Below, in pieces: positions 1-64,000 of a stretch of 64,000 bases of DNA. The stretch covers positions 310,001 to 374,000 of the forward strand of contig NZ_VUNH01000001.1 of NCBI RefSeq assembly GCF_009695745.1, read 5' to 3'. Within the stretch, counting starts at the first letter, position 1. Each line of letters starts with the position of its first letter. The notes beneath the pieces are model-generated. The model was given only the letters and a program-made list of their open reading frames with translations, made no database searches and had not been told where the DNA came from. This DNA is from Pyramidobacter porci (GTDB lineage: Bacteria; Synergistota; Synergistia; Synergistales; Dethiosulfovibrionaceae). The position numbers were made by a program, and so were the translations under genes.

Positions 1-880
1 CGAGGCGGCAGCCCGCGCCGATCTCGCTGCATCCCCAGATCTGAACGTTCGGGGAAAGGAACGCCTCGCCGTGAAACACGACCCGCGGCGAGACCCACGC
101 CGTGCTCGGGTCAACGCATTTTACCCCTTTGAGCATCCACGCCGCGAGAAGGCGGTCCCGCATTTTCAGCGAAAGCGCGGCAAGCTCGAGCGGATTGTTC
201 ACGCCGGCGAGATTCTCGGCACCGAGTTTCACCGGAACGACGTTCAGGCCGCGACGGCAGGCCCAGGAAATGAGATCGACAATGTAATATTCTCGTTGAC
301 TGTTGTTCTGCGTCAAGCCGGAAAGCCCCTCAAGAAGCGTGGGAACAGCGAACACGTAGACGCCGGCGTTTATTTCGGATATGCGCAGCTGCTCAGGCGA
401 CGCGTCCTTTGCCTCCACGATGCGGACGCCGCTCCCGCTCCTGACGACGCGCCCGTAGGAAGCCGGCTCGTCCAGATCGCAGGTCATGAACGCCGCGTCC
501 GCCGCGTCCGCATGATCAAGAAAAGATCCGATCTCTTGTTCGGTGATCATCGGCATATCGCCGTTCACGACCAAAATGCGGTCCCGCTCTCTAATCCAAT
601 CGACAGCAGTCATGACCGCATGCCCCGTGCCAAGCTGCTCTTTCTGCCAGATCACTTTGGCGTCGGGGGCATTCTGTGCGAGCCACGCCTCGACGTGTTG
701 CCCTCCGTGTCCGGCCACAACGGCGATGTCGTCGATGCCGGCGGCTCGCAGCGCTCGTAAAACATAGTAAAGCATCGGCTCTTCGAGGAGAGGCTGCATC
801 ACCTTGGGAACCGCGCTCTGCATTCTCGTTCCCTTGCCGGCAGCCAATATCAACGCGCTGCATTTCTCCGGCCGCGTCAT
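1..880 (-). CDS. glmU: Bifunctional UDP-GlcNAc pyrophosphorylase / GlcN-1-P acetyltransferase, 3' end cut by window
   Basis: Makes UDP-N-acetylglucosamine in the cytoplasm for peptidoglycan and outer-membrane glycan. Reading from the ATG at 880, the first 293 residues are visible. The nucleotidyltransferase signature LAAGKGTRM lies at residues 12-20, followed by QLGTGHA and the metal-site motif NGDMPM. Near the window edge the left-handed beta-helix acetyltransferase domain is just beginning. The family is about 450 residues long, so roughly 160 lie outside the window. AAAGGATG precedes the start at good spacing. The protein was read directly from the minus strand and has no internal stop. 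Truncation is due to the window, not to mutation. Confidence 0.95.
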   Translation of the reverse strand, partial: MTRPEKCSALILAAGKGTRMQSAVPKVMQPLLEEPMLYYVLRALRAAGIDDIAVVAGHGGQHVEAWLAQNAPDAKVIWQKEQLGTGHAVMTAVDWIRERDRILVVNGDMPMITEQEIGSFLDHADAADAAFMTCDLDEPASYGRVVRSGSGVRIVEAKDASPEQLRISEINAGVYVFAVPTLLEGLSGLTQNNSQREYYIVDLISWACRRGLNVVPVKLGAENLAGVNNPLELAALSLKMRDRLLAAWMLKGVKCVDPSTAWVSPRVVFHGEAFLSPNVQIWGCSEIGAGCRL

Positions 881-1043
881 TTTATCATCCTTTCAGAAAG
901 TCGTCGGATGATGAACCCGATAACTTCCTCGTTTCATATTTTCATGGTAAGATTTGGAAAAGAGCAAAAGAACGAGTCTATACTATCATGGTCTCGAAGC
1001 CTGTCAAGGCAAAGAATGTAGAAAATCCCGGAGGCATCTGCTC

Positions 1044-1310
1044 ATGAATATTTCAGCGGCCAAACCCTATGCGATGATCGTTCTCTTCGTCATGCTGATC
1101 GTTTTCTCGATTCTCGGCTTCATGGCCATGAAACCGCAAAGTACGCAGAAGAATATCGATGCGTTCTGGATTTCAGTGATTGCGTTTCTGTTTTTGCTTG
1201 CCGCCTACATTTTCTTTTTTGTCTCCCCTCTGCTGTCGATCGCGCCTCTTTTCCCGGTTTGCATCTTCATAAAATTGTTTCTGGCGACACGAAAGCCCTC
1301 CAAGAAATAG
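1044..1310 (+). CDS. Small membrane protein, unknown function
   Basis: An 88-residue protein starting at the ATG at 1044, which has a GGAGG about 8 bases upstream; an upstream in-frame ATG at 954 lacks such a site. Two or three hydrophobic stretches cover roughly residues 10-35, 45-65 and 66-80, and the C-terminus is basic (ending RKPSKK). I do not recognise the family. It stands alone between the divergent glmU and a strong terminator, so it is probably monocistronic. Confidence 0.7.
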   Translation: MNISAAKPYAMIVLFVMLIVFSILGFMAMKPQSTQKNIDAFWISVIAFLFLLAAYIFFFVSPLLSIAPLFPVCIFIKLFLATRKPSKK

Positions 1311-1357
1311 CGAATCTCCCGTTTCGCGCGCATCTCGCGAAACGGGAGATTCGTTTT
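1311..1357 (+). terminator. Rho-independent terminator after the small membrane protein
   Basis: Perfect 18-base arms (1311-1328 and 1336-1353) around a 7-base loop, followed by a short T run. It begins at the base after the stop codon of the 88-residue gene. Confidence 0.85.
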
Positions 1358-1364
1358 AATGCTG

Positions 1365-1451
1365 GTTCTTGATAGAAAATATTAACATACCACAATGTAT
1401 AGTATTTATACTATTTCTTGATAAAAAGCACTAACAGAGTTTGCAGGGCGC
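1365..1451 (+). repeat. Short dispersed intergenic repeat, locus A (two tandem partial copies)
   Basis: The 45 bases at 1407-1451 match 23463-23507 with 7 mismatches (counted by eye). The core TTCTTGATAAAA followed by TAACA is shared, and a second, more degenerate copy of the core (TTCTTGATAGAAAATATTAACATA-like) lies at about 1366-1389. It sits between convergent genes. Confidence 0.6.
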
Positions 1452-1471
1452 TGCGAGCAATCCGGCGCGTC

Positions 1472-3418
1472 CTATTTTTTCAGGAAACGGTCCATCCAGT
1501 CGGTGATCTCGCGCAGACGGGCCAGACGGCTGCGCGGTTTGCCCGAGCGGCTCAGTTCGTGATTCTCGCCGAGGAAATAGCACAGCCGAACCTCCACGCC
1601 GAGGACCTGCAAGGCCGTGTAGAACTGGAACGCCTGCTCGTCCGGGCAGCGGCGATCCTCCGCGGAATGAATGAACAGCGTCGGCGTCTTCACGTTCCCC
1701 ACGTACTTGAGCGGCGACGCCTTCCACGCGCCTTCGAGATCGGTCAGCGGACCGCTGCCGCCCTGCTGGTCGACGCCGAAATACCAGCCGATGTCGCTGA
1801 CGCCGTCAAAGGAGATCCAGTTGCAGATGCCGCGCTGCGAGGCCGCGCATTTGAAGCGGTCGCTGTGCGAGATCATCCAGTTGGTCATGTAGCCGCCGTA
1901 CGATCCGCCGGTCACGCCCAGGCGCTCCGCATCGATAAAGTCGAAATGCGTGACCGCCCAGTCGAGCATGGCGTTGAAGTCCTGATAGTCTTTGACGCCG
2001 TAGAAGCCGCGGATGTCCGCGAACTCGTTGCCGCGCCCGTCACTGCCGCGCGGATTGCAGAAGATCACCGTGTAGCCGAGCGCCGCCCAGCACTGAGCCT
2101 CGTGGAAATACAGCGCGCCGTACGTCGCCTTGGGGCCGCCGTGGATGTCGAAGATCGTCGGATATTTTTTGCCCGGTTCGGCGCCCACGGGCTTCATGTA
2201 CCAGCAGTCGATCATCAGCCCCTCGCCGTTGTCCACCGTATAGTGTTCGGGCTGAGAAAGCTGGAACTGCGCCATGAAAGAGTCGTTATGATGCGTCAGC
2301 TGCGTTTCGCCGTCGTTTTCGGCGACGTACAGTTCCTGCAGCTGCAGACCCCGGAAGCCGACGGCGAGGACGCGCCCGCCGCGCACGTCGAAACAGTCGG
2401 CCGAAAGCAGACCGGGCGTCAGGCTGCGGTCGTGTCCGTTCAGATCGTTGAAGTGGATCTGGCTGCTCGCCCCCTGCGTGGAAATGTAATATAGACCGTC
2501 GTCGTCGATCAGGCCGTACTGCGTTTCTACGCCGTAACGGCAATCGCCGACCATGCTGTTGTGGAAGCTGGTGTCGAGATCCGGCGTCAGGCAGGTCAGT
2601 TTTTTGTCCTTCAGCTCGAAGACCTGGGCGTTCTCGTTCATGCCGTAACGCTTCATGTCGCTGGCGAGGACGATGACGCGCTCGCCGCTCCAGCCGGCCG
2701 TCTTGAAGCTGTACTCGAGCCCCTCGCTGAGACGGTCCATCGCGCCGCTTTCGAGATCAAGACGCCAAACGTGGTTGCACAGCGGCTTGACCTTTTCGTA
2801 CTCTTCGGCCACCAGCAGCGCCGCGCCGACGCAGGGCGGCAGTGTGCAGTCGAGCACGTCCATGCGGTCGGGTGTGAGGCGCCTGAGCTCGCCGGAACGG
2901 GGATCCCACAGCGCCAGGGCGCTGCGGCGCTGACCGGTAAAGTTCTTGCCGTTCTGCCAAAACGGGATCTGCGTGTAAACTTTGTACTGGGCGTTCTCGG
3001 GATTCGACTCTTCCGGCGTGTACACCGCGTTGAGCAGAATTTTGCCGTCCGCCAGCGGCCACAGGTCGTTCACGGGCAGCGGCACGACGCCCAGCCGGCG
3101 GGCTTCGCCGCCGCCGAGTTCCAGCCGGTAGAGCGCCGTCGCGTCCTTCTCCAGCGTGGCGTCGCGTTTCGACGTGAAGACCAGCGCTTTGCCGTCCGGC
3201 GTCCAGCGCGCGGTTTTGTCCGCGTTAGAGAACGTGATTTGACGGCTGCGCCCCGCGCCGCAGTCGTACAGCCATAGGTTGGTGTCGTAGCCGTCCTTTT
3301 CGAGGTCGGCTTGGGCGACCTGATAGACCGCCAGCGCGCCGTCCGGCGAAAGCCGCGGGCACGAAAGGAACTTGAAATGAAGCAGATCGTCGAACTGTAT
3401 CGTTTTCTTTTCCGTCAT
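1472..3418 (-). CDS. S9 family peptidase (acylaminoacyl-peptidase / dipeptidyl-peptidase type)
   Basis: A 648-residue serine peptidase of the prolyl oligopeptidase clan: an N-terminal beta-propeller (about residues 1-390) followed by an alpha/beta-hydrolase domain. The nucleophile motif GGSYGG puts Ser at about 506, with the partner Asp at about 588 (SAEDRRCPD) and His at about 620 (GENHEL). There is no signal peptide, so it is probably cytosolic and trims short peptides, which suits an amino-acid fermenter. The start is the ATG at 3418, with GGAGG 7 bases upstream; an in-frame codon at 3457 would only add 13 residues that overlap the ribosome-binding site. A terminator separates it from nrdJ upstream, so it is transcribed alone. 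Confidence 0.93.
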   Translation of the reverse strand: MTEKKTIQFDDLLHFKFLSCPRLSPDGALAVYQVAQADLEKDGYDTNLWLYDCGAGRSRQITFSNADKTARWTPDGKALVFTSKRDATLEKDATALYRLELGGGEARRLGVVPLPVNDLWPLADGKILLNAVYTPEESNPENAQYKVYTQIPFWQNGKNFTGQRRSALALWDPRSGELRRLTPDRMDVLDCTLPPCVGAALLVAEEYEKVKPLCNHVWRLDLESGAMDRLSEGLEYSFKTAGWSGERVIVLASDMKRYGMNENAQVFELKDKKLTCLTPDLDTSFHNSMVGDCRYGVETQYGLIDDDGLYYISTQGASSQIHFNDLNGHDRSLTPGLLSADCFDVRGGRVLAVGFRGLQLQELYVAENDGETQLTHHNDSFMAQFQLSQPEHYTVDNGEGLMIDCWYMKPVGAEPGKKYPTIFDIHGGPKATYGALYFHEAQCWAALGYTVIFCNPRGSDGRGNEFADIRGFYGVKDYQDFNAMLDWAVTHFDFIDAERLGVTGGSYGGYMTNWMISHSDRFKCAASQRGICNWISFDGVSDIGWYFGVDQQGGSGPLTDLEGAWKASPLKYVGNVKTPTLFIHSAEDRRCPDEQAFQFYTALQVLGVEVRLCYFLGENHELSRSGKPRSRLARLREITDWMDRFLKK

Positions 3419-3445
3419 CGAAAGGCCTCCGCTCAAAAAAATCGT

Positions 3446-3496
3446 TTCAAAAAACAAAGCGCCGCCGAGCCTCTTTCGAGCCTTCGGCGGCGCTTT
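3446..3496 (-). terminator. Terminator of nrdJ
   Basis: GC-rich stem (about 3456-3468 pairing with 3483-3496, GCGCCGCCGA type) followed on the minus strand by a T-rich tract. It lies between the nrdJ stop and the S9 peptidase start. Confidence 0.85.
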
Positions 3497-3579
3497 TCAA
3501 AGACGGAACTCAAAAGAGTTTTTCCATCGAATCATAGCACAGTTTTCCAGATTCGACAGGAAAAGCTCATTGTATTCTT

Positions 3580-6264
3580 TTATTTGCAGGGCGAATAGCC
3601 GCAGCTGAAGCAATAGGCACAGCCGGCTACCATTTCCATCGGCGCGCCGCATTCGGGGCAGATCAGTTCGCTGCGCGGCTCGCCCGCGCCCTTCGCCGCC
3701 GCGCCGCTCCGTTGTTCGATCAGTTTCTGCAGCAGCAGCGCCACGGCGTCGGGGATCGAACGCACCATTTCGTCGTCGTCGCAGTCGAACATCCAGTATT
3801 CCTTGCCGGAAATGCCGCGCAGCGTGCCGATGAAATCCTCCAGATGACAGCCCGAACGCAGGCCGATGGAGATCACGCGCGAGATCGCTTCGGTCATGGC
3901 TTTCAGCTCCGAACCGCTCTTGCCCAGCGAGGCGAACACTTCGAACGGCTCGTTGCCGTCGTAGTTCAGCGTCACCCACAGACTGCCCCAGGGCGTACGG
4001 TCCTTGATCGTCTTGCCGAAGACGATCGGCGTGGAGCGCTGCTTCACCTTGCTGCTGTAAGGAACGTGCTCGTGCTCCTCGGCGGCGCGCTCCAGCCCTG
4101 CCGGCTGAGACGCTTCCTCGGCGCTCGGTTTTTCCTCAGCTTCAGCTCGCGTCACCGTGGCCGGCGCTTCGCTCTTAGTTTCGCCCTCTTTCTTCGTCTC
4201 GATGGGCTGGTTGTCACGCGAGCCGTCGCGGTAGATCGTGATGCCCTTGCAGCCCATGTCGTAACAGGTCTCGTACACGTTGCGCACGTCGTCCACGGTG
4301 GCCGACGAAGGCAGGTTGACGGTCTTGCTGATGCCGCTGTCCACGTAGCGCGCGAAGATGCCCGTCACGTCCACGTGCTGCTCCGGCGAAATGTCGTAAG
4401 CCGTCACGTAGCGCGGATCGGAAATGACGCCCGAACCGCGCAGTTCGTCCGCTTCCTTCTGCGTGATCAACGGGTGGAAATACTCGCGCACTTCCCAGCC
4501 GTCGCCGTCGGACTTCATCACCTTGCGGCTCCAGCGCCAGGCAAAGTTCGGCTCGATGCCCGCCGAGCTGTCGAAGATCATCGAGATCGAACCGGTCGGC
4601 GCGATGGAAAGGCGCCGGCTGTTGCGCAGCTGCCCTTCCAGCAGCGCCGTCATCAGCCGTTTCAGCTCGGGCAGCGCGTCGGCGCCAAGCACCTCCGGCA
4701 GGACCTCCAACGTGTTCAGCAGAGTGTAGGGCACCTGGCCGTGCGACCGCATCTGGGCGACAAACTCGCGGTAGGAGTTCAGATCCATCTCCTTGATCCA
4801 CTGGCGCGCGAAGAGCTCGCCGCCGTGGACGCGATGCTCTCCCTCGAACAGCTTCGCCACGGCGAAACTCTCGGAAAAAGGATCCTTGCCCATGTGCGCG
4901 ACCGCATCGACCGTTGCCATCAGCGCCGCACCGGACATATGAGCGCCCAGAGAATCGCAGAAACTTTTGAACGAGTCGGAGCCGTAGACGTCGCCGCTCA
5001 AAATCGCCGCATCGGCCAGCCCCATCAGCCCCAGCCCCACGGGGCGGATGCGCTTGGTGCGCTCGCCGATGCGCGGCAGCGGGTAGCTGGTGGCGTCGAT
5101 GACGAGATCGAGGTAGTAGATGGACCGGTACACCTGGTCCATGAAACCTTCCATGTCGAAACTTCGGCGTCCCGTCTCGTCGGGGCGGACGAATTTGACC
5201 AAATTGACAGAGCCGAGATTGCAGCTCGTGTACGTCGGCAGCGGCTGCTCGCCGCAGGGGTTGGTGGATTCGATGTCGAAGTCCCCCGAGAGCTTGAGCA
5301 GATTGTCGGCGTTGGCGCGGTCGATGAAGAACACGCCGGGATCGCCGCGGCGCCAGGCGTTCTGGCACAGTTTGTTCCACAGCTCGTCGCCCTGTACCGT
5401 GCGCGCTACCTTGCCGTTGGCGCGGGAGCGGAGCGCGAAGGAGCGTTTCTCGCGCGCGGCGCTGACCAGCTCGTCGGACACGCAGACAGAGATGTTGAAA
5501 TACGACAGTTTGCCCTCTTCCGTCTTGGCGTCCATGAACTGCTCGATGTCGGGATGGTCGTCGGGCAGCATCCCCATCAGCGCCGCGCGGCGACGGCCGC
5601 CCTGCACCACGACGCAGCCCATGGTGTTCCATGTCTCCATGAACGAGACGGGGCCCGACGCCTTGCCGCCGGTGCCGCCCTTGATGTCGGCGCCGCGCTC
5701 GCGCAGATGGCCGAAGTTGCCGCCCACGCCGCCGCCGTACTTGCTGATGACGGCGGCGTCACGCACCGATTCGAAGATGCCCTCGATGCTGTCGGGGATG
5801 TCGATCACAAAGCAGGCGAAGAGCTGCTGATTGTCCGTCTTGTTGTCGTAAAGGCGTCGGTAGTCCGCCAGCTCCATCTCGTCGGGCGAGCGGTAGATCA
5901 GCTCCGCCAGCTCCGGCACGCGGGTCATGCCCGCGCCGGAAGCGAAAAGGCACGGCGAGTTGAAAATGAAGCGTCCCTCCACGAGATCGGCGAAAAGATT
6001 TTTTTCCAGCCGACGGATCCACTCGATGTCGTCGGCCCCGCGGTACAGACTCTCGGCCGTGCAGACGATGCGCGAGACGCGGCGCGCGAACTCCTCGAAA
6101 CTGCGCTCCTTGCGCAGCCCGCCCGTTTCCGGGTCGTAGCGGTCGGCGTAATAACGCTGCTCCAAAAGCCAGCGCGCGTTCTCCGACTGGCGCGGCACCA
6201 GAGGGTTTTCAAGCAGCCCCATATCCAGCGAATCCCGAAAGCGCTCTTTCATCGATTTATACAT
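3580..6264 (-). CDS. nrdJ: Adenosylcobalamin-dependent (class II) ribonucleoside-diphosphate reductase
   Basis: Reduces ribonucleotides to deoxyribonucleotides using adenosylcobalamin, so it works with or without oxygen. At 894 residues it has the ten-stranded barrel core with the NPCGEQPLP active-site loop and the FFIDRANADN stretch. A linker rich in Glu, Ala and Lys follows (about residues 700-770), then a TSCPD-type domain (DRTPWGSLWVTLNYDG...) and a cysteine-rich tail with CPECG and CFSCGYSPC, which supplies the redox cysteines and probably binds zinc. The ATG at 6264 has GGGAGA upstream. It is transcribed alone between a 402-base intergenic region and its own terminator. No nrdR or activase is nearby, as expected for a class II enzyme. 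Confidence 0.95.
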   Translation of the reverse strand: MYKSMKERFRDSLDMGLLENPLVPRQSENARWLLEQRYYADRYDPETGGLRKERSFEEFARRVSRIVCTAESLYRGADDIEWIRRLEKNLFADLVEGRFIFNSPCLFASGAGMTRVPELAELIYRSPDEMELADYRRLYDNKTDNQQLFACFVIDIPDSIEGIFESVRDAAVISKYGGGVGGNFGHLRERGADIKGGTGGKASGPVSFMETWNTMGCVVVQGGRRRAALMGMLPDDHPDIEQFMDAKTEEGKLSYFNISVCVSDELVSAAREKRSFALRSRANGKVARTVQGDELWNKLCQNAWRRGDPGVFFIDRANADNLLKLSGDFDIESTNPCGEQPLPTYTSCNLGSVNLVKFVRPDETGRRSFDMEGFMDQVYRSIYYLDLVIDATSYPLPRIGERTKRIRPVGLGLMGLADAAILSGDVYGSDSFKSFCDSLGAHMSGAALMATVDAVAHMGKDPFSESFAVAKLFEGEHRVHGGELFARQWIKEMDLNSYREFVAQMRSHGQVPYTLLNTLEVLPEVLGADALPELKRLMTALLEGQLRNSRRLSIAPTGSISMIFDSSAGIEPNFAWRWSRKVMKSDGDGWEVREYFHPLITQKEADELRGSGVISDPRYVTAYDISPEQHVDVTGIFARYVDSGISKTVNLPSSATVDDVRNVYETCYDMGCKGITIYRDGSRDNQPIETKKEGETKSEAPATVTRAEAEEKPSAEEASQPAGLERAAEEHEHVPYSSKVKQRSTPIVFGKTIKDRTPWGSLWVTLNYDGNEPFEVFASLGKSGSELKAMTEAISRVISIGLRSGCHLEDFIGTLRGISGKEYWMFDCDDDEMVRSIPDAVALLLQKLIEQRSGAAAKGAGEPRSELICPECGAPMEMVAGCAYCFSCGYSPCK

Positions 6265-6666
6265 GGGCAGGTCTCCCGTTCTGTGGAATTTTTAAAAGTG
6301 GATCCTCTGTGCGGATCTTTTACGAAACGGCACAATCATTCTACCTCGTCCCGATAAAAAACGCCACTAGAAATAGTATCGCCTCAAGCACAAAAAACAC
6401 TAAATACGCAAAAACGAAAGAATCCCGGCCTCTGTCCGAAAGAGACGGAAACCGGGAACTCCTCTATTTTCATATGCGCACATAGCGTGCCGTTTCTGTT
6501 TTTGTCATCGGCGTATGGAGGGGCGACGCTGAGTATTCTACCACAGAAAAGATTTCTGCGCTTCCGCCGGCAGAAATTCGTTCGGCATGTCTCCAAGGGT
6601 GTGCCGAAAACATTGGGGAAAACGCTGCCGAACGCCATTTTTGAGGTGCCCTTCACGGCAAAGCGT
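6265..6666. other. 402-base intergenic region: terminator-like hairpin and repeat fragment, no gene
   Basis: It separates nrdJ from the upstream YyaL-type gene, both on the minus strand. An imperfect hairpin at 6424-6456 (CCCGG/CCGGG ends, T-rich on the minus strand) may terminate the YyaL gene. A fragment at 6354-6380 resembles one end of the dispersed repeat (ATACTATTTCT on the minus strand). I looked for a cobalamin riboswitch ahead of nrdJ and could not support one. The 90-codon minus ORF here (6384-6656) has no recognisable protein features. Confidence 0.5.
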
Positions 6667-8478
6667 TCATGAAACGGGGCTCTTATAGATCGCTTTCTCT
6701 CCGGTTCGGAGCAGATCCTTCAGTCTCAGAGCCCCCAGCGTGAGCGAGGCGCACGCCGCCGGATATTCGTTGAGCGCTCCGCCAAAAGCGTCGACAATGC
6801 TCTGCGCGCGCGTCAGCCATCGTTCGTCTGCGGTGGCGCGATAAAGTTCGAGCAGATTATTCACCATCATGCCGTTTCCCGAGGGCAGAAAATCGTCGCC
6901 GGCATCCCACACCGGCAGGATCTCGAGAGTTCCCTCCCGGACAAGGCGCATTGCCCCGCGAATCCCAAAAAGTTCATCGGCCCTTGCGCTCCACGTTTCG
7001 GCGGCCTCAAGCCATGACGCGGAGCCCGATGCCCGATACAGCTTCAGACTTGCCCATATGAACGACGCATAATCTTCCAGCCCGCCTTCGCCGTCGCCAA
7101 GGCCGCCGGAAAGCGTATGGCAAAGGTCGTTCCGTGAAACCGCCGCGGTCGACAGGGTCTTCATGATCTCCTCGGCCTGCACCTGATACTCTTTCCGTTC
7201 CAAGACGTCGGAGGCCTGCGCAAGCACGGCAGCAAAACAGGCGTTGGCCCTCACCGAAATGCGCGTGTCCTTTTCCGGGCTCTTGCGACGCGACCGGCGT
7301 TCCCGCAGGATCCTCCGCGCGCTCTCGTTTTTTTCCCAAATGCCAAAAGTATTTTCGTCGCTTCCAGGCATTGCCGCAAGACGCAAAACATTTCTACCGG
7401 TCTTTTTCTGCGTCAGCGGATCGCTGTAATTTCCTTCGAAAGTGACTCCATAGACGCGGCAAAAGGCGTCCGAATCTTCGCGAAGAAGCCCGTCGATTTC
7501 ATCTTTGCTCCATAAATAGTAGCGATCGATGGTATCCATGTCGCGAACGTCGTCCCCGGAACACAGCAGCCCGTTTTCTTCGCTCAAGGTGCGCCTCAGC
7601 AAAGCGATGCTGTCCTCGACGACTTCACGGTAGACGGGATTGGGAGCTTCCTTCAATGCCTCGACAAACACGTCCAGAACGGCCGCGTTCTGGGCAAGGT
7701 GCTTGCCCAGATAAGGGATCTGCCATTGCCGATCGCAACAGTAGTCGTGAAAGCCGGCAGCAAGATGATCGTACAGGCCTTCCCCGAACAGCGCCGCCAA
7801 GGAACGGTCAAAATGGGCGCGGAGCGTTTCGTTTTTCCGCCCGAGGTAGGAACACAGAAGCAGTTTCGGGGCCTGGGGAAATTTGGGCGCCGTCCCCCAG
7901 CCGCCGTTTTGGAGGTCCATTTCCTCAAGCAGCTGCTCGACGGCCCGCGCCTCGAGCCCCTCTTGGAGCGGCGCCGTATACGGCGAAAGCGCTTCTTCGA
8001 GCTGAGCGCCGTAGCTTGCGGATGCTTCGTCGATCTGCGGCCGTTTCATCAGCCACAGCCATTTGATGCGCCGCAGGACCTCGAGCAGTCCGGGGTTTTC
8101 GGGGGTCTCGCTTTGTTTGGGCAGGTACGAACAGGCAAAGATCGGTTTTTTTCCCGGCGTCATGAAAATGAACAGCGGCCAGCCGGCGCGGCCGAGCATG
8201 ATCTGCGCCATGGCGCGGGCGGCCAGCGCGAGATGAGGCACGTCGTCGCTGTCGGCCAGCACGGGAATGAAGTCGTTGTTGAGCATTCCGATGATCTCGG
8301 GCTCTTCGAAATTGGCCTTCATCATGTGGCTCCAGCGGCTGCCGTTGTTGATCAGACACAGACAGAGCGGACGGTCCAGAGACGCGGCGCGCCGAAGCGT
8401 TTCCGCGTTCCACGGCCTCCAGCCGACGGATTCTTCTCTCCTCCGTCCCACAAAAGGATTGGCGCTTCTCCGACTCAT
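6667..8478 (-). CDS. YyaL/SSP411-type protein (DUF255 thioredoxin-like plus six-hairpin domain) without the CxxC motif
   Basis: A 603-residue homologue of the YyaL / SPATA20 family: an N-terminal thioredoxin-fold DUF255 domain (about 15-170) and a C-terminal (alpha/alpha)6 glycosidase-like domain. Family landmarks such as GRAGWPLFIFMTP and the SYLP stretch are present, but the conserved CHWC thioredoxin motif reads SRWS at residues 47-50 and the usual acidic REERPD stretch reads SDDVPH. A thiol-disulfide activity therefore looks lost. The start is the ATG at 8478, preceded by GGAGGAGAT. It overlaps the stop of the upstream HAD phosphatase by 4 bases (ATGA), so the two are translationally coupled. 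Biological role unknown. Confidence 0.85.
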   Translation of the reverse strand: MSRRSANPFVGRRREESVGWRPWNAETLRRAASLDRPLCLCLINNGSRWSHMMKANFEEPEIIGMLNNDFIPVLADSDDVPHLALAARAMAQIMLGRAGWPLFIFMTPGKKPIFACSYLPKQSETPENPGLLEVLRRIKWLWLMKRPQIDEASASYGAQLEEALSPYTAPLQEGLEARAVEQLLEEMDLQNGGWGTAPKFPQAPKLLLCSYLGRKNETLRAHFDRSLAALFGEGLYDHLAAGFHDYCCDRQWQIPYLGKHLAQNAAVLDVFVEALKEAPNPVYREVVEDSIALLRRTLSEENGLLCSGDDVRDMDTIDRYYLWSKDEIDGLLREDSDAFCRVYGVTFEGNYSDPLTQKKTGRNVLRLAAMPGSDENTFGIWEKNESARRILRERRSRRKSPEKDTRISVRANACFAAVLAQASDVLERKEYQVQAEEIMKTLSTAAVSRNDLCHTLSGGLGDGEGGLEDYASFIWASLKLYRASGSASWLEAAETWSARADELFGIRGAMRLVREGTLEILPVWDAGDDFLPSGNGMMVNNLLELYRATADERWLTRAQSIVDAFGGALNEYPAACASLTLGALRLKDLLRTGEKAIYKSPVS

Positions 8479-9113
8479 CTTATCTCCTCCCACAGATCCG
8501 GCAGCTCGCTGAGATTCTCGATGACATGCGCAGCGCCGCTTCCCTTCAGTGCCGCCGCGCCATGATTGCCGGTCGTCACGCCGACGCTGGCGACTCCGGC
8601 ATTGACCGCCGTTTTCATGTCGATATCCGTATCGCCGACGTAAACCCCTTCATCGGCTTTCAGTCCCATTCGCCGCAGCGCCTCCAGAACGATTGCCGGA
8701 TCGGGTTTGGGGCTGAATCCGTCGATCCCGACAATGATCGGACAGAGCGTCTCCAGACCCGCCGCCCGCACGATTCCCAACGGGGTCAGACGGTTGGTCG
8801 CAATCCCCAGCAACGCGCCGCGCGAGCGCAATTTCCTGAGAGCCGGAACGGTTTCCGGAAAAGGCACGACGCCGGCGTAATTTCGTTCCTCAAAAAACAA
8901 ACGATAGCGCGGCAGCCATTCCTCTTCTACGGGGCCGTCTCCCCAGAAAGACCGCATCGCGTCGGCCAACGCCCAGCCGATCGTCCGGCGCACCTCGGCA
9001 GGCTGCAGGCGGCGCAGTTTTTTCTCTGCGGCCAGAGCGTTCAAGTTCGCGCAAATCCCTCCGGTGCTGTCGACCAGCGTCAGATCGAAATCAAATACAA
9101 TGCCCCGCAGCAA
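8475..9113 (-). CDS. HAD-superfamily hydrolase, phosphoglycolate phosphatase-like
   Basis: A 212-residue haloacid-dehalogenase phosphatase. Motif I is DFDLTLVDS (residues 8-16, nucleophile Asp), motif II lies in GIATNR, motif III is the Lys of FSPKPDP, and motif IV is GDTDIDM. A helical cap lies between motifs I and II (subclass I), as in Gph and PpaX. It removes phosphate from a small phosphorylated metabolite, but the sequence does not fix the substrate. The best start is a TTG at 9113 with AAAGGAGG upstream. It is first in a two-gene operon with the YyaL-type gene (ATGA overlap). Confidence 0.88.
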   Translation of the reverse strand: MLRGIVFDFDLTLVDSTGGICANLNALAAEKKLRRLQPAEVRRTIGWALADAMRSFWGDGPVEEEWLPRYRLFFEERNYAGVVPFPETVPALRKLRSRGALLGIATNRLTPLGIVRAAGLETLCPIIVGIDGFSPKPDPAIVLEALRRMGLKADEGVYVGDTDIDMKTAVNAGVASVGVTTGNHGAAALKGSGAAHVIENLSELPDLWEEIR

Positions 9114-9276
9114 AGGGCCTCGCCTCCTTTTCTCATCAGCGATAGAACGCCGAATTTATGCCGCCGTTTCAAACGCCCTTCATTGTATCATCCGTGGAGT
9201 TTTTTCGCTTGCCGGAATAATTGCCACTCCGAGCTTCCTGAACGAAAAACAAAAATACATATTGAAAAATTGCTTC

Positions 9277-9306
9277 TTGACACAAATCCCAGAGCGCTAG
9301 TATACT
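9277..9306 (+). promoter_or_regulatory. Sigma-70-type promoter for the TAXI TRAP genes
   Basis: TTGACA at 9277-9282 and TATACT at 9301-9306 with an 18-base spacer; the expected start of transcription is near 9313, giving a leader of about 115 bases. Confidence 0.8.
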
Positions 9307-9394
9307 TCGGAAAGTACGGAGATCTGCGCATTGCGCAGGAGGGACGTTCGCGGATCCATCGCTTTCCACGCTGAGTAAATCAGAGGATCCCCGT

Positions 9395-9427
9395 ATGAAT
9401 AAAAATACAACGAGGAGGTCTGTGTGA
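9395..9427 (+). CDS. Possible 10-codon leader ORF ahead of the TRAP solute-binding gene
   Basis: ATG AAT AAA AAT ACA ACG AGG AGG TCT GTG TGA. Its AGG-AGG codons are themselves the Shine-Dalgarno sequence of the next gene, and its stop is directly adjacent to that gene's ATG at 9428. GAGGAT lies 7 bases upstream. It may be translated and couple to the gene, or it may be chance. Confidence 0.3.
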   Translation: MNKNTTRRSV

Positions 9428-10426
9428 ATGAAAAAAATATTGGCGTTGTGTGTCGTTCTTTCCGCACTTTGGGGGAGCGCTGCCGGAGCTGACACGCCGT
9501 CGCAGCTCAAGTTTATGGCAGGGCCTCCGGGCGGCAACTGGTTCGCTCTCGGCGGAGAACTGGCCGATCTCTGGAGCAAGGAAGTCATGCCCACCACCAG
9601 CGTCACGGGCGGCGCGGTCGCCAACATCATCAACGCGCACATGAGAAAGGGCGATCTCGGCTTCTCCAACACTTCCATGATTGCCGTGGCTCAGAAGGGC
9701 ACCGACCTCGGCACGTTCAAAACGAAAAGCGACAACGCCAAGCTCCTTGCCAACCTGTACACTCAATACACCTACTTCATCGCCCGCAAGGACTTTGCCG
9801 AGAAGAACGGCATCAAGACCGTCGACGATCTGGTCAACAAGAAGCTCGCCTTCCGTTTTGCCACGCTGAAGACGGGCACGGGATCCGAATTCGTCGTCAA
9901 GAACGTTTTCGAGTCCGGATTCGGCATCGACTACCGCAAAGCCTTCAAGGAATGGGGCGGCACGGTGGAGTACGCCTCCTATTCGGGCGGCGCGGATCTG
10001 ATCGCGGACAACCACCTTGACGTGTTCGCCTTCTCCGTCGGCAAAGTCGCCGCGATCGTCATGCAGATCGAAAGCACCACCGACGTCATCCTGCTCGGCA
10101 TGAGCCAGGAAGCTCTGGACAAAGTGGGCGAAGCGATCGGCACCGTCACCTTCCTGATCGACCCCGGCATTTACAAGTCCGTTCCCGCCGGCGCCGAGCC
10201 CGTCAAAGTCGTCGGCGACTACACAAGTATCGTGGTGCGCGGCGATCTCGACGATCAGGTCGTTTACGATCTCTGCAAATCCATGTACAACAACGTGGAA
10301 ATGCTGGCCAAGGGCGTGAAGGATATCGCCGAGCTCGATCCCAAGACGGCCGTTCCCGCCAAGGGGCTCGAGTCTCATCCCGGCGCCGTGAAGTTCTGGA
10401 ACGAGGCCAGCGGCAAAATCCAATAA
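9428..10426 (+). CDS. TAXI family TRAP transporter solute-binding protein
   Basis: The 332-residue periplasmic receptor of a TRAP-TAXI importer, which uses ion gradients to take up organic or amino acids. A cleavable signal peptide (MKKILALCVVLSALWGSAAGA) occupies residues 1-21. The family motif GGNWFALGGELADLW follows at about 36-50, with the SVTGGAVANIINAH and ADNHLDVFAF stretches typical of the fold. GAGGAGG gives a strong ribosome-binding site. The fused permease follows 174 bases downstream after a hairpin, which fits the need for more receptor than permease. The ligand cannot be told from sequence; glutamate-like acids are a common guess for this class. Confidence 0.93.
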   Translation: MKKILALCVVLSALWGSAAGADTPSQLKFMAGPPGGNWFALGGELADLWSKEVMPTTSVTGGAVANIINAHMRKGDLGFSNTSMIAVAQKGTDLGTFKTKSDNAKLLANLYTQYTYFIARKDFAEKNGIKTVDDLVNKKLAFRFATLKTGTGSEFVVKNVFESGFGIDYRKAFKEWGGTVEYASYSGGADLIADNHLDVFAFSVGKVAAIVMQIESTTDVILLGMSQEALDKVGEAIGTVTFLIDPGIYKSVPAGAEPVKVVGDYTSIVVRGDLDDQVVYDLCKSMYNNVEMLAKGVKDIAELDPKTAVPAKGLESHPGAVKFWNEASGKIQ

Positions 10427-10501
10427 GGATACGGGGCTCCGCTTGGGGGCGCGCCGCAAATCGTCTCAAAAAAATATCGAAGCGCGAACGGGGAAATCCC
10501 C

Positions 10502-10530
10502 AAGAAGGCAGGCTCCAGGCCTGCCTTCTT
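10502..10530 (+). terminator. Intercistronic hairpin between TRAP receptor and permease
   Basis: Perfect 12-base arms (10502-10513 and 10519-10530) around a 5-base loop, with only a weak T-rich tail. It is probably a partial terminator or an mRNA-stabilising stem that sets the receptor-to-permease ratio. Confidence 0.65.
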
Positions 10531-10600
10531 CTGTACTTCCTGAGATTCCTTGCTCGTAGCGTGACGAGATCGCGCAGCTGACAAAAAAGGATGATGGTCG

Positions 10601-12535
10601 ATGACAAAAAGGAAACTCGATGGAATCGTTGCGAAAGGTCTGTGGCTTTATGTACTGGCCATGGGGATCTTTCACCTTTATACCGCAGTTTTCGGAGCCT
10701 TCGAAGCGTACCTTCAAAGAGCGATTCACCTCACATGGGTCCTGCCGATGGTCTTCGTCGTCTATCCCATGTTCGAAAACAAAAAATCGGCGCAGTCCCA
10801 GACGGCCGTGCCGTGGTACGACTGGTGTTTCGCTGTTGTTTCCGCCGTGCCCGGCATCTATATCATGCTCAACTACAACATGATCGTCGAGCGCATGATC
10901 GGCGTCGACGAGATTACGGCGATCCAGCTGATTCTCGGCACGATCGTCGTCCTCGCTTTGATTGAGGCGACCCGCCGCGCCGTGGGGCTTCCCATCATTC
11001 TCGTCTCGCTCGCTTTTATGGGCTACTGCATGTATTACATGATGACCGACATCGCCACGCAGAGCGGGACGCTGGGCAACTTCTCGCTCGCCAATTTCTG
11101 CGATTGGTTCTCGGGCGCTTTCAAACTTTTGATCGAGGAGATGTACCTGACCGACGAGGGCATTTACTCGTCTTCGCTGGGCGTTTCGGCGACGCTGGTC
11201 ATGATCTTCCTGATCTTCGGCGGCTTTCTCGAGAACAGCGGCGTCGGCGAGTATTTCATGGAATTCGCTCAGGCCTTCACGGGAACTCAGGCCGGCGGTC
11301 CCGCCAAAATCGCGGTCGTCAGTTCCTGTCTTTTCGGTTCGATCTCCGGTTCCGCCGTCGCCAACGTGTACGGCACGGGGACGTTCACCATTCCTCTCAT
11401 GAAGCGCATCGGCTACAAGCCTTACTTCTCGGGCGCAGTCGAGGCCGTGGCAAGTTCCGGCGGGCAGATCATGCCGCCGGTCATGGGAGCCGGAGCTTTC
11501 GTGATGGCTTCGTTCCTCAACGTTCCGTTCAGCCGGATCGTCGTCGCCGCGATTCTTCCGGCGCTGCTCTACTACGCCGCCGTCCTCGTCATGGTCCACC
11601 TGACCGCCAAGCGCGACGGGCTCAGGGGGCTGCCGCCCGAAGAGCTGCCTGAGAAAAAGAGCGTGCTGAAACGCGCCTACATGATGTCGCCCATAATTCT
11701 TCTCGTCTATCTGCTCCTCGACGGCTACACGCCCATGTATGCCGCCATCGCCGGCATCGTTTTGGCCTGGGGCGTTTCGCTGCCCAATCCCAAGCGCCGC
11801 ATGGGGCCAAAGGGCATCCTGCGCGCCATTCACGACGGCGCCAAAGGAATCCCCGTGGTCTGCACCGCCTGCGCTTCGGCCGGCTTCGTTCTCGGAGCCG
11901 TGGCTCTTTCCGGCATTGGCCCGAAAATCGTCAGCGCGGTCCTTTCGGTGTCCCACGGCATTCCCGTGCTCACGCTGCTGCTGATCGCCGTGGTCTGTCT
12001 GATCCTCGGCATGGGGCTGCCGACGACGAGCGCCTACATTCTCGCGGCGTCATTGAGCGTTCCGGCGCTCGGTCAGCTTCACTTCAACAGCATCGCCGCC
12101 CACATGTTCGTGTTCTATTATGCGATCATCTCCAACATCACGCCTCCCGTCGCCCTTGCCGCGTACGCCGCGGCGTCCATCGCCGAGGATTCGCCCAACA
12201 AGACGGGATGGGCCGCCTGCCGGCTGGGATTTCTGGCCTTCGTCATTCCTTTTGCGTTCTGTTACGACGGCGGTCTGCTGCTCCAACTCGACTGGACGCA
12301 CAACGTCATCTCCATCGTCAGCGGCGTCGCGCTGGTGTTCGGCATCGGTTTCAGTTTTACCGGCTATTGCGGCGGCAGAATCCCGATGTGGAGCCGCGTC
12401 CTTTTCGCGGCCTTCGGACTGGCATCCATGTGGAAGAGTTCTCTGGTTTCTCTCGGCGGAACGGCGGCGATTTTCGTGTTGTACATCTTTTGTCAGAAGG
12501 TTTTCGCCGATAAAAAAGCGTCTTCCGCGATTTAA
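10601..12535 (+). CDS. TRAP transporter fused permease (DctQ-DctM), TAXI type
   Basis: A 644-residue inner-membrane protein. The N-terminal part (about 1-170, four hydrophobic spans) corresponds to the small DctQ subunit and the rest to the 12-helix DctM subunit, fused as is usual for TAXI systems. Typical DctM stretches are present: GSISGSAVANVYGTGTF, ASSGGQIMPPVMGAGAF and LGMGLPTTSAYI. The ATG at 10601 is preceded by AAAGGATG. It works with the receptor encoded just upstream and is followed by a good terminator, so the two genes form a complete transport operon. Confidence 0.94.
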   Translation: MTKRKLDGIVAKGLWLYVLAMGIFHLYTAVFGAFEAYLQRAIHLTWVLPMVFVVYPMFENKKSAQSQTAVPWYDWCFAVVSAVPGIYIMLNYNMIVERMIGVDEITAIQLILGTIVVLALIEATRRAVGLPIILVSLAFMGYCMYYMMTDIATQSGTLGNFSLANFCDWFSGAFKLLIEEMYLTDEGIYSSSLGVSATLVMIFLIFGGFLENSGVGEYFMEFAQAFTGTQAGGPAKIAVVSSCLFGSISGSAVANVYGTGTFTIPLMKRIGYKPYFSGAVEAVASSGGQIMPPVMGAGAFVMASFLNVPFSRIVVAAILPALLYYAAVLVMVHLTAKRDGLRGLPPEELPEKKSVLKRAYMMSPIILLVYLLLDGYTPMYAAIAGIVLAWGVSLPNPKRRMGPKGILRAIHDGAKGIPVVCTACASAGFVLGAVALSGIGPKIVSAVLSVSHGIPVLTLLLIAVVCLILGMGLPTTSAYILAASLSVPALGQLHFNSIAAHMFVFYYAIISNITPPVALAAYAAASIAEDSPNKTGWAACRLGFLAFVIPFAFCYDGGLLLQLDWTHNVISIVSGVALVFGIGFSFTGYCGGRIPMWSRVLFAAFGLASMWKSSLVSLGGTAAIFVLYIFCQKVFADKKASSAI

Positions 12536-12550
12536 CGAAATCTTCTCTCA

Positions 12551-12581
12551 AAGCCCCGTTTGGCGCGGGGCTTATTTTTTT
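12551..12581 (+). terminator. Terminator of the TRAP operon
   Basis: AGCCCCG/CGGGGCT stem (12552-12558 and 12666-style partner at 12566-12572) followed by a run of seven T. Confidence 0.85.
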
Positions 12582-12593
12582 GTTCCCGAGGCA

Positions 12594-12622
12594 TGGACAT
12601 CGAAGCCGCCTTTAGGTAAGAT
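12594..12622 (+). promoter_or_regulatory. Promoter of tex
   Basis: TGGACA (12594-12599), a 17-base spacer, then TAAGAT (12617-12622), about 50 bases ahead of the tex start. Confidence 0.6.
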
Positions 12623-12674
12623 ATGCGGTGGCTTTGGCAGTTCCGCACAGCACATCGAAAGGAGTTCTTCATTT

Positions 12675-14834
12675 ATGGCCGATTACACAGGGCGTATCGC
12701 CCAGGAATTGAAACTTCCCGTCAGCGGCGTCGGCGCCGTCGCCGAACTTCTCGCGGAAGGGTGCACAGTCCCTTTCATTGCCCGCTATCGCAAGGAGAAA
12801 ACCGGTTCCCTCGACGAAGTCGCGATCACCGCGATCCGCGACGGGCTGGCCCGAATCGAAGAACTCGAAAAACGGCGCGAGGCGATTCTGGGGTCGCTGA
12901 CCGAGCGCGGCATCCTTACGGAAGATCTGAAAAAGACGATCGATGCCGCTGCGACGGTGACCGCGCTGGAAGACGCCTATCTTCCTTTCCGTCCCAAGCG
13001 CCGGACGCGCGCGCTGGTCGCCCGTGAAGCAGGGCTCCAGCCGCTGGCCGACGCTCTGCTGGAACAAAAGGGACGCGACCCGCGGGAACTGGCCGCAAGC
13101 TACGTGAACGAGAAAAAAGGAATCGCCGACGCCGACGCCGCTCTGGCCGGCGCGCGCGACATCATCGCCGAAAACGTCAGCGAAAATCCGTCGGTCCGTC
13201 AGGACATGCGCGTGATCTTTGTCCGCTTCGGCGTCTGCACCTCCTCGGTCGTCGAAAAAAAGAAAGAGGAACCGGAAGCGGCGACGTACGCCGATTATTT
13301 CGACTGGAAAGAGCCGCTCCTGCGCGTTCCTTCCCATCGCCTGCTGGCGGTGATGCGCGGAGAGAAGGAAGGCTACCTCTCCTTTTCGATCCGCCCCGAG
13401 GAAAAGCTGGCGCTGGAAAAACTTTACGCGCGTTACGTCACGGGAAGCGGCGAAGATTCCCGGCAAGTCGAAGCGGCCGTCACCGACGGCTATCGCCGCC
13501 TGCTGGCGCCTTCCATGGAAACGGAAGCCCGCAGCACGCTGAAAAAACGCGCCGACGCCGACGCCATCGCCATTTTCGCCCGCAATCTCCGCGAGCTGCT
13601 GATGGCTTCGCCTTTCGGCGCCCGTCCCCTCGTGGCCATCGACCCGGGGGTCAGGACGGGCTGCAAGGTCGTCTGCCTCGACTCCAAAGGCGATCTGCTG
13701 CACCACACGGTCATTTTCATCCAGCGCTCCGACGCCCAGTACGTCCAGGCCGGCGCAACCATCCGCGCGCTGGTAGCGCGGTTCAAGCCCGACGCGGTCG
13801 CCGTCGGCAACGGCACGGCCAGCCGGGAAACGGAAGAGTTCCTGCGCGGTCTTGACCTGGACATCCCCATTATCGTCGTCAGCGAAAGCGGCGCCTCAGT
13901 CTATTCGGCTTCGGAACTGGCCCGCAAGGAATTTCCCGATCAGGACGTGACGGTTCGCGGCGCGGTTTCGATCGGACGGCGCCTCATGGATCCGCTGGCG
14001 GAACTCGTGAAGATCGATCCCAAATCGATCGGCGTCGGCCAGTATCAGCATGACGTCGATCAAAAGCAACTCAAAAACGCCCTGGACGACACCGTCATCT
14101 CATGCGTCAACGCCGTCGGCGTCGATCTGAACACCGCCAGCGCCAAACTGCTGTCCTACGTTTCCGGGCTGACGCCGTCGCTGGCCGACAACGTCGTGAA
14201 ATTCCGCGAAAGCGAGGGGCCCTTCAGGCGGCGCCAGGACGTGCTGAAAGTTCCCCGTCTGGGGCCCAAAGCTTATCAGCAGGCCGCCGGCTTTTTGCGC
14301 ATCCGCGGCGCCGAGAATCCTCTCGACGCCAGCGCGGTCCATCCCGAAAATTACGGCATCGTCGACGCTATCGCCGCGGATCAGAACTGCACCGTCGCCG
14401 ACCTGATCGCCGCCAAAGACCTGCGCGGCAAAATCGACTTGAATCGCTACGTCACCGACGAGGTCGGCCTGCCCACGCTCGAGGACATCCTCTCCGAACT
14501 GGAAAAGCCCGGGCGCGACCCCCGCAGCGCGTTGGAGATCTTTTCCTTCGATCCCAACGTGCGCGAACTGACCGACCTCGAGCCGGGCATGAAACTGCCG
14601 GGCATCGTCTCCAACGTCACGGCCTTCGGCGCGTTCGTCAACATCGGCGTGCATCAGGACGGGCTCGTCCACGTCAGCCAGATGGGGCGTTACGTGAAGG
14701 ACATTTCCAGCGTGCTTCATCCCGGCATGGCGGTGGAAGTCTACGTCCTCGACGTGGACGTCAAGCGGCGCAGGATCTCTCTGCGCATGGAACTCGGCAA
14801 AAAAAACGCCCGCGAAAAAAGCGCGGTCAAATAA
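12675..14834 (+). CDS. tex: Tex family RNA-binding transcription accessory protein
   Basis: A 719-residue cytoplasmic nucleic-acid-binding protein. The order is an N-terminal helical Tex domain (GCTVPFIARYRKEKTGSLDE at about 30-49), a YqgF/RuvX-like RNase H fold in the middle (VAIDPGVRTGCKV), helix-hairpin-helix modules, and a C-terminal S1 RNA-binding domain (GMKLPGIVSNVTAFGAFVNI to the RRRISLRM region). The family contributes to transcription and RNA surveillance and is often needed for toxin expression or stress survival. The ATG at 12675 was chosen because GGAG lies 10 bases upstream and homologues begin here; the open frame extends much further upstream without evidence of coding. It is monocistronic between its own promoter and terminator. 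Confidence 0.95.
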   Translation: MADYTGRIAQELKLPVSGVGAVAELLAEGCTVPFIARYRKEKTGSLDEVAITAIRDGLARIEELEKRREAILGSLTERGILTEDLKKTIDAAATVTALEDAYLPFRPKRRTRALVAREAGLQPLADALLEQKGRDPRELAASYVNEKKGIADADAALAGARDIIAENVSENPSVRQDMRVIFVRFGVCTSSVVEKKKEEPEAATYADYFDWKEPLLRVPSHRLLAVMRGEKEGYLSFSIRPEEKLALEKLYARYVTGSGEDSRQVEAAVTDGYRRLLAPSMETEARSTLKKRADADAIAIFARNLRELLMASPFGARPLVAIDPGVRTGCKVVCLDSKGDLLHHTVIFIQRSDAQYVQAGATIRALVARFKPDAVAVGNGTASRETEEFLRGLDLDIPIIVVSESGASVYSASELARKEFPDQDVTVRGAVSIGRRLMDPLAELVKIDPKSIGVGQYQHDVDQKQLKNALDDTVISCVNAVGVDLNTASAKLLSYVSGLTPSLADNVVKFRESEGPFRRRQDVLKVPRLGPKAYQQAAGFLRIRGAENPLDASAVHPENYGIVDAIAADQNCTVADLIAAKDLRGKIDLNRYVTDEVGLPTLEDILSELEKPGRDPRSALEIFSFDPNVRELTDLEPGMKLPGIVSNVTAFGAFVNIGVHQDGLVHVSQMGRYVKDISSVLHPGMAVEVYVLDVDVKRRRISLRMELGKKNAREKSAVK

Positions 14835-14844
14835 ATCCGGCAGT

Positions 14845-14883
14845 GAAGAGGCCGTCTCCCCGAACCGGCGAGACGGCCTCTTC
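14845..14883 (+). terminator. Terminator of tex, probably bidirectional
   Basis: Perfect 14-base arms (about 14845-14858 and 14870-14883) between the convergent ends of tex and the ybjQ homologue. Confidence 0.75.
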
Positions 14884-14884
14884 G

Positions 14885-15217
14885 TTATTTGTCATTGAAT
14901 TTATAAGCGGTGCCGACTGCAACGACTTCGGCGGCGCCGCCGGCGACCTGAGGCGCCATGAACTGGATCGCGTAAACCCCGTCGGCCCCTCTCTCGCAAG
15001 CTTTTTCACCGAGCCGCGCGATGGCTTTTTCGGTGCTCATCCGCAGCAGCTCGGTGTATTGTTTCAGCTCGCCGCCCACCGACATGTTCCTGAGGGTGGC
15101 CAGGGCATCGCCCAGGATCGAGGTGCTGATCACGCAGCTGCCGGTCACCAGCCCGAGCTCCGCGACGCCCGGCGGGGGGACGGCCCCCGTGGAAAGAGCG
15201 ATCTCTTTTTTATCCAT
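14885..15217 (-). CDS. YbjQ/UPF0145 family protein
   Basis: A 110-residue protein of the YbjQ family (putative heavy-metal-binding domain, function not settled). The typical patterns are LGLVTGSCVISTSILGD near residue 21, a central run of GGELKQYTELL and RADGV-like CERGADGVYAIQF, and the C-terminal VGTAYK. GGAGAGATG precedes the ATG. It is the last gene of a minus-strand run, pncA - unknown 524-residue protein - ybjQ, with gaps of under 40 bases. Confidence 0.85.
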   Translation of the reverse strand: MDKKEIALSTGAVPPPGVAELGLVTGSCVISTSILGDALATLRNMSVGGELKQYTELLRMSTEKAIARLGEKACERGADGVYAIQFMAPQVAGGAAEVVAVGTAYKFNDK

Positions 15218-15252
15218 CGTCCGTCATCTCTCCCCGATAAGCCGGCGCGCCG

Positions 15253-16827
15253 TCAGCGCAGATATTTTTGCCAGAGCCGGGCAGCGCCCAGCAGCGCCAG
15301 CGCGATCCCCGCGTAAAGCAGATAGTTTTCCGCCCGGTGCAGCAGATAGGCCGCGCCGCTCTGCCATGGAACGCGCGCCGCCTTGGGCAGGGATTTCATC
15401 CGCTCGATCTCCCGAGCGATCTCGCCGGGCGTTTTTCCGTCGGCGAAAAAACGTTCCGCCTGCGCCGGCGGCACTTCGTTCATGACCCACTGCACGCTCT
15501 CGGCGGGAAGCTGCGCCGCCGCTTCCCGCACCGCTCTGGGGCGAAGCGCGAGCCATCCGAGCGTTTGCAGCGAAGCCGCATTGGGAAGGTATTTGTCCCA
15601 GACGAGCCGGGGCAGATTTCGGAAAAGAGAAAAATATTCTTTCCCGGCGACGGCAAACCACTGACGGGCCAGCAGCGTGTCCCCCTGCGCCAGAATCTCT
15701 CTGAAAGCGGCGATGTCTTCCGCTTCGCTCTCGACGAGAATTCGGCCGAAATTCTCCACGATCGAACTGTAGCTCAAGGAATCGTTGAGCGGCCTGACGC
15801 TGATCAGACGGTCGATAAAATTCTTCTGTTCGGCTTCGGACATGCGCTCGGTCATGCGGCGGAACGTCGAAGAGGCAAGAATGGCCTTCGTGTCTTCGTC
15901 GCGGCGGGCCATGCGCCCCTGAATTTCCTCGAGTTCGGAGCGGACGCCCTTTCTCAGCGTCCGCCAGTAAATTTGGGGAGCTTCCGTCCGGTAATAATCG
16001 TCGTAGCGGACGATCAGAGCCGCGCGAAGTTTGGCCGGCGATTCCCAGACTTCCACCGCAAAGGAACCGACGTCATAAAGAGCCCAGCCCAACGTGAACA
16101 GCGCGCCGACTCCGGCGGCGGCCATGAGAACTTTTCGGCCCAGCCCCTTGCCGAAAACGGACAGCGCTTTTCTCCCCAAGGTACGGCGCAGGAGCTTGCG
16201 CCCCAGCATTACGCCCAGAAAAGCGGTGGAACCGGCCAGGGAAAGCTCGGGGCGCCCTCGGATCTTCTTCGTCAGGGATTCGCCGAGGACGGCGCGGTTC
16301 TGAGCGGCGGCGCGGCGCACCTGTTCTTCGAAAAAAAGCCGCACCGACGGGGCGTTGACGAGCGCCCCCACCCGCGAGGCCAGCAGCGCCTGATCGTACG
16401 CCGAAAGGCGATCCAGATACGTGTCGGTGAAAGAGTCTTCCGTGATCGCAAGGAAACGGTCGTAATCGCCGCGGAACGCCTCGGGAATTTTGTCCTGAAG
16501 CCTCTGGGCAACGCCGTCCAGATCCATGGCGACCTGAAGAGCGCCCGTCAGCCTGCCGCCCGACAAGTTGTCCGCAAAGACACGGTCCGCCGCCGCCGTC
16601 AGCTTGTCGCTCATCCCCTCGCGCTGCCAGAGCGCGTCGTAATCCTTAAGGAACGACGATTCGATTTCGTCGAGGAAGCGCCGGCGAGTTTCGGCGTCCT
16701 GAAAGAGCACCGTTTCGTCGTACGCGATCGCGTCTTTTTCGTATTTCTGAACGGCCGCCGGAAGCCGTCCGCGCATGCCCAGAAAAACGGCGGCCGCCAC
16801 GACGAGACCGAGAAGTTTTTTGCACAT
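15253..16827 (-). CDS. Unknown 524-residue membrane-anchored protein
   Basis: I do not recognise this family. There is an uncleaved-looking N-terminal hydrophobic segment (residues 3-19), a long charged helical region (about 25-190), a basic/hydrophobic block with likely membrane spans at about 196-262 (STAFLGVMLGRKLL... ALFTLGWALYDVGSFAVEVW), then another long helical charged region rich in Glu and Arg. A last transmembrane helix lies at the C-terminus (about 500-518) with a basic tail. This suggests a protein held in the inner membrane with a large soluble domain on one side. GAGGAAG precedes the ATG. It lies 37 bases after pncA and 35 bases before the ybjQ homologue, so it is co-transcribed with both. 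Confidence 0.75.
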   Translation of the reverse strand: MCKKLLGLVVAAAVFLGMRGRLPAAVQKYEKDAIAYDETVLFQDAETRRRFLDEIESSFLKDYDALWQREGMSDKLTAAADRVFADNLSGGRLTGALQVAMDLDGVAQRLQDKIPEAFRGDYDRFLAITEDSFTDTYLDRLSAYDQALLASRVGALVNAPSVRLFFEEQVRRAAAQNRAVLGESLTKKIRGRPELSLAGSTAFLGVMLGRKLLRRTLGRKALSVFGKGLGRKVLMAAAGVGALFTLGWALYDVGSFAVEVWESPAKLRAALIVRYDDYYRTEAPQIYWRTLRKGVRSELEEIQGRMARRDEDTKAILASSTFRRMTERMSEAEQKNFIDRLISVRPLNDSLSYSSIVENFGRILVESEAEDIAAFREILAQGDTLLARQWFAVAGKEYFSLFRNLPRLVWDKYLPNAASLQTLGWLALRPRAVREAAAQLPAESVQWVMNEVPPAQAERFFADGKTPGEIAREIERMKSLPKAARVPWQSGAAYLLHRAENYLLYAGIALALLGAARLWQKYLR

Positions 16828-16864
16828 TTCACGCTTCCTCAGGCGCTCGGCCGGCTCGGAAACA

Positions 16865-17434
16865 TCAGAATTCGACCTTGGCGAGAGGCAGAACCGCCGC
16901 TCCGGCCGCTTCCATCTCGGCGAAAGCCTTTTCGCCGTCGTCCGGGTTCACGTTGACGGCGCGGCAGCCGTCGCTGACCACCAGCACGTCGAATCCCGCC
17001 TGCAGCGCGTCGAGGACGCTCGCCTTGACGCAATAATCCGTCGCCAGCCCGCAGATGATCAGACGCTCGATGCCCGCGTCATGAAGCACGCCGGCCGCCT
17101 GCGTGCCGTCAAAAGCCGAATAGGCTTCGGCGTTCGCGTCCGTCCCCTTGTTAAAGACCATCACGTCCACCGGCAGCTGCAGATCGGGGTGAAATTCCGC
17201 CCCGTTTTGTCCGGCCACGCAGTGCATCGGCCAGGGACCGCCGAAGTCCTTGAAACTGCAGTGATTGGCAGGATGCCAGTCGCGGCTGGCCAACACCGGG
17301 CAGCCGCGTTCGGCGGCCATCTGGATCAACCGGTTGCAGACCGGGACGACCGCAGTGCCGTCCGGAACCGCCAAAGCGCCGTTTTCACAGAAGTCATTCT
17401 GAACGTCGATAATAAAAAGCGCCGTTTTTTTCAT
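16865..17434 (-). CDS. pncA: Nicotinamidase / pyrazinamidase
   Basis: Hydrolyses nicotinamide to nicotinate in the NAD salvage pathway. The 189-residue isochorismatase-fold protein carries the catalytic triad Asp (DVQNDF, residue 10), Lys (in FNKG) and Cys (ATDYCV), and the metal-binding SRDWHPANH stretch. The ATG at 17434 has GAGGAGG upstream and gives a family-length protein; an upstream in-frame start would add 25 unlikely residues. A nicotinate phosphoribosyltransferase gene at 31.8-32.9 kb would use its product. First gene of a three-gene minus-strand operon. Confidence 0.93.
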   Translation of the reverse strand: MKKTALFIIDVQNDFCENGALAVPDGTAVVPVCNRLIQMAAERGCPVLASRDWHPANHCSFKDFGGPWPMHCVAGQNGAEFHPDLQLPVDVMVFNKGTDANAEAYSAFDGTQAAGVLHDAGIERLIICGLATDYCVKASVLDALQAGFDVLVVSDGCRAVNVNPDDGEKAFAEMEAAGAAVLPLAKVEF

Positions 17435-17513
17435 GCAGAAAACCTCCTCAAGTACATTCCGAAAAGTCTTCGTCCAAAAAAGCAGCTTCGCGGAATTGGA
17501 TTGAATCATTCAT

Positions 17514-17543
17514 ATTATACCGCACACAAAAGAGGATTGTCGT
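17514..17543 (-). promoter_or_regulatory. Probable pncA operon promoter
   Basis: On the minus strand TATAAT occupies 17519-17514, with a weak CGACA-containing -35 region about 18 bases further upstream. It is 80 bases ahead of the pncA start. Confidence 0.5.
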
Positions 17544-17597
17544 GATAGTATAAGACATTCAGGTATCTAGGCGCAAAAAGCCGAAGGAGATTTGTCG

Positions 17598-19931
17598 ATG
17601 AGCACATTTGACGTTGTCGTTGTCGGCGGCGGTCCGGCTGGAATGATGGCGGCGGCCCGCGCCGCTCAATACGGCGCCCGCACGGTTCTGCTCGAAAAGA
17701 ACCGCGAGCTGGGGCGCAAATTGATGATCACCGGCCGGGGACGCTGCAATTTTGCCCACGATCAGGAAGATCCGGAACTTTTATCGAAAGATTATCGCCG
17801 CGGCGGGGAATTTTTATTGCCGGCGCTTCGCACGTTCGGCGCCAAAGAAACCGCCGCGTTTTTTCTGCGCCGCGGCGTGGTGTCGACGCACGAACGCGGG
17901 CGTCGTCTCTATCCTCGCGAGGGGCAGGACGCCTCGTCGGTCGTCAACGCGCTGTGGACGGCGCTGAAGGACGGCGGCGTCCAGGTGCTGCGCGGAATAG
18001 AAGTTCGCTCTCTCGACATCCTCGGCGGCAAAGTCCGCCGCGTCACAACGGGACGCGAGGAGATCGAAGGGCGCGCCTTCATCCTCGCGACCGGAGGGCT
18101 TTCTTTTCCCCACACCGGCTCCACCGGCGACGGTTACCGCTGGGCCCGCAAGGCCGGGCACGAGATCGTCGAAACGACGCCGGCGCTGTGCCCGATCAAG
18201 ATCGCGGAACGCTTCGACGAGCAGCTGTCCGGCTTGAAGCTCAAAAACGTGCGCGTCACGGTTCGCCACAACGGTGAAACCGCGGACGAACGCTTCGGGG
18301 AAATGGACTTCACGCCGTTCGGCATTTCCGGCGCCATCGTCATGGACCTGGCCGCCAGCGTGGGAAACTGCCTGTGCAAGACGGGCCGCACAACCGTTCA
18401 TATCGACCTCAAACCGGCGCTCGAACCGGAACGTCTCGACGCCCGCATCGAACGCGATTTCCAGGAATTCGGCGGCGACGCGCTGCGTTTTGCGCTCAGA
18501 AAAATGCTGCCCGCCCAGATCATCCCCGAAACGCTCAAAACGGCCGCGCTCGACATGGGGAAACCCTGCGGCGAGACCACGGCCGAAGAGCGGCTCGCGC
18601 TCAGAAACACAATCAAGGATTTCGTCGTCACGCCCGTGGAGCTTCTGGGATTCAGACACGCCATCATCACCAGCGGCGGCGTGAGCACCGACGAGATCGA
18701 GCCGGAAACCATGGCCTCGAAGATCGTTCCCAACCTTTACTTCGCCGGCGAAATGATCGACGTCGACGGGCCGACCGGCGGCTACAACCTTCAGGAATGC
18801 TGGAGCACCGGCTTCGCCGCCGGGAGCGCGGCTGCCGAAGCGCTGGGATTCAAAAAGCCCACCGACGAGGACATCGTCAGGCAGATGGAAGCGGCGCGCA
18901 GCCGCAGATACGAGATCTCCCAAGCGGAGCGGCAGAAATTCAAGGAGGAGAAAACTGAAGACATGACGATCAAAACCGGCCCCACCGATGACAAAGAGTT
19001 CTGCGGCTGGAGAGATCCCCGCAGACGACAAACAGCCCAACAGGCGGAAGAAGGCGCAGGCAGAGGCGACAGTTCCGGTTTCAAAAAAGATCGTCGCCCC
19101 TCCTTCGAAGACCGGCACCGCGAGAGACGCCCTTTCCAGCGTCCGGACCGTCCCCGGGAGACGCGTCGGGAAGAGAGAGATTTTGGAGAGCGCCGGGATT
19201 CCGCCGGCCGGCCGCATTTTTCGGAAGAGCGCCGCTCCTTCCGCCGGGACGAAGACCGGCCGTTCGAAAACGATCGCGACGGTCAGCGGGCATTCCGCCG
19301 CAGCGACGGCCCTCGCGAAGAATACCGTCAGAGCTTCTACGGCAGAGGGCCCCGCGAGGAATTTTCGGAATCGCGCCGCTTTCGCGAAACGGCGCCCGAA
19401 GAAAGATCCCGCCGTTCGGAATGGCGTCCCTTCGACCGCCCCGGCTCCAGGGAACGCGACGAACTCCGCGCCTTCGAACAGCCGCGCGATCCGCGTCCGT
19501 TCCGAGAAAATTTCCGCGACAAAGATCCCGAATATCAGAGACGCTCCGACTCGCCTTCGCGGAATTGGCGTCCGGACGATCAGGAGCGGCGTCCCCGTTT
19601 CTCCGACGCTTCCAGACGCCCCTATGCGCCTGACGACAGGGAACGTCGCAGCTCTTACGAGCGAGGTTTCGGCGATGAACGAGTTCCGCACGCTGAGCGT
19701 TCGGAGCGCCCCGGCGACAACCGCCGGGGCCATACCGGCCGTGACTTTCACGCCGGACGGGACGCTCAGGAACGGCGGTTCCCCGGCAAACGGCGGTTCG
19801 ACGAAGACCGGCCCCGGGAAAGGGATTTTCACCACGAGAACAGGCCGCCCCGCAACGAGCCGCCCGTTTCCAAACCGCGTCCGCGAAAATTCGCCAGTTT
19901 TTCCCGCTTCAAAAAAGACCGCGAACGATAA
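17598..19931 (+). CDS. HI0933/BaiN-type flavoprotein with a long arginine-rich C-terminal tail
   Basis: Residues 1 to about 425 form a complete NAD(P)/FAD-dependent oxidoreductase of the HI0933 (YhiN/BaiN) family: dinucleotide-binding GGGPAG at 10-15, GRGRCNF at about 49-55, the ATGGLSFPHTGSTGDGY stretch, and C-terminal FAGEMIDVDGPTGGYNLQ. Family members are normally about 400-430 residues. Here the frame stays open for about 350 more residues, forming a low-complexity tail very rich in Arg with Asp, Glu, Phe and Pro (blocks such as DRPRETRREER and RPFRENFRDKDPE), ending RKFASFSRFKKDRER. Such tails usually bind RNA. A GGAGGAG 12 bases before an internal ATG at 18963 could allow separate expression of the tail. 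The start at 17598 has AAGGAG 8 bases upstream. First gene of a four-gene operon. Confidence 0.85.
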   Translation: MSTFDVVVVGGGPAGMMAAARAAQYGARTVLLEKNRELGRKLMITGRGRCNFAHDQEDPELLSKDYRRGGEFLLPALRTFGAKETAAFFLRRGVVSTHERGRRLYPREGQDASSVVNALWTALKDGGVQVLRGIEVRSLDILGGKVRRVTTGREEIEGRAFILATGGLSFPHTGSTGDGYRWARKAGHEIVETTPALCPIKIAERFDEQLSGLKLKNVRVTVRHNGETADERFGEMDFTPFGISGAIVMDLAASVGNCLCKTGRTTVHIDLKPALEPERLDARIERDFQEFGGDALRFALRKMLPAQIIPETLKTAALDMGKPCGETTAEERLALRNTIKDFVVTPVELLGFRHAIITSGGVSTDEIEPETMASKIVPNLYFAGEMIDVDGPTGGYNLQECWSTGFAAGSAAAEALGFKKPTDEDIVRQMEAARSRRYEISQAERQKFKEEKTEDMTIKTGPTDDKEFCGWRDPRRRQTAQQAEEGAGRGDSSGFKKDRRPSFEDRHRERRPFQRPDRPRETRREERDFGERRDSAGRPHFSEERRSFRRDEDRPFENDRDGQRAFRRSDGPREEYRQSFYGRGPREEFSESRRFRETAPEERSRRSEWRPFDRPGSRERDELRAFEQPRDPRPFRENFRDKDPEYQRRSDSPSRNWRPDDQERRPRFSDASRRPYAPDDRERRSSYERGFGDERVPHAERSERPGDNRRGHTGRDFHAGRDAQERRFPGKRRFDEDRPRERDFHHENRPPRNEPPVSKPRPRKFASFSRFKKDRER

Positions 19932-19978
19932 AGCGAAAAACACAATACCATCCATCTCTCAACAGGAAGGCCAGTCGT

Positions 19979-20974
19979 ATGCAGGAACAAATTGACAAAA
20001 GTGCCGTTGATCCCATCCCTGACGAAGAAACGTTTCGCCGGGCCCTCGCTCAGCTTGAAGCGTTCGGCAAGCAGATATTTCAGATCGCCGTACGCCAGAA
20101 AGATCTCCTGATCAACGAACAAGAACAGAGCGGGCGCGAGAGGTTTTTGCTCCGCAAGCGGCTTGACGAAAGGGAGAACGAACTGGAAGCGCTCCGAAAA
20201 AATCTTATGAACGCCCAGATGGAGCTTTCCGAAGCTCGCCGCAGCGAAGCCTCGCTGAAGCTCGAAATAAAACAGATCAGGGAACAGCTCTCCGTTTACC
20301 GCGTCGACGCCCGCCGCATTGAAGAAGCCGAAAGCCAGTTGCGCACCGCGAAAGAAGAAAACGCCCACCTTCGGACCCATATCGAAGAACTGAATATCGA
20401 AGCGGCCAAAGCCGCCCGCGCGCACAAAACGGAAATCGACGCTCTGACCTTGAAATACGAGCAGGAGAAAGTGACCCTGCGCGAAAACATTCAAATCGCG
20501 GAAGACCGTGCCCGCAGCGCCGCCGAGACCATCGCCCGGACTCAGTCCCTGGGCAGCATCGCCGAGCGCGAAAAAAACGCGGCGCTGGAAGATCTGGCGC
20601 GCTGCAAGCGCGAACAGAAGCAGCAGCTGGAAAAACTGCAGAACGATCTGGCCCGCCACGAAGCGGCCGCTTCCGAACAGGAGCGCCGCTTCGCCGACCA
20701 GCAGCGCGAGTACGAGCGCAAGCTGTCGCTGATCCAGCTGCAAACGGGGCAGCAATACCAGTCGCAGATGGAAGCCCTGAAAAGCGTCCTCGAGGACAAA
20801 ACGCACGAACTCAACCGCGCCCACTATCAGATCGAACAGCTCAACGACGATCACCGGCGCGCTCTCGAGGCGCTGAATCAGGATATGGAAAAGCAGCTTG
20901 AGATCCGTGCCGACGAAATCCGCCGCCGGTTTATTCTGAAATCCGCGGAAAAAAGCGGATCCCCGTCGCCATGA
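19979..20974 (+). CDS. Long coiled-coil protein, unknown function
   Basis: 331 residues with no recognisable enzymatic domain. After about 45 N-terminal residues almost the whole chain is a heptad-rich, Glu/Arg/Lys/Gln-rich coiled coil (about residues 50-320), without a signal peptide or membrane segment, so it is a cytoplasmic rod. AGGAAGG precedes the ATG. Its TGA overlaps the ATG of the ABC-F gene (ATGA at 20971-20974), so translation of the two is coupled. It might scaffold or bridge the products of the operon, but this is inference from position only. Confidence 0.8.
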   Translation: MQEQIDKSAVDPIPDEETFRRALAQLEAFGKQIFQIAVRQKDLLINEQEQSGRERFLLRKRLDERENELEALRKNLMNAQMELSEARRSEASLKLEIKQIREQLSVYRVDARRIEEAESQLRTAKEENAHLRTHIEELNIEAAKAARAHKTEIDALTLKYEQEKVTLRENIQIAEDRARSAAETIARTQSLGSIAEREKNAALEDLARCKREQKQQLEKLQNDLARHEAAASEQERRFADQQREYERKLSLIQLQTGQQYQSQMEALKSVLEDKTHELNRAHYQIEQLNDDHRRALEALNQDMEKQLEIRADEIRRRFILKSAEKSGSPSP

Positions 20975-22908
20975 TACAGATCAGGGATCTCAATCTGACC
21001 TTTGCCGGCGGGCGGAAAATTTTCGATAACCTGAACTGGCAGATCGACACCGGAAGCCGGACGGGGCTCGTCGGCCCCAACGGCATCGGCAAAACCACGC
21101 TGCTGCGCGCCATGGTCGGGCAAGTGAGCGCCGACAGCGGCGACATCAATCTCTCCCCTCTTTCCGCAACCGTCGGATACCTGCCCCAGGATCTGGCGGA
21201 GCTGCCCGACGTCACGCTGATGCAGTACCTCAAAGACCGTACCGGCATCACGGCGGCGGAAAAGAAACTCAAACGATGTTCCGAAGAACTCGCCGCCGCG
21301 CCCGCGAGCGAACATATCCGTCTGATGAAGCTGCACGATGAAGCGGCCGCCGCCTATGAGAACCTCGGCGGCTATTCTTTTGAGGCGCTGTCGCGCAAGG
21401 CACTGCGCGGACTGGGATTTCACGACGGCGACGACGCCAGACCCTGCGGAGAGTTCTCCGGCGGCTGGAAAATGCGCGTCACGCTGGCCGCGCTGCTGCT
21501 TTCGCGCCCCGACATCCTGCTCCTCGACGAACCGACCAACCACCTCGATACGGAAAGCATGGAATGGCTGGAAAACTGGCTTTCCGACTATCGCGGCACG
21601 CTCGTAGCCATTTCCCATGACCGCGTCTTCATGGACAAGATCATGAAATGCATCGCCGAGCTCCATTCCGGGAGGATCCGCATTTATAAGGGCAACTTCT
21701 CCGATTATCTGCGCGCCTCGGAAGAACAGAAAGCTCAGCTCGAGCAGGCCGCCGCCCGCCAAAAAGAGGAGATCGCCAGGACGAAAGAATTCATCGAACG
21801 CTTCCGCTACAAAGCCACAAAGGCCGCGCAGGTGCAAAGCCGCGTCAAGGCGCTTGAAAAGGTCCAGATCATCCGGACGGAGACGGCGGCCCGCCGCATA
21901 ACGCTGAAATTCCCGCCCTGCCCGCCCAGCGGACATATCGTTCTGACGCTGACCGATCTCGGCATGGCCTACGGAACGCACCGCGTCTTTGAGCGCCTCA
22001 ACGCGACCGTCGAACGCGGGCAGAAGATCGCCCTCGTCGGCGTGAACGGCGCCGGCAAATCCACGCTCTCGCGCCTCATTTCAGGCAAAGAGCGCCCCAC
22101 CTCCGGAAGCTGCGAAACGGGCTACCACGTGCTGCCCGCGTTCTTCTCGCAGGAGAGCGCCGAAAACCTGAACTACGACCGCACCGTCTGGCAGGAGATC
22201 TGCCCGCTCAACATGGAGATGTCCGAGGCGGACAAACGCGCCCTGCTGGGCTCGTTCCTGTTCAGCGGCGACGACATTTACAAGTCCGTCAAGGTGCTTT
22301 CCGGCGGCGAGAAGTCGCGCCTTTCCCTCGTCAAGATCCTCATGAACCCGTCGAACTTCCTGATCCTCGACGAACCGACCAACCACCTCGACATGACCAC
22401 GCGCGAGCTCTTTCAGCAGGCGCTGCTCGCCTACGACGGCACGCTGCTGATCGTCTCGCACGACCGCTATTTCCTGAACCAGCTCGCGCAGCGCGTTTGG
22501 GAACTGCGCGACGGGACCCTGCACGACTACGCCGGCAATTACAGCCGCTTTATCGAACAGCGCCAGGCGTCGCTCGCGCTCAACGTCCCGGCGGTTGATC
22601 CCGATCCGAAACGCCGCGGCGGCGAACGCGAAAAAAAACGCGAAGAAGCGCAGCGGCGCAACGAAATCTACCGCCGCAAAAAAGTTTACGCGGACGAACT
22701 CGCCGCGTTGGAAGGACGCATCGACGACCTGGAAAATCGCAAGGCGAAAGACGAACGAGAGCTTTGCCGGCCGGAAGTGCTGTCGGATTCCGTCGAAGTC
22801 CAGGCTCTCATGAAAGATCTCGCGGACGCCGGCACGGAGATCGAGGCCGCAACAAACCGCTGGGAAGAATTGATGAAAATCATCGAAAAAATCGAAAAGG
22901 GAGAATGA
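20971..22908 (+). CDS. ABC-F family ATPase
   Basis: A 645-residue soluble protein with two ATP-binding cassettes and no membrane domain, the layout of ABC-F ribosome-associated ATPases. Walker A motifs: GPNGIGKTT (35-43) and GVNGAGKST. Signatures: FSGGWKMR and LSGGEKSR. Walker B: LLLDEPTNHLD and LILDEPTNHLD. A basic helical linker between the cassettes (about 235-310) and a Lys/Arg/Glu-rich C-terminal coiled coil (about 545-645) match the P-site tRNA interaction motif and C-terminal extension of the Uup/YfmR-like group. Known members free stalled ribosomes or protect against antibiotics. It starts inside the stop of the coiled-coil gene, and its own stop overlaps the ribosome-binding region of the FKBP gene. 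Confidence 0.93.
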   Translation: MIQIRDLNLTFAGGRKIFDNLNWQIDTGSRTGLVGPNGIGKTTLLRAMVGQVSADSGDINLSPLSATVGYLPQDLAELPDVTLMQYLKDRTGITAAEKKLKRCSEELAAAPASEHIRLMKLHDEAAAAYENLGGYSFEALSRKALRGLGFHDGDDARPCGEFSGGWKMRVTLAALLLSRPDILLLDEPTNHLDTESMEWLENWLSDYRGTLVAISHDRVFMDKIMKCIAELHSGRIRIYKGNFSDYLRASEEQKAQLEQAAARQKEEIARTKEFIERFRYKATKAAQVQSRVKALEKVQIIRTETAARRITLKFPPCPPSGHIVLTLTDLGMAYGTHRVFERLNATVERGQKIALVGVNGAGKSTLSRLISGKERPTSGSCETGYHVLPAFFSQESAENLNYDRTVWQEICPLNMEMSEADKRALLGSFLFSGDDIYKSVKVLSGGEKSRLSLVKILMNPSNFLILDEPTNHLDMTTRELFQQALLAYDGTLLIVSHDRYFLNQLAQRVWELRDGTLHDYAGNYSRFIEQRQASLALNVPAVDPDPKRRGGEREKKREEAQRRNEIYRRKKVYADELAALEGRIDDLENRKAKDERELCRPEVLSDSVEVQALMKDLADAGTEIEAATNRWEELMKIIEKIEKGE

Positions 22909-22911
22909 ACC

Positions 22912-23337
22912 ATGCCTCAGACCGTGAGAAAAGGCGACAAGATCCGCGTACATTACACAGGAACGTTGAACGACGGTTCCGTTTTCGATTCTTCCGTGCT
23001 CAACAAACGACCGCCGCTGGAGTTTACCGTCGGCGCCGGACAGATGATCGCCGGCTTCGACAAGGGGGTCGAGGGCATGACCGTCGGCGAAACGAAAACG
23101 CTGAAACTCGCCCCCGAAGAAGCGTACGGCCGGCGCCGCGACGACATGCTCGTCACCGTCGAAGCGAACCGCATGCCCAAAGGCTACACGCCGCGCGTCG
23201 GCGATCAGCTTCAGATGGGACGCCGCCCCGTCACCGTCGCCGCGGTCAAAGACGACGGTTCCGTCACGCTCGACGCCAACCATTCCCTGGCCGGCAAGGA
23301 ACTGAACTTCGAAGTCACCGTCGTGGAGATTCTCTGA
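22912..23337 (+). CDS. FKBP-type peptidyl-prolyl isomerase, SlyD-like
   Basis: A 141-residue FKBP-fold prolyl isomerase and folding chaperone of the SlyD group. The N-terminal half has VHYTGTLNDGSVFDSS and the flap region after GQMIAGFDKGVEGM; the EAYGRR stretch precedes an insert-in-flap segment. The C-terminal His/Cys-rich metal-binding tail of E. coli SlyD is absent. There is no signal peptide, so it is cytoplasmic. The ribosome-binding site GGGAGAA lies across the end of the ABC-F gene, 3 bases upstream. Last gene of the operon; a strong terminator follows. Confidence 0.92.
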   Translation: MPQTVRKGDKIRVHYTGTLNDGSVFDSSVLNKRPPLEFTVGAGQMIAGFDKGVEGMTVGETKTLKLAPEEAYGRRRDDMLVTVEANRMPKGYTPRVGDQLQMGRRPVTVAAVKDDGSVTLDANHSLAGKELNFEVTVVEIL

Positions 23338-23405
23338 TACCGGTTTTCAATGAAAAGGCATCGTCGAAAATCAGGATGAATCGAAAAATCCGGCATGAAC
23401 GCAGA

Positions 23406-23452
23406 TAAAAAAATGACCTTTGCCGTCGCTTCGGCACAGGTCATTTTTTTTC
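23406..23452 (+). terminator. Terminator after the FKBP gene, probably bidirectional
   Basis: AAAAAAATGACCT / AGGTCATTTTTTT arms (23407-23419 and 23438-23450) with an inner TGCCG/CGGCA stem. It has A and T runs on both sides between convergent genes. Confidence 0.9.
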
Positions 23453-23462
23453 GTACACAACT

Positions 23463-23571
23463 CATACTCTTTCTTGATAAAACGCATTAACATAGTTTAC
23501 TGGGCGCGGCAAGGGAGTTCAGTCGCTCGCCGCGCCCTTATGCTCGGCCTTTTAATTGAGAAATAGTATCA
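23463..23571. repeat. Palindromic intergenic repeat, locus B (109 bases)
   Basis: The ends are imperfect inverted repeats (ATACTCTTTCTTGAT at the left against ATACTATTTCTCAAT read from the right). An inner perfect pair, GGGCGCGGC and GCCGCGCCC, could form a hairpin. The left 45 bases match locus A at 1407-1451. It lies between convergent genes and ends inside the last codons of the AbrB-like gene. Confidence 0.6.
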
Positions 23572-24630
23572 GGCAAAGAGCCGCGCGATCAGAGGCACGC
23601 AGACGACGATGGAGATCATGCGCACGGCGTGAAAGACGCCGACGATCAACGGATCGGCGCGCAGATCCTCCGCAAAGAACATCACTTGACTGAGGCCGCC
23701 GGGACAGGTGGCAAGCACGGCGGTCATCACGTCCCAGCGGGTAAGGCGGTGCATGATCCAGGCGAGCAGGAAGGAAAGGGCCTGAATCAGCGTCACCGAA
23801 AACGCCAGAGGGAAGAAGAGTTCCCTCGCCAGGTGAATCGTGCGCGGCGACAGGGCTACGCTGATGGTCATGCTCAGACAGATCTGGGCGGCACCGCGCA
23901 GCCACGGCGGGAGGGTCATCACCTTCCCCGAACGAAGATTCATGGCGCCGGCTCCGCACATAGCCCCGATCATGTAGGCCGACGGAAAATGCGCCGCCTC
24001 GAAAAGCAGCGCCAGCGCGCCCGTGACGGCCGCGAAGCGGGCAATCTCGCCGGGCGTAAAGGAGACTCTTGTTTGCGCGCCCGACGCCGGCGCTTTCGGC
24101 AGGACGGCGCCGGGCGCGCGGCGCGCCAGCCAGGCCGTGGAAAACGGCAGCGTCGCGTAAAGCACGATGATCCGCACGGACTGAAAGAAAGCCACGATGC
24201 CCACGTCGGCGCCGGCGGACATGGCGAAGATCGACATTTCCGCGATGCCGCCGGCCGACGACGAGGCCAAGCAGGTCATCAGCGAAAGTCTGCCGCCGGC
24301 GAGGACGAACAACAGCAGACCGGTCGCAATGGAAGCCATGACCATCCAAAACGACGCCAGCGAGACGGGAAAAAGCATCTTTCTGACCGCGCTCGTCATA
24401 TGGCGGTCGATTCGCTGCCCAAGAATGACGCCGCTCAGCACCTTGGAAACGAAGGATACCGGCGCCTGATAAAAGGGCAGTCTAAGGCCCGTCAGGTTGA
24501 GAAGCCCCAGCAGGAACAGCGAACCGAGCATGGCCGCGGCAGGCCAGCCCATCTTTTTTGCGCCGCGGAATCCCGCGTAGCCGACGGCGAAAAGCGCGGC
24601 GGTCCCTGCAGAGCGAGCGAGAATTTCCAT
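23569..24630 (-). CDS. AbrB family membrane protein (duplicated AbrB domain)
   Basis: A 353-residue polytopic protein with about ten hydrophobic spans arranged as two similar halves (each with a G-W-P-A-A-M/M-I-G-A-M-like start and an ATSPGGL/SSSAGGIAEM-like loop), the pattern of the bacterial AbrB membrane family. The family is often misannotated as ammonia monooxygenase or as the AbrB regulator; transport is suspected but no substrate is established. The ATG at 24630 has GGAGG 6 bases upstream. Last gene in a minus-strand run that begins with hypA. Confidence 0.85.
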   Translation of the reverse strand: MEILARSAGTAALFAVGYAGFRGAKKMGWPAAAMLGSLFLLGLLNLTGLRLPFYQAPVSFVSKVLSGVILGQRIDRHMTSAVRKMLFPVSLASFWMVMASIATGLLLFVLAGGRLSLMTCLASSSAGGIAEMSIFAMSAGADVGIVAFFQSVRIIVLYATLPFSTAWLARRAPGAVLPKAPASGAQTRVSFTPGEIARFAAVTGALALLFEAAHFPSAYMIGAMCGAGAMNLRSGKVMTLPPWLRGAAQICLSMTISVALSPRTIHLARELFFPLAFSVTLIQALSFLLAWIMHRLTRWDVMTAVLATCPGGLSQVMFFAEDLRADPLIVGVFHAVRMISIVVCVPLIARLFA

Positions 24631-24669
24631 CACCAGCCTCCGATCCTTCCGCAGCACGCCGCCCTGTGT

Positions 24670-25305
24670 CTAACCCAGGATCAGACGCAGCCCCCAGCGG
24701 ACGGCCGGAGACATCAGGCGCCCGACGACGCCGAGGTAGATCAGGGCCAGCAGCACCGGCAGGCTGTAACGATCGAGCCACTCGAATGCGGGACGGGCCG
24801 TCCGCGGCAGGACGAGGGCCAGCAGTTTGGAACCGTCGAGCGGCGGCACCGGGATCAGATTGAAGACGGCGAAGTTCAGGTTGATCGTCACGAAGGCGAT
24901 CAGCACCTGCTGCAGGCCGTAATTGCCGAAAAGAACCGCGGGGAAAAAACGGACCAGCCCGCGGATCGCCAGTCCGGCGGCGACGGCGGTGAGGGTGTTG
25001 CCCGCGACGCCCGCGACGGAGACGAGGAACAGGTCGCGGCGCGGGCGTCTGAAATTGTAGGGGTCGATCGGCACGGGACGCGCCCAGCCAAAGTGGAACA
25101 GAAACATGCACAGGGCTCCCCACAGGTCGAAATGAGCCATGGGGTTCAGGGTCAGGCGCCCGGCGTCCTTCGCCGTCGGATCGCCGCAGCGCAGCGCAGC
25201 CCACCCATGGCAAAACTCATGGAACGAAATGGCCCACAGGATCGCGGGCACGGCCGGCAGCAGGGAAATAAATTCCCGTCCGGCTTCGGCAAAGAATCGA
25301 TTCAT
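24670..25305 (-). CDS. Site-2-protease family (M50) membrane metalloprotease
   Basis: A 211-residue compact rhomboid-like-length M50 protein with about five spans. The zinc motif HEFCH (HExxH) falls at about residues 29-33 in the first helix, and the third ligand motif NLIPVPPLDG lies near residue 145. It lacks a PDZ domain, which places it with small YwhC-like proteases of unknown substrate. AGGTGA precedes the ATG. It lies 17 bases after coaE and 39 before the AbrB-like gene. Confidence 0.9.
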   Translation of the reverse strand: MNRFFAEAGREFISLLPAVPAILWAISFHEFCHGWAALRCGDPTAKDAGRLTLNPMAHFDLWGALCMFLFHFGWARPVPIDPYNFRRPRRDLFLVSVAGVAGNTLTAVAAGLAIRGLVRFFPAVLFGNYGLQQVLIAFVTINLNFAVFNLIPVPPLDGSKLLALVLPRTARPAFEWLDRYSLPVLLALIYLGVVGRLMSPAVRWGLRLILG

Positions 25306-25322
25306 GATGCGGATTCACCTTT

Positions 25323-25934
25323 TCAACAGTCAGTTTGTGCTTCGCGGCGGGATCGCAGAGCCTGGATTTCCCGCCAGATTTTTTCCAATTGCGCTTCCAG
25401 ATTCTCCACGGAACCGTCGTTGCAGACCACCCAGTCGGACAGCGCCATGCGCCGCCCGCGGTCCATAAAGAACCGTTCCCGCCGCGCTAGCTCGGTCTCG
25501 TCGAGCCCGCGGAAGCGGTTGCGCTCCGCGCGGAGACGCGGGGGCGCGGCCATGAACAGCACTTTGTCCACCCAGTCGGGGCGTCCCGCCTCGAACAGCA
25601 TGGGGATCTCGGCCACGACGATGCCTTCTTCCGGCAGAGCCGCCTTCATCCTGGCCAAAACGACGGGATGGGTGGCGCGGCAGAGCCAGCGGTATTCCTT
25701 TTCGTCGGCGAAGACCCGCGCCGAGACGGCTTTTCTGTCGATCTTCCCGTCGGCGCCGAACACCGATTCTCCCCAGCGGGCGCGCGCCTTCTGGGGAAGC
25801 TCGCCGCCGTCCCAGAGCCCGCGGACGATCCCGTCCGCGTCCAGCAGCGCCGCGCCGTGAACGCGAAACCACTGCGCTGCCGTGGATTTACCAGCGCCCG
25901 GCTCGCCGGTAAGGGCGATTACGACCGTAGCCAT
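25323..25934 (-). CDS. coaE: Dephospho-CoA kinase
   Basis: Catalyses the last step of coenzyme A synthesis, phosphorylating dephospho-CoA at the 3' hydroxyl. The 203-residue P-loop kinase has LTGEPGAGKST (8-18), the D-AD box LLDADGIV and the HP motif RATHPVV, followed by VAEIPMLFEAG. Its ATG lies 47 bases inside the end of pcrA with GGAGGAG 10 bases upstream, so translation is probably coupled to the helicase gene. Confidence 0.94.
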   Translation of the reverse strand: MATVVIALTGEPGAGKSTAAQWFRVHGAALLDADGIVRGLWDGGELPQKARARWGESVFGADGKIDRKAVSARVFADEKEYRWLCRATHPVVLARMKAALPEEGIVVAEIPMLFEAGRPDWVDKVLFMAAPPRLRAERNRFRGLDETELARRERFFMDRGRRMALSDWVVCNDGSVENLEAQLEKIWREIQALRSRREAQTDC

Positions 25935-27864
25935 AGCGTTCGGGCTCCTCCTTCTGCTCGAAAACTTCCGTACATTCGTCGGGAAGTTCCGCCAAAAAGC
26001 GCGAGAAGCCTTCCCGCAGCACGGCCCCGAACAGACGGCGCTGACGCGCGCCGCTCATGTAGAGCCTTTCCTCGGCGCGCGTCATACCGACGTAGCAGAG
26101 ACGGCGCTCCTCTTCCAGCTCTTCCGGGCTGTCGGAGCTGCGGCTGTGGGGAAAGATCCCCTCCTCCATGCCGGTCATGAAGACCACGGGGAATTCGAGC
26201 CCCTTGGCGGCGTGAAGCGACGACAGGTTGACGGCGTCGCGCGCTTCGTTCTGCGTGTCCATGTCGGTGTAGAGCGAGATCTGATCCAACACCTCGGCGA
26301 GATTTTCTCCTTCCGGCGCGATGGAGAGCAGCTCGCGCACGTTTTCCACGCGTTCTTCCCAATCGGCAGGCTCGGCTTTCATCAGCAGATTCTCGTAGCC
26401 AACGCCGTTCAGGATCCACTCGAGCGCCAGCGGCAGGCTGTGCTGACGTTCCAGCAGCGTCAGCATGTGGCCGGCCAGCTGCGCGGCGCCCTCGGCGGCC
26501 TTGCCGGCCAGGCCGCCTTTTTTCACTTTCACGGTCCCCCACACGTCTTCCGCAGCGCCTTTGGCGTTTTCCCGCATCCAGGCGCTCAGCTTCTCGAGGC
26601 TCTTCGGCCCGAGGGCGCGGGCCGGCAGGTTGCCGACGCGGTTCAGGGCCACGAGATCCCACGGGTTGACGGCCAGGCGCATGAAGGCGACGACGTCGCG
26701 GACTTCCTTGCGGTCGTAGAAACTGGTGCCGCGCACGATGCGGTACGGGATGCCGGCCTCGATCAGGGCCTGTTCGAGCGCGCGGCTGAGGGCGTTCATG
26801 CGGTAAAGGACGGCGATGTCGCCGTAATGATACGCCGCGGTGAGGTTGACGATCTCGCGCGCCAGCGCTTCGGCCTCCGCTTTTTCGTCGCGCAGATACC
26901 AGACGCTGACTTTCTGCCCTTCTTCCCGGTCCGTGCGCAGGTTTTTCTCGCGGCGGTTCTTGTTGTGCCGGATCAGCTGGTTCGAGGCGTCGAGGATCAT
27001 GGCGGTGGAGCGGTAGTTCCGCTCCAGCAGCGTCACCTTGGCGTTAGGAAAATCGCGCTCGAAGTTCATGATCGTGGCGTAATTCGCGCCGCGCCAGCCG
27101 TAGATGGACTGGTCGGGGTCGCCCACGACCATCAGGTTGTTCGAACCGCCGACGAGCAGCCTCATCATCTGATACTGCGAGCCGTTGACGTCCTGATACT
27201 CATCGACGAGCAGCCACTGCAGGCGCTCCCGCTCGCGCGCAAGCAGTTCAGCATCGCTTTTCAGCAGGGCCAGAGGCACCGCGATCAGGTCGTCGAAATC
27301 GAACGCGCCCTGCTCCCTGAGCGCCTGCGAGTATTTTTCGTATACGTCGCCCATGAAGTTGTCGTAAGCGGTGAACTGCACCGAAGCGGGGTCGGCGGAA
27401 GATTTGATCTCCGAGATCTTGTTCAGCGCCCACGAGGGCGCGAATTTCTCCGTGTCGACGTTCAGTTCCTGCATGACGTGCTTGACGGCCGTCAGGGAAT
27501 CGGAACGGTCGTAGATCACGAAGCTGGGATTGTATCCGCGGTCGCGCAGCAGTTCGCGGTTGCGGAAAAGCAGGTTCAACCCGTACGAGTGAAACGTGCA
27601 GATCTGCGCGCCGCCCAGCGAACCGCCCAGCAGTCTCTCGACGCGTTCGCTCATTTCCCGCGCTGCCTTGTTGGTAAAGGTCACCGCCAGCACGCGCCAC
27701 GGTTTGACGTCCTGCGCGGCGATCAGCCAGGCGATCTTGCTCGTCAGCACGCGGGTCTTGCCGCTTCCCGCCCCGGCCAGCACGAGCTGCGGCGCTCCCG
27801 TGAAGGTCACGGCTTCGCGCTGAGCCTCGTTCAGGCCCTTCAGCAGTTTTTCGGGATCAGTCAT
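25888..27864 (-). CDS. pcrA: UvrD/PcrA-type superfamily 1 DNA helicase
   Basis: A 658-residue 3'-5' DNA helicase used in repair and replication conflicts. Helicase motifs in order: Q-motif LNEAQREAV, motif I LAGAGSGKT (29-37), Ia FTNKAA, II DEYQD, III GDPDQSIYGWRGA, IV RNYRST, V LHAAKGLEF and VI YVGMTRAEERL. It is slightly shorter than typical PcrA (about 720-740), mostly at the C-terminus, which ends in a Arg-rich GRNRPYRRAGRW tail. GAGGAAG precedes the ATG. It sits between hypB and coaE in the minus-strand run. Confidence 0.95.
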   Translation of the reverse strand: MTDPEKLLKGLNEAQREAVTFTGAPQLVLAGAGSGKTRVLTSKIAWLIAAQDVKPWRVLAVTFTNKAAREMSERVERLLGGSLGGAQICTFHSYGLNLLFRNRELLRDRGYNPSFVIYDRSDSLTAVKHVMQELNVDTEKFAPSWALNKISEIKSSADPASVQFTAYDNFMGDVYEKYSQALREQGAFDFDDLIAVPLALLKSDAELLARERERLQWLLVDEYQDVNGSQYQMMRLLVGGSNNLMVVGDPDQSIYGWRGANYATIMNFERDFPNAKVTLLERNYRSTAMILDASNQLIRHNKNRREKNLRTDREEGQKVSVWYLRDEKAEAEALAREIVNLTAAYHYGDIAVLYRMNALSRALEQALIEAGIPYRIVRGTSFYDRKEVRDVVAFMRLAVNPWDLVALNRVGNLPARALGPKSLEKLSAWMRENAKGAAEDVWGTVKVKKGGLAGKAAEGAAQLAGHMLTLLERQHSLPLALEWILNGVGYENLLMKAEPADWEERVENVRELLSIAPEGENLAEVLDQISLYTDMDTQNEARDAVNLSSLHAAKGLEFPVVFMTGMEEGIFPHSRSSDSPEELEEERRLCYVGMTRAEERLYMSGARQRRLFGAVLREGFSRFLAELPDECTEVFEQKEEPERYGYGRNRPYRRAGRW

Positions 27865-27895
27865 CTGTCTTCCTCATGCGTTCTCCGCCGTCCGG

Positions 27896-28567
27896 TCACG
27901 GTCTTCGGGAAGCCTTCTTCGCCTCGCGCCAGTCGTACAGCATCTTCATCCAGAACTCCAGGCCTTCGCCGCTGAGGCTGGACAGGCGCAGGCGGCGCGC
28001 CTTGGGGTTGAGCCGCGTGACGTCGTCCCAGTAAAGCGTTTCGTCGAAATCGACGTACGGTTTCAGATCGATTTTCGTCAGCACCACGGCAGCCGCTTCG
28101 GAGAAAAGCAGCGGGTACTTGAGCGGCTTGTCGGAACCTTCGGGCAGGCTGGAGACGGCTACCTTGCAGTCTTCGCCGATATCGAACTCGGCGGGACAGA
28201 CCAGGTTGCCAACGTTCTCCACGAAGATCAGGTCGAGTTCGTCAAGCGGCAGCTGTTCCAGCGTGCCGGCCACCCAGTTCGCTTCCAGATGGCAGCCGCC
28301 GTTCGTGTTGATCTGCACGCTGGGCGTGCCGGTCGCTCGGATCCGCTGCGCGTCGCGGTCGGTGGCCACGTCGCCTTCGATCACCGCGCACTTCAGATCG
28401 AGACCGGTCAGCGTCCGCTCCAGCAGCATCGTTTTGCCGGAGCCGGGAGAACCGATCAGATTGACCATCAGGATCCCCTTTTCCGCGAGAAGGTCCCTGA
28501 TTTTCTGCGCATAGCCAAGATCCGCCGCCATGACGGCCTGCTGTACGTCAACTTTTTTTCGCGTCAT
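27896..28567 (-). CDS. hypB: Hydrogenase/urease nickel incorporation GTPase HypB
   Basis: A 223-residue SIMIBI-class GTPase that hands nickel to hydrogenase precursors together with HypA. P-loop IGSPGSGKT, ATDRDAQR switch region, and the metal-site stretch GGCHLEANWV with NVGNLVCPAEFDIGED are all present. The His-rich nickel-storage stretch found at the N-terminus of some HypB proteins is missing. The start at 28567 (GGTGGAAG upstream) makes it overlap hypA by 20 bases. No hydrogenase structural gene lies in the window. Confidence 0.93.
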   Translation of the reverse strand: MTRKKVDVQQAVMAADLGYAQKIRDLLAEKGILMVNLIGSPGSGKTMLLERTLTGLDLKCAVIEGDVATDRDAQRIRATGTPSVQINTNGGCHLEANWVAGTLEQLPLDELDLIFVENVGNLVCPAEFDIGEDCKVAVSSLPEGSDKPLKYPLLFSEAAAVVLTKIDLKPYVDFDETLYWDDVTRLNPKARRLRLSSLSGEGLEFWMKMLYDWREAKKASRRP

Positions 28568-28910
28568 CGTCTTCCACCTCGATCGAATCAATATTCAGTT
28601 CCATGCCCTGCTCCATCTGCGCGTCGGGCGAACCGCAGAAGGGGCACAGCACGCTCATGCGCTCTTCGCCCCACTTGCGGCCGCAGCGCGGACAGCAGAC
28701 GCGGATCGGAACCGGCTCGATATCCAATTCCGCGCCCTGCAGCCGCGAATCCCGGGACGCCGCCGCAAAGGCAAATTTCATGATTTCCGGCACGACCTGA
28801 CGCATGGCGCCGATGCGCAGCGTCACTTTTTCTATCCTCTTCCAGCCGTTTTCCTCCGCCAGAGACTCGACGGATTCGATGACCGCCTTCACCAGCGAGA
28901 ACTCATGCAT
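28548..28910 (-). CDS. hypA: Hydrogenase nickel metallochaperone HypA
   Basis: A 120-residue nickel chaperone. It begins MHEFSLVKAV, whose His2 is the nickel ligand, and has the structural zinc site formed by two CxxC pairs (CCPRC and CPFC) at about 74-96. The ATG at 28910 has GGGAGGTGG upstream and gives the canonical N-terminus; the longer in-frame start would bury the conserved Met-His. First gene of the hypA-hypB-pcrA-coaE-M50-abrB minus-strand run. Confidence 0.94.
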   Translation of the reverse strand: MHEFSLVKAVIESVESLAEENGWKRIEKVTLRIGAMRQVVPEIMKFAFAAASRDSRLQGAELDIEPVPIRVCCPRCGRKWGEERMSVLCPFCGSPDAQMEQGMELNIDSIEVEDDDAKKS

Positions 28911-29063
28911 CAGTCCACCTCCCAACTTACCTATTCTACTACACGGCGGCAAAAAAATGGCGGCGTCGGCACGTTTTGTCGCAAATTATTGTTCTCCGAA
29001 ACGCGGAGGCTGATATAATAGCGGTGCTTCGCTTTCATTCCAGAACTGTCAGAGGTCATTCAC

Positions 29064-29150
29064 GTGCTCAAACGTCATTTCACCGCCTGCCGACTTTTTT
29101 CTCCGCAAGGCAACGCCGCAGCCGCTCCGCGGAATGCGCCCCGCCGATGA
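29064..29150 (+). CDS. Possible 28-residue leader ORF coupled to mutY
   Basis: A GTG at 29064 with GAGGT 7 bases upstream opens a 28-codon frame whose TGA overlaps the ATG of mutY (ATGA at 29147-29150). mutY itself has almost no Shine-Dalgarno sequence, so translational coupling is plausible. The peptide has no recognisable features. Confidence 0.3.
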   Translation: MLKRHFTACRLFSPQGNAAAAPRNAPRR

Positions 29151-30244
29151 ACGCCGAAAAGTTTCACATCGAAGCCGCCGAAGCGCTGACTGTATGGTAT
29201 AATTCCCACAAGCGCGACCTGCCCTGGCGCCTCGACCGCGATCCCTACCGCATCCTCGTCTCCGAAGCCATGCTCCAGCAGACTCAGGTGGAACGGGTGA
29301 AAAGCTTTTACGCGCGCTGGATGGAGCGCTTCCCCACGCTGACGTCGCTCGCTTCGGCGAGTGAAGACGACGTTCTGGCCTGCTGGCAGGGACTGGGTTA
29401 TTACAGCCGCGCCCGCAGCCTCCGCAAAGCCGCGCGGCTCGTCCGCGACGCCGGCCTGACGACGCTGCCCCCCGACTGGGAGTTCCTGCGCTCGCTCCCC
29501 GGACTGGGACCGTACACCGTCGGCGCCGTCTGCTCGATCGCCTTCGACCTGCCGGTTCCGGCTATCGACGGCAACGTCAGGCGCGTTTTTTCGAGACTGC
29601 TGGACATGCCGGACGACCCCGCCAAGGCCAAAGGCACGGCGCTGATCGCCGCCCACGCCGCGGCGATTTTGAAGCTGGGCTCGCCGCATATTTTGACGCA
29701 GGCGTTCATGGAACTGGGCGCGACCGTCTGCACGCCCGGGGCGACCTGCCGATGCCCCCAATGCCCTGTCAGCCGCCTGTGCGCCGCCAAAGCGGCCGGC
29801 ACACAGGGGCAGCGCCCCGCGGGTCCGCGCAAAAACGTCGTCGAGCGCCGGAACGGCGCCGCTCTGCTGATCTCCCTTCCCCAAGGCTGCGCCGTGCGCA
29901 AGCGCCCCATCGGCGGACTGTGGTCCGGTTTTTGCGAGATCCCGTGGCTGCGCGGCGAAGAAAAAGAAAGCGCGTTCAGCTGCCTTTCCCGGCTGGCCGC
30001 CGAACTGCGGCTTTCCTGCCCGTGTACAGATCTCAAGTTGGAAGAGACTTTGAAGTTCACGCGCTGGCAGGTTCGCCTTCATTTGTGGAGCTGCCGCATG
30101 CCGCAGCCGCCGGCCGGGTGCGACGAGCTTTCCACGGACAAACTGATCGGTTTGCCCATGCCGGCCGGACTGAAACGCCTCGTTCAGAAAGCACTCGAAA
30201 AATCCGGCGAGAAGCAGCTCGAACTCTTCTCGCCGGTCCGCTAG
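29147..30244 (+). CDS. mutY: A/G-specific adenine DNA glycosylase
   Basis: Removes adenine mispaired with 8-oxoguanine. 365 residues: helix-hairpin-helix LPGLGPYTVGAV, catalytic Asp in VPAIDGNVRRVF and catalytic Glu in VSEAMLQQTQVERV. A four-cysteine cluster (CTPGATCRCPQCPVSRLC) binds the [4Fe-4S] centre with one extra residue in the first loop compared with E. coli. A NUDIX-like 8-oxoG recognition domain (about 225-350) follows. The ATG at 29147 matches the family N-terminus. The TATAAT at 29013-29018 may be its promoter. Confidence 0.93.
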   Translation: MNAEKFHIEAAEALTVWYNSHKRDLPWRLDRDPYRILVSEAMLQQTQVERVKSFYARWMERFPTLTSLASASEDDVLACWQGLGYYSRARSLRKAARLVRDAGLTTLPPDWEFLRSLPGLGPYTVGAVCSIAFDLPVPAIDGNVRRVFSRLLDMPDDPAKAKGTALIAAHAAAILKLGSPHILTQAFMELGATVCTPGATCRCPQCPVSRLCAAKAAGTQGQRPAGPRKNVVERRNGAALLISLPQGCAVRKRPIGGLWSGFCEIPWLRGEEKESAFSCLSRLAAELRLSCPCTDLKLEETLKFTRWQVRLHLWSCRMPQPPAGCDELSTDKLIGLPMPAGLKRLVQKALEKSGEKQLELFSPVR

Positions 30245-30294
30245 AGCGCCGTTTTCGTTGAAGCGCATCCATTCATTTCAAGGAGGAGATTTTC

Positions 30295-30543
30295 ATGAAA
30301 GTCACCGTCTATGGCACCATGAACTGTCCCGACACCGTCGACGCGCTGCGCGAGTACAAAGCGCGCGGCATCGCCGTCGAATTCCGCAACATCGACGCCG
30401 ACATCAAAACGCTGAAAGAGTTTCTCAAGCTGCGCGACACGGAAAAGGTCTTCGCCGACGCGCGCCAAGAGCACTTCGTCGGCGTTCCCTGCGTGGTCAA
30501 AGAAGACGGCTCGCTCACCCTCGACTGGGAATCGCTGCTGTAA
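30295..30543 (+). CDS. Glutaredoxin-like protein
   Basis: An 82-residue thioredoxin-fold protein. The redox motif is CPDT at residues 11-14 (GTMNCPDTVDAL), so it has a single N-terminal Cys. A second Cys sits directly after the cis-proline region (GVPCVV), which is unusual for glutaredoxins and typical of the small glutaredoxin-related group. Its job is presumably thiol-disulfide exchange or redox sensing in the cytoplasm. AAGGAGGAG precedes the ATG; a strong terminator follows. Confidence 0.8.
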   Translation: MKVTVYGTMNCPDTVDALREYKARGIAVEFRNIDADIKTLKEFLKLRDTEKVFADARQEHFVGVPCVVKEDGSLTLDWESLL

Positions 30544-30576
30544 AAGATTTTTCGCGCCGAAAGATCCGCATACGAA

Positions 30577-30616
30577 AAGGCCCTGACGCATAAAACGCCA
30601 GGGCCTTCGATTTTTT
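30577..30616 (+). terminator. Terminator of the glutaredoxin-like gene
   Basis: AAGGCCCTG/CAGGGCCTT stem (30577-30585 and 30599-30607) followed by a run of seven T next to the tRNA-Asn gene. Confidence 0.85.
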
Positions 30617-30692
30617 TGGCTCCTCGAGCAGGACTTGAACCTGCGACCTAGTGATTAACAGTCACCCGCTCTGCCAACTGAGCTATCGAGGA
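30617..30692 (-). tRNA. tRNA-Asn (GTT)
   Basis: A 76-base cloverleaf on the minus strand: acceptor TCCTCGA pairs with TCGAGGA, the anticodon loop CTGTTAA gives GTT, the T loop is GGTTCAAGTCC, and CCA is encoded. Confidence 0.97.
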
Positions 30693-30711
30693 ATTTATCA
30701 AGAATGTGGAA

Positions 30712-30739
30712 ATTATACTCTTCACGCTTCCCGCGTCAA
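30712..30739 (-). promoter_or_regulatory. Promoter of tRNA-Asn
   Basis: Minus-strand TTGACG, 16-base spacer, TATAAT, 20 bases ahead of the tRNA 5' end. Confidence 0.8.
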
Positions 30740-30750
30740 GGGGCAAACAC

Positions 30751-30790
30751 GAAAAAAAAAGCAGCTCGGCGCGAATGTGCCGAACTGCCT
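30751..30790 (-). terminator. Terminator of rplM-rpsI
   Basis: GGCAGTTCGGC/GCCGAGCTGC stem followed by nine T on the minus strand, just after the rpsI stop. Confidence 0.88.
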
Positions 30791-30806
30791 TTCTGTCGAA
30801 AAAGGA

Positions 30807-31199
30807 TTAACGCTTGCTGAACTGGAACTTCGCGCGGGCGCCTTTCTGGCCGAACTTTTTGCGTTCGACCATGCGGGGATCGCGAGTCAGAAGCCCCGCC
30901 TTTTTCAGCACGGGACGAAGATCGGGGTTCATCTTCAGAAGCGCGCGGGCCAAGCCGAGGCTGATCGCGCCCGACTGGCCGGTGAGGCCGCCGCCCTGGG
31001 CGTTGACGAACACGTCCACTTTGCCCTCGAGCCCCGTCACGACCAAAGGAGACAGAGCGCCGCTCAGCCAGTTGTGGCGAGGGAAGTACTCGGCGGTCTC
31101 GCGGCCGTTGACCAGGAACTTGCCTTCGCCGGCAGCGATATGGACGCGGGCGACCGCGTTCTTGCGGCGTCCCGTACCCCAGTAATAAGAAGTAGCCAT
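30807..31199 (-). CDS. rpsI: 30S ribosomal protein S9
   Basis: A 130-residue ribosomal protein with the family patterns YYWGTGRRKNAVARV, GGGLTGQSGAI and the basic C-terminal tail ending FQFSKR, which reaches the P-site tRNA. It lies 17 bases after rplM and shares its promoter, the usual bacterial arrangement. Confidence 0.97.
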   Translation of the reverse strand: MATSYYWGTGRRKNAVARVHIAAGEGKFLVNGRETAEYFPRHNWLSGALSPLVVTGLEGKVDVFVNAQGGGLTGQSGAISLGLARALLKMNPDLRPVLKKAGLLTRDPRMVERKKFGQKGARAKFQFSKR

Positions 31200-31216
31200 C
31201 GAATCTCCTCCTTACT

Positions 31217-31651
31217 TTACAGAGTGATCGTCACGGGCTTCTGGGCCGCGTGAGGATGATTGGCGCCGGCATAGACTTTCAGCTTGCGCCCGAAGTTCAG
31301 GTGATTGTGTTTGGGAAGCATGCCCTTGATGATGCGCTCAAGCAAGCGCACGGAGCTGCGCTTCATCGCCTCGCCGTAAGTCATTTCCTTGAATCCGCCG
31401 GGATAGCCGCTGTAAGAATGGATCTTCGAAGTCTCCAATTTGTTGCCGGTCAGGCCGACCTTGTCGGCGTTGATGACGACGACAAAGTCCCCCGTATCGA
31501 CGTGAGGCGTATAAATGGGCTTGTTCTTGCCCGTGAGGATCAGAGCGACGCGCGAAGCCAGACGCCCCGCGGGAACGTCGGTGGCGTCGATCAGGAACCA
31601 GTTCCGCTGAACGGTCTCTTTACGAGCCATGAATGTCCGGTTGCCGGTCAT
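31217..31651 (-). CDS. rplM: 50S ribosomal protein L13
   Basis: 144 residues, with WFLIDATDVPAGRLASRVA near the N-terminus and the GMLPKHNHLNFGRKLKVYAG stretch. The ATG at 31651 (protein starting MTGNRTFMARKE) has AAAAGGAG 8 bases upstream; the open frame continues 47 codons upstream but that part is leader RNA. Operon rplM-rpsI. Confidence 0.97.
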   Translation of the reverse strand: MTGNRTFMARKETVQRNWFLIDATDVPAGRLASRVALILTGKNKPIYTPHVDTGDFVVVINADKVGLTGNKLETSKIHSYSGYPGGFKEMTYGEAMKRSSVRLLERIIKGMLPKHNHLNFGRKLKVYAGANHPHAAQKPVTITL

Positions 31652-31867
31652 TCGAAACACTCTCCTTTTACGTTCTTGTTTTGAAGTACTGCATGAGATC
31701 GGACCGCCGGGCTCTGGGGAACCCAAGGGATCCAGTGTTTGGAGCGCAACCGTCACTTCATCGATCAGAGGCCGTAGGGAAGTGTGTGACAACTCTACCA
31801 GAGCTCGAACGAGGAGGCGCGTTTCTCACAATTGAATATTATACTCTCACCAGCAGCGGATTGTCCA
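31652..31867 (-). promoter_or_regulatory. rplM promoter and about 180-base leader
   Basis: Minus-strand TGGACA (31867-31862), 18-base spacer, TATAAT (31843-31838). The promoter lies in the last codons of the nicotinate phosphoribosyltransferase gene. Transcription from about 31831 gives a leader of about 180 bases before rplM, long enough for autogenous control by L13, which I cannot demonstrate. Confidence 0.65.
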
Positions 31868-32876
31868 GTGGTCCGGGCAATCTGCCTCGTTTTGCCACCG
31901 GTTTTCCGTCAACTTCTTTGAGATCGAGCGTCATGTCGATCTGAGCGCCGTGGCAGATGTAGCTGCCCACGCCGAAAGTGTCGGCTCCGGCCTCGGAAAG
32001 GACGCGGATCCGCTCGGGCGTCAAGCCGCCGGTCGCGACGATCTTGACGTGTTTAAACCCGGCCATGTCGAGGCGATAGCGAACTTCGCGAATCAATTCG
32101 GGCCCGACGCCGCCGCGCTCGCTGGGCGTGTCCAGACGAATGGCGCCCAGATGCGCCCCGAGCGCCTGGGCAACGCGGAGCGCTTCTTCGCTCTCGTCCT
32201 TGAACGTATCGACGAGTACGACGCGCGTTTCGCCGGCCGGCGTGATCTCGTCGTACACTTTGGCCAGCTTGAGCGTGTCGCCGGCCATCAGGATCGCGGC
32301 ATGGGGAATGGTTCCGGAAGGGTTCTGTCCCAGCAGTTTGGCGCCGAGGATACAGCTCGCCCCGGCGCAGCCGCCGACTTTCACGGCGATACGCTCCATC
32401 ACGGGGGCGACTGCGGGATGGACGTGCCGGGCACCGAAACAGAGCACGGGCTTGCCGGCCGCGGCTTCGACGCACTCGCGGGCCGCCGTCGCCCAGCCGG
32501 TCGAGGACGCCAGCATGCCCAGCAGCGTGGTCTCGTACATGCCAAAGGCGCCGTACGGCCCGGTCAGGCGCATCAGCGTGTCTTTCGGCTTGAAGGGAGT
32601 GCCCTCGGGAACAGCGTCGATGCGGACGTTTTTCCCGCGAAGAAGGCGGGCCGTCTCCTCCACGCCGGCGAAAATGCCGCTGCGGCGGGCGAAGACCTCC
32701 GCCACGACGGGAGCGTTCAGAAGGCCCATATGGTCAAGCAGATCGCGGGTCCTGATGAAATAGATGTCCGTGGTCAGACCGTTGAGGATTTCCTCGTGCG
32801 TCGCGCTGGGCAGACGGTCAGGGGAAACTTCTACCGACGCGACGTCTTTCAGAGTTTCGATGCTTGCAGTTGACAT
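31839..32876 (-). CDS. Nicotinate phosphoribosyltransferase-like enzyme
   Basis: A 345-residue type II phosphoribosyltransferase of the short NAPRTase group, converting nicotinate and PRPP to nicotinate mononucleotide. Recognisable stretches are TDIYFIRTRD near residue 36, the phosphate-binding GGCAGASCILGA and NPSGTIPHA, VDTFKDE, the IRLDTPSERGG loop and the VATGGLTPERI/GADTFGVGSYI pair near the C-terminus that holds the pyrophosphate site. It would take up the product of PncA. A GAAAGAGG lies upstream of the ATG. Separate from secG by 21 bases, so probably co-transcribed with it. Confidence 0.87.
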   Translation of the reverse strand: MSTASIETLKDVASVEVSPDRLPSATHEEILNGLTTDIYFIRTRDLLDHMGLLNAPVVAEVFARRSGIFAGVEETARLLRGKNVRIDAVPEGTPFKPKDTLMRLTGPYGAFGMYETTLLGMLASSTGWATAARECVEAAAGKPVLCFGARHVHPAVAPVMERIAVKVGGCAGASCILGAKLLGQNPSGTIPHAAILMAGDTLKLAKVYDEITPAGETRVVLVDTFKDESEEALRVAQALGAHLGAIRLDTPSERGGVGPELIREVRYRLDMAGFKHVKIVATGGLTPERIRVLSEAGADTFGVGSYICHGAQIDMTLDLKEVDGKPVAKRGRLPGPLDNPLLVRV

Positions 32877-32897
32877 TGATCGCGGGCCTCTTTCGCA

Positions 32898-33119
32898 TTA
32901 GAGAATGATCAGAGCAAGAGAGTTGAGCATGAACAGAGCGCAGACAATCACGGTGATCTTGGACAGGCCGGAGAAGCGCGCCCACTGATTGGCCGTCGGA
33001 TCGGCCAGCGTGGCGCCGCCGAAGATACCGCCGCGGCCCTGTTTGCGCGGCTGAAGCAGGACCACGGCCATCAGCACCACGCAAAGAAGAATCTGGACAA
33101 TGGAAAGAAAAGTTTTCAC
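32898..33119 (-). CDS. secG: Preprotein translocase subunit SecG
   Basis: A 73-residue inner-membrane subunit of SecYEG: two transmembrane helices (about 5-22 and 53-71) with the conserved loop LLQPRKQGRGGIFGG between them. The start is a GTG with GGAGG 9 bases upstream. Confidence 0.92.
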   Translation of the reverse strand: MKTFLSIVQILLCVVLMAVVLLQPRKQGRGGIFGGATLADPTANQWARFSGLSKITVIVCALFMLNSLALIIL

Positions 33120-33261
33120 TGGAGTGCACCTCCGAAAATTTGTACTGAGTCGTTCGTATCCATCTTACCCGATGAATTCCGGATGATTGTACCACAAAGT
33201 CCCGCTAGAGGGAAATCGGCCAGCGGGGCAACCTCAGGAGGAATGTCCGTGCGCCTGATTT

Positions 33262-33873
33262 TCAGTTTTTCAGGCCGTGCAGCATTTCGATAAAAGCCTG
33301 CGACGCCTTGGCTCGGTGCGACAATTTCGCCTTCGTTTCCGCCGGCAGCTGGCCGAACGTCAGGTCATATCCTTCGGGAATGAAAAGTGGGTCGTAGCCG
33401 AAGCCGTTCCCGCCGCGTTTTTCCTGAACCACGCGGCCGTTGCAGTAGACCAGCGTCTGCCAGGGAACGCGTCCGTCGGGAAAGGCCAGCACGAGCGCCG
33501 CGGCGTAGCGGGCGAAACGGTCCGACTTGTCGGCCATGTTGGCGATCAGCCATTGCCGGCAGGCTTCGTCGTCTTCGCCGCCGACGCGCGAAGAATATAT
33601 GCCCGGCCGCCAATTCAGCGCGCGCACTTCGATGCCGCTGTCGTCGCTGACGGCGGGCAGCCCCGTATGCTTTGCCCAAGCGCAGGCTTTCAGCGCCGCG
33701 TTTTCCAAGAAAGTGGCGCCGGTTTCCTCCACATTCAGCGGACGCTCGTAATCGCCGCCGAAAATCAGCTCGATCCCGAGCGGCGCCAGAAGAGCGCGAA
33801 ACTCTTCGTACTTGTGGCGATTGCCGCTGGCGATCACCAGTTTTTGAAGCGAAACGCCGTCCATCACGATCAT
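33262..33873 (-). CDS. rdgB: Non-canonical purine NTP pyrophosphatase (RdgB/HAM1)
   Basis: Hydrolyses ITP, XTP and dITP to monophosphates so that they are not incorporated. 203 residues with ASGNRHKYEEF (residues 15-25), the DDSGIEV metal-binding motif, and GGNGFGYDPLF. The ATG follows the rph stop directly, and GGAGG in the last rph codons is its ribosome-binding site, so the two are coupled, an arrangement widely conserved in bacteria. Confidence 0.95.
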   Translation of the reverse strand: MIVMDGVSLQKLVIASGNRHKYEEFRALLAPLGIELIFGGDYERPLNVEETGATFLENAALKACAWAKHTGLPAVSDDSGIEVRALNWRPGIYSSRVGGEDDEACRQWLIANMADKSDRFARYAAALVLAFPDGRVPWQTLVYCNGRVVQEKRGGNGFGYDPLFIPEGYDLTFGQLPAETKAKLSHRAKASQAFIEMLHGLKN

Positions 33874-34602
33874 TTACCGGGCCTCCGCGTCGTCCCACCG
33901 CAGCGTGCGCCGCTGCAGCGCCATCAGTTCGTGAATTCCCGACGAAGCCAGGTCGAGCATTGCCGCCATTTCCTCGCGGGAAAACACGCCGCCTTCTCCC
34001 GTTCCCTGTACTTCGATAAAATCGCCCTGTCCGTTCATGACGACGTTGAAATCGACCTCGGCCGTGCTGTCTTCCTCGTAGCAGAGATCCAGCAGCAGCT
34101 GCCCCCGCACCTTTCCGACGCTGACGGCCGCCAGCGATGACTTGAGCGGCAGTTTCTCGAAAGCGCCCTGTCCGCGCAGCCAGCGCAGCGCGTCGACCAG
34201 CGCCACATAGGCGCCGGTGATCGAAGCCGTACGCGTGCCGCCGTCCGCCTGGATCACGTCGCAGTCGAGCGTGATGCAGCGTTCGCCCAGCGCGTCGAGG
34301 TCTACGGCGGCGCGCAGCGAACGGCCGATGAGGCGCTGGATTTCCTGGCTGCGTCCGTTGACTCGCCCTTTTGCGGAATCCCGCGGCACGCGCACCGCCG
34401 TCGAACGCGGCAGCAGCGAATATTCGGCCGTCACCCAGCCCTTACCCTGCCCGCGCAAAAAGGGCGGCACTTTGTCCTCCACCGTGGCCGTGCAGAGCAC
34501 TTTGGTGCGCCCGCAGGAAATCACGCAGGAGCCTTCGGCATAAACGTTCCAGTTTCGTTCCATGGTCACGGGGCGAAGCGCGTCGGCCCGTTCTCTCGTC
34601 AA
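33874..34602 (-). CDS. rph: Ribonuclease PH
   Basis: A phosphorolytic 3'-5' exoribonuclease that trims tRNA precursors. 242 residues with the N-terminal R-x-ADALRPV stretch, [30 protein letters not shown] and [18 protein letters not shown]. The most upstream start is a TTG at 34602 with AAGAGAT nearby; a GGAGG is too far away to be decisive, so the exact start is uncertain. Coupled to rdgB downstream. Confidence 0.94.
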
Positions 34603-34716
34603 AGTATGAATCTCTTTTCGCCTCCATACGCGATGGACAGTGTTCCCCCGTCCTCGACAATTTTGAAAAATACAAGATCAGCGCGCACGAGTGTTTTCTG
34701 CGCGCCGATCCTTCGT

Positions 34717-35376
34717 TCAGCCGTTCGCGTTCTCCAATCCCCAGGGGTCGGAAAGGCGAATCGAGCCGACGTTCTGCACCCAGCGGCCTTCCTGAAGGAA
34801 ATAAACCTGTTTGACCGGCAGGAAATTCTCCACAACCGTGCGCACGATTCCCGTCAGCATCAGCAAGGCGCGCTCTTCGGACATCTTTCCCAGGCCGGCG
34901 GCGAATCCCTGCGGCAGATCGAGATAAACAGCGATGCCGTCGCGATAGACGTGTTTCGCTTCGATCACGTTGGCCCAGCTTTCCGAAGATTCCCGGAAGA
35001 CCGCATTCACAGCCTGGATGATCTCGTCCTCCTGCACCTCGGACAGGACTTTCATGCCCGCTTTCACCATACCGTCGCGCCCGAGCGGATATACCACAAG
35101 CTCTTTGCGCGGCCCCACGACGTTGTCGCTCGAATCCTCGGCCGCCAAGAGACGCTGGAGGTCCTCCGTGTTGGAAACGATATTTTCCTGTTTGAGCACG
35201 TTCCTGCGGTCAAGCATCTTCAAAAACAAATCGGCCCCATAATAACCTGCCGCCAGAAAGATCACCATCACGCTCAGCTGCGCCAGCACGCGCAGGAAAA
35301 GCGGCGCGCGCCGCCGCGGCTGGTAATATTCCTCTCGGTCGGGCATTCGCGGTCGGCGCGAGATTTCATCGTTCAC
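34717..35376 (-). CDS. GerMN domain membrane protein
   Basis: 219 residues: a basic N-terminus (1-25), one transmembrane helix (about 27-46) and an extracytoplasmic GerMN domain (about 88-205) with the ELVVYPLGRDGMVKAGMKVL start and the DLPQGFAAGLG loop. GerMN domains occur in spore germination and in cell-wall proteins of non-sporing bacteria. Placed after the peptidoglycan amidase, it probably acts in wall remodelling or division. The start is a GTG with GAGGAG upstream. Confidence 0.85.
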   Translation of the reverse strand: MNDEISRRPRMPDREEYYQPRRRAPLFLRVLAQLSVMVIFLAAGYYGADLFLKMLDRRNVLKQENIVSNTEDLQRLLAAEDSSDNVVGPRKELVVYPLGRDGMVKAGMKVLSEVQEDEIIQAVNAVFRESSESWANVIEAKHVYRDGIAVYLDLPQGFAAGLGKMSEERALLMLTGIVRTVVENFLPVKQVYFLQEGRWVQNVGSIRLSDPWGLENANG

Positions 35377-35424
35377 TGTCGATCACTCCTCGGATAGGAT
35401 CTCTTTCCCAAGAACTTTCGGGAA

Positions 35425-37044
35425 TTAACGGTTGATGAAATTTATTATACCTGATGCAATCGATTCCGCCATCCGCTGCTGATACGCCGGCTGAGCCAGG
35501 CGCTTTGCCTCCGACAGCTCGGTGATGAATCCCGTCTCGATCAGCACCGACGGCATGACCGCGCCGCGCAACACCCAGAAAGGCGCCTGAGCGACCCTCT
35601 TCATGTCCAGCCGGCTCTCCTGGCCTGCTTTGAAAAGCTCCTCGGCCAGATCGGTACTTTCGTCGATCTTGGCATTTTGCTGCATGTTGCCCAAAATCGA
35701 CAGCAGCATTTCAGTTCTCTTGTCCGACGATCCCTTCTTGCCGGAGCTGTCTTCGGCTATTTCGGCGTTTTCGATTTTCGCCAGCGTCATGGCGTCCTTG
35801 TCGGTCGGCAGAGCCATGATATAGATTTCCACGCCTCTGGAATGGCGCCCTTTGGGCAGGGCGTTGAGGTGGATGCTGATAAAAACGTCAGCCTTCCAGT
35901 CGTTCGCCATTTGCGTGCGCTCCCGCAGTGTGGGGTACGTGTCCCCTTCCCGGGTCATGCGCACGGTCACCGCTCGCGAACGCAGTTCTTTCGCCACCCG
36001 CTTGGCAATCTGCAAGGCCAGATCCTTCTCCCGATACCCGTGCGCCATGGCGCCGGGATCCTTGCCGCCGTGCCCCGCGTCGATAACGACGAGTTTCTTC
36101 CTCTTGCGGGAGCGCAGCGCAGGAGAAGGCGGCTTTTTTTCACGAGATTTGTCCTCTCCGTCTTTTGCGCTCAGCTTCTTGTCGTCCTTCTGACTTCTGT
36201 CCCCCGCGGAAAACTTCTCGGCTTCGTTTCGACGCGAGGTTTTGTCACCCAGCTTGAAATCCATGACAAGGCGATAAGGATCGCTCAACGTGAAGACTTT
36301 GACCGTTCTGCCGGGAAAAGAAAAATCCAGCCGCGCCGTGGCATCGCTTTTAACCGACAGGGCGATGTCGGAACGCGCGGATTTGAGGGCGCGCCTTTGC
36401 GAGGCATTCATCGGCGCAAGTACCACGGTCAGCGTTTCGTCCCGAATGGTATATGAAGGTTCCGCAGAGCCTTCAAGATCGATGACAGCCCGCACGTCGG
36501 CATGATCGCCGCCCCATCTCAACGCCTTCAGCCGGGGAAGATCCTGCGCTTTTTGCTGTTCCTGTCGGAGCGGCCCCCGCTGTGGCGCGTCGGTGGCGGG
36601 CGTTTTCTTCCGATCGACCGATTCCCGCTCCGCTGGAGGCGTTTGCCGCTTTCCTGACCCTGACCATTGCAAGGCCACGTTTCGCCCATTTCTCTTCAGA
36701 AATCGCGAGAACACGCTCAGTACCGTGTCAGCATCAACCCACCAGTGCCCATCCTCCATGCGCGCCCGGGCCGGCAGGGCGACGACGCTGTAACCGATCC
36801 ACACGACCGCCGCGCCGCGCACGAAGCGCAGCCCGACGGGAGCCTGTACGACCAGTTCCTCTTTTTCCTGCCGGATCTGATATCCAAGCCCTGCCGCTAT
36901 CTGATCCGCCGCCGCCATGCGAAGCGAATGGAACTCCTTCACTTCCGCGCTTCCGGATACTCCGGCGCCGGTCCACTGCCACGTGCTTGCGCCGGCACTC
37001 GGAGCGACCAGAAGGCAAAGGAAAATGACAAGCGCGAAGTTCAA
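35425..37044 (-). CDS. N-acetylmuramoyl-L-alanine amidase (AMIN plus amidase_3)
   Basis: Cleaves stem peptides from peptidoglycan in the periplasm, as AmiA/B/C do at division. From a TTG at 37044 the protein has 539 residues: signal peptide NFALVIFLCLLVAPSAGA, a copper-amine-oxidase-like/SH3-like N-terminal part, an AMIN domain (about 165-260), a charged Lys/Glu/Arg linker and the zinc amidase (about 315-535). Zinc-site motifs are IDAGHGGKDPGA, the following Glu in GYREKD, and ISIHLNA; catalytic Glu lies in SVLIETGF. The frame is open further upstream (ATG at 37107), but that would overlap pmbA and put about 20 residues before the signal peptide. Starts 4 bases after the pmbA stop. Confidence 0.88.
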   Translation of the reverse strand: MNFALVIFLCLLVAPSAGASTWQWTGAGVSGSAEVKEFHSLRMAAADQIAAGLGYQIRQEKEELVVQAPVGLRFVRGAAVVWIGYSVVALPARARMEDGHWWVDADTVLSVFSRFLKRNGRNVALQWSGSGKRQTPPAERESVDRKKTPATDAPQRGPLRQEQQKAQDLPRLKALRWGGDHADVRAVIDLEGSAEPSYTIRDETLTVVLAPMNASQRRALKSARSDIALSVKSDATARLDFSFPGRTVKVFTLSDPYRLVMDFKLGDKTSRRNEAEKFSAGDRSQKDDKKLSAKDGEDKSREKKPPSPALRSRKRKKLVVIDAGHGGKDPGAMAHGYREKDLALQIAKRVAKELRSRAVTVRMTREGDTYPTLRERTQMANDWKADVFISIHLNALPKGRHSRGVEIYIMALPTDKDAMTLAKIENAEIAEDSSGKKGSSDKRTEMLLSILGNMQQNAKIDESTDLAEELFKAGQESRLDMKRVAQAPFWVLRGAVMPSVLIETGFITELSEAKRLAQPAYQQRMAESIASGIINFINR

Positions 37045-37048
37045 ACAT

Positions 37049-38398
37049 TTATTTTCCAGCCACCGCAATATCGTCCACCACCATTGTGCAGCCGCCGAAA
37101 CGGTCATAGAACCGTAAATCGCCGCCGACTTCAATAATTTTATTCAGAAAATCGCACAGATTCCCGGCGATCGTCACCGCGGAGACGGGGCGGGAAACGC
37201 CGTTCTTATGATACAGCCCGCGCGCCGCCAACGAAAAATCTCCGCTGACCGAGTCAACCGTATGCAGCCCCATCAGCTCGGTGACACGGAAGCAGCCGTC
37301 GTAAGCCGCCGCAAGCTCTTCCGCCGAACGCGCTCCGGGCACGACGAACAGATTGCTCACATCGACGTCAGGCAAGGAAGAGAGCCCGCGGCTGCCGTTC
37401 CCCGTCGAAATCGTTCCGAGACGTTTTCCGTATTGCAAATTGCTCAGCCAGGAAACAAGGCGGCCGTGGTCAAGCAAAACCGTCCTCTGCGTGGCAACGC
37501 ACTCGGCGTCGCAGGCGGCCGTTCCCATGCCGCCGTACATCCGTCCGTCGTCCACAAGCGTCACGACGGGGGAAGCCACCCGTTCCCCCATTTTGTCAGC
37601 CAGAAGAGTGAGCCCCTTGCAGACATTCGAGGCGAAGAACAGCTCTGCCAGCCCCTCAAGAAAGGAAGCGACAACCTCAGGCTCGAGAATGAGCGTATAG
37701 CGCCCCGTCGGCAAAGGCTCGCCGTGCAGCAGGCGTACCGTGCGCGCGACGGCCTCGTCGACCGGCAGCCGGGAAGAGAGCGCCGCCCGAGAACGTCCGT
37801 CCAGACTCGCTCCGCCAATCTCGACGGTCCCGCCGTCCTCCGCCAGCAGTGTGACGCCGATCCCGCCGGCGGTGGAACGACTTTGACAGGAAACGCCGTA
37901 ACTGTTGATCGTCAATGATTCTTCCCAGCCGATAAAAATACTGGCATCGCGCACCGTGCGCACACGCCGGTCGAAAGCTCGGGCCTGACGACTCATTTCC
38001 ATACAGAGTTCAATCTGTTCCCGCGGATCCCACGCGACCAAATCGGGATCATAAATGCCCAGATCAACCGCCGGAACTGCCGGCTGTGTCCTCGCAAAGA
38101 CGACGTCGTCCTCCGCGGCTCCATGCCGCGCATTGCGAAAAGCGTTTTCACACAGCACGGCAGCGGCACGGTCGTCGATATCATAAAGGCTCGCTACGCC
38201 CTGGCGATGCTCCCGGTCCAGTATGCGCAGCCCAAGACAATCGGAAATCGAAGCATGACTTTTTTCCAGCGCCTCATCGCGGACCGAAAACGAGCGGCTG
38301 CCGTAACCGCACCATACACATTCCGCCGCCAATGCTCCGCCGGCTTGGGCACACGAAAGCATGCGCTCGAGCAAACGCCGCGCCGTGTCGATGTCCAT
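37049..38398 (-). CDS. pmbA: PmbA/TldE-type member of the TldD/PmbA family
   Basis: A 449-residue protein of the modulator-of-gyrase family. In E. coli TldD and TldE (PmbA) form a heterodimer that degrades peptides and matures microcins; only TldD carries the zinc site, and this protein shows no HExxxH, which fits the PmbA side. Conserved stretches are the RSFSVRDEALEKSHAS start and the C-terminal GDFSLAARGLYHKNG with VTIAGNLCDFLNKI. The ATG at 38398 has GAGGT 7 bases upstream. No tldD partner is in the window. Confidence 0.9.
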   Translation of the reverse strand: MDIDTARRLLERMLSCAQAGGALAAECVWCGYGSRSFSVRDEALEKSHASISDCLGLRILDREHRQGVASLYDIDDRAAAVLCENAFRNARHGAAEDDVVFARTQPAVPAVDLGIYDPDLVAWDPREQIELCMEMSRQARAFDRRVRTVRDASIFIGWEESLTINSYGVSCQSRSTAGGIGVTLLAEDGGTVEIGGASLDGRSRAALSSRLPVDEAVARTVRLLHGEPLPTGRYTLILEPEVVASFLEGLAELFFASNVCKGLTLLADKMGERVASPVVTLVDDGRMYGGMGTAACDAECVATQRTVLLDHGRLVSWLSNLQYGKRLGTISTGNGSRGLSSLPDVDVSNLFVVPGARSAEELAAAYDGCFRVTELMGLHTVDSVSGDFSLAARGLYHKNGVSRPVSAVTIAGNLCDFLNKIIEVGGDLRFYDRFGGCTMVVDDIAVAGK

Positions 38399-38409
38399 GC
38401 GGGCGACCT

Positions 38410-39237
38410 CTACATCCTGAGTCCCAATCGAGCCCACGGCAAAAGATTTTCAGGAACCGGGATGCCGAAATGGTATCCGGGACGCCCTCTGCCATGATAA
38501 TCGGAGCCTGCCGTGACCTCGAGACCGTTCGCTGCCGCCAGCGCTTTGTAGGCCTCGCTCTGCTCCCTGCTATGGTGGCCTGAATAACATTCAAGCCCCC
38601 AAAGTCCAAACGATTTCAGCCAGCGCAGAACATCCGGCAGTTCCTTGATATCCGGGCACGTCTGCACCGGATGCGCCAGCACGGAAAGGCCGCCCGCACG
38701 ATGGATCGCGCGGATCGTTTCTTCCGGCGACAAACTGACCTTGTGAACGTACGCCTTTCCTTCCCGTCCCAAATACTCCGAGAAGGCCGTCGGCACATCG
38801 TGGACGATTCCCTTGCGAATCAGCGCATAGGCAAAATGCGGACGGCCGATAACGCCCTTTCCCGCTTCATCCTGAACGTCCTTCAGCGTTATGGAGATCC
38901 CCAGTTCGTTCAACCTGGCAAGAACCCGACGGTTGCGCTCCTCACGATAATATTGGATCTTTGCCAGCGCCGCGCGAAACTCTTCGTCCTGAGGATCGTA
39001 ATTATAGCCCAGGATATGCAGCGTCCGCGGATATTCTGCGGAGATCTCCACTCCCGAAACAGCTCTGATGCCCAACTTGCGGCACATCGACATGAAGGCG
39101 GGAACGCCCTTCATCGTATCGTGATCGGTCAGGGACATCACCGCCAGCCCGCGTTTTTTGCCAAGGCGCGCCAGCGTTTCGGGAGAATCGCTCCCATCAG
39201 AGCAGAGACTGTGAAAATGCATATCAATGCGAATCAT
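38410..39237 (-). CDS. PHP-domain phosphoesterase (YciV/TrpH-like)
   Basis: A 275-residue metal-dependent phosphoesterase. PHP motifs: DMHFHSLCSDGSD (motif I, residues 5-17), LTDHDT (motif II), SGVEIS (motif III) and C-terminal AHP and GSDYHG (motif IV). Relatives are RNase AM / 3',5'-nucleotide bisphosphatases that remove 5' nucleotides or recycle pAp. Its own Shine-Dalgarno is weak and its ATG overlaps the stop of a 26-codon ORF with a strong one, so translation may be coupled. 12 bases separate it from pmbA. Confidence 0.9.
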   Translation of the reverse strand: MIRIDMHFHSLCSDGSDSPETLARLGKKRGLAVMSLTDHDTMKGVPAFMSMCRKLGIRAVSGVEISAEYPRTLHILGYNYDPQDEEFRAALAKIQYYREERNRRVLARLNELGISITLKDVQDEAGKGVIGRPHFAYALIRKGIVHDVPTAFSEYLGREGKAYVHKVSLSPEETIRAIHRAGGLSVLAHPVQTCPDIKELPDVLRWLKSFGLWGLECYSGHHSREQSEAYKALAAANGLEVTAGSDYHGRGRPGYHFGIPVPENLLPWARLGLRM

Positions 39238-39314
39238 TTACGTTCGTCCGCCTTTCGCGAACAAACGCCATACTGCAAGATGCCCATGAACGACGGCAGC
39301 CGCGCCGTAAACAT
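39234..39314 (-). CDS. 26-residue leader ORF ahead of the PHP gene
   Basis: The ATG at 39314 has a strong AAAGGAG 8 bases upstream. The frame runs 26 codons (starting MFTARLPSF, ending SRKADERK), and its TGA overlaps the PHP gene ATG (ATGA at 39237-39234). The strong signal belongs to the small ORF and not to the large gene, which argues for real translation and coupling. No homologue known to me. Confidence 0.5.
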   Translation of the reverse strand: MFTARLPSFMGILQYGVCSRKADERK

Positions 39315-39570
39315 GGTATCAACTCCTTTCGCCGTCCTGCCGAAAAACCGACAAAACGACCGACTGCGTTAACTATAACAGAAATTAAGCCATTTTGCGA
39401 AAAGAAACCGGACGCTCCGCCACAAATTGGTGTTTTCTCCTATTTTAACTCAGCGTGAAAATCTCTCCCCCGCGGATTCCGCCGATACCGCCAAAATGGC
39501 AGTAAAAAGTCCTGCTTCGGCCGAAAAAAAGCAAAAAAAAACCACGACTTTCGTCGTGGTGAGCGGACTA
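39238..39570. other. Intergenic region ahead of the PHP operon
   Basis: It contains the 26-codon leader ORF described separately, a possible minus-strand -10 (TATAGT near 39374) and, at its right end, the terminator of tRNA-Ile. The middle (39390-39520) shows nothing I can support. Confidence 0.5.
39533..39560 (-). terminator. Terminator of tRNA-Ile
   Basis: CCACGAC/GTCGTGG stem with GAAA loop followed by nine T on the minus strand. Confidence 0.9.
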
Positions 39571-39647
39571 TGGTGGGCCGCAGAAGATTTGAACTTCTGA
39601 CCTCTCGGTTATCAGCCGAGTGCTCTGACCAACTGAGCTAGCGGCCC
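39571..39647 (-). tRNA. tRNA-Ile (GAT)
   Basis: A 77-base cloverleaf with acceptor GGGCCGC/GCGGCCC, anticodon loop CTGATAA (GAT), T loop GTTCAAATC and encoded CCA. It is a lone gene, not within an rRNA spacer. Confidence 0.97.
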
Positions 39648-39666
39648 TTACTTGAACATACGAGGA

Positions 39667-39694
39667 ATTGTACCACAAAATTCTCATTTGTGAA
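39667..39694 (-). promoter_or_regulatory. Promoter of tRNA-Ile
   Basis: Minus-strand TTCACA, 16-base spacer, TACAAT, 20 bases ahead of the tRNA. Confidence 0.7.
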
Positions 39695-40090
39695 GCCCTG
39701 AAATCTATTTTCCTCCCCAATCGGCAGTTGAAAGAGAAACATCAAAAGAGCGACAGAAACACAACAGCAACGGGATCAGCAATTTCACTCCCGATATCTT
39801 GAACTTATGATTCGACCTGAGATGATTTATCCACTTTATTGAAACATATCACCAATTTTCACGGTATGACGCTGACCGTAAATTCCCGAACGGTTGAAGG
39901 CGCTTTTCAATGATTTACCGTACGTCGTTTTCCGGATGAACTCAACTGATTCACGTAGAGCAAAGAATGAAGTTAAGTTTACCTGTTTTGTATAAAACAT
40001 CAATGCGCAAACAGTCGTTTTCGTGTAATATGTGCATCGTTGAGACGGGACCGTCATGTCCTGCCTGATTCTTTGCGGAGGTGAACTTTT
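39695..40090. other. AT-richer intergenic region ahead of htrA
   Basis: About 400 bases between the tRNA-Ile promoter and htrA. TATAAA near 39994 and TAATAT near 40028 could be -10 elements of htrA, but I cannot pair either with a good -35. GCGGAGGTG at 40075-40083 is the htrA ribosome-binding site. Nothing else is evident. Confidence 0.5.
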
Positions 40091-41491
40091 ATGGAATTGA
40101 GAAAACTGAAAAGATCTTTTATAGGCATCATGTTGGGTGTCATGGTCGCGGGCGGTGTGCCCGCTTTTTCCGGGACGTTGCCGCCTGAAGCGCTGACTGC
40201 CGGCAGTCCCGTTGCCGATCTGGTCGAGAAGGTCGGTCACGCGGTCGTCAATATCGACGTCGAAGGCACGGTCACGCGCACGGTGAACCAGGGGCTGCCC
40301 AACGACCCCTTCTTCAGGGAGTTCTTCGGCGACATGTTCCGCGAGTACACGCGCCGCGTTCCCATGAAGGGAGCCGGAAGCGGCTTCGTCGTCTCCAAGG
40401 ACGGGCGCATCCTCACCAACAACCACGTCATTGACGGCGCCGACAAGATCACGGTCACTTTCTTCGACGGCAAGACCATGGAAGCCTCGGTGATCGGACG
40501 CGATCCGACGTTCGACATCGCCGTGATCAAGGTGGACGGCAAAGACCTTCCCACGCTCGAGCTGGGCGACAGCGACAAGATCCGCGTCGGCGAAACCATG
40601 GTCGCCATCGGCAACACGCTGGGGCTGGGGCTGGAGCCCACCGTCACCGTGGGCGTCCTTTCGGCGCGCAACCGCAGCATTCACTTGCAGAATTTTAACT
40701 TCGACGGCTTCCTGCAGACCGACGCCTCGATCAACCCCGGCAACAGCGGCGGCCCTCTGCTTGACATGCAGGGGCGGGTGATCGGCATCAACACGGCCAT
40801 TATCCCCTCGGCCCAGGGGATCGGCTTCGCGATTCCCATCAACATGGCCAAGCAGGTGATGAACGACATCGTCTCCTACGGCAAAGTCCGCCGCGGCCAG
40901 ATGGGCGTCTACCTGCAGCCTATCACCGAAGACATCGCTTCGGCTTTCGAGCTGAAGAACACCAAGGGCGCTCTGATCGCCGACGTGATCCCCGACTCTC
41001 CCGCCGAAAAGGCCGGCCTGAAGCGCGGCGACGTCATCGTCAAGCTCGACGGCAAAGAGGTAGAAGACAGCGTCAAACTGAGCACTTCGGTGCGCCAGCA
41101 CATGGCGGGCGACAAAATCAATCTCGAAGTGCTCCGCAACGGCAAAACCATGAACTTCTCGCTGACGCTTGCGGAAGTGGACACCACGGTCGCCGACGCC
41201 AGCACGGCGGAGAAAATCGGATTCACCGTGGCAACGATCACTCCGGAACTGCGCAAAGAGCTGAAGCTCTCGGAGCGCGACAGCGGCCTGGTCGTCACCG
41301 AAGTGGAAGAAAAATCCCTGGCGGCTCGTTCCGGCCTGCGCCGCGGCGACATTATCCTCCAGGCCGGCGGCCGTGAAGTGAACAACTCCGGCGACCTGTT
41401 CAAGGTCATCGGTTCCACCAAGAGAAACCGCGTTCCCTTGCTGATCCGCAGATACGGCCGTACGCAGTATTTGCCTCTGAACGTCAAATAA
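40091..41491 (+). CDS. htrA: Do-family serine endoprotease (HtrA/DegP)
   Basis: A periplasmic protease-chaperone that degrades or refolds damaged envelope proteins. 466 residues: signal peptide (about 1-28), trypsin-like domain with catalytic His in TNNHVI, Asp in FDIAVIKVD and Ser in NPGNSGGPLL, then two PDZ domains (about 265-355 and 375-460). Both PDZ domains contain the AGLKRGDVI / SGLRRGDII pattern. GCGGAGGTGAAC precedes the ATG. It is alone and followed by a terminator; the convergent neighbour is an OmpH/Skp chaperone, another envelope quality-control factor. Confidence 0.96.
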   Translation: MELRKLKRSFIGIMLGVMVAGGVPAFSGTLPPEALTAGSPVADLVEKVGHAVVNIDVEGTVTRTVNQGLPNDPFFREFFGDMFREYTRRVPMKGAGSGFVVSKDGRILTNNHVIDGADKITVTFFDGKTMEASVIGRDPTFDIAVIKVDGKDLPTLELGDSDKIRVGETMVAIGNTLGLGLEPTVTVGVLSARNRSIHLQNFNFDGFLQTDASINPGNSGGPLLDMQGRVIGINTAIIPSAQGIGFAIPINMAKQVMNDIVSYGKVRRGQMGVYLQPITEDIASAFELKNTKGALIADVIPDSPAEKAGLKRGDVIVKLDGKEVEDSVKLSTSVRQHMAGDKINLEVLRNGKTMNFSLTLAEVDTTVADASTAEKIGFTVATITPELRKELKLSERDSGLVVTEVEEKSLAARSGLRRGDIILQAGGREVNNSGDLFKVIGSTKRNRVPLLIRRYGRTQYLPLNVK

Positions 41492-41514
41492 GCTTTCCGG
41501 CTCCACAAACGAAC

Positions 41515-41565
41515 GCCGGGATGCAGCGGACATTTCCGTCTTCTGCATCCCGGCTCTTCTTTTTG
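41515..41565 (+). terminator. Terminator of htrA
   Basis: GCCGGGATGCAG/CTGCATCCCGGC arms (41515-41526 and 41543-41554) followed by a T-rich stretch. Confidence 0.88.
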
Positions 41566-41592
41566 TCGAAACAATAAGCGCGGCAAACAAGA

Positions 41593-41641
41593 CGATCCCC
41601 GCCATTGGACTCGTTTTTCCCGAGTCCAATGGCGGGGATCG
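41593..41641. repeat. Perfect 21-base inverted repeat between htrA and skp
   Basis: Arms 41593-41613 and 41621-41641 are exactly complementary around a 7-base loop (TTTTTCC). No T run follows on either strand, so it is not a classical terminator, although it lies between convergent genes. Confidence 0.8.
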
Positions 41642-41692
41642 CGTCGTACTTTCAATGCGCGCTCTTCAAGATAGCGCTGCAAAAGATCGTTT

Positions 41693-42208
41693 TTACTTTT
41701 GGGCGGGCTGAGCCGGAGCCGGTTTGTTCACCGTCACCGTGGGCAAATCAGCGAACTTCGGAGTGCGCTTGTTCATTTCCTTCATTACCGCGTTTGTCAC
41801 GTCAAGCTTGGAGTCTGCGCCGAGAAGCAGTTGACGACTTACGACCGCCTGAATTCTGGGGTTTTTCTTCCGCCACGCCTCCGTTGCCGCCGCCAGTTCC
41901 GACTGCAGAACCGCCAGCGCGGCATTGCGCTCGACCGCCATCTGCTGCTCCAGCGCGGCCTGCCCCTGCCTGATGATGTCCTGCGCCTCGGGCAAGTTTT
42001 CCCGGCCGCGGTACAGAGCCACCAGGTCGTTGTATCCCTTCTGAAGCACCTTCTGTACCTCGCTCAGGTGCTCTTGTCCTTTCTTGCCGGGGATCGACTG
42101 AGTCAGGAGCCTCTCCGTATCCACCACCGCGATCTCCGTGGCCGGGGCCGTTCCCGCTGCCACCCCCAACAGCAGTACCGCCAGAAAAACCGTCATCGCT
42201 CGTCTCAT
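41693..42208 (-). CDS. OmpH/Skp family periplasmic chaperone
   Basis: 171 residues: signal peptide (about 1-24, RRAMTVFLAVLLLGVAAG), then IAVVDTERLL, a helical tentacle region rich in Gln, Glu and Ala (about 45-130) and a C-terminal part with VTNAVMKEMN, the Skp fold. Skp holds unfolded outer-membrane beta-barrels in the periplasm. GGAGG lies 7 bases before the ATG at 42208. It follows the giant YadA-like adhesin on the same strand, so chaperone and probable client are neighbours, although a terminator separates them. Confidence 0.88.
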   Translation of the reverse strand: MRRAMTVFLAVLLLGVAAGTAPATEIAVVDTERLLTQSIPGKKGQEHLSEVQKVLQKGYNDLVALYRGRENLPEAQDIIRQGQAALEQQMAVERNAALAVLQSELAAATEAWRKKNPRIQAVVSRQLLLGADSKLDVTNAVMKEMNKRTPKFADLPTVTVNKPAPAQPAQK

Positions 42209-42257
42209 CGCAAAACCTCCACACAAAAAAGATTTAAATTTCCACGTCACATTGTAC

Positions 42258-42300
42258 CATAAAGAAGAGGGCGGATCTCAACCGCCAACCCGCCCTCTTC
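42258..42300 (-). terminator. Terminator of the YadA-like adhesin gene
   Basis: GAAGAGGGCGG/CCGCCCTCTTC arms (42264-42274 and 42290-42300) with a T-rich tail on the minus strand. It lies between the adhesin stop and skp. Confidence 0.75.
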
Positions 42301-42310
42301 GCTTCGAACG

Positions 42311-45300
42311 TCAGTTCGCTTTTCTGCCGCTCTGCAACAGACGTTCCAGCTTCTCCACACGCGCGTTCATCTCGGCCATCTGCTCGGCCTGGCGCATGTT
42401 GGTCTGCCGCAGCGAGGCCACTTCGGCCTGCAGTTCGGCGTTCTCCTTCTGCATCACGTAGACGCTGCTGATCGGGCCCTTGCGGTAGCGTTCGGGGATC
42501 TGATCCTTGTCTTCTTTCCTGCCGATCTTCCAGGTCAGTCCGGCGTTGGCCATCGAGTCGCCGTGGTGGGTGACGGACACTCCGGCGTGGACCATGAAGT
42601 CTTCTTTCAGGTAGTGCGCGAAGCCGAGGGCCAGCGCGTACTCGCCTTTGTACGCTCCGAAGCCGGCCATGATCTGGCTGGGTTCGACGGGGTCGTACTG
42701 CATCGGTTTCAAGCCGGCGAGGGCGGAGCCGAGCGCTCCGGTGGTCTTGATTTCGCCTCTCAGTTCGCCCATCTGGTTATAGACGTCGCCGAATCTGTTG
42801 TAGATGTTGTTGAACTGTGTGTCTACGGCGCTGAGGGCGTCGCCGACGTTGTGGTAGGTGCCGCCGCGGATGATGTAGGTGGGTGCGGAGACCGTGCCGT
42901 CGACGTTGACCGTGGAGCCGCCGCCGAAGTGGTTGGATACGCTCGACGAGGCGCCCCAGAGCTGGGAGCCGTTGACGGCGTCGGCGCTGGTCTGGCTGAC
43001 TTCGCCCTTGGCGACGTTGACGACTTTGCTGCCGGTGGCGTCGAAGCCTTTGGCGGTGACTTTGCCGGCGAAGGTGGGCGCGTCGACGACGCTTACTTTG
43101 ATGGCGCCGGAGTCGTTGCTCAGCGTGATGTTGCTGCCTGCCTTGAAGTTGAGGACGTTATCGGTCTTGCTGACGGTCTTCACTTTCACGCCGTCGATCT
43201 GGGCGTCCCAGCTCTGCAGGGCGCTGGCAGACGTCGACGCGACCTGCTTGAGCTGTCCTTCGGTGGCGGCCTGTCCGGCTCTGTCGCCTTCGCCCCAGCC
43301 GGAATCGAGGGCGGTGTTGGTCAGGCCGTTGATCGTGCCTTTGCCGTCCTTGTTGATCGTGAGCTTGTTTGTCGTCCCCGCAACGTCGAATTTCAGCTCG
43401 TTCTTGAGGGCGACGACGACCTTGCCGCCGTCGACTTTGGTCTCGGTGTTCGTGCCGTCGCCGGCTACGTGGAGGGTCTCGCCGAGTTTCTTGTTGACGG
43501 TGTTGCTGTCGTCGGCCTTGAAGGTGAGTCCCTTGTTCACCGTGGCGCCGGTTTCGGCGATCTTGGCGTCCAACGTCTTGAGCTGGGCCACGTTCACCGC
43601 GTCGGTGTCGGCGCTGCCGGCGGCCACGTTGGCGATCTGCCGGGTGGCGTTGGCGTTCCCCACGGAAACGGCCCCGTAGGACCCCTTCACCGTGCCGTTT
43701 ACGAGCGCCTCCATTGCCGCTCCGGCTCCGGCAGGCACGTAGACGTTCGACAGCATCTGACGGTCGGCCATGCTGAAAGCGCCCAGCGCCACGCCGCCGT
43801 CGACGGAAGCGTTGGCGCCATGTCCCAGAATGACGGCGTTCGACGCGCCCGTCGCCGCGGCGCTGTCCAGCGAACCGATGACGACGTTGCGGCTCTTGCC
43901 GTCCATGCTGCGTTTGTCGCCCAGAACGATATTGAAGTCGCCGTTTTTGACGGTGTTCTCCGAGCCGATCACGGTGACGTGGCTGACGTTTTCGCCGACG
44001 TTCTTGTAGCCGTCGAGCAGGTTGAAATCGCTGGTCTTAGTGCTTGTTCCGGTCAGTTTGTTGCCGACGCCGATCAGCTGGGAGCGTTTCGCATAATTCG
44101 CCGTATTGGCTCCGCCAATCGCCAAAACCGCGCCGCCGCTTTGGGCAACGGCACCGGAAAGGATCGTCCCCATTTTGAGATAATCCTTATTTTGGTATGC
44201 TTGCGCTAACTCAAACATCTCGCTGAGAGAAAGATTTACGTCGTTATAAGAATTGGATATGCTGTTCCCTGCGCCAAAAATAAGTGCGCCATTGGCCTTG
44301 TCAGTTCCATTAGCCGTACCGACAATGCTGTTTGTTACGCCGTTATACTTGGCCCCTTCTTGTTTTATGGTGTTAAATGAACCGTAGATTGTTGCCGTAG
44401 CGCCCTTTGCGGCGTCTAAGACACTATATGGATTAGCAGTGCTCCAGTTGGAACCGTTCCCTTCAATCGTTGAATACGAACCCGTAACGGTGGAGAACAA
44501 TCCCTGCGCAGAGACTTCTACGCCTGCCGCTAAGGCATTAAACGCCTTGGCGCCATCGTTGTTGTAATTACCTTTGCCCGAATCCGTGGAGTTGACGCTG
44601 TAGAAATGCGTCTTGGCTTTGTCTACTTTTATGTTCAACGTTTTCAGCTGCGCCACGTTCACCGCGTCGGTATCCTGCGAGCCGGCCGCCACGCTGGTGA
44701 TCTGGCGGGTCGTACCAGAGCCGTTACCCACAGACAATGCGCCCTTTGTCGCTTTCCATGTTCCATTGGTAGCAGTAGAAGCCGCGCCTGTGGCGAAATC
44801 CCAACCGGCGGTTCCCAAAGCGCGGTTGGCGACAGATGAAGCACCCAACGCCACGCCACCTTCCACCTGCGCGCTGGCGCCGTTGCCTAAAGCCACGCCG
44901 GAAATGCCGGCGGCGCTCGCATTCGCGCTTGCTCCGATAACGATGGCGTTAGCAGCCGCCGCATTCGTGTTGGCGTCTCTGCCTATGACGACGGCATCGG
45001 TCGATTGCGCGTTGGTACCGCGGCCTATCGCAATGGCATTGTCGGCTGCAGCCTGCACCTTGGCGCTGTTGCCGATAGCTACGGATTGTTTTCCCGCGGC
45101 GCCGGCCGTGGCGCTGGCCGCGCCATAATTGCTTGTTACCAATGTCCCTGCTGTATTCGTACCATTCACATGCACATACGTGTTCGTGGCGTTTTTCAGC
45201 TGCGCCACGTTGACGGCGTCGGTATCCTGCGAGCCGGCGGCTACGCTGGTGATCTGGCGGGTCGTACCAGAGCCGTTCCCCACAGACAATGCGCCCTTCG

Positions 45301-47395
45301 TCGCTTTCCATGTTCCATTGGTAGCAGTAGAAGCCGCGCCTGTGGCGAAATCCCAGCCGGCGGTTCCCAAAGCGCGGTTGGCGACAGATGAAGCGCCCAA
45401 CGCCACGCCGCCGTCTACGGAAACCGAGGCGCCCTGCCCCAACGCCACGCCGGCGACGCCCGCTGTCGTTGTGTTCGCGCCATTGCCGATCGCGACGCCG
45501 TTTACGGATTGCACGTTCGTCGAGGCGCCCAGCGCCACGCCCTGGTCGGCAGCAATTTGGACCTTCGCGTCGATGCCGGCGGCCACGGAGCGCTTGCCGG
45601 CCGCACCGGCCGTGGCGCTGACCGCGCCGTAGTTGCTGTTTACAATCGCAGCGGCGGCGGTGTTGCCGTTGGCATGCACATACGTGTTCGTAGCGTTTTT
45701 CAGCTGCGCCACGTTGACGGCGTCGGTATCCTGCATACCGGCGGCAACGCTGGTGACCTGACGGGTCGTACCAGAGCCGTTACCCACAGACAATGCTCCC
45801 TTCGTCGCTTTCCATGTTCCACTGGTAGCAGTAGAAGCCGCGCCTGTGGCGAAATCCCAGCCGGCGGTTCCCAAAGCGCGGTTGGCGACAGATGAAGCGC
45901 CCAGCGCTACGCCGCCGTCTACGGAAACCGAGGCGCCCTGCCCCAACGCCACGCCGGCGACGCCCGTCACCGTCGTATTCGCGCCGCTGCCGATCACAAT
46001 GGCGTTAACGGCCTGGGCATTCGTATTGAGACCGACGGCGATGCCATTGTCGGCCGCCGCCTGCACCTTAGCGCTGTTGCCGATAGCTACGGATTGTTTT
46101 CCCGCGGCGCCGGCCGTGGCGCTGGCCGCGCCATAATTATTTGTTACCAATGTCCCTGCTGTATTCGTACCATTCACATGCACGTATGTGTTCGTGGCGT
46201 TTTTCAGCTGCGCCACGTTGACGGCGTCGGTATCCTGCGAGCCGGCCGCCACGCTGGTGATCTGGCGGGTCGTGCCAGAGCCGTTACCCACAGACAATGC
46301 ACCCTTTGTTGCTTTCCATGTTCCACTGGTAGCAGTAGAAGCCGCGCCTGTGGCGAAATCATAGCCGGCCGTGCCGGAAGCGCGATTAGCGACAGAAGAA
46401 GCGCCCAGCGCTACGCCGTCTTCCGCCTGCGCGCTGGCGCCGCTGCCCAGCGCCACGCCGTTCTTGCCGGCGGCCGTGACGCTGGCCGTGCGGCCGAGGG
46501 CAAGGCCGTTCAGAGCCATCACATTGGCGTTATTGCCGATCGCCACGCTGTCGGTGGCGTCGACTTCGCCGTTGTATTCGGCCGTGACCGCCCCGGTTGC
46601 AGGATCAACTGTGACCTTTTTAAAACCGCTCGTTCCCACGCGCGCGCCCTGACCGATGACGACGGCGTTTTTGGAGGTGGAGCCGGCGGCGCTGTTGTAC
46701 CCGCCGACGAAGGCGTCCTGCCCGCCGGCCTTGCTGCTGTTGCCGACGACCGTCGCGCGAAGGCCCGTGTTGACGTTGCCTTCACCGATCGTATAGGCGT
46801 TATTGGAACCGACCTTGTTGTTTTTGCCGAGAGCGTAAGAAGCTGCTCCTGAAATGACGTTGCTCTCGCCGTAGGCGTGGGAATTGTTCCCCCACACCGC
46901 GTTCTTGAGCCCGAAAGCGTAAGTCGTCGAGCCGTTCGTGGCGTTCTCGCGGCCGACGGCGACGCTGGAAGCGCCTTTTGACGTATTCAGGCGGCCAAAG
47001 GCGACGCTGTCGTTTCCTATCGCGTTGTTGCCCACTCCGATTGCCACGGAATTGCCGGTATTGGCAACGTTGTTGACGCCGAGCGCGACGGCGTTACCTG
47101 CGTTGGCCGCGTTATTAGCGCCTACGGCCAGCGCCCCCGCGCCTTTGGCCGTGGCGTTATAGCCGATCGCCGCGTTCTGCGCGTGGTTCGCCGAAGAACC
47201 GGTACCGATGGCGATGCCCGGCCCTTCGCCGGGCGGGTTCGTGGCCGGCGCCGCCGCGCCCGGCACGGGGCGCATCAGCATCAGCCCCAGCGCCACGGCG
47301 GCCAGCGTGCCGCTTTTCAGGACAGTCGACGAGCGTTTTTCACCGAGGGGGCTCCCTCCCCCCATAATTCGCTTATGTTTCAATCTTTTTTTCAT
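42311..47395 (-). CDS. YadA-like trimeric autotransporter adhesin
   Basis: 1694 residues. An extended basic N-terminus precedes a signal sequence (about 28-50). Left-handed beta-roll head repeats follow, with the degenerate pattern A-x-A-x-G-x-x-A (from about residue 64), interleaved with neck/HIM modules marked by DAVNVAQLK at about residues 395, 560, 730, 918 and 1275. A stalk with ISneck-like [12 protein letters not shown] and coiled coils leads to a C-terminal YadA anchor (about 1540-1626). Unusually, 68 residues follow the last beta-strand, mostly a heptad coiled coil that would lie in the periplasm. The start is the ATG at 47395 with GGAGG 9 bases upstream. Exposed on the cell surface as a trimer; probably binds host or other cells. 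Confidence 0.95.
44641..46410 (-). repeat. Four near-identical long DNA repeats inside the adhesin gene
   Basis: The block coding for [12 protein letters not shown]...[18 protein letters not shown] recurs, with neck motifs near 44650, 45205, 45710 and 46210, so the period is about 500-560 bases. The copies are nearly identical over long stretches, which favours recombinational gain or loss of copies. Confidence 0.9.
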
Positions 47396-47484
47396 TCGTA
47401 CCAACCTCCACTTTCAAGTTCAAATTGACGCAATCACGCCGCGCCACAACCTCAACCCAACTTCAACCAACTTTAATCTTGATC

Positions 47485-47513
47485 ATTTTAACAGGCAATA
47501 CCTTCACAAGCAA
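47485..47513 (-). promoter_or_regulatory. Promoter of the adhesin gene
   Basis: Minus-strand TTGCTT (47513-47508), 17-base spacer, TAAAAT (47490-47485); the leader is about 80 bases and contains several GTTG-type short repeats. Confidence 0.7.
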
Positions 47514-47596
47514 GTAGCTTCTGAATATATTGCCCATAGATTTCTCACATTCAATCTGCCATTCGTCGGCCATCGTCCGGTCGATCATCACGAAAA

Positions 47597-47612
47597 TGTT
47601 CCACGTGGAACA
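47597..47612. promoter_or_regulatory. parS-like ParB-binding palindrome, site 1
   Basis: TGTTCCACGTGGAACA, a perfect 16-base palindrome extended by AAAA/TTTT to 24 bases (47593-47616). It differs from the Bacillus-type parS TGTTTCACGTGAAACA at two symmetric positions. Confidence 0.75.
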
Positions 47613-47687
47613 TTTTCCGTAAAAAACGTCGTTCGGCTTGTCGAAAGAGCTTTGCCATTTTTCATCGGCCAGTCGGAAAGTCCTTTC

Positions 47688-47738
47688 AAAAAATAAGGAA
47701 CCGTACGCCGGAAGATGGCGCGCGGTTCCTTATTTTTT
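47688..47738 (-). terminator. Terminator of lemA, symmetric
   Basis: Perfect 16-base arms (47688-47703 and 47723-47738) with A and T runs at both ends. Confidence 0.9.
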
Positions 47739-47805
47739 GACCGTCAGTTTAGCATTTTCTTCCTTCAGGCGTCGCTTCGGTCTGTCCGCTCGATGCTTCG
47801 GCATG

Positions 47806-48357
47806 TCACAACGACACTTTCGGGGCCTGGGCTTCGCCGGCGTCGCTCAGTTCGAAGAAATCGGCGCGGCGGAACCCGGTCAGCGCCGCCACCAGCGACG
47901 AGGGGAAGGAGCGCACGGCCACGTTGTACTCGCGCACGGCGCCGTTGTAATAGCGGCGCGCCAGCTGCAGGTCGTCTTCAAGACGGCTCAGCTCGCTCAT
48001 GAGATCGCCGAAGGCGCGGTCGGCCTTGACTTCGGGATACGCTTCGGCGACGGCGACAAAGCGCCCCAAAGCGGCGGTGAGGGCGCTTTCGGCGGCGGCG
48101 ATCTCGCGGGGCGAACCGCTTCCCTGCGCCGCGCGAGCCTGCGCAACGCTGAGCATGAGTTCTTTTTCGTGCCCGGCCAATCCTTTTGCGGCCGCGACGA
48201 GATTGGGGACCAGATCGTGGCGGCGCTTCAGCTGCACGGAAATGCCGCTCCAGCCCTCGTCCCGGCGCGAACCGAGGCGCACCAGCCGGTTATAGGCGGT
48301 CACGCCCCACAGGCCGACCAGGACGGCCACGATCATGTAAAAAACGCTCGGGTTCAT
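47806..48357 (-). CDS. lemA: LemA family protein
   Basis: 183 residues: one N-terminal transmembrane helix (about 4-22) followed by a four-helix bundle exposed outside the cytoplasm, with NRLVRL, DEGWSGISVQLKRRHDLVPNLV and ARRYYNGAVREYNVAV and the terminal FPSSLVA. The family is widespread and its function is not settled. The ATG at 48357 has AGGAGG 7 bases upstream. Monocistronic. Confidence 0.92.
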   Translation of the reverse strand: MNPSVFYMIVAVLVGLWGVTAYNRLVRLGSRRDEGWSGISVQLKRRHDLVPNLVAAAKGLAGHEKELMLSVAQARAAQGSGSPREIAAAESALTAALGRFVAVAEAYPEVKADRAFGDLMSELSRLEDDLQLARRYYNGAVREYNVAVRSFPSSLVAALTGFRRADFFELSDAGEAQAPKVSL

Positions 48358-48439
48358 CGAGAAACCTCCTTCGCAGAGATGATGAAAGTATACCAAAAAA
48401 GGGCGCCGGCCGCAGCGTTTCTTCTCCGCTCATCCACGA

Positions 48440-48487
48440 AAGAAACGGAGCGAGACAACGATCACCGTTTCTCTCGCTCCGTTTTTT
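48440..48487 (-). terminator. Terminator of the alanine/glycine symporter gene
   Basis: 12-base arms AACGGAGCGAGA/TCTCGCTCCGTT (48444-48455 and 48472-48483). Confidence 0.7.
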
Positions 48488-48558
48488 GTACAATCACGCG
48501 GTCTCTTTCAGGATGCCGAAGACGGCGTCTCTTTTGCGAACTTGCGTCCGGCTTCGAA

Positions 48559-49917
48559 TCAGGCTTTCAGTTTGCCGTCGTTGTCGAAGTCGTCCAGCGC
48601 TTTGGAAACGACCTTGGCGAGGCCGATCAAAGCGATCAAGTTGGGGAACACCATGATGCCGTTGAAGAAATCGGAAAGTTCCCAGACGAGGTCGAGCTTG
48701 AGGACAGAACCGACGACGACGAAGGCGACGACGACGAGGCGGTAAGGAGTCAGCCCCTTGTTGCCGAACAGGTACTTGATATTCTGCTCGCCGAAGAAAT
48801 ACCAGCCGATGATCGTCGAGAACGCGAAGAAGAGCATGCAGACGGCCACGAAGGGAAGTCCCCAGCTGCCGAGGCCGACCTTGAACGCGTTCTGCGTCAG
48901 GGTGATGCCGCTGGTCTTGCCGTCGAGGACGCCGGTGACGAAGATGACGAAGGCCGTCATGTTGAGGACGATGAAGGTGTCGATGAAAACGCCCATGATC
49001 GCGGCAAGGCCCTGCTCCGCCGGGTGCTTGACCTTGGCGACGGCGTGGGCGTGAGGCGTGGAGCCCATGCCGGCCTCATTGGAGAACAGGCCGCGGGCGA
49101 CGCCGTAACGCACGGCTTCCTTGATCGTCGCGCCGATCAGACCGCCGGTCGCGGCCTTGGGATCGAAAGCTCCGTCGATAATCATCCAGAACATGTGAGG
49201 GATCCGGGTGCCGAAACGCACAAGAATGTACAGTCCGCCGAGGATATACAGTCCCGCCATGATCGGCACGATCTTTTCGGTCAGAGAGGCGATGCGGCCG
49301 ACGCCGCCGAAGAACACGTAGGCGGAGATGGCGCCGACGACGCAGCCGACGATCAGGCGGTTCGTGCCGAAGGCGTTGCTGAACGCGTCGGCGATTGAGT
49401 TGGACTGCACCATGTTGCCGATGCAGCCGAGGGCGATGATGATCGCGACGGAGAAGAAGATCGCCAGCGGCCGGCAGTGAAGACCCTCGGTGATGTAGTA
49501 CGCGGGGCCGCCGACCACGTTGCCGAGTTCATCCTTGCCCTTGTACGTCTGGGCCAGAACGGCTTCGGCGAAGATCGTGCCCATGCCGAAGAAAGCCGCG
49601 ATCCACATCCAAAAGATGGCGCCGGGGCCGCCCATGGCGATGGCCGTGGCCGCGCCGGCCAGATTGCCGGTGCCGACCTGAGCGGCGATGGCCGTCGCCA
49701 AAGCCTGGAACGAGCTCATGCCTTCCTTGCCGGCGCGCTCGCCGAAGAGCGTCAGTCCGCCGAACACATGCTTGAACGCCTGGCCAAATTTGCGAACCTG
49801 AACGAACTTGAGGCGAAGCGTAAAATACAATCCTGTACCGCAGAGAAGAGGAATCAGACAGTAAAGTCCCCAGATAAAACCGTTCGCTTTTGAAACCAGT
49901 GCCGTTAGTTGGTCCAT
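48559..49917 (-). CDS. Alanine/glycine:cation symporter (AGCS family)
   Basis: A 452-residue sodium-coupled amino-acid transporter with about eleven transmembrane spans in a LeuT-like fold. Family stretches include SSFQALATAIAAQVGTGNLAGAATAI (split here only by length limits), FWMWIAAFFGMGTIFAEAVL, GGPAYYI and RGLFSNEAGMGSTPHAHA. It imports alanine or glycine, fitting an amino-acid-fermenting life. The ATG at 49917 has GGGAGG upstream; a longer frame upstream is leader sequence. Confidence 0.93.
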   Translation of the reverse strand: MDQLTALVSKANGFIWGLYCLIPLLCGTGLYFTLRLKFVQVRKFGQAFKHVFGGLTLFGERAGKEGMSSFQALATAIAAQVGTGNLAGAATAIAMGGPGAIFWMWIAAFFGMGTIFAEAVLAQTYKGKDELGNVVGGPAYYITEGLHCRPLAIFFSVAIIIALGCIGNMVQSNSIADAFSNAFGTNRLIVGCVVGAISAYVFFGGVGRIASLTEKIVPIMAGLYILGGLYILVRFGTRIPHMFWMIIDGAFDPKAATGGLIGATIKEAVRYGVARGLFSNEAGMGSTPHAHAVAKVKHPAEQGLAAIMGVFIDTFIVLNMTAFVIFVTGVLDGKTSGITLTQNAFKVGLGSWGLPFVAVCMLFFAFSTIIGWYFFGEQNIKYLFGNKGLTPYRLVVVAFVVVGSVLKLDLVWELSDFFNGIMVFPNLIALIGLAKVVSKALDDFDNDGKLKA

Positions 49918-50436
49918 ATACGAAAGCCTCCCTAGAATTAATAAAAATAACATTTCGCTGCAACGAAATTGCACCTGACTGAAAGCCTTGCACAAACTTT
50001 GGGCAGAAAGTTGTGAAAAGCTCACAAATCATACTGGTATTATGCGTTTCCTTTCACGAATTTACAACAGATACTTTACGGCAAAAAAATCTTTAGAATT
50101 AAAAATATATCCATATTTTTAATGCATCAACAATTAGAATTGGCCATCTTTCTCCCCGAAAAAGGCATCGTCAGGTTTCGCAAGTTTCGAGAGAAAAGGA
50201 CTTGTCGTCGAAGTCCGCGCCGCCGCGAAAAACTTCACGCAGCTTTTTGCCGTCCGTTTTTTCCCGCGCTCATCCTCTAGAGGTTGAGGCAGGATTCGCT
50301 CTCTCGAAAAATTCGGAAGCACGGAAGATGCAGATGAGGTAAAATGAAGCTTGTACGAGTCGCTGTTTTCGTTATGCAGCATCACACGCAAATTTTCAAA
50401 TTCATATTTTTGGAGAAGGAACCTCAAGGAGATCCC
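49918..50436. other. 519-base divergent intergenic region
   Basis: It holds the AGCS promoter and leader, and an AT palindrome at 50098-50123 (11-base arms ATTAAAAATAT and ATATTTTTAAT). From about 50130 it becomes GC-rich up to the Sel1-repeat gene. No gene is supported; the plus-strand frame from 50344 is the untranslated lead-in of that gene. Confidence 0.55.
50011..50067 (-). promoter_or_regulatory. AGCS promoter with a palindromic operator candidate
   Basis: Minus-strand TTGTAA (50067-50062), 17-base spacer, CATAAT (50044-50039). Just downstream of the expected start, TTGTGA-N5-TCACAA (50011-50027) forms a Crp/Fnr-like inverted repeat that could act as a repressor site. Confidence 0.6.
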
Positions 50437-51795
50437 ATGGAAAAGACAAAGTTCGCCGCCGCGTTGCTGGTGAGCGTCGTTTTCGTCCTGCCGGCGCGCG
50501 GCGCCCCGACGGAAAAAGCGGAAACGCCGGCGGCGTTTTCGAAATCGGACAAGCGCACGGGGCAGGGACTGCGGGCCTGGTTTGACGGGCGGGAGCGGGA
50601 AGCGGAAGAAATTTTTTCCCGCATCACGCGGGAGAACTCTCCCGACCCCGTTCCCTATCACGCCCTGGCCATTCTTCTCTCCGACCGGCAGCGGGATTAC
50701 TCTCGAATCACCGAGCTTTACAACCGTCACAAAGCGCTCTCCCCCGAGAGCGGCGACGCCTACGGCGCCATTCTGCCGATCCTCGACGAATACGCCCGCA
50801 AGGGCTGCGTCCAGGCGCAGCTGCTTCTCGCCCGCGCGCAGGACTGGGGACTGGCGGCCGCGCCGGACGGAATTCATCCCATGCTCTGGCTGCGCCGCGC
50901 GGCTGACGGGGGCTACGCGCAGGCGCAGCGGGAGCTCGGGCTCCTCTATGAAACGGGCGAAAAACTCGAGAAGGACACCGCGCGGGCCATCGCGCTTTAC
51001 AGCAAAGCCGCGGCGCAGAACGACGCTTTTGCGATGAAATTTCTCGCCGTACTGTATCTGAACGGGAACAACCCCGCTTACAGGAGGACAGCTTTCGAGC
51101 TTCTCAAGCGGGCGGACCGGGCGAATCTGCCCGAAGCGCAGCTGCTCCTCGCCCAGCTTTATCAAAAAGGGATTTTCGTGAAAAAAGACGCGAAGCAGGC
51201 TGTGCGGTGGTACGAAAAAGCCGCCCGAAACGGCAGCTCGGAGGCCATGAATATCCTGGCTTGGCGCTACGAGAACGGCGAAGGCGTCACAAGGTCGCCG
51301 GCGAAAGCGCTGCAATGGTACAAGGCCGCCGCCGAACGCGGGGAGCACAACGCGCTCTTTCGTCTGGGCGTTCTGTATTACACGGGCAAACACGTCGCGG
51401 CGGATCACGCGCTGGCCTTCGAATATTTCAAGAAGGCGGCGGAGCTCGGCGACGTCACGGCCTGGTACAACGTGGCCTGGCTGAACAAAACGGGCGACGG
51501 CACGGCGCAGAACTTTCGGGAGGCGAAAACCTGGTTTGAACGCGCGGCGCTGTCGGGCAACAGCCGCGCGCAGGTCAATCTCGGCGTGATGTACGCCAAC
51601 GGCGAGGGGTTCCCCGTCGATTTCGAGGAGGCCTGCTTCTGGTTCGAGCTGTCGAAACTCTGCGGCAACGAGGACGCGCAGCAAGGGCTGGATTTCGTCG
51701 CGCCGCAATTGGACGAGGCGGCCAAAGACCGCGCCCGGCGCCGCGCGCAGCGGACTTTCAAACGGATGCGACGGCAGCGTGACGAGCAGCCGTAA
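50437..51795 (+). CDS. Secreted Sel1-like (TPR) repeat protein
   Basis: 452 residues: signal peptide (about 1-24, ending ARGAP), then at least seven Sel1-type helical repeats with the A-x-x-x-L-G-x-x-Y-x-x-G pattern (for example AQRELGLLYETGE, AMNILAWRYENGEGV, ALFRLGVLYYTGK and AQVNLGVMYANGEGF), and a basic Arg-rich C-terminus. Such proteins act as scaffolds for protein complexes in the periplasm or outer envelope. The ATG at 50437 has AAGGAG 5 bases upstream. Monocistronic. Confidence 0.9.
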   Translation: MEKTKFAAALLVSVVFVLPARGAPTEKAETPAAFSKSDKRTGQGLRAWFDGREREAEEIFSRITRENSPDPVPYHALAILLSDRQRDYSRITELYNRHKALSPESGDAYGAILPILDEYARKGCVQAQLLLARAQDWGLAAAPDGIHPMLWLRRAADGGYAQAQRELGLLYETGEKLEKDTARAIALYSKAAAQNDAFAMKFLAVLYLNGNNPAYRRTAFELLKRADRANLPEAQLLLAQLYQKGIFVKKDAKQAVRWYEKAARNGSSEAMNILAWRYENGEGVTRSPAKALQWYKAAAERGEHNALFRLGVLYYTGKHVAADHALAFEYFKKAAELGDVTAWYNVAWLNKTGDGTAQNFREAKTWFERAALSGNSRAQVNLGVMYANGEGFPVDFEEACFWFELSKLCGNEDAQQGLDFVAPQLDEAAKDRARRRAQRTFKRMRRQRDEQP

Positions 51796-51937
51796 AGCTC
51801 GGCTTCTCCCCCGTCGCGCCGATCGACGGGCGGGACGAAAGAGTTTTTTTCCGGCAGAAAACCTTTCGAGCCGCGGAAAGACGAAGAGCGGCCGGAAACC
51901 GATGATCTGGATTTCATCGGCTTCCGGCCGCTCTGAT

Positions 51938-51953
51938 TGTTCCACGTGGAACA
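51938..51953. promoter_or_regulatory. parS-like ParB-binding palindrome, site 2
   Basis: TGTTCCACGTGGAACA, identical to the 16-base palindrome at 47597 and 4.3 kb from it. It lies between the convergent Sel1-repeat and B3/B4 genes. Confidence 0.75.
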
Positions 51954-51978
51954 TCACGGCACGGGGGTATTCCGCGCT

Positions 51979-52695
51979 CTATTCAAGGCTGACGGAGCGG
52001 TTTTCGCGGTCGGCGACGACGATGCGGCACGTTCCGCCAAGACGGCGCCGCGCTTTTTCCGCAAGCATTTCCAGCGCGCGGCGCAGATCCTCGCGGCGTT
52101 CCGGCGCGACGGATTCGATGACCAGAAAAGCGTTGACCGTGTCCTCGGTCAGCATGGTGCGCTGGCCGTCGCGCCAGTTCCAGCAGCGGCATACGGCGCC
52201 GGCGTCGTCGCGGTAGCAGACTTCGCCGGGCAGCGTCGGCTCTTCCGCCTCGTCGCCAAGCGCCAAGAAAGGATCGCCGCCGGCGCTGACGTCGAGGCGC
52301 AGGTCTCCCCGAAAGGCGTCGAGATCTTCGCCGCCGACGGGGAACCCCCAGGTGAGCGACACGGCGTTGTAGATGTCCACCAGCGGGTTGACGCTGCCGA
52401 GCCCCTTGCCTTTTTCCACCCGCTTCAGCAGCGCTTCGATCGAGCTGCGCGCGCCCTTTTTCGTTTTGAAGAGCTTGAAGGCGTCGCGCCAGACCGCCAC
52501 GACGGGACACTGGCTGAGCGTTTCGCCGCTGAGGAATTTCCTCGACTCGTTCAGCGCGCTCTCGAGGTCCGCGGCGATGGCGGAGCGGTCTTTCACCTTG
52601 TCGGCATGGTTTTCCAGGCCGCGGGCGACGACAATGCCGATCTCGGCTTGGGGAAACAGGTTCCAGAATGGTTCCGAAGCGATAAAGCGGGCCAT
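51979..52695 (-). CDS. B3/B4 tRNA-binding-domain protein
   Basis: 238 residues resembling the stand-alone B3/B4 domain proteins (COG3382), related to the editing domain of phenylalanyl-tRNA synthetase beta subunit. Typical stretches are the VWRDAFK...KKGARSSIEALLKRV helix and SVNPLVDIYNAVSLTWGFPVGGEDLD, followed by the CYRDDAGAVCRCWNWRDGQRTML segment. It may hydrolyse mischarged tRNA, but this is not established. GGAGAAG precedes the ATG. Confidence 0.85.
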   Translation of the reverse strand: MARFIASEPFWNLFPQAEIGIVVARGLENHADKVKDRSAIAADLESALNESRKFLSGETLSQCPVVAVWRDAFKLFKTKKGARSSIEALLKRVEKGKGLGSVNPLVDIYNAVSLTWGFPVGGEDLDAFRGDLRLDVSAGGDPFLALGDEAEEPTLPGEVCYRDDAGAVCRCWNWRDGQRTMLTEDTVNAFLVIESVAPERREDLRRALEMLAEKARRRLGGTCRIVVADRENRSVSLE

Positions 52696-52761
52696 ATGCG
52701 CGTCTTCTCCTTACGTTCGCACGTTTCGTGCCGCTCTGCGCGTTCAACTTTCGCGGTAGAT

Positions 52762-53172
52762 TTATTGGCGTTCGCAGAGCTCGAGCAGCACGCCGCCGGT
52801 CGATTTGGGATGCAGAAAGGCGATCATCGCGCCGCCCGCGCCGCGGCGGGGCTTCTCGTCGATCAGACGGACGCCCTTTTCTTTCAGCTCGGCCAAAGCC
52901 GCTTCGAGGTTCTCGACGCGGATCGCCACGTGATGCAGGCCGCCGCGGCCGCCGTTTTTCTCCATGAACTTGGCGACCGGGCTGTCGTCGCTGGTCGGTT
53001 CGAGAAGCTCGACCTCGGTGTCCCTGATGGGCAGAAACGCCGTCTTCACTTTCTGGTCGGCGACTTCCTCCACGCCGTGGCACGCGACGCCCAGCGTATC
53101 CTGCCAGAACGCCAGCGCTTCGTCGATGCTGGGCACGGCGACGCCGAGATGATCGACCACTGTAAGATTCAT
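52762..53172 (-). CDS. mce: Methylmalonyl-CoA epimerase
   Basis: A 136-residue vicinal-oxygen-chelate enzyme that interconverts (R)- and (S)-methylmalonyl-CoA, linking propionate to succinate metabolism. Metal ligands are His in VDHLGVAV, Glu/His in [13 protein letters not shown] and Glu in LLELCE. The second ATG (53172) is taken as start because GGGGG lies 8 bases upstream; the ATG two codons earlier sits too close to it. The mutase is not in this window. Its cofactor B12 would also serve NrdJ. Confidence 0.92.
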
Positions 53173-53282
53173 TTTCATATCCCCCTTTGAATGATCGTGG
53201 AACTTCGTTTCGCCTATGATAGCAGAAAAACGCCAAAGCTCAAAGCGGATTCTTTTCTCCGCCAGGTCATGCGGGCCGCCGG

Positions 53283-53942
53283 CTATCCTTCGAAAAAGCC
53301 GATCGCCGTCCCCAGCCGCGGGCCGATCCGCGGCGCCGCCCAGAGCGCGAAAAGGAGGCCGATCAGCAAAAACGGCGCCAGCGGCAGCGCGTCCTTTCGC
53401 CCGACGCGCTTCGCAAGCAGCAGGAACAGGGCGGCCACGCCGCCCGAGACGATGCCGCCGTACAGAGTCAGCGCCGTCAGTTTCCAGCCCAGCAGCGCCC
53501 CCAGTCCCGCCATCAGGGACACGTCACCCCAGCCCATGCCGCCGCGCGTAAGCAGGACGAGCAGCGCCAGCGGCACGGCCCCGGCCGCCGTGCCCAGAAG
53601 AATTTCCTTCGCTCCGGGCAGAACGCCGTAAGGCAGCCGCAGCGCCAGCGCCGCCGCCAGAGAAGCGGCGACGGCCCGGTCGTAAATATAGCCGTCGCTC
53701 AGGTCGGTCAGCGCGTGGAACTCGGCGAAGCACAGCGTCGCCGCGGCCAGCGCCCAGTCACGGCGCAGCGGCCAGCTCGAAACGAGCAGAGCCCAGAAAA
53801 TGGCCGTCAGAACGGCGCAGCCGGCGAAGACGCGCCGGCCGGCAAGGATCTTTTTTTCATCGTCCGCCGTCCGGCGCGCGAACGTGCACACAAAGGCTCC
53901 GGCGGCAGCTCCGCACAGGGCGGCCGCCCAGCAGGGCATCAT
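53283..53942 (-). CDS. Type IV prepilin peptidase-like A24 aspartic protease, short form
   Basis: About 219 residues with six or seven hydrophobic spans. Two catalytic aspartates are visible in [10 protein letters not shown] and [10 protein letters not shown], the A24 family signature. It lacks the N-terminal zinc-bound methyltransferase domain of full-length PilD, so it would cleave leader peptides but not N-methylate. It overlaps nothing but begins 6 bases after the isochorismatase-like gene, with no clear Shine-Dalgarno, so it is probably translated by coupling. No pilin or secretion genes are nearby. Confidence 0.8.
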
Positions 53943-53947
53943 CGACT

Positions 53948-54499
53948 TTATTTGAACAGCGGCAGCAGCGCCTTGAACTCCGGCGTTCCCGACCGGTCCA
54001 GGAGCTGATAGACGACCGTCTCCGCCGGCAGCACGGCGACGCCCGCCGCCAGCAGGTTGCGCATCGCCAGCTCGTGATGCCGGCGGTTGCGGCTCGCGCA
54101 CGCCTCTTCGACGACGGCGACATCGTAGCCGCGCTCTTTCAGCTCCATGGCCGTGGAAAAAACGCAGATATGGCTCTCGATGCCGAAGACGACGGCCGAC
54201 CTCCGCCCGCAGCGCGCCAGCGCTGCCGCAAAACCGTCCGCGCCGAAGCACGAGAAGCTGGTTTTGTCCATCACCGCCGCGGAGCCGAGCAGCCCGCGCA
54301 GCGGCGGCACCGTCGCGCCCAGTCCCTTGGGATACTGCTCCGTAGCCAGCACGGGGATTTTCAACACCGCCGCCGACTTCAGCAGCCGCTCCGCCTCGTA
54401 CAAGACCGGCTCGATCCCGCTCATCGCCGGCACCAATTTTTCCTGCAGGTCGATCATCACAAAAACGCATTTTTCCGCGCGCAGACGCACAGGCTCCAT
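53948..54499 (-). CDS. Isochorismatase-family cysteine hydrolase
   Basis: 183 residues of the YcaC/isochorismatase-like fold: nucleophile Cys in GIESHICVFSTA, Asp in VMIDLQEKL (residues 14-22) and Lys in MDKTSFSCF. It resembles the YcaC-type branch, not PncA (no metal-binding DWHP motif). The substrate is unknown. GAGGAGG precedes the ATG. First of a two-gene operon with the short prepilin peptidase. Confidence 0.85.
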   Translation of the reverse strand: MEPVRLRAEKCVFVMIDLQEKLVPAMSGIEPVLYEAERLLKSAAVLKIPVLATEQYPKGLGATVPPLRGLLGSAAVMDKTSFSCFGADGFAAALARCGRRSAVVFGIESHICVFSTAMELKERGYDVAVVEEACASRNRRHHELAMRNLLAAGVAVLPAETVVYQLLDRSGTPEFKALLPLFK

Positions 54500-54627
54500 G
54501 TTATTCCTCCTCGGGACATAAATTTCACGCGACTTATTATCCCATACATTTCACGTCATGAGAACAAAGTCGATTTTTTGTGATATGCTTATTCAGTCGA
54601 AAAGTTCACGCTCTGTGGAGGTATAAA

Positions 54628-55218
54628 ATGGACAAAGATTTTTCCGACGCGCCGACGCCGCTGACTGTCAGCTCGTTGATGCGCAGCATGCTCAATCCCG
54701 ACTATCCGTCGCACATCGTCAGGCTGCTCAACCAGGTCAAAGGCTGGCTGACCAAATCGTTCCGCCTGGACGGCCTGGATCTGCCCTACTGGGAAGCGAT
54801 CCGCGAGGATCCCGACATGTTCTTTGGCGAACTCTCGTGGCTCGAATCGCAGGCCGCCCTGCTGCCCGCCATAACGCCGCCGGCGCCGCGCCCCGAAGCC
54901 GTGGTGCTCTATCTCGGCGAAGTCGATCTCACCGACGCCATGCGCCTCGCCGTCGATTACAGCCTGATCTTTTCGCGCGAGGAGTGCCGCCGCATGTGGG
55001 TCGTCTCCGACTGCTGGATCCCCTTCGACGTGCTCGAATACAGCGACCACATCAAGGCCATGGCGGAACACGGCATATCGCTGCGCTTTCTCGTCGTCAC
55101 GCCCTGGGGGTGGGTCGAACTGCCCGTCGCCGCGCTGGGCAAGGTGCAGCTGCCCGGCATTTCGTCCTCCGACGGCGGCGCGGGAAGAAACCGGCGGCGT
55201 CACGGAGACGACGACTGA
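54628..55218 (+). CDS. Conserved-looking protein of unknown function
   Basis: 196 residues, soluble, no signal peptide. The order is a helical N-terminal part (PLTVSSLMRSMLNPDYPSH... about 8-45), then an acidic central region (WLESQAALLPAI), a beta-rich part with VVLYLGEVDLTDAMRLAVDY and MWVVSDCWIPFDVLEY, and an Arg/Gly/Asp-rich tail. I do not recognise it. GTGGAGG precedes the ATG. It is the only gene between an isochorismatase-like gene on the other strand and tRNA-Pro. Confidence 0.7.
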   Translation: MDKDFSDAPTPLTVSSLMRSMLNPDYPSHIVRLLNQVKGWLTKSFRLDGLDLPYWEAIREDPDMFFGELSWLESQAALLPAITPPAPRPEAVVLYLGEVDLTDAMRLAVDYSLIFSREECRRMWVVSDCWIPFDVLEYSDHIKAMAEHGISLRFLVVTPWGWVELPVAALGKVQLPGISSSDGGAGRNRRRHGDDD

Positions 55219-55233
55219 TCCGCAATTGCCTCA

Positions 55234-55262
55234 TTGACGAAACAGGGACAATGATGTACAAT
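55234..55262 (+). promoter_or_regulatory. Promoter of tRNA-Pro
   Basis: TTGACG (55234-55239), 17-base spacer, TACAAT (55257-55262), 13 bases ahead of the tRNA. Confidence 0.85.
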
Positions 55263-55274
55263 TCCCGTCGTGTC

Positions 55275-55353
<79 letters not shown>

Positions 55354-55368
55354 TTTCGGATGCGCAAG

Positions 55369-55396
55369 CCCCGGCCTTGGCCGGGACTTTTTTTTG
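55369..55396 (+). terminator. Terminator of tRNA-Pro
   Basis: CCCGGCC/GGCCGGG with a two-base loop, then eight T. Confidence 0.88.
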
Positions 55397-55411
55397 TCCG
55401 CAAAGATTTGA

Positions 55412-55440
55412 TTGACTAAAATTGACCTTCCGATTAAAAT
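55412..55440 (+). promoter_or_regulatory. Promoter of smpB
   Basis: TTGACT (55412-55417), 17-base spacer, TAAAAT (55435-55440). Confidence 0.75.
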
Positions 55441-55463
55441 AAACGCGCAGAGGAGTGACGGCG

Positions 55464-55940
55464 ATGGAGCAGAAGAAGAAAGACTACGTGGTCGCGCTGA
55501 ACCGCAAGGCGCGCCACGACTACTTCGTCGTCGACACCTTCGAATGCGGCGTCGTGCTGACCGGCACGGAGATCAAGTCGGTGCGCGCCGGCAAAGTCAA
55601 CTTGAAAGACGGCTACGCCAAGTTCGAACGCGGCGAGCTGTGGCTGATGAACGTCCACATCTCCCCGTACGAAAAAGCGAGCTGGTACCAGCACGATCCG
55701 CGCCAAAACCGCAAGCTGCTGCTCCACAAGTCGGAACTGCGGCGGCTCAGCGCCAAGGTCAAAGAGAAAGGCTTCACGCTCGTTCCCCTTTCCATGTACC
55801 TGAAAGAGGGACGGCTGGCGAAAGTCGCGCTGGCTCTCGCGCAGGGAAAAAACGCGCACGACCGCCGCGACGCGATCATCGAACGCGACGCCAAGCGCGC
55901 CATCGCACGGGAGCTGCGCAACCGCGGCAAAGATTATTAG
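55464..55940 (+). CDS. smpB: SsrA-binding protein SmpB
   Basis: 158 residues that bind tmRNA and bring it to stalled ribosomes. Conserved parts: NRKARHDYFVVDTFECGVVLTGTEIKSVR-type oligonucleotide-binding barrel (residues 14-42) and the basic C-terminal helix with KRAIARELRNRGKDY. The ATG at 55464 has AGGAG 8 bases upstream. The tmRNA gene follows 33 bases later. Confidence 0.97.
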   Translation: MEQKKKDYVVALNRKARHDYFVVDTFECGVVLTGTEIKSVRAGKVNLKDGYAKFERGELWLMNVHISPYEKASWYQHDPRQNRKLLLHKSELRRLSAKVKEKGFTLVPLSMYLKEGRLAKVALALAQGKNAHDRRDAIIERDAKRAIARELRNRGKDY

Positions 55941-55973
55941 CCGATTGTGTGTCGTTCGTTGTCCACATTCATT

Positions 55974-56291
55974 GGGGGCGATCAGGTTCGACTGGTATGG
56001 TGGAAGTCTGAGAGCAGGCCGAGCGACAGGCGTTACCTGTCACAAAAAAGAAACGACAACAACTACGCACTGGCTGCTTAACCAAGCAACCGCCCGAGCA
56101 ACTGAGAGCGCCCGCAAGGTTGTGAGGGTCAATCACTGCGAGCGGCGTATGGTCCCGGAACGTAGAGAGGCGGCGGCTGTTTTGTCGGTCACAGTCCCGC
56201 TTCTGCGCAGTAAAGAAATCGACTAAGCCTGTAGCCGCTCATTCATACACACCATGTCAGGACCGGGGTGCAATTCCCCGCGCCTCCACCA
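55974..56291 (+). ncRNA. ssrA: Transfer-messenger RNA (tmRNA)
   Basis: The 5' end GGGGGCGATCAGGTTCGAC and the 3' end with T arm GGTGCAATTCCCCGC and terminal CCTCCACCA form the tRNA-like part (acceptor GGGGGCG pairs with CGCCTCC). The tag reading frame ends AAC GAC AAC AAC TAC GCA CTG GCT GCT TAA, giving a degradation tag ending NDNNYALAA. Together with SmpB it rescues stalled ribosomes. Confidence 0.95.
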
Positions 56292-56320
56292 GAACGAAAT
56301 CTCACGAAGAGTCACATAGA

Positions 56321-56355
56321 GACAAGGCCGGACATTGTCCGGCCTTGTCGTTGTA
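56321..56355 (+). terminator. Terminator of ssrA
   Basis: ACAAGGCCGGAC/GTCCGGCCTTGT with a three-base loop; the T run is weak. Confidence 0.75.
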
Positions 56356-56453
56356 AAACGAAAACCGCCGGCATTGCCGGCGGTTATGATTTGAGCAAAA
56401 TGACGAGACCGATTAACGTTGAGATACATCTTCAAAGAAGTTGAAACTGAATA

Positions 56454-56492
56454 GTGCGTTGTATTGACAACGCACATTTATCACACTACAAT
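56454..56492 (+). promoter_or_regulatory. Toxin-antitoxin promoter with palindromic operator
   Basis: TTGACA (56464-56469), 17-base spacer, TACAAT (56487-56492). A perfect 9-base inverted repeat, GTGCGTTGT (56454-56462) and ACAACGCAC (56467-56475), overlaps the -35 element, as expected for autorepression by the antitoxin-toxin complex. Confidence 0.8.
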
Positions 56493-56517
56493 TTAAGACA
56501 GAAAGGAGCTGATGATC

Positions 56518-56784
56518 ATGGCGACAACCAACGTCACCGTAAGAATGGACGAAAACCTGAAAGCCGATTTCGAAGAAATGCTCGCCGACTTCGGGCTGAA
56601 TACGTCGGTGGCCATTAACATCTTTGCGCGCCAGGTTGTGTACGAGCGGCGGATCCCGTTCGCCATCGCGCGCGACCGCCCCAACGCTGCGACGCGCGCG
56701 GCCATGGAAGACACCCGCGCGCGCCGCGGCCTGAGCAAGACTTTCTCGTCCGTAAAAGACTTGATGGCCGATCTCGATGCTTAA
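56518..56784 (+). CDS. dinJ: RelB/DinJ family antitoxin
   Basis: 88 residues. The N-terminal TTNVTVRMDENLK is a ribbon-helix-helix DNA-binding motif and the NTSVAINIFARQVVYERRIPF stretch is typical of DinJ. The C-terminal half would wrap the toxin. The ATG at 56518 has AAGGAG 9 bases upstream; an ATG two codons earlier is too close to it. It overlaps the toxin start by 8 bases. Confidence 0.92.
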   Translation: MATTNVTVRMDENLKADFEEMLADFGLNTSVAINIFARQVVYERRIPFAIARDRPNAATRAAMEDTRARRGLSKTFSSVKDLMADLDA

Positions 56785-57052
56785 CCTCAGATATCAGTCG
56801 GCCTTCAAGAGCGACTACAAGCGTATCCGCAAGCGTGGGTACGATATTCGGCGGCTGGAAGACGTCATCGAAACGCTCGCAAAAGAGCTGCCTCTCCCCA
56901 AAGAGTGCCGCGCCCACGATTTGGGCGGCAATTGGTCAGGGTTTCGCGAGTGCCATATCGAGCCGGACTGGTTGCTCGTCTACGCTATTGACCATAACGA
57001 TTTGGTCTTGATCCTCAGCCGTACCGGTTCGCACAGCGATCTGTTCGGATAA
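56777..57052 (+). CDS. yafQ: YafQ family mRNA interferase toxin
   Basis: 91 residues of the RelE/ParE fold. The diagnostic LGGNWSGFRECHIEPDWLLVY segment (here read in parts) contains the His and Asp of the YafQ active site, followed by LILSRTGSHSDLF with the final catalytic His. It cuts mRNA on the ribosome when not bound by DinJ. Translated from within the antitoxin gene end. Confidence 0.93.
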   Translation: MLNLRYQSAFKSDYKRIRKRGYDIRRLEDVIETLAKELPLPKECRAHDLGGNWSGFRECHIEPDWLLVYAIDHNDLVLILSRTGSHSDLFG

Positions 57053-57099
57053 AAGCAAAGGACGTTCTCTCGCGAGAGCGCCCGTTTTGTAAAACAAGT

Positions 57100-57140
57100 G
57101 CAGGACGGGCGGGAGGAAAAAACTCCCGCTCGTCCTGCGC
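57100..57140 (+). terminator. Terminator-like hairpin after yafQ
   Basis: 16-base arms (57100-57115 and 57123-57138) with one mismatch; it lies between convergent yafQ and the IclR gene. The T run is poor. Confidence 0.6.
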
Positions 57141-57185
57141 TTTGCGCCGAGGGATCGCAGATTTTCCGGCCAAGGGGCCGATCTT

Positions 57186-57923
57186 TCACGATGCCAGTTC
57201 CGAAGTGACCTGCGCCGCAATTTCCCGCAAACGGGCCACGCCGCGTTCGACGACGTCGTCCGTCAGGCGGTTGGTTGGTCCGGAGAGATTCAGCGCCGCA
57301 AGGACCTGTCCGTTTTTGTCGAAAATGGGGACGCCGATCCCCACGCTTCCCTGCCCCATTTCATCGTAGGAGACGGCGTACCCTTTTTTGCGGATTTCCT
57401 GCAGCTTCTCCGGCGAAACGCCGGGGTCGGACTTCATCACCGCCGCCTGCACCTTGGGCGGCAAAAACGCCAGCAGCGCCGTCCCGCCGCCGCCCAGCGT
57501 CAGCGGCAGTTCCTCTCCGACCAGCACGGTCTGGCGCAGCGGATGCGTGCTCTCGATGCGGTCGATGCAGAGACGCTTGAAGTTATGGTAAATATACACG
57601 GAAACGTTCTCGTTGAATTCCCTGTGCACTTTGACCAGATACGGATGCGCCGCGAGGCGCAGTTCCTCTTTATCGTCCACAAGTTCGCCGAGCATTTTCA
57701 CGGCCATGCCGGGAAAATACTTGCGGTTCTCGGGATTCCTCGACAAAAAACCTTTTTCCGCCAGCGTTTGGATCAGCCGATAGGTGCTTGTCGTGTTGCG
57801 GCCGACCGTCCTGGCGATCTCCGTCAGCGAAAGTTCACGATGATTTTTCAAAAAGCACAGAAGCACGTCGAGCCCATGTTCCAGAGTTCTCGACGTCGAC
57901 TCGCTTTTCGTTGAATCCGACAT
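57186..57923 (-). CDS. IclR family transcriptional regulator
   Basis: 245 residues: an N-terminal winged helix-turn-helix (about 8-70; LSLTEIARTVGRNTTSTYRLIQTL) and a C-terminal IclR effector domain (about 75-240; VSVYIYHNFKRLCIDRIES, GGGGTALLAFLP and the final FDKNGQVLAALNLSGPTNRL). The ATG at 57923 has AAGGAG 8 bases upstream. The target is not obvious; divergent trpS is an unlikely one. Confidence 0.93.
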   Translation of the reverse strand: MSDSTKSESTSRTLEHGLDVLLCFLKNHRELSLTEIARTVGRNTTSTYRLIQTLAEKGFLSRNPENRKYFPGMAVKMLGELVDDKEELRLAAHPYLVKVHREFNENVSVYIYHNFKRLCIDRIESTHPLRQTVLVGEELPLTLGGGGTALLAFLPPKVQAAVMKSDPGVSPEKLQEIRKKGYAVSYDEMGQGSVGIGVPIFDKNGQVLAALNLSGPTNRLTDDVVERGVARLREIAAQVTSELAS

Positions 57924-57988
57924 TTTCCCCACTCCTTCGAGAAGAGCATCGCGTCGCGATCATTTCAATAAATACCGCTGCTTTTTTC

Positions 57989-58017
57989 ATTATATGAATT
58001 TAGGTCGTGAAAAGCAA
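57989..58017 (-). promoter_or_regulatory. Promoter of the IclR gene
   Basis: Minus-strand TTGCTT (58017-58012), 17-base spacer, TATAAT (57994-57989). Confidence 0.8.
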
Positions 58018-58106
58018 CAATAACTGGGCCCCAAAGACTTTGTCGAATTCATGCTCCATTCCCCGACAATTTCGCAATACCATCGCAAGCGAATACAAAT
58101 CCATCC

Positions 58107-58135
58107 TTGATTCTTCACCAAAAGGGCAATACAAT
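58107..58135 (+). promoter_or_regulatory. Promoter of trpS
   Basis: TTGATT (58107-58112), 17-base spacer, TACAAT (58130-58135). The leader is only about 50 bases, so there is no room for a T-box riboswitch. Confidence 0.8.
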
Positions 58136-58193
58136 TCTATGCTGTATGGCCTCGTTTTCAAGCCAGGCCCATGAAGTCAAGGAGGATATGACA

Positions 58194-59207
58194 GTGAACG
58201 AAGCGACGCGGACGGAACGGAAAAAAGTGATTCTCAGCGGCATCCAGCCGACGGGGATTTTTACGCTGGGCAACTACATCGGCGCGGTGCGCAACTGGGG
58301 CAAAATGCAGGAGGATTACGACTGCGCCTATTTCATCGCCGACCTGCACTCGCTGACGGTGCGCCAGGAGCCGGCCAAACTGCGCAAGCAGACGTTGGAC
58401 GCTTTTGCGCTGCTGCTGGCCTGCGGCATCGATCCCGAAAAGAGCCTGGTTTTCATTCAGAGCCACGTCCACGCTCACGCCGAACTGAGCTGGATCCTGT
58501 CCTGCTATTCCATGTTCGGCGAGTTGTCGCGCATGACCCAGTTCAAGGACAAGTCGGCCAAGCACGTCGACAACGTCAACGCCGGGCTGTTTACCTATCC
58601 CGCGCTGATGGCGGCCGACATTCTGCTTTACCAGGCCGATTTCGTCCCCGTCGGGGAAGACCAGCGCCAGCATCTGGAGTTCACCCGCGACGTGGCGGCC
58701 CGCTTCAACAACATCTACGGCGAGGTGTTCCGCATGCCCGACGCCTACATTCCCGAGGCCGGCGCGCGCATCATGTCGCTGCAGGAGCCGACGAAGAAGA
58801 TGTCCAAGTCGGACACGAACGTCAACGCGTTCATCTCCATCCTCGACGAGCCGAACGCCATCGTCAACAAGTTCAAGCGCGCCGTCACCGACAGCGAGAC
58901 CGTCGTCTGTTACCGCGAAGGCAAGGACGGCATCAACAACCTGATGAGCATTTATTCGGTCGTCACCGGCGAAAGCTACGACCGGATCGAGCGCGACTTC
59001 GCCGGCAAGGGCTACGGCGATTTCAAGCTCGCCGTCGGCGAAGCCGTCGCGGAAGAGCTGCGCCCGATCCGCGAAAAATTCGCGGCGCTGACGGCCGACA
59101 AGGCGGCGCTGGAAGCGCTTTACCGCAAGGGCGCGGAAACGGCCGCCCATATCGCCGAGCGGACGCTGGGCAAGGTCAAGAAAAAACTCGGCCTGCTGCC
59201 CCGCTGA
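58194..59207 (+). CDS. trpS: Tryptophanyl-tRNA synthetase
   Basis: Charges tRNA-Trp. 337 residues of class I fold: GIQPTGIFTLGNYIGA holds the HIGH-like motif (TLGN) and KKMSKSD the KMSKS loop. GEDQRQHLEFTRDVA and PALMAADILLYQADFVPVG are family stretches. The start is taken as the GTG at 58194, which has AGGAGG 8 bases upstream; the ATG at 58188 lies only 2 bases after it. Monocistronic with a strong terminator. Confidence 0.96.
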   Translation: MNEATRTERKKVILSGIQPTGIFTLGNYIGAVRNWGKMQEDYDCAYFIADLHSLTVRQEPAKLRKQTLDAFALLLACGIDPEKSLVFIQSHVHAHAELSWILSCYSMFGELSRMTQFKDKSAKHVDNVNAGLFTYPALMAADILLYQADFVPVGEDQRQHLEFTRDVAARFNNIYGEVFRMPDAYIPEAGARIMSLQEPTKKMSKSDTNVNAFISILDEPNAIVNKFKRAVTDSETVVCYREGKDGINNLMSIYSVVTGESYDRIERDFAGKGYGDFKLAVGEAVAEELRPIREKFAALTADKAALEALYRKGAETAAHIAERTLGKVKKKLGLLPR

Positions 59208-59224
59208 CCCGCATCCCGCATAAC

Positions 59225-59274
59225 AAAAAAATCCGCTCTTCCCGCGACACGCGCCGGGAGAGCGGATTTTTTTG
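59225..59274 (+). terminator. Terminator of trpS, symmetric
   Basis: AAATCCGCTCT.../...AGAGCGGATTT stem flanked by A and T runs (59225-59274); it also ends the convergent operon on the minus strand. Confidence 0.88.
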
Positions 59275-59285
59275 TATTCCGTTTT

Positions 59286-59870
59286 TTACCACCACAGGCG
59301 CGAAAAGATCAGCGCCGTGCCGACGACCGTGACGAGCAGCGAATGGATCTCGCTTTTCAACAGGACCGAAGCGTCGTACCCGCCGGAGCCGACATGGGCA
59401 AGGGCTTCGCGGGAAAAGTTCTTCGGCACGAAGCGCCCGACGCGCTTTTTGTAATCCTCGTACTCCCGGCCGAACTTCCGCGCCAAAAACGCCTCTTCAT
59501 GAGGCACGATCAGCGCGCCGTAGAGCACGCAAAACGCCGCCAGGAACACAACCGTGGGCACGTTGCCCGACATCCAGGCCCAGCCCAGTCCCAGCAGACC
59601 GTTGGCCACGTACAGCGGATTGCGGACCAATGCGTAGGGGCCCCACGTCGCCAGGCGCTGGGCCTTGACTTCCTCGCCGCGGTAAAGCGTGATGCAGCCC
59701 ACGCCCCAGAAGCGCAGCAGCTGCCCGAGCGCCACCAGGATCAGACCGGGGACGATGCGGGCGGGCAGCGGGCGCGCCAGGGCGAGAATCACGACGAACA
59801 GCACCGTCCAAATGCCGCCGCGCTGTTTGAACGCCCAGGCGCGAAGTTTCTGCAAAGCGTTATTCCCCAT
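59286..59870 (-). CDS. Isoprenylcysteine carboxyl methyltransferase-like / phospholipid methyltransferase-type membrane protein
   Basis: 194 residues with about five hydrophobic spans. The signature of the ICMT/PEMT group is present near the middle: TWGPYALVRNPLYVANGLLGLG, then the EEAFLARKFGREYEDYKKRVGRFVP region that binds S-adenosylmethionine. A substrate in the membrane (lipid or prenylated protein) is likely but not defined. It starts 11 bases inside the end of the UPF0104 gene with GAGGAG upstream, so it is translationally coupled. Last gene of a three-gene operon. Confidence 0.82.
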   Translation of the reverse strand: MGNNALQKLRAWAFKQRGGIWTVLFVVILALARPLPARIVPGLILVALGQLLRFWGVGCITLYRGEEVKAQRLATWGPYALVRNPLYVANGLLGLGWAWMSGNVPTVVFLAAFCVLYGALIVPHEEAFLARKFGREYEDYKKRVGRFVPKNFSREALAHVGSGGYDASVLLKSEIHSLLVTVVGTALIFSRLWW

Positions 59871-60927
59871 TGTTCCGCTCCTCTTCGATCAGTTCGTCCC
59901 GGGAACCGCTGATGATCTTCTCCGCCGTGCCCCAGCCGATCATGCGGATGGCGACGATGCAGCCCATGAAGATAGCCAGATATTCCGTGAAAAAACGGCA
60001 GATGACGGCCATGATTCCCGCCATGTTCTCCGGCATCAGCAGGCCGAAAATCGCGGCGCCGCCGCCCTCGGCCACGCCGCTGGCGCCGGGCGTGGGGATG
60101 AAGTAGAGAATGAACATGAACATGGCCTGCGCCAGCACGGCGTGCAGATAATGGACCGGCAGCCTCACCGCGTGCATCAGCAGCGGCAGCACGGAGAACA
60201 GCGCCACCAGATGGCAGACGGAAAGCAGGAACGCGCCGATAAAATACGGCAGCCCGGGGCCGACCATGCGCTTCACGTTTTCGGAATAGCTGTCGATTTC
60301 GGAACAGGTGACGCGGTAGGCGCGCAGCACGCGCAGCCGGCTGAACCATTTGAACTTCTTCAGCCAGAGGAACATGGCGCAGCAAAAGCGCTTGATCATG
60401 TCGGCCTTGAGGATGCTGAGGATAAAAACGACCCACATGACCACCGACAGGATCCCCACGTAAAAGAACACGCCCTTGACCAGCACGCCGCCGGCCGCCA
60501 GCTGCGGCACCGTCAGAAAAGCCACCGGCGCCGCGATGCTCAGCAGAAAGGTGCTGAACAGCGTGCGGATCAGCGTGATGGCGATGCCCGAGCCGACCGG
60601 CACGCCCGACTTGTACAGTACGTAGACCTGGAACGGGCCGCCGCCGACCTGCATGGGCGTCAGCGCGCAGCCGAAATAGTGCAGCCAGGTCAGCACCAGA
60701 CCGCGGACAAAACGGATCCTGTAGCCCATGGCCCGCGCCGTCAGGCAAAAACGCGAAGCGTCGCAGCTCCAGGCCAGAAAGACCATCATCAGCACGTACA
60801 AAATGTTGATCTTCCTCATGTGCATAAACGCGTGAAGCGCGTGCTTGTCCACGCTTACACAGATGATCAGCGCGCCGACGCCCAGCGTCAGGAACAGAAA
60901 GATCGCCAGTCCTTTTCGCAAGCTCAT
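59860..60927 (-). CDS. UPF0104/YbhN (lysylphosphatidylglycerol synthase transmembrane-like) protein
   Basis: A 355-residue polytopic protein with about eight spans of the AglD/MprF-N-terminal group. The typical stretches are LHYFGCALTPMQVGGGPFQVYVLY and IPTPGASGVAEGGGAAIF near the C-terminus, which line the putative lipid flippase path. The family probably flips lipids or lipid-linked intermediates. The ATG at 60927 has GGAGG upstream and overlaps the stop of the upstream gene by 4 bases (ATGA). Middle gene of the operon. Confidence 0.87.
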   Translation of the reverse strand: MSLRKGLAIFLFLTLGVGALIICVSVDKHALHAFMHMRKINILYVLMMVFLAWSCDASRFCLTARAMGYRIRFVRGLVLTWLHYFGCALTPMQVGGGPFQVYVLYKSGVPVGSGIAITLIRTLFSTFLLSIAAPVAFLTVPQLAAGGVLVKGVFFYVGILSVVMWVVFILSILKADMIKRFCCAMFLWLKKFKWFSRLRVLRAYRVTCSEIDSYSENVKRMVGPGLPYFIGAFLLSVCHLVALFSVLPLLMHAVRLPVHYLHAVLAQAMFMFILYFIPTPGASGVAEGGGAAIFGLLMPENMAGIMAVICRFFTEYLAIFMGCIVAIRMIGWGTAEKIISGSRDELIEEERNNGE

Positions 60928-61532
60928 TCTGTGTCCTCCCCCGGCGTCTCGGAATCTTTGGCATCCTCCGACTCGAACCAGCCGCGAAGCTGCTTTACAC
61001 CGTCCAGGAAGGGCGGCAGGACCTCGCGCTTCCACTCGTTCTCGTGCCAAGCCTGGGCTTCCGCAAAACGGCCGGCGGCCATAAGCTCCTGGAACGTTTC
61101 CACGCTCCGGCGCAGCGGCGCCGCGTCGGGAAGCGCGCCGCCGTATTCGGGATACGCGTCGCGAAAACCGTCCGCCACCTCGCCGATCCAGTCCAGAGAA
61201 GCGTAAATCCCGTCCAGCATGGAGGCTGCGAAGACCTCGGCGCCGTCAAGGATCCCCTGCAATCTTTTGAAGACTTCAAGCAGGGAATCTTTGATCTCTT
61301 CAAGGAGCTCCATCCCCAGTCCCCAGGGAGTGTTGGTCAGAACGTCCACGTCGATGCCGTCCGGGACTGTCAGCAAATCCCCGTCATCCAGCGATTCGCC
61401 GTCCGAAAGCATGTCGACGATCACGCGCCCTTCGGCGGAAACCTTTTCCCGCAGCGTCTCGAGCTGTTCCTCCCGCGACAGCGATTCCATATGCGGAAAG
61501 GTCCACTCAGTTCCATCGATCAAAAATCTCAT
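60924..61532 (-). CDS. Unknown 202-residue acidic protein
   Basis: Not recognised. A short beta-like N-terminus (MRFLIDGTEWTF) is followed by acidic helices, including LLEEIKDSLLEVFKRLQGI and a helical C-terminal half with ELMAAGRFAEAQAWHENEW; it ends in a Glu/Asp-rich tail. No signal peptide or membrane segment. GGGGG precedes the ATG. It is the first gene of an operon with a predicted lipid flippase-like protein and a lipid/prenyl methyltransferase-like protein, so it may regulate or assist them. A minus-strand promoter lies at 61561-61588 (TTGATA, 16-base spacer, TACGAT). Confidence 0.75.
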   Translation of the reverse strand: MRFLIDGTEWTFPHMESLSREEQLETLREKVSAEGRVIVDMLSDGESLDDGDLLTVPDGIDVDVLTNTPWGLGMELLEEIKDSLLEVFKRLQGILDGAEVFAASMLDGIYASLDWIGEVADGFRDAYPEYGGALPDAAPLRRSVETFQELMAAGRFAEAQAWHENEWKREVLPPFLDGVKQLRGWFESEDAKDSETPGEDTE

Positions 61533-61560
61533 AATATCCCCCTACAGGAATGGACTCTAC

Positions 61561-61588
61561 ATCGTAGCAATTTTAACACACATATCAA
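61561..61588 (-). promoter_or_regulatory. Possible promoter of the three-gene membrane operon
   Basis: Minus-strand TTGATA (61588-61583), 16-base spacer, TACGAT (61566-61561), 28 bases ahead of the start. Confidence 0.5.
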
Positions 61589-61655
61589 CTCCGACGGGAA
61601 AAATCAAAAAATATATGCTAGAATTTTCTGGCCTGCACAAGGGAGGAAGGTTTCC

Positions 61656-62483
61656 ATGGACGAAATCAAAGGAAAAGAGCGCCCCGGACCGCTGCGGATC
61701 AGCGCGAAAATCCGCCGCCTGACGGGAAGGGCCATTTACCGCTACGACATGATCACGCCCGGCGACCGCATCGCCGTCGGCGTTTCCGGAGGCAAGGACA
61801 GTCTGCTGCTGCTCCACATCCTCAAGTTCATCAGGACCTACAGCCCGGTCAAATACGACTTGCAGGCTTTCAGCGTCGACATGACCAACGGTCAGTGGAA
61901 CCCCGCGCCGCTCCAGACTCTCTGCGATTCGCTGCAGGTGCCCCTGCATGTGATCCCTTACGCCATCGAGCACATCATCGACGTCAAGCGGGAAGAATCC
62001 CCATGCAGCCTCTGCGCCAACCTGCGCCGCGGCATCCTCAACGCCGCCGCCCAAAAGGCAGGCTGCAACAAGCTGGCGCTCGGGCACAATCTCGACGACG
62101 TCGTCGAAACGGGGCTGATGAACCTGCTGCGCAACGGGCGCTTCCGCAGCTTCCAGCCCAAACTCTGGCACGACCGCGCCGAGATGTGGCTGATCCGCCC
62201 CATGATCTATCTCAGCGAGTTTCAGATCCGAAACGAGCTGCACCGTCTCGGCGTCGCCACCTTCCAGCACTGCTGCAAGTACGGCGCCGACACCGAACGC
62301 TCGCGCACCAAGTCGCTGATCGCCGAGCTCAAGCCGCGTTTCCCGGACCTCAAGCAGAGCGTCCTCCACGCGCTGGAGCACCACGCCCCCGCCGACCACT
62401 GGACGGCGACGCCGCGGCTCTACGCGGGCGTGTACGAGTCGGACCGTCCCGTTTCGGATTCGGAGCGGCAGTCCGATCTCTGA
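61656..62483 (+). CDS. TtcA-like tRNA thiolation enzyme
   Basis: 275 residues of the PP-loop ATPase family that adds sulfur to tRNA cytidine-32 (TtcA) or uridine-54 (TtuA). ATP-binding SGGKDS lies at about residues 44-49, and a CxxC pair (SPCSLC) near 113-116 would bind the iron-sulfur cluster; GHNLDDVVET is also conserved. A further Cys pair HCC lies near the C-terminus. The ATG at 61656 has GGGAGGAAGG upstream. The open frame extends far upstream but overlaps other genes and is not coding there. Confidence 0.92.
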   Translation: MDEIKGKERPGPLRISAKIRRLTGRAIYRYDMITPGDRIAVGVSGGKDSLLLLHILKFIRTYSPVKYDLQAFSVDMTNGQWNPAPLQTLCDSLQVPLHVIPYAIEHIIDVKREESPCSLCANLRRGILNAAAQKAGCNKLALGHNLDDVVETGLMNLLRNGRFRSFQPKLWHDRAEMWLIRPMIYLSEFQIRNELHRLGVATFQHCCKYGADTERSRTKSLIAELKPRFPDLKQSVLHALEHHAPADHWTATPRLYAGVYESDRPVSDSERQSDL

Positions 62484-62496
62484 GATTTTTTCATAA

Positions 62497-62540
62497 AAGA
62501 CGGGCCGTTGCGAAAAAATTTCGCGACGGCCCGTCTTTCT
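62497..62540 (+). terminator. Terminator between ttcA-like gene and pgi
   Basis: AAGACGGGCCGT/ACGGCCCGTCTT arms (62497-62508 and 62526-62537) with a short T-rich tail; it serves convergent genes. Confidence 0.8.
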
Positions 62541-62556
62541 TGAAAATACAATGATA

Positions 62557-63894
62557 TCATTCTATCGAAAAGACCGCGCTCTTCGCGTCGGCTTCGATGT
62601 CTTCGAGCGTTTTCAGGTACGTGGCGTAATCTGCGCTGCCGCACAGCGCCAGAGCGTAATTCTTTCCTTCTTCCACACCCGGCTGGTCGAAGGGATCGAC
62701 GCCGAGCGCCAGGCCGACCAGTGCCGTCACCGTTTCGAGCAGGAAGATCAGGCCGCCCAGGCAGAACTCGTCCGCCCGCTCCAGCTCGATCTCGCACAGC
62801 GGCAGGCCGCGGCGCTTCAAAGAAGCGACGACGCCGCGGCGTTCGCAGTCCAAGACGCGCTCCTGCGGCGTGCCGTCGAGATAGCGAGCCTCGTCGAAAA
62901 GCTTCTCCGCCGGGATCGCCAGGCGCAATTTCGCGCCGGGCTTCTCGCTGAGGAAGAAAAAGAACTTGTCGTCGGGGCCCGAGGTGTAAAGCTGCAACTG
63001 CGAGTGCTGGTCGACGGAGCCCAGCGCCGCCTGCGGCGTCAGGCCAAGGCCGTTCTTGCCGAGGCTTTCGCCCCAGAGCTGCGCGAACCACTCGCTCACC
63101 GACTTGAGCCGGTCGCCGTAGGACCAGAACACCGTCACGTTGCGGCCGGCCGCTTCGCCGCGCAGCACTTCCCGGGCGATCGCCGTCGCCGCGCTGCCGG
63201 CCGTGTCTCCCAACAGCGCTTTCTTCATCGCCGCCGCGCCGGCCAGCAGCCGTTCCGCGTCGATGCCCAGCGCGCCGGCGGCCGCCAGCCCGCAGGCGGA
63301 AAGCACCGAATAGCGCCCGCCCGTGTCCGCGGGGAAGTCGAGACGGCGCGTTTTTTTCTCGGCCGCATAGGCGTGAAGGAATCCTTTCGCCGGGTCCGTC
63401 ACGGCAAAAATATGCTTCTCGACGTCCGCGCCAAGTGCCGCCGACAGCTTCTCCCTGAAAAACAGGAAGTTGCTCAGCGTCTCCAGCGTACGGCCGGACT
63501 TGCTGACGACCAGCAGCGCCGCGCGCCGCGGCTCGAGCTGCGCCCAGATCGCCTCGTTGCTGCGGGCGTCGGCGTTGTCGGCGACAAAAAGCTGCGGCTG
63601 ACCGCTTTTTCCGGAAAACGGATAGAGCGGATCGCAAAAAGCGTTCATCAGCATCTGCGTGCCCAGCGCCGAGCCGCCGATGCCGATCAGCACGATCTGC
63701 TCGAATCGCGCCAGCTCGCGCGCCATTGCCTTCAGCGCGGCAATATCCCGCTCGGGCAGGTTCATCCAGCCGTAACCGTTTTTCTCCTGGCGGGCACCGT
63801 CAAGGAGCGTTTTCCATGCGGTCTCGAGCGCGATCCCGACGTCCGGCAGATCGTTTCCGACCTTCCGTGCCTCGGTAAGACGAATTTTCAGCAT
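62557..63894 (-). CDS. pgi: Glucose-6-phosphate isomerase
   Basis: Interconverts glucose-6-phosphate and fructose-6-phosphate. 445 residues of two SIS domains: IGIGGSALGTQ (about 68-78), VVSKSGRTLET for phosphate binding, WGESLGKNGLG, the catalytic His/Glu regions in SVDQHSQLQL and the C-terminal DQPGVEEGK. The size matches the short bacterial form. GGAGGAAGG precedes the ATG. Confidence 0.96.
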   Translation of the reverse strand: MLKIRLTEARKVGNDLPDVGIALETAWKTLLDGARQEKNGYGWMNLPERDIAALKAMARELARFEQIVLIGIGGSALGTQMLMNAFCDPLYPFSGKSGQPQLFVADNADARSNEAIWAQLEPRRAALLVVSKSGRTLETLSNFLFFREKLSAALGADVEKHIFAVTDPAKGFLHAYAAEKKTRRLDFPADTGGRYSVLSACGLAAAGALGIDAERLLAGAAAMKKALLGDTAGSAATAIAREVLRGEAAGRNVTVFWSYGDRLKSVSEWFAQLWGESLGKNGLGLTPQAALGSVDQHSQLQLYTSGPDDKFFFFLSEKPGAKLRLAIPAEKLFDEARYLDGTPQERVLDCERRGVVASLKRRGLPLCEIELERADEFCLGGLIFLLETVTALVGLALGVDPFDQPGVEEGKNYALALCGSADYATYLKTLEDIEADAKSAVFSIE

Positions 63895-64000
63895 GACTCT
63901 GTCCTTCCTCCCTCTTGAATGTATGGTACCGCTTCGCCGCCATCGAGACGTTAAAAAGATGTCTCTTTTTTCTCACAAAACGCGACACTTCTGATCTTTT

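Follow-up and report, generated by a model that had tools for sequence, protein, structure and literature searches.

Pyramidobacter encodes a flavoprotein of a known enzyme family that continues, in one uninterrupted frame of 777 codons, into an arginine-rich C-terminal tail of some 300 residues. The gene was found in a window of 64,000 nucleotides from Pyramidobacter porci (assembly GCF_009695745.1, contig NZ_VUNH01000001.1, positions 310,001 to 374,000 of the forward strand), and its features are collected in Table 1. The tailed flavoprotein is genuine and specific to the genus: it elaborates a known enzyme and is not a new kind of system. The reading we favour, with somewhat more belief than doubt, is that this TIGR00275 flavoenzyme is an RdsA/YhiN-type dihydrouridine synthase acting on rRNA, to which Pyramidobacter has added a long, disordered, Arg-rich arm at the C-terminus for tethering to RNA or the ribosome. 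Pyramidobacter would then be a natural experiment, in which an rRNA-modifying-type flavoenzyme gained a long RNA-binding-like arm while its close relatives stayed short, and in which one can ask what disordered Arg-rich tails give an RNA-modifying enzyme. The tail offers a hint, too, that the TIGR00275 family works on RNA outside Proteobacteria.

Table 1. The tailed flavoprotein gene and its downstream neighbours, in window coordinates
Feature	Positions	Strand	Basis or remark
AAGGAG, ribosome-binding site for the flavoprotein	17584–17589	+	Sequence; 8 bases 5' of ATG 17598
CDS, 777 aa, flavoprotein and tail	17598–19931	+	ATG 17598, stop TAA 19929–19931; same frame open in 6/6 Pyramidobacter genomes
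Core, residues 1–415, TIGR00275 / HI0933-like three-domain flavoprotein	17598–18842	+	Profile matches; AlphaFold2 pLDDT mostly >90; Foldseek
Predicted helical linker, residues 423–453	18864–18956	+	AlphaFold2; variable, with greater length in the second Pyramidobacter clade
Possible internal start (weak), GGAGGAG and ATG 18963	18944–18965	+	12-base spacing
Conserved junction motif EDMTIKTGPTDDKEFCGWRDPRRR, residues 454–477	18957–19028	+	pN=0 among four species
Arg/Asp/Glu/Phe/Pro-rich tail, residues 478–777	19029–19928	+	Composition; pN/pS ~0.4; low pLDDT
Next gene, 331-aa coiled-coil protein	19979–20974	+	Syntenic in the family
ABC-F type ATPase	20971–22908	+	PF00005 twice, PF12848, PF16326; syntenic in the family

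The enzyme core is complete and of normal length, as the original prediction had held: it covers positions 1–400 of the 401 in the TIGR00275 profile, scores 393.5 bits against a curated cut-off of 183.8, and contains PF03486 and PF22780. The AlphaFold2 model of the core has the three-domain FAD fold, and its top Foldseek matches are 2i0z, 4cnj, 3v76 and 2gqf, with target-normalised TM-scores of 0.86–0.91. In a single comparison, residues 16–408 aligned colinearly with E. coli YhiN at 28% identity (E 4e-33); YhiN is reportedly the protein that Toubdji et al. described in 2024 as RdsA. The E. coli control genome contains a TIGR00275 member above the cut-off. Within Synergistota the flavoprotein family has a patchy distribution: of the 151 genomes in our phylum sample, 79 carry the core, and none was matched in the genomes listed for two of the sampled families (f4 and f9).

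Most homologues elsewhere in the phylum end near residue 410–440. Their open frames in the sample are mostly ~410–470 codons long, versus 786–844 in Pyramidobacter; a few others reach 480–630 codons, to which extension on the upstream side may contribute. The full-length tail is seen solely in Pyramidobacter within the sampled phylum, so the combination of enzyme and tail is as unusual for the family as had been supposed. A sister genus in the same family (G007) has a Lys/Arg-rich tail of ~110 residues, with DFAGWKGFR at the position of the Pyramidobacter EFCGWRDPR. In Dethiosulfovibrio-like genomes the enzyme ends near residue 418 and is followed by the coiled-coil and ABC-F genes; the interval between the enzyme and these conserved genes yielded no gene that matches the tail. 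We therefore rejected the idea that the tail is a separate neighbouring gene in relatives. The original prediction had reckoned with this and with a frameshift near the end of the core; what we find are short enzymes in the relatives, no matching separate tail gene beside them, and no frameshift at the junction within the genus. Because the sister genus is short-tailed and no neighbouring gene matches, the tail looks like the product of stepwise C-terminal growth rather than of fusion with a neighbour. The coiled-coil protein encoded between the flavoprotein and the ABC-F ATPase has no Pfam or NCBIfam match, and although its place in the gene order is kept in related genera, its identity there is just 25–31%. 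Many ABC-F members act on ribosomes.

The tail itself has the low-complexity Arg/Asp/Glu/Phe/Pro character first proposed for it. Its 302 residues past GWRDPR are 26.5% R, 9.9% D, 12.6% E (22.5% Asp and Glu together), 7.9% F and 9.9% P with a net charge of ~+20, an RNA-binding-like composition, whereas the core has 8.6% R and a net charge of 0. AlphaFold2 assigns low pLDDT to residues 454–504, where the model ends, and we judge the tail to be disordered, on the model up to that residue and on composition beyond it. A Pfam search matched the tail to no RNA-binding domain family, the window's tail has no internal repeats above those of shuffles, and no second copy of it was found in the same genome. 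It contains 0 RGG repeats, which mark some DEAD-box-type tails but not all.

Third codon positions are the most variable ones in the tail when genomes within the genus are compared, and the annotated frame is therefore the coding one. Among four close Pyramidobacter species, pN/pS is 0.09–0.15 in the core and 0.36–0.52 in the tail. The tail is coding sequence under purifying selection in the annotated frame. It could nonetheless be a weakly constrained extension, which arose by stop-codon loss and repeat expansion and is tolerated as disordered, with the junction motif as its only functional part. Its pN/pS of ~0.4, far laxer than the ~0.1 of the core, would fit such an origin, as would its differences in length between species and the tandem repeats seen in one clade. 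However, every genome of the genus, the divergent clade included, keeps the tail, and its composition is preserved despite sequence divergence. The original prediction had proposed length conservation among orthologues as a check, and the tail is present in 6/6 genomes, at 302–319 residues beyond GWRDPR in the four complete copies, all of which end in the nearly invariant C-terminus SKPRPRKFASFSRF. We consider it unlikely that the tail is such tolerated excess. The repeats lie in the second Pyramidobacter clade (L010:3019–3330), where the tail has 4.5 copies of a 69-base (23-aa) in-frame unit like FRPRRERDFDDRPRSRDDRPGGE; they are confined to this clade and absent in the window's species. Judging from these repeats, tandem duplication is how the tail lengthens in that clade.

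Constraint is strongest at the junction. The 24-residue motif (consensus EDMTI[KQ]TGPTDD[KR]EFCGWRDPR) has zero amino-acid changes among the four close genomes and is nearly invariant toward the second clade (pN/pS 0.07–0.16), while its flanks change strongly in that divergent clade. Searching 84,980 species genomes for EFCGWRDP returned Pyramidobacter and two further matches, one in a topoisomerase and one in a 40-aa frame, which we rejected as chance.

The original prediction treated the core simply as a redox enzyme and knew of none in this family with such a tail. The pairing is still unusual, but the family now includes RdsA of E. coli, which is reported to be the dihydrouridine synthase for D2449 of 23S rRNA, with the motif GADAA (PMC12501074). 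An RNA-binding tail is far less odd on an enzyme whose family member makes D2449, and since the core belongs to the RdsA family, the best reading of the tail is as an additional arm that binds RNA or the ribosome. The TIGR00275 score, the identity to YhiN, the 23S rRNA target, the selection on the tail, the tail of the genome's own helicase and the ABC-F gene two genes downstream all argue for this synthase with an arm. The target context of D2449, GGGGATAACAGGC, is present in the genome's own 23S rRNA gene, which is a weak test; the D2449 target site is near-universal. The core is predicted to bind FAD and to reduce the 23S rRNA uridine at the D2449 position, while numerous weak Arg–phosphate and Arg/Phe stacking contacts made by the arm would hold the enzyme on pre-50S particles or rRNA. 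Weak contacts of this kind are the proposed mode of tethering by the Arg-rich tails of DEAD-box helicases. The GPTDDxEFCGWRDPR motif may be where RNA or a partner protein makes a specific contact.

Several observations speak against an RdsA-type synthase with a tethering arm. The identity to YhiN reaches no more than 28%, and with the Streptococcus oligofermentans family member 4cnj described as an aminoacetone oxidase, the Pyramidobacter enzyme could have a different substrate. The tail carries a modest net charge (+20 over 300 aa), lacks RGG repeats and, as noted, matches no RNA-binding domain family. Relatives belonging to other genera do without the full tail. A more specialised role is conceivable but doubtful, in which motif and tail form a new, genus-specific targeting module that lets the enzyme reach extra RNA targets or an assembly particle of an earlier stage or another kind, and that may also be made as a free RNA-binding protein. 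The core might instead act on a small molecule and not on rRNA, with the tail driving a link to RNA degradation, condensate-like bodies or a partner protein. Condensate-forming tails have a mixed R/D/E/F/P composition like this one, and the characterisation of 4cnj as an aminoacetone oxidase points the same way. The substrate of the E. coli family member is rRNA, however, and our analysis identified no partner or degradosome component, which makes this alternative quite improbable in our view.

Separate production of the tail is a further question, raised by a GGAGGAG run that had been pointed out ahead of the internal ATG 18963. The run is present at 18944–18950, 12 bases 5' of the ATG, and internal initiation there would yield the tail as a second polypeptide beside the full-length protein. 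All six genomes have the Met with a GGAGG- or AGGAG-type run ~12 bases upstream, and the conserved motif begins two residues before the Met. However, the spacing exceeds that of most window frames with a Shine–Dalgarno-like site (by a rough heuristic, 13 of 15 at 2–9 bases, one at 10 and one at 14), the run is accounted for as part of Glu-Glu codons, and the preceding Glu-Asp, which a start codon would not need, is conserved too. An internal start therefore seems very unlikely.

The original prediction had rightly seen that all reading frames are fairly open here, and had allowed for a sequencing frameshift. ORFs of 335 and 713 aa lie in the +1 or antisense frame. Randomly back-translating the tail with local codon usage gave +1 and antisense openness equal to that observed, so the openness stems from the codon composition of the tail. 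Together with the codon-position rates, which favour the annotated frame, this led us to reject a gene in either alternative frame. In the genus, 2/6 copies end at contig ends, and full-length gene matches in three genomes have 86–88% identity. Open alternative frames are what could suggest a frameshift or two genes falsely fused, but with six separate assemblies sharing one identical open frame, that openness explained by composition, and syntenic short-enzyme relatives holding no tail-matching gene in the corresponding gap, we rule this artefact out with next to no reservation.

Among known systems, the closest is RdsA (YhiN) of E. coli, which shares NCBIfam TIGR00275 and a colinear core with the Pyramidobacter protein but has 400 aa and no tail; for Pyramidobacter, dihydrouridine activity is a prediction from sequence. 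The nearest solved structures by both sequence and fold, Bacillus cereus 2i0z and S. oligofermentans 4cnj, are also tailless, and the substrate described for 4cnj is a small amine. DEAD-box helicases of the CsdA/DbpA type likewise join an R/D/E/F-rich low-complexity tail to an RNA enzyme, although the Pyramidobacter flavoprotein has neither a helicase domain nor the DbpA RNA-binding domain. The genome's own DEAD-box helicase (L070, C1:45361–45852), which reads as DbpA-type, has a short Arg/Phe/Glu-rich C-terminus, RRERRFDRSGERLGKRNFERTSERRPRYGRDA, and the flavoprotein tail is ~10 times longer. The E. coli 23S rRNA pseudouridine synthase RluB also bears a basic low-complexity C-terminus on an rRNA-modifying enzyme, but on an unrelated fold and with a tail of ~35 residues.
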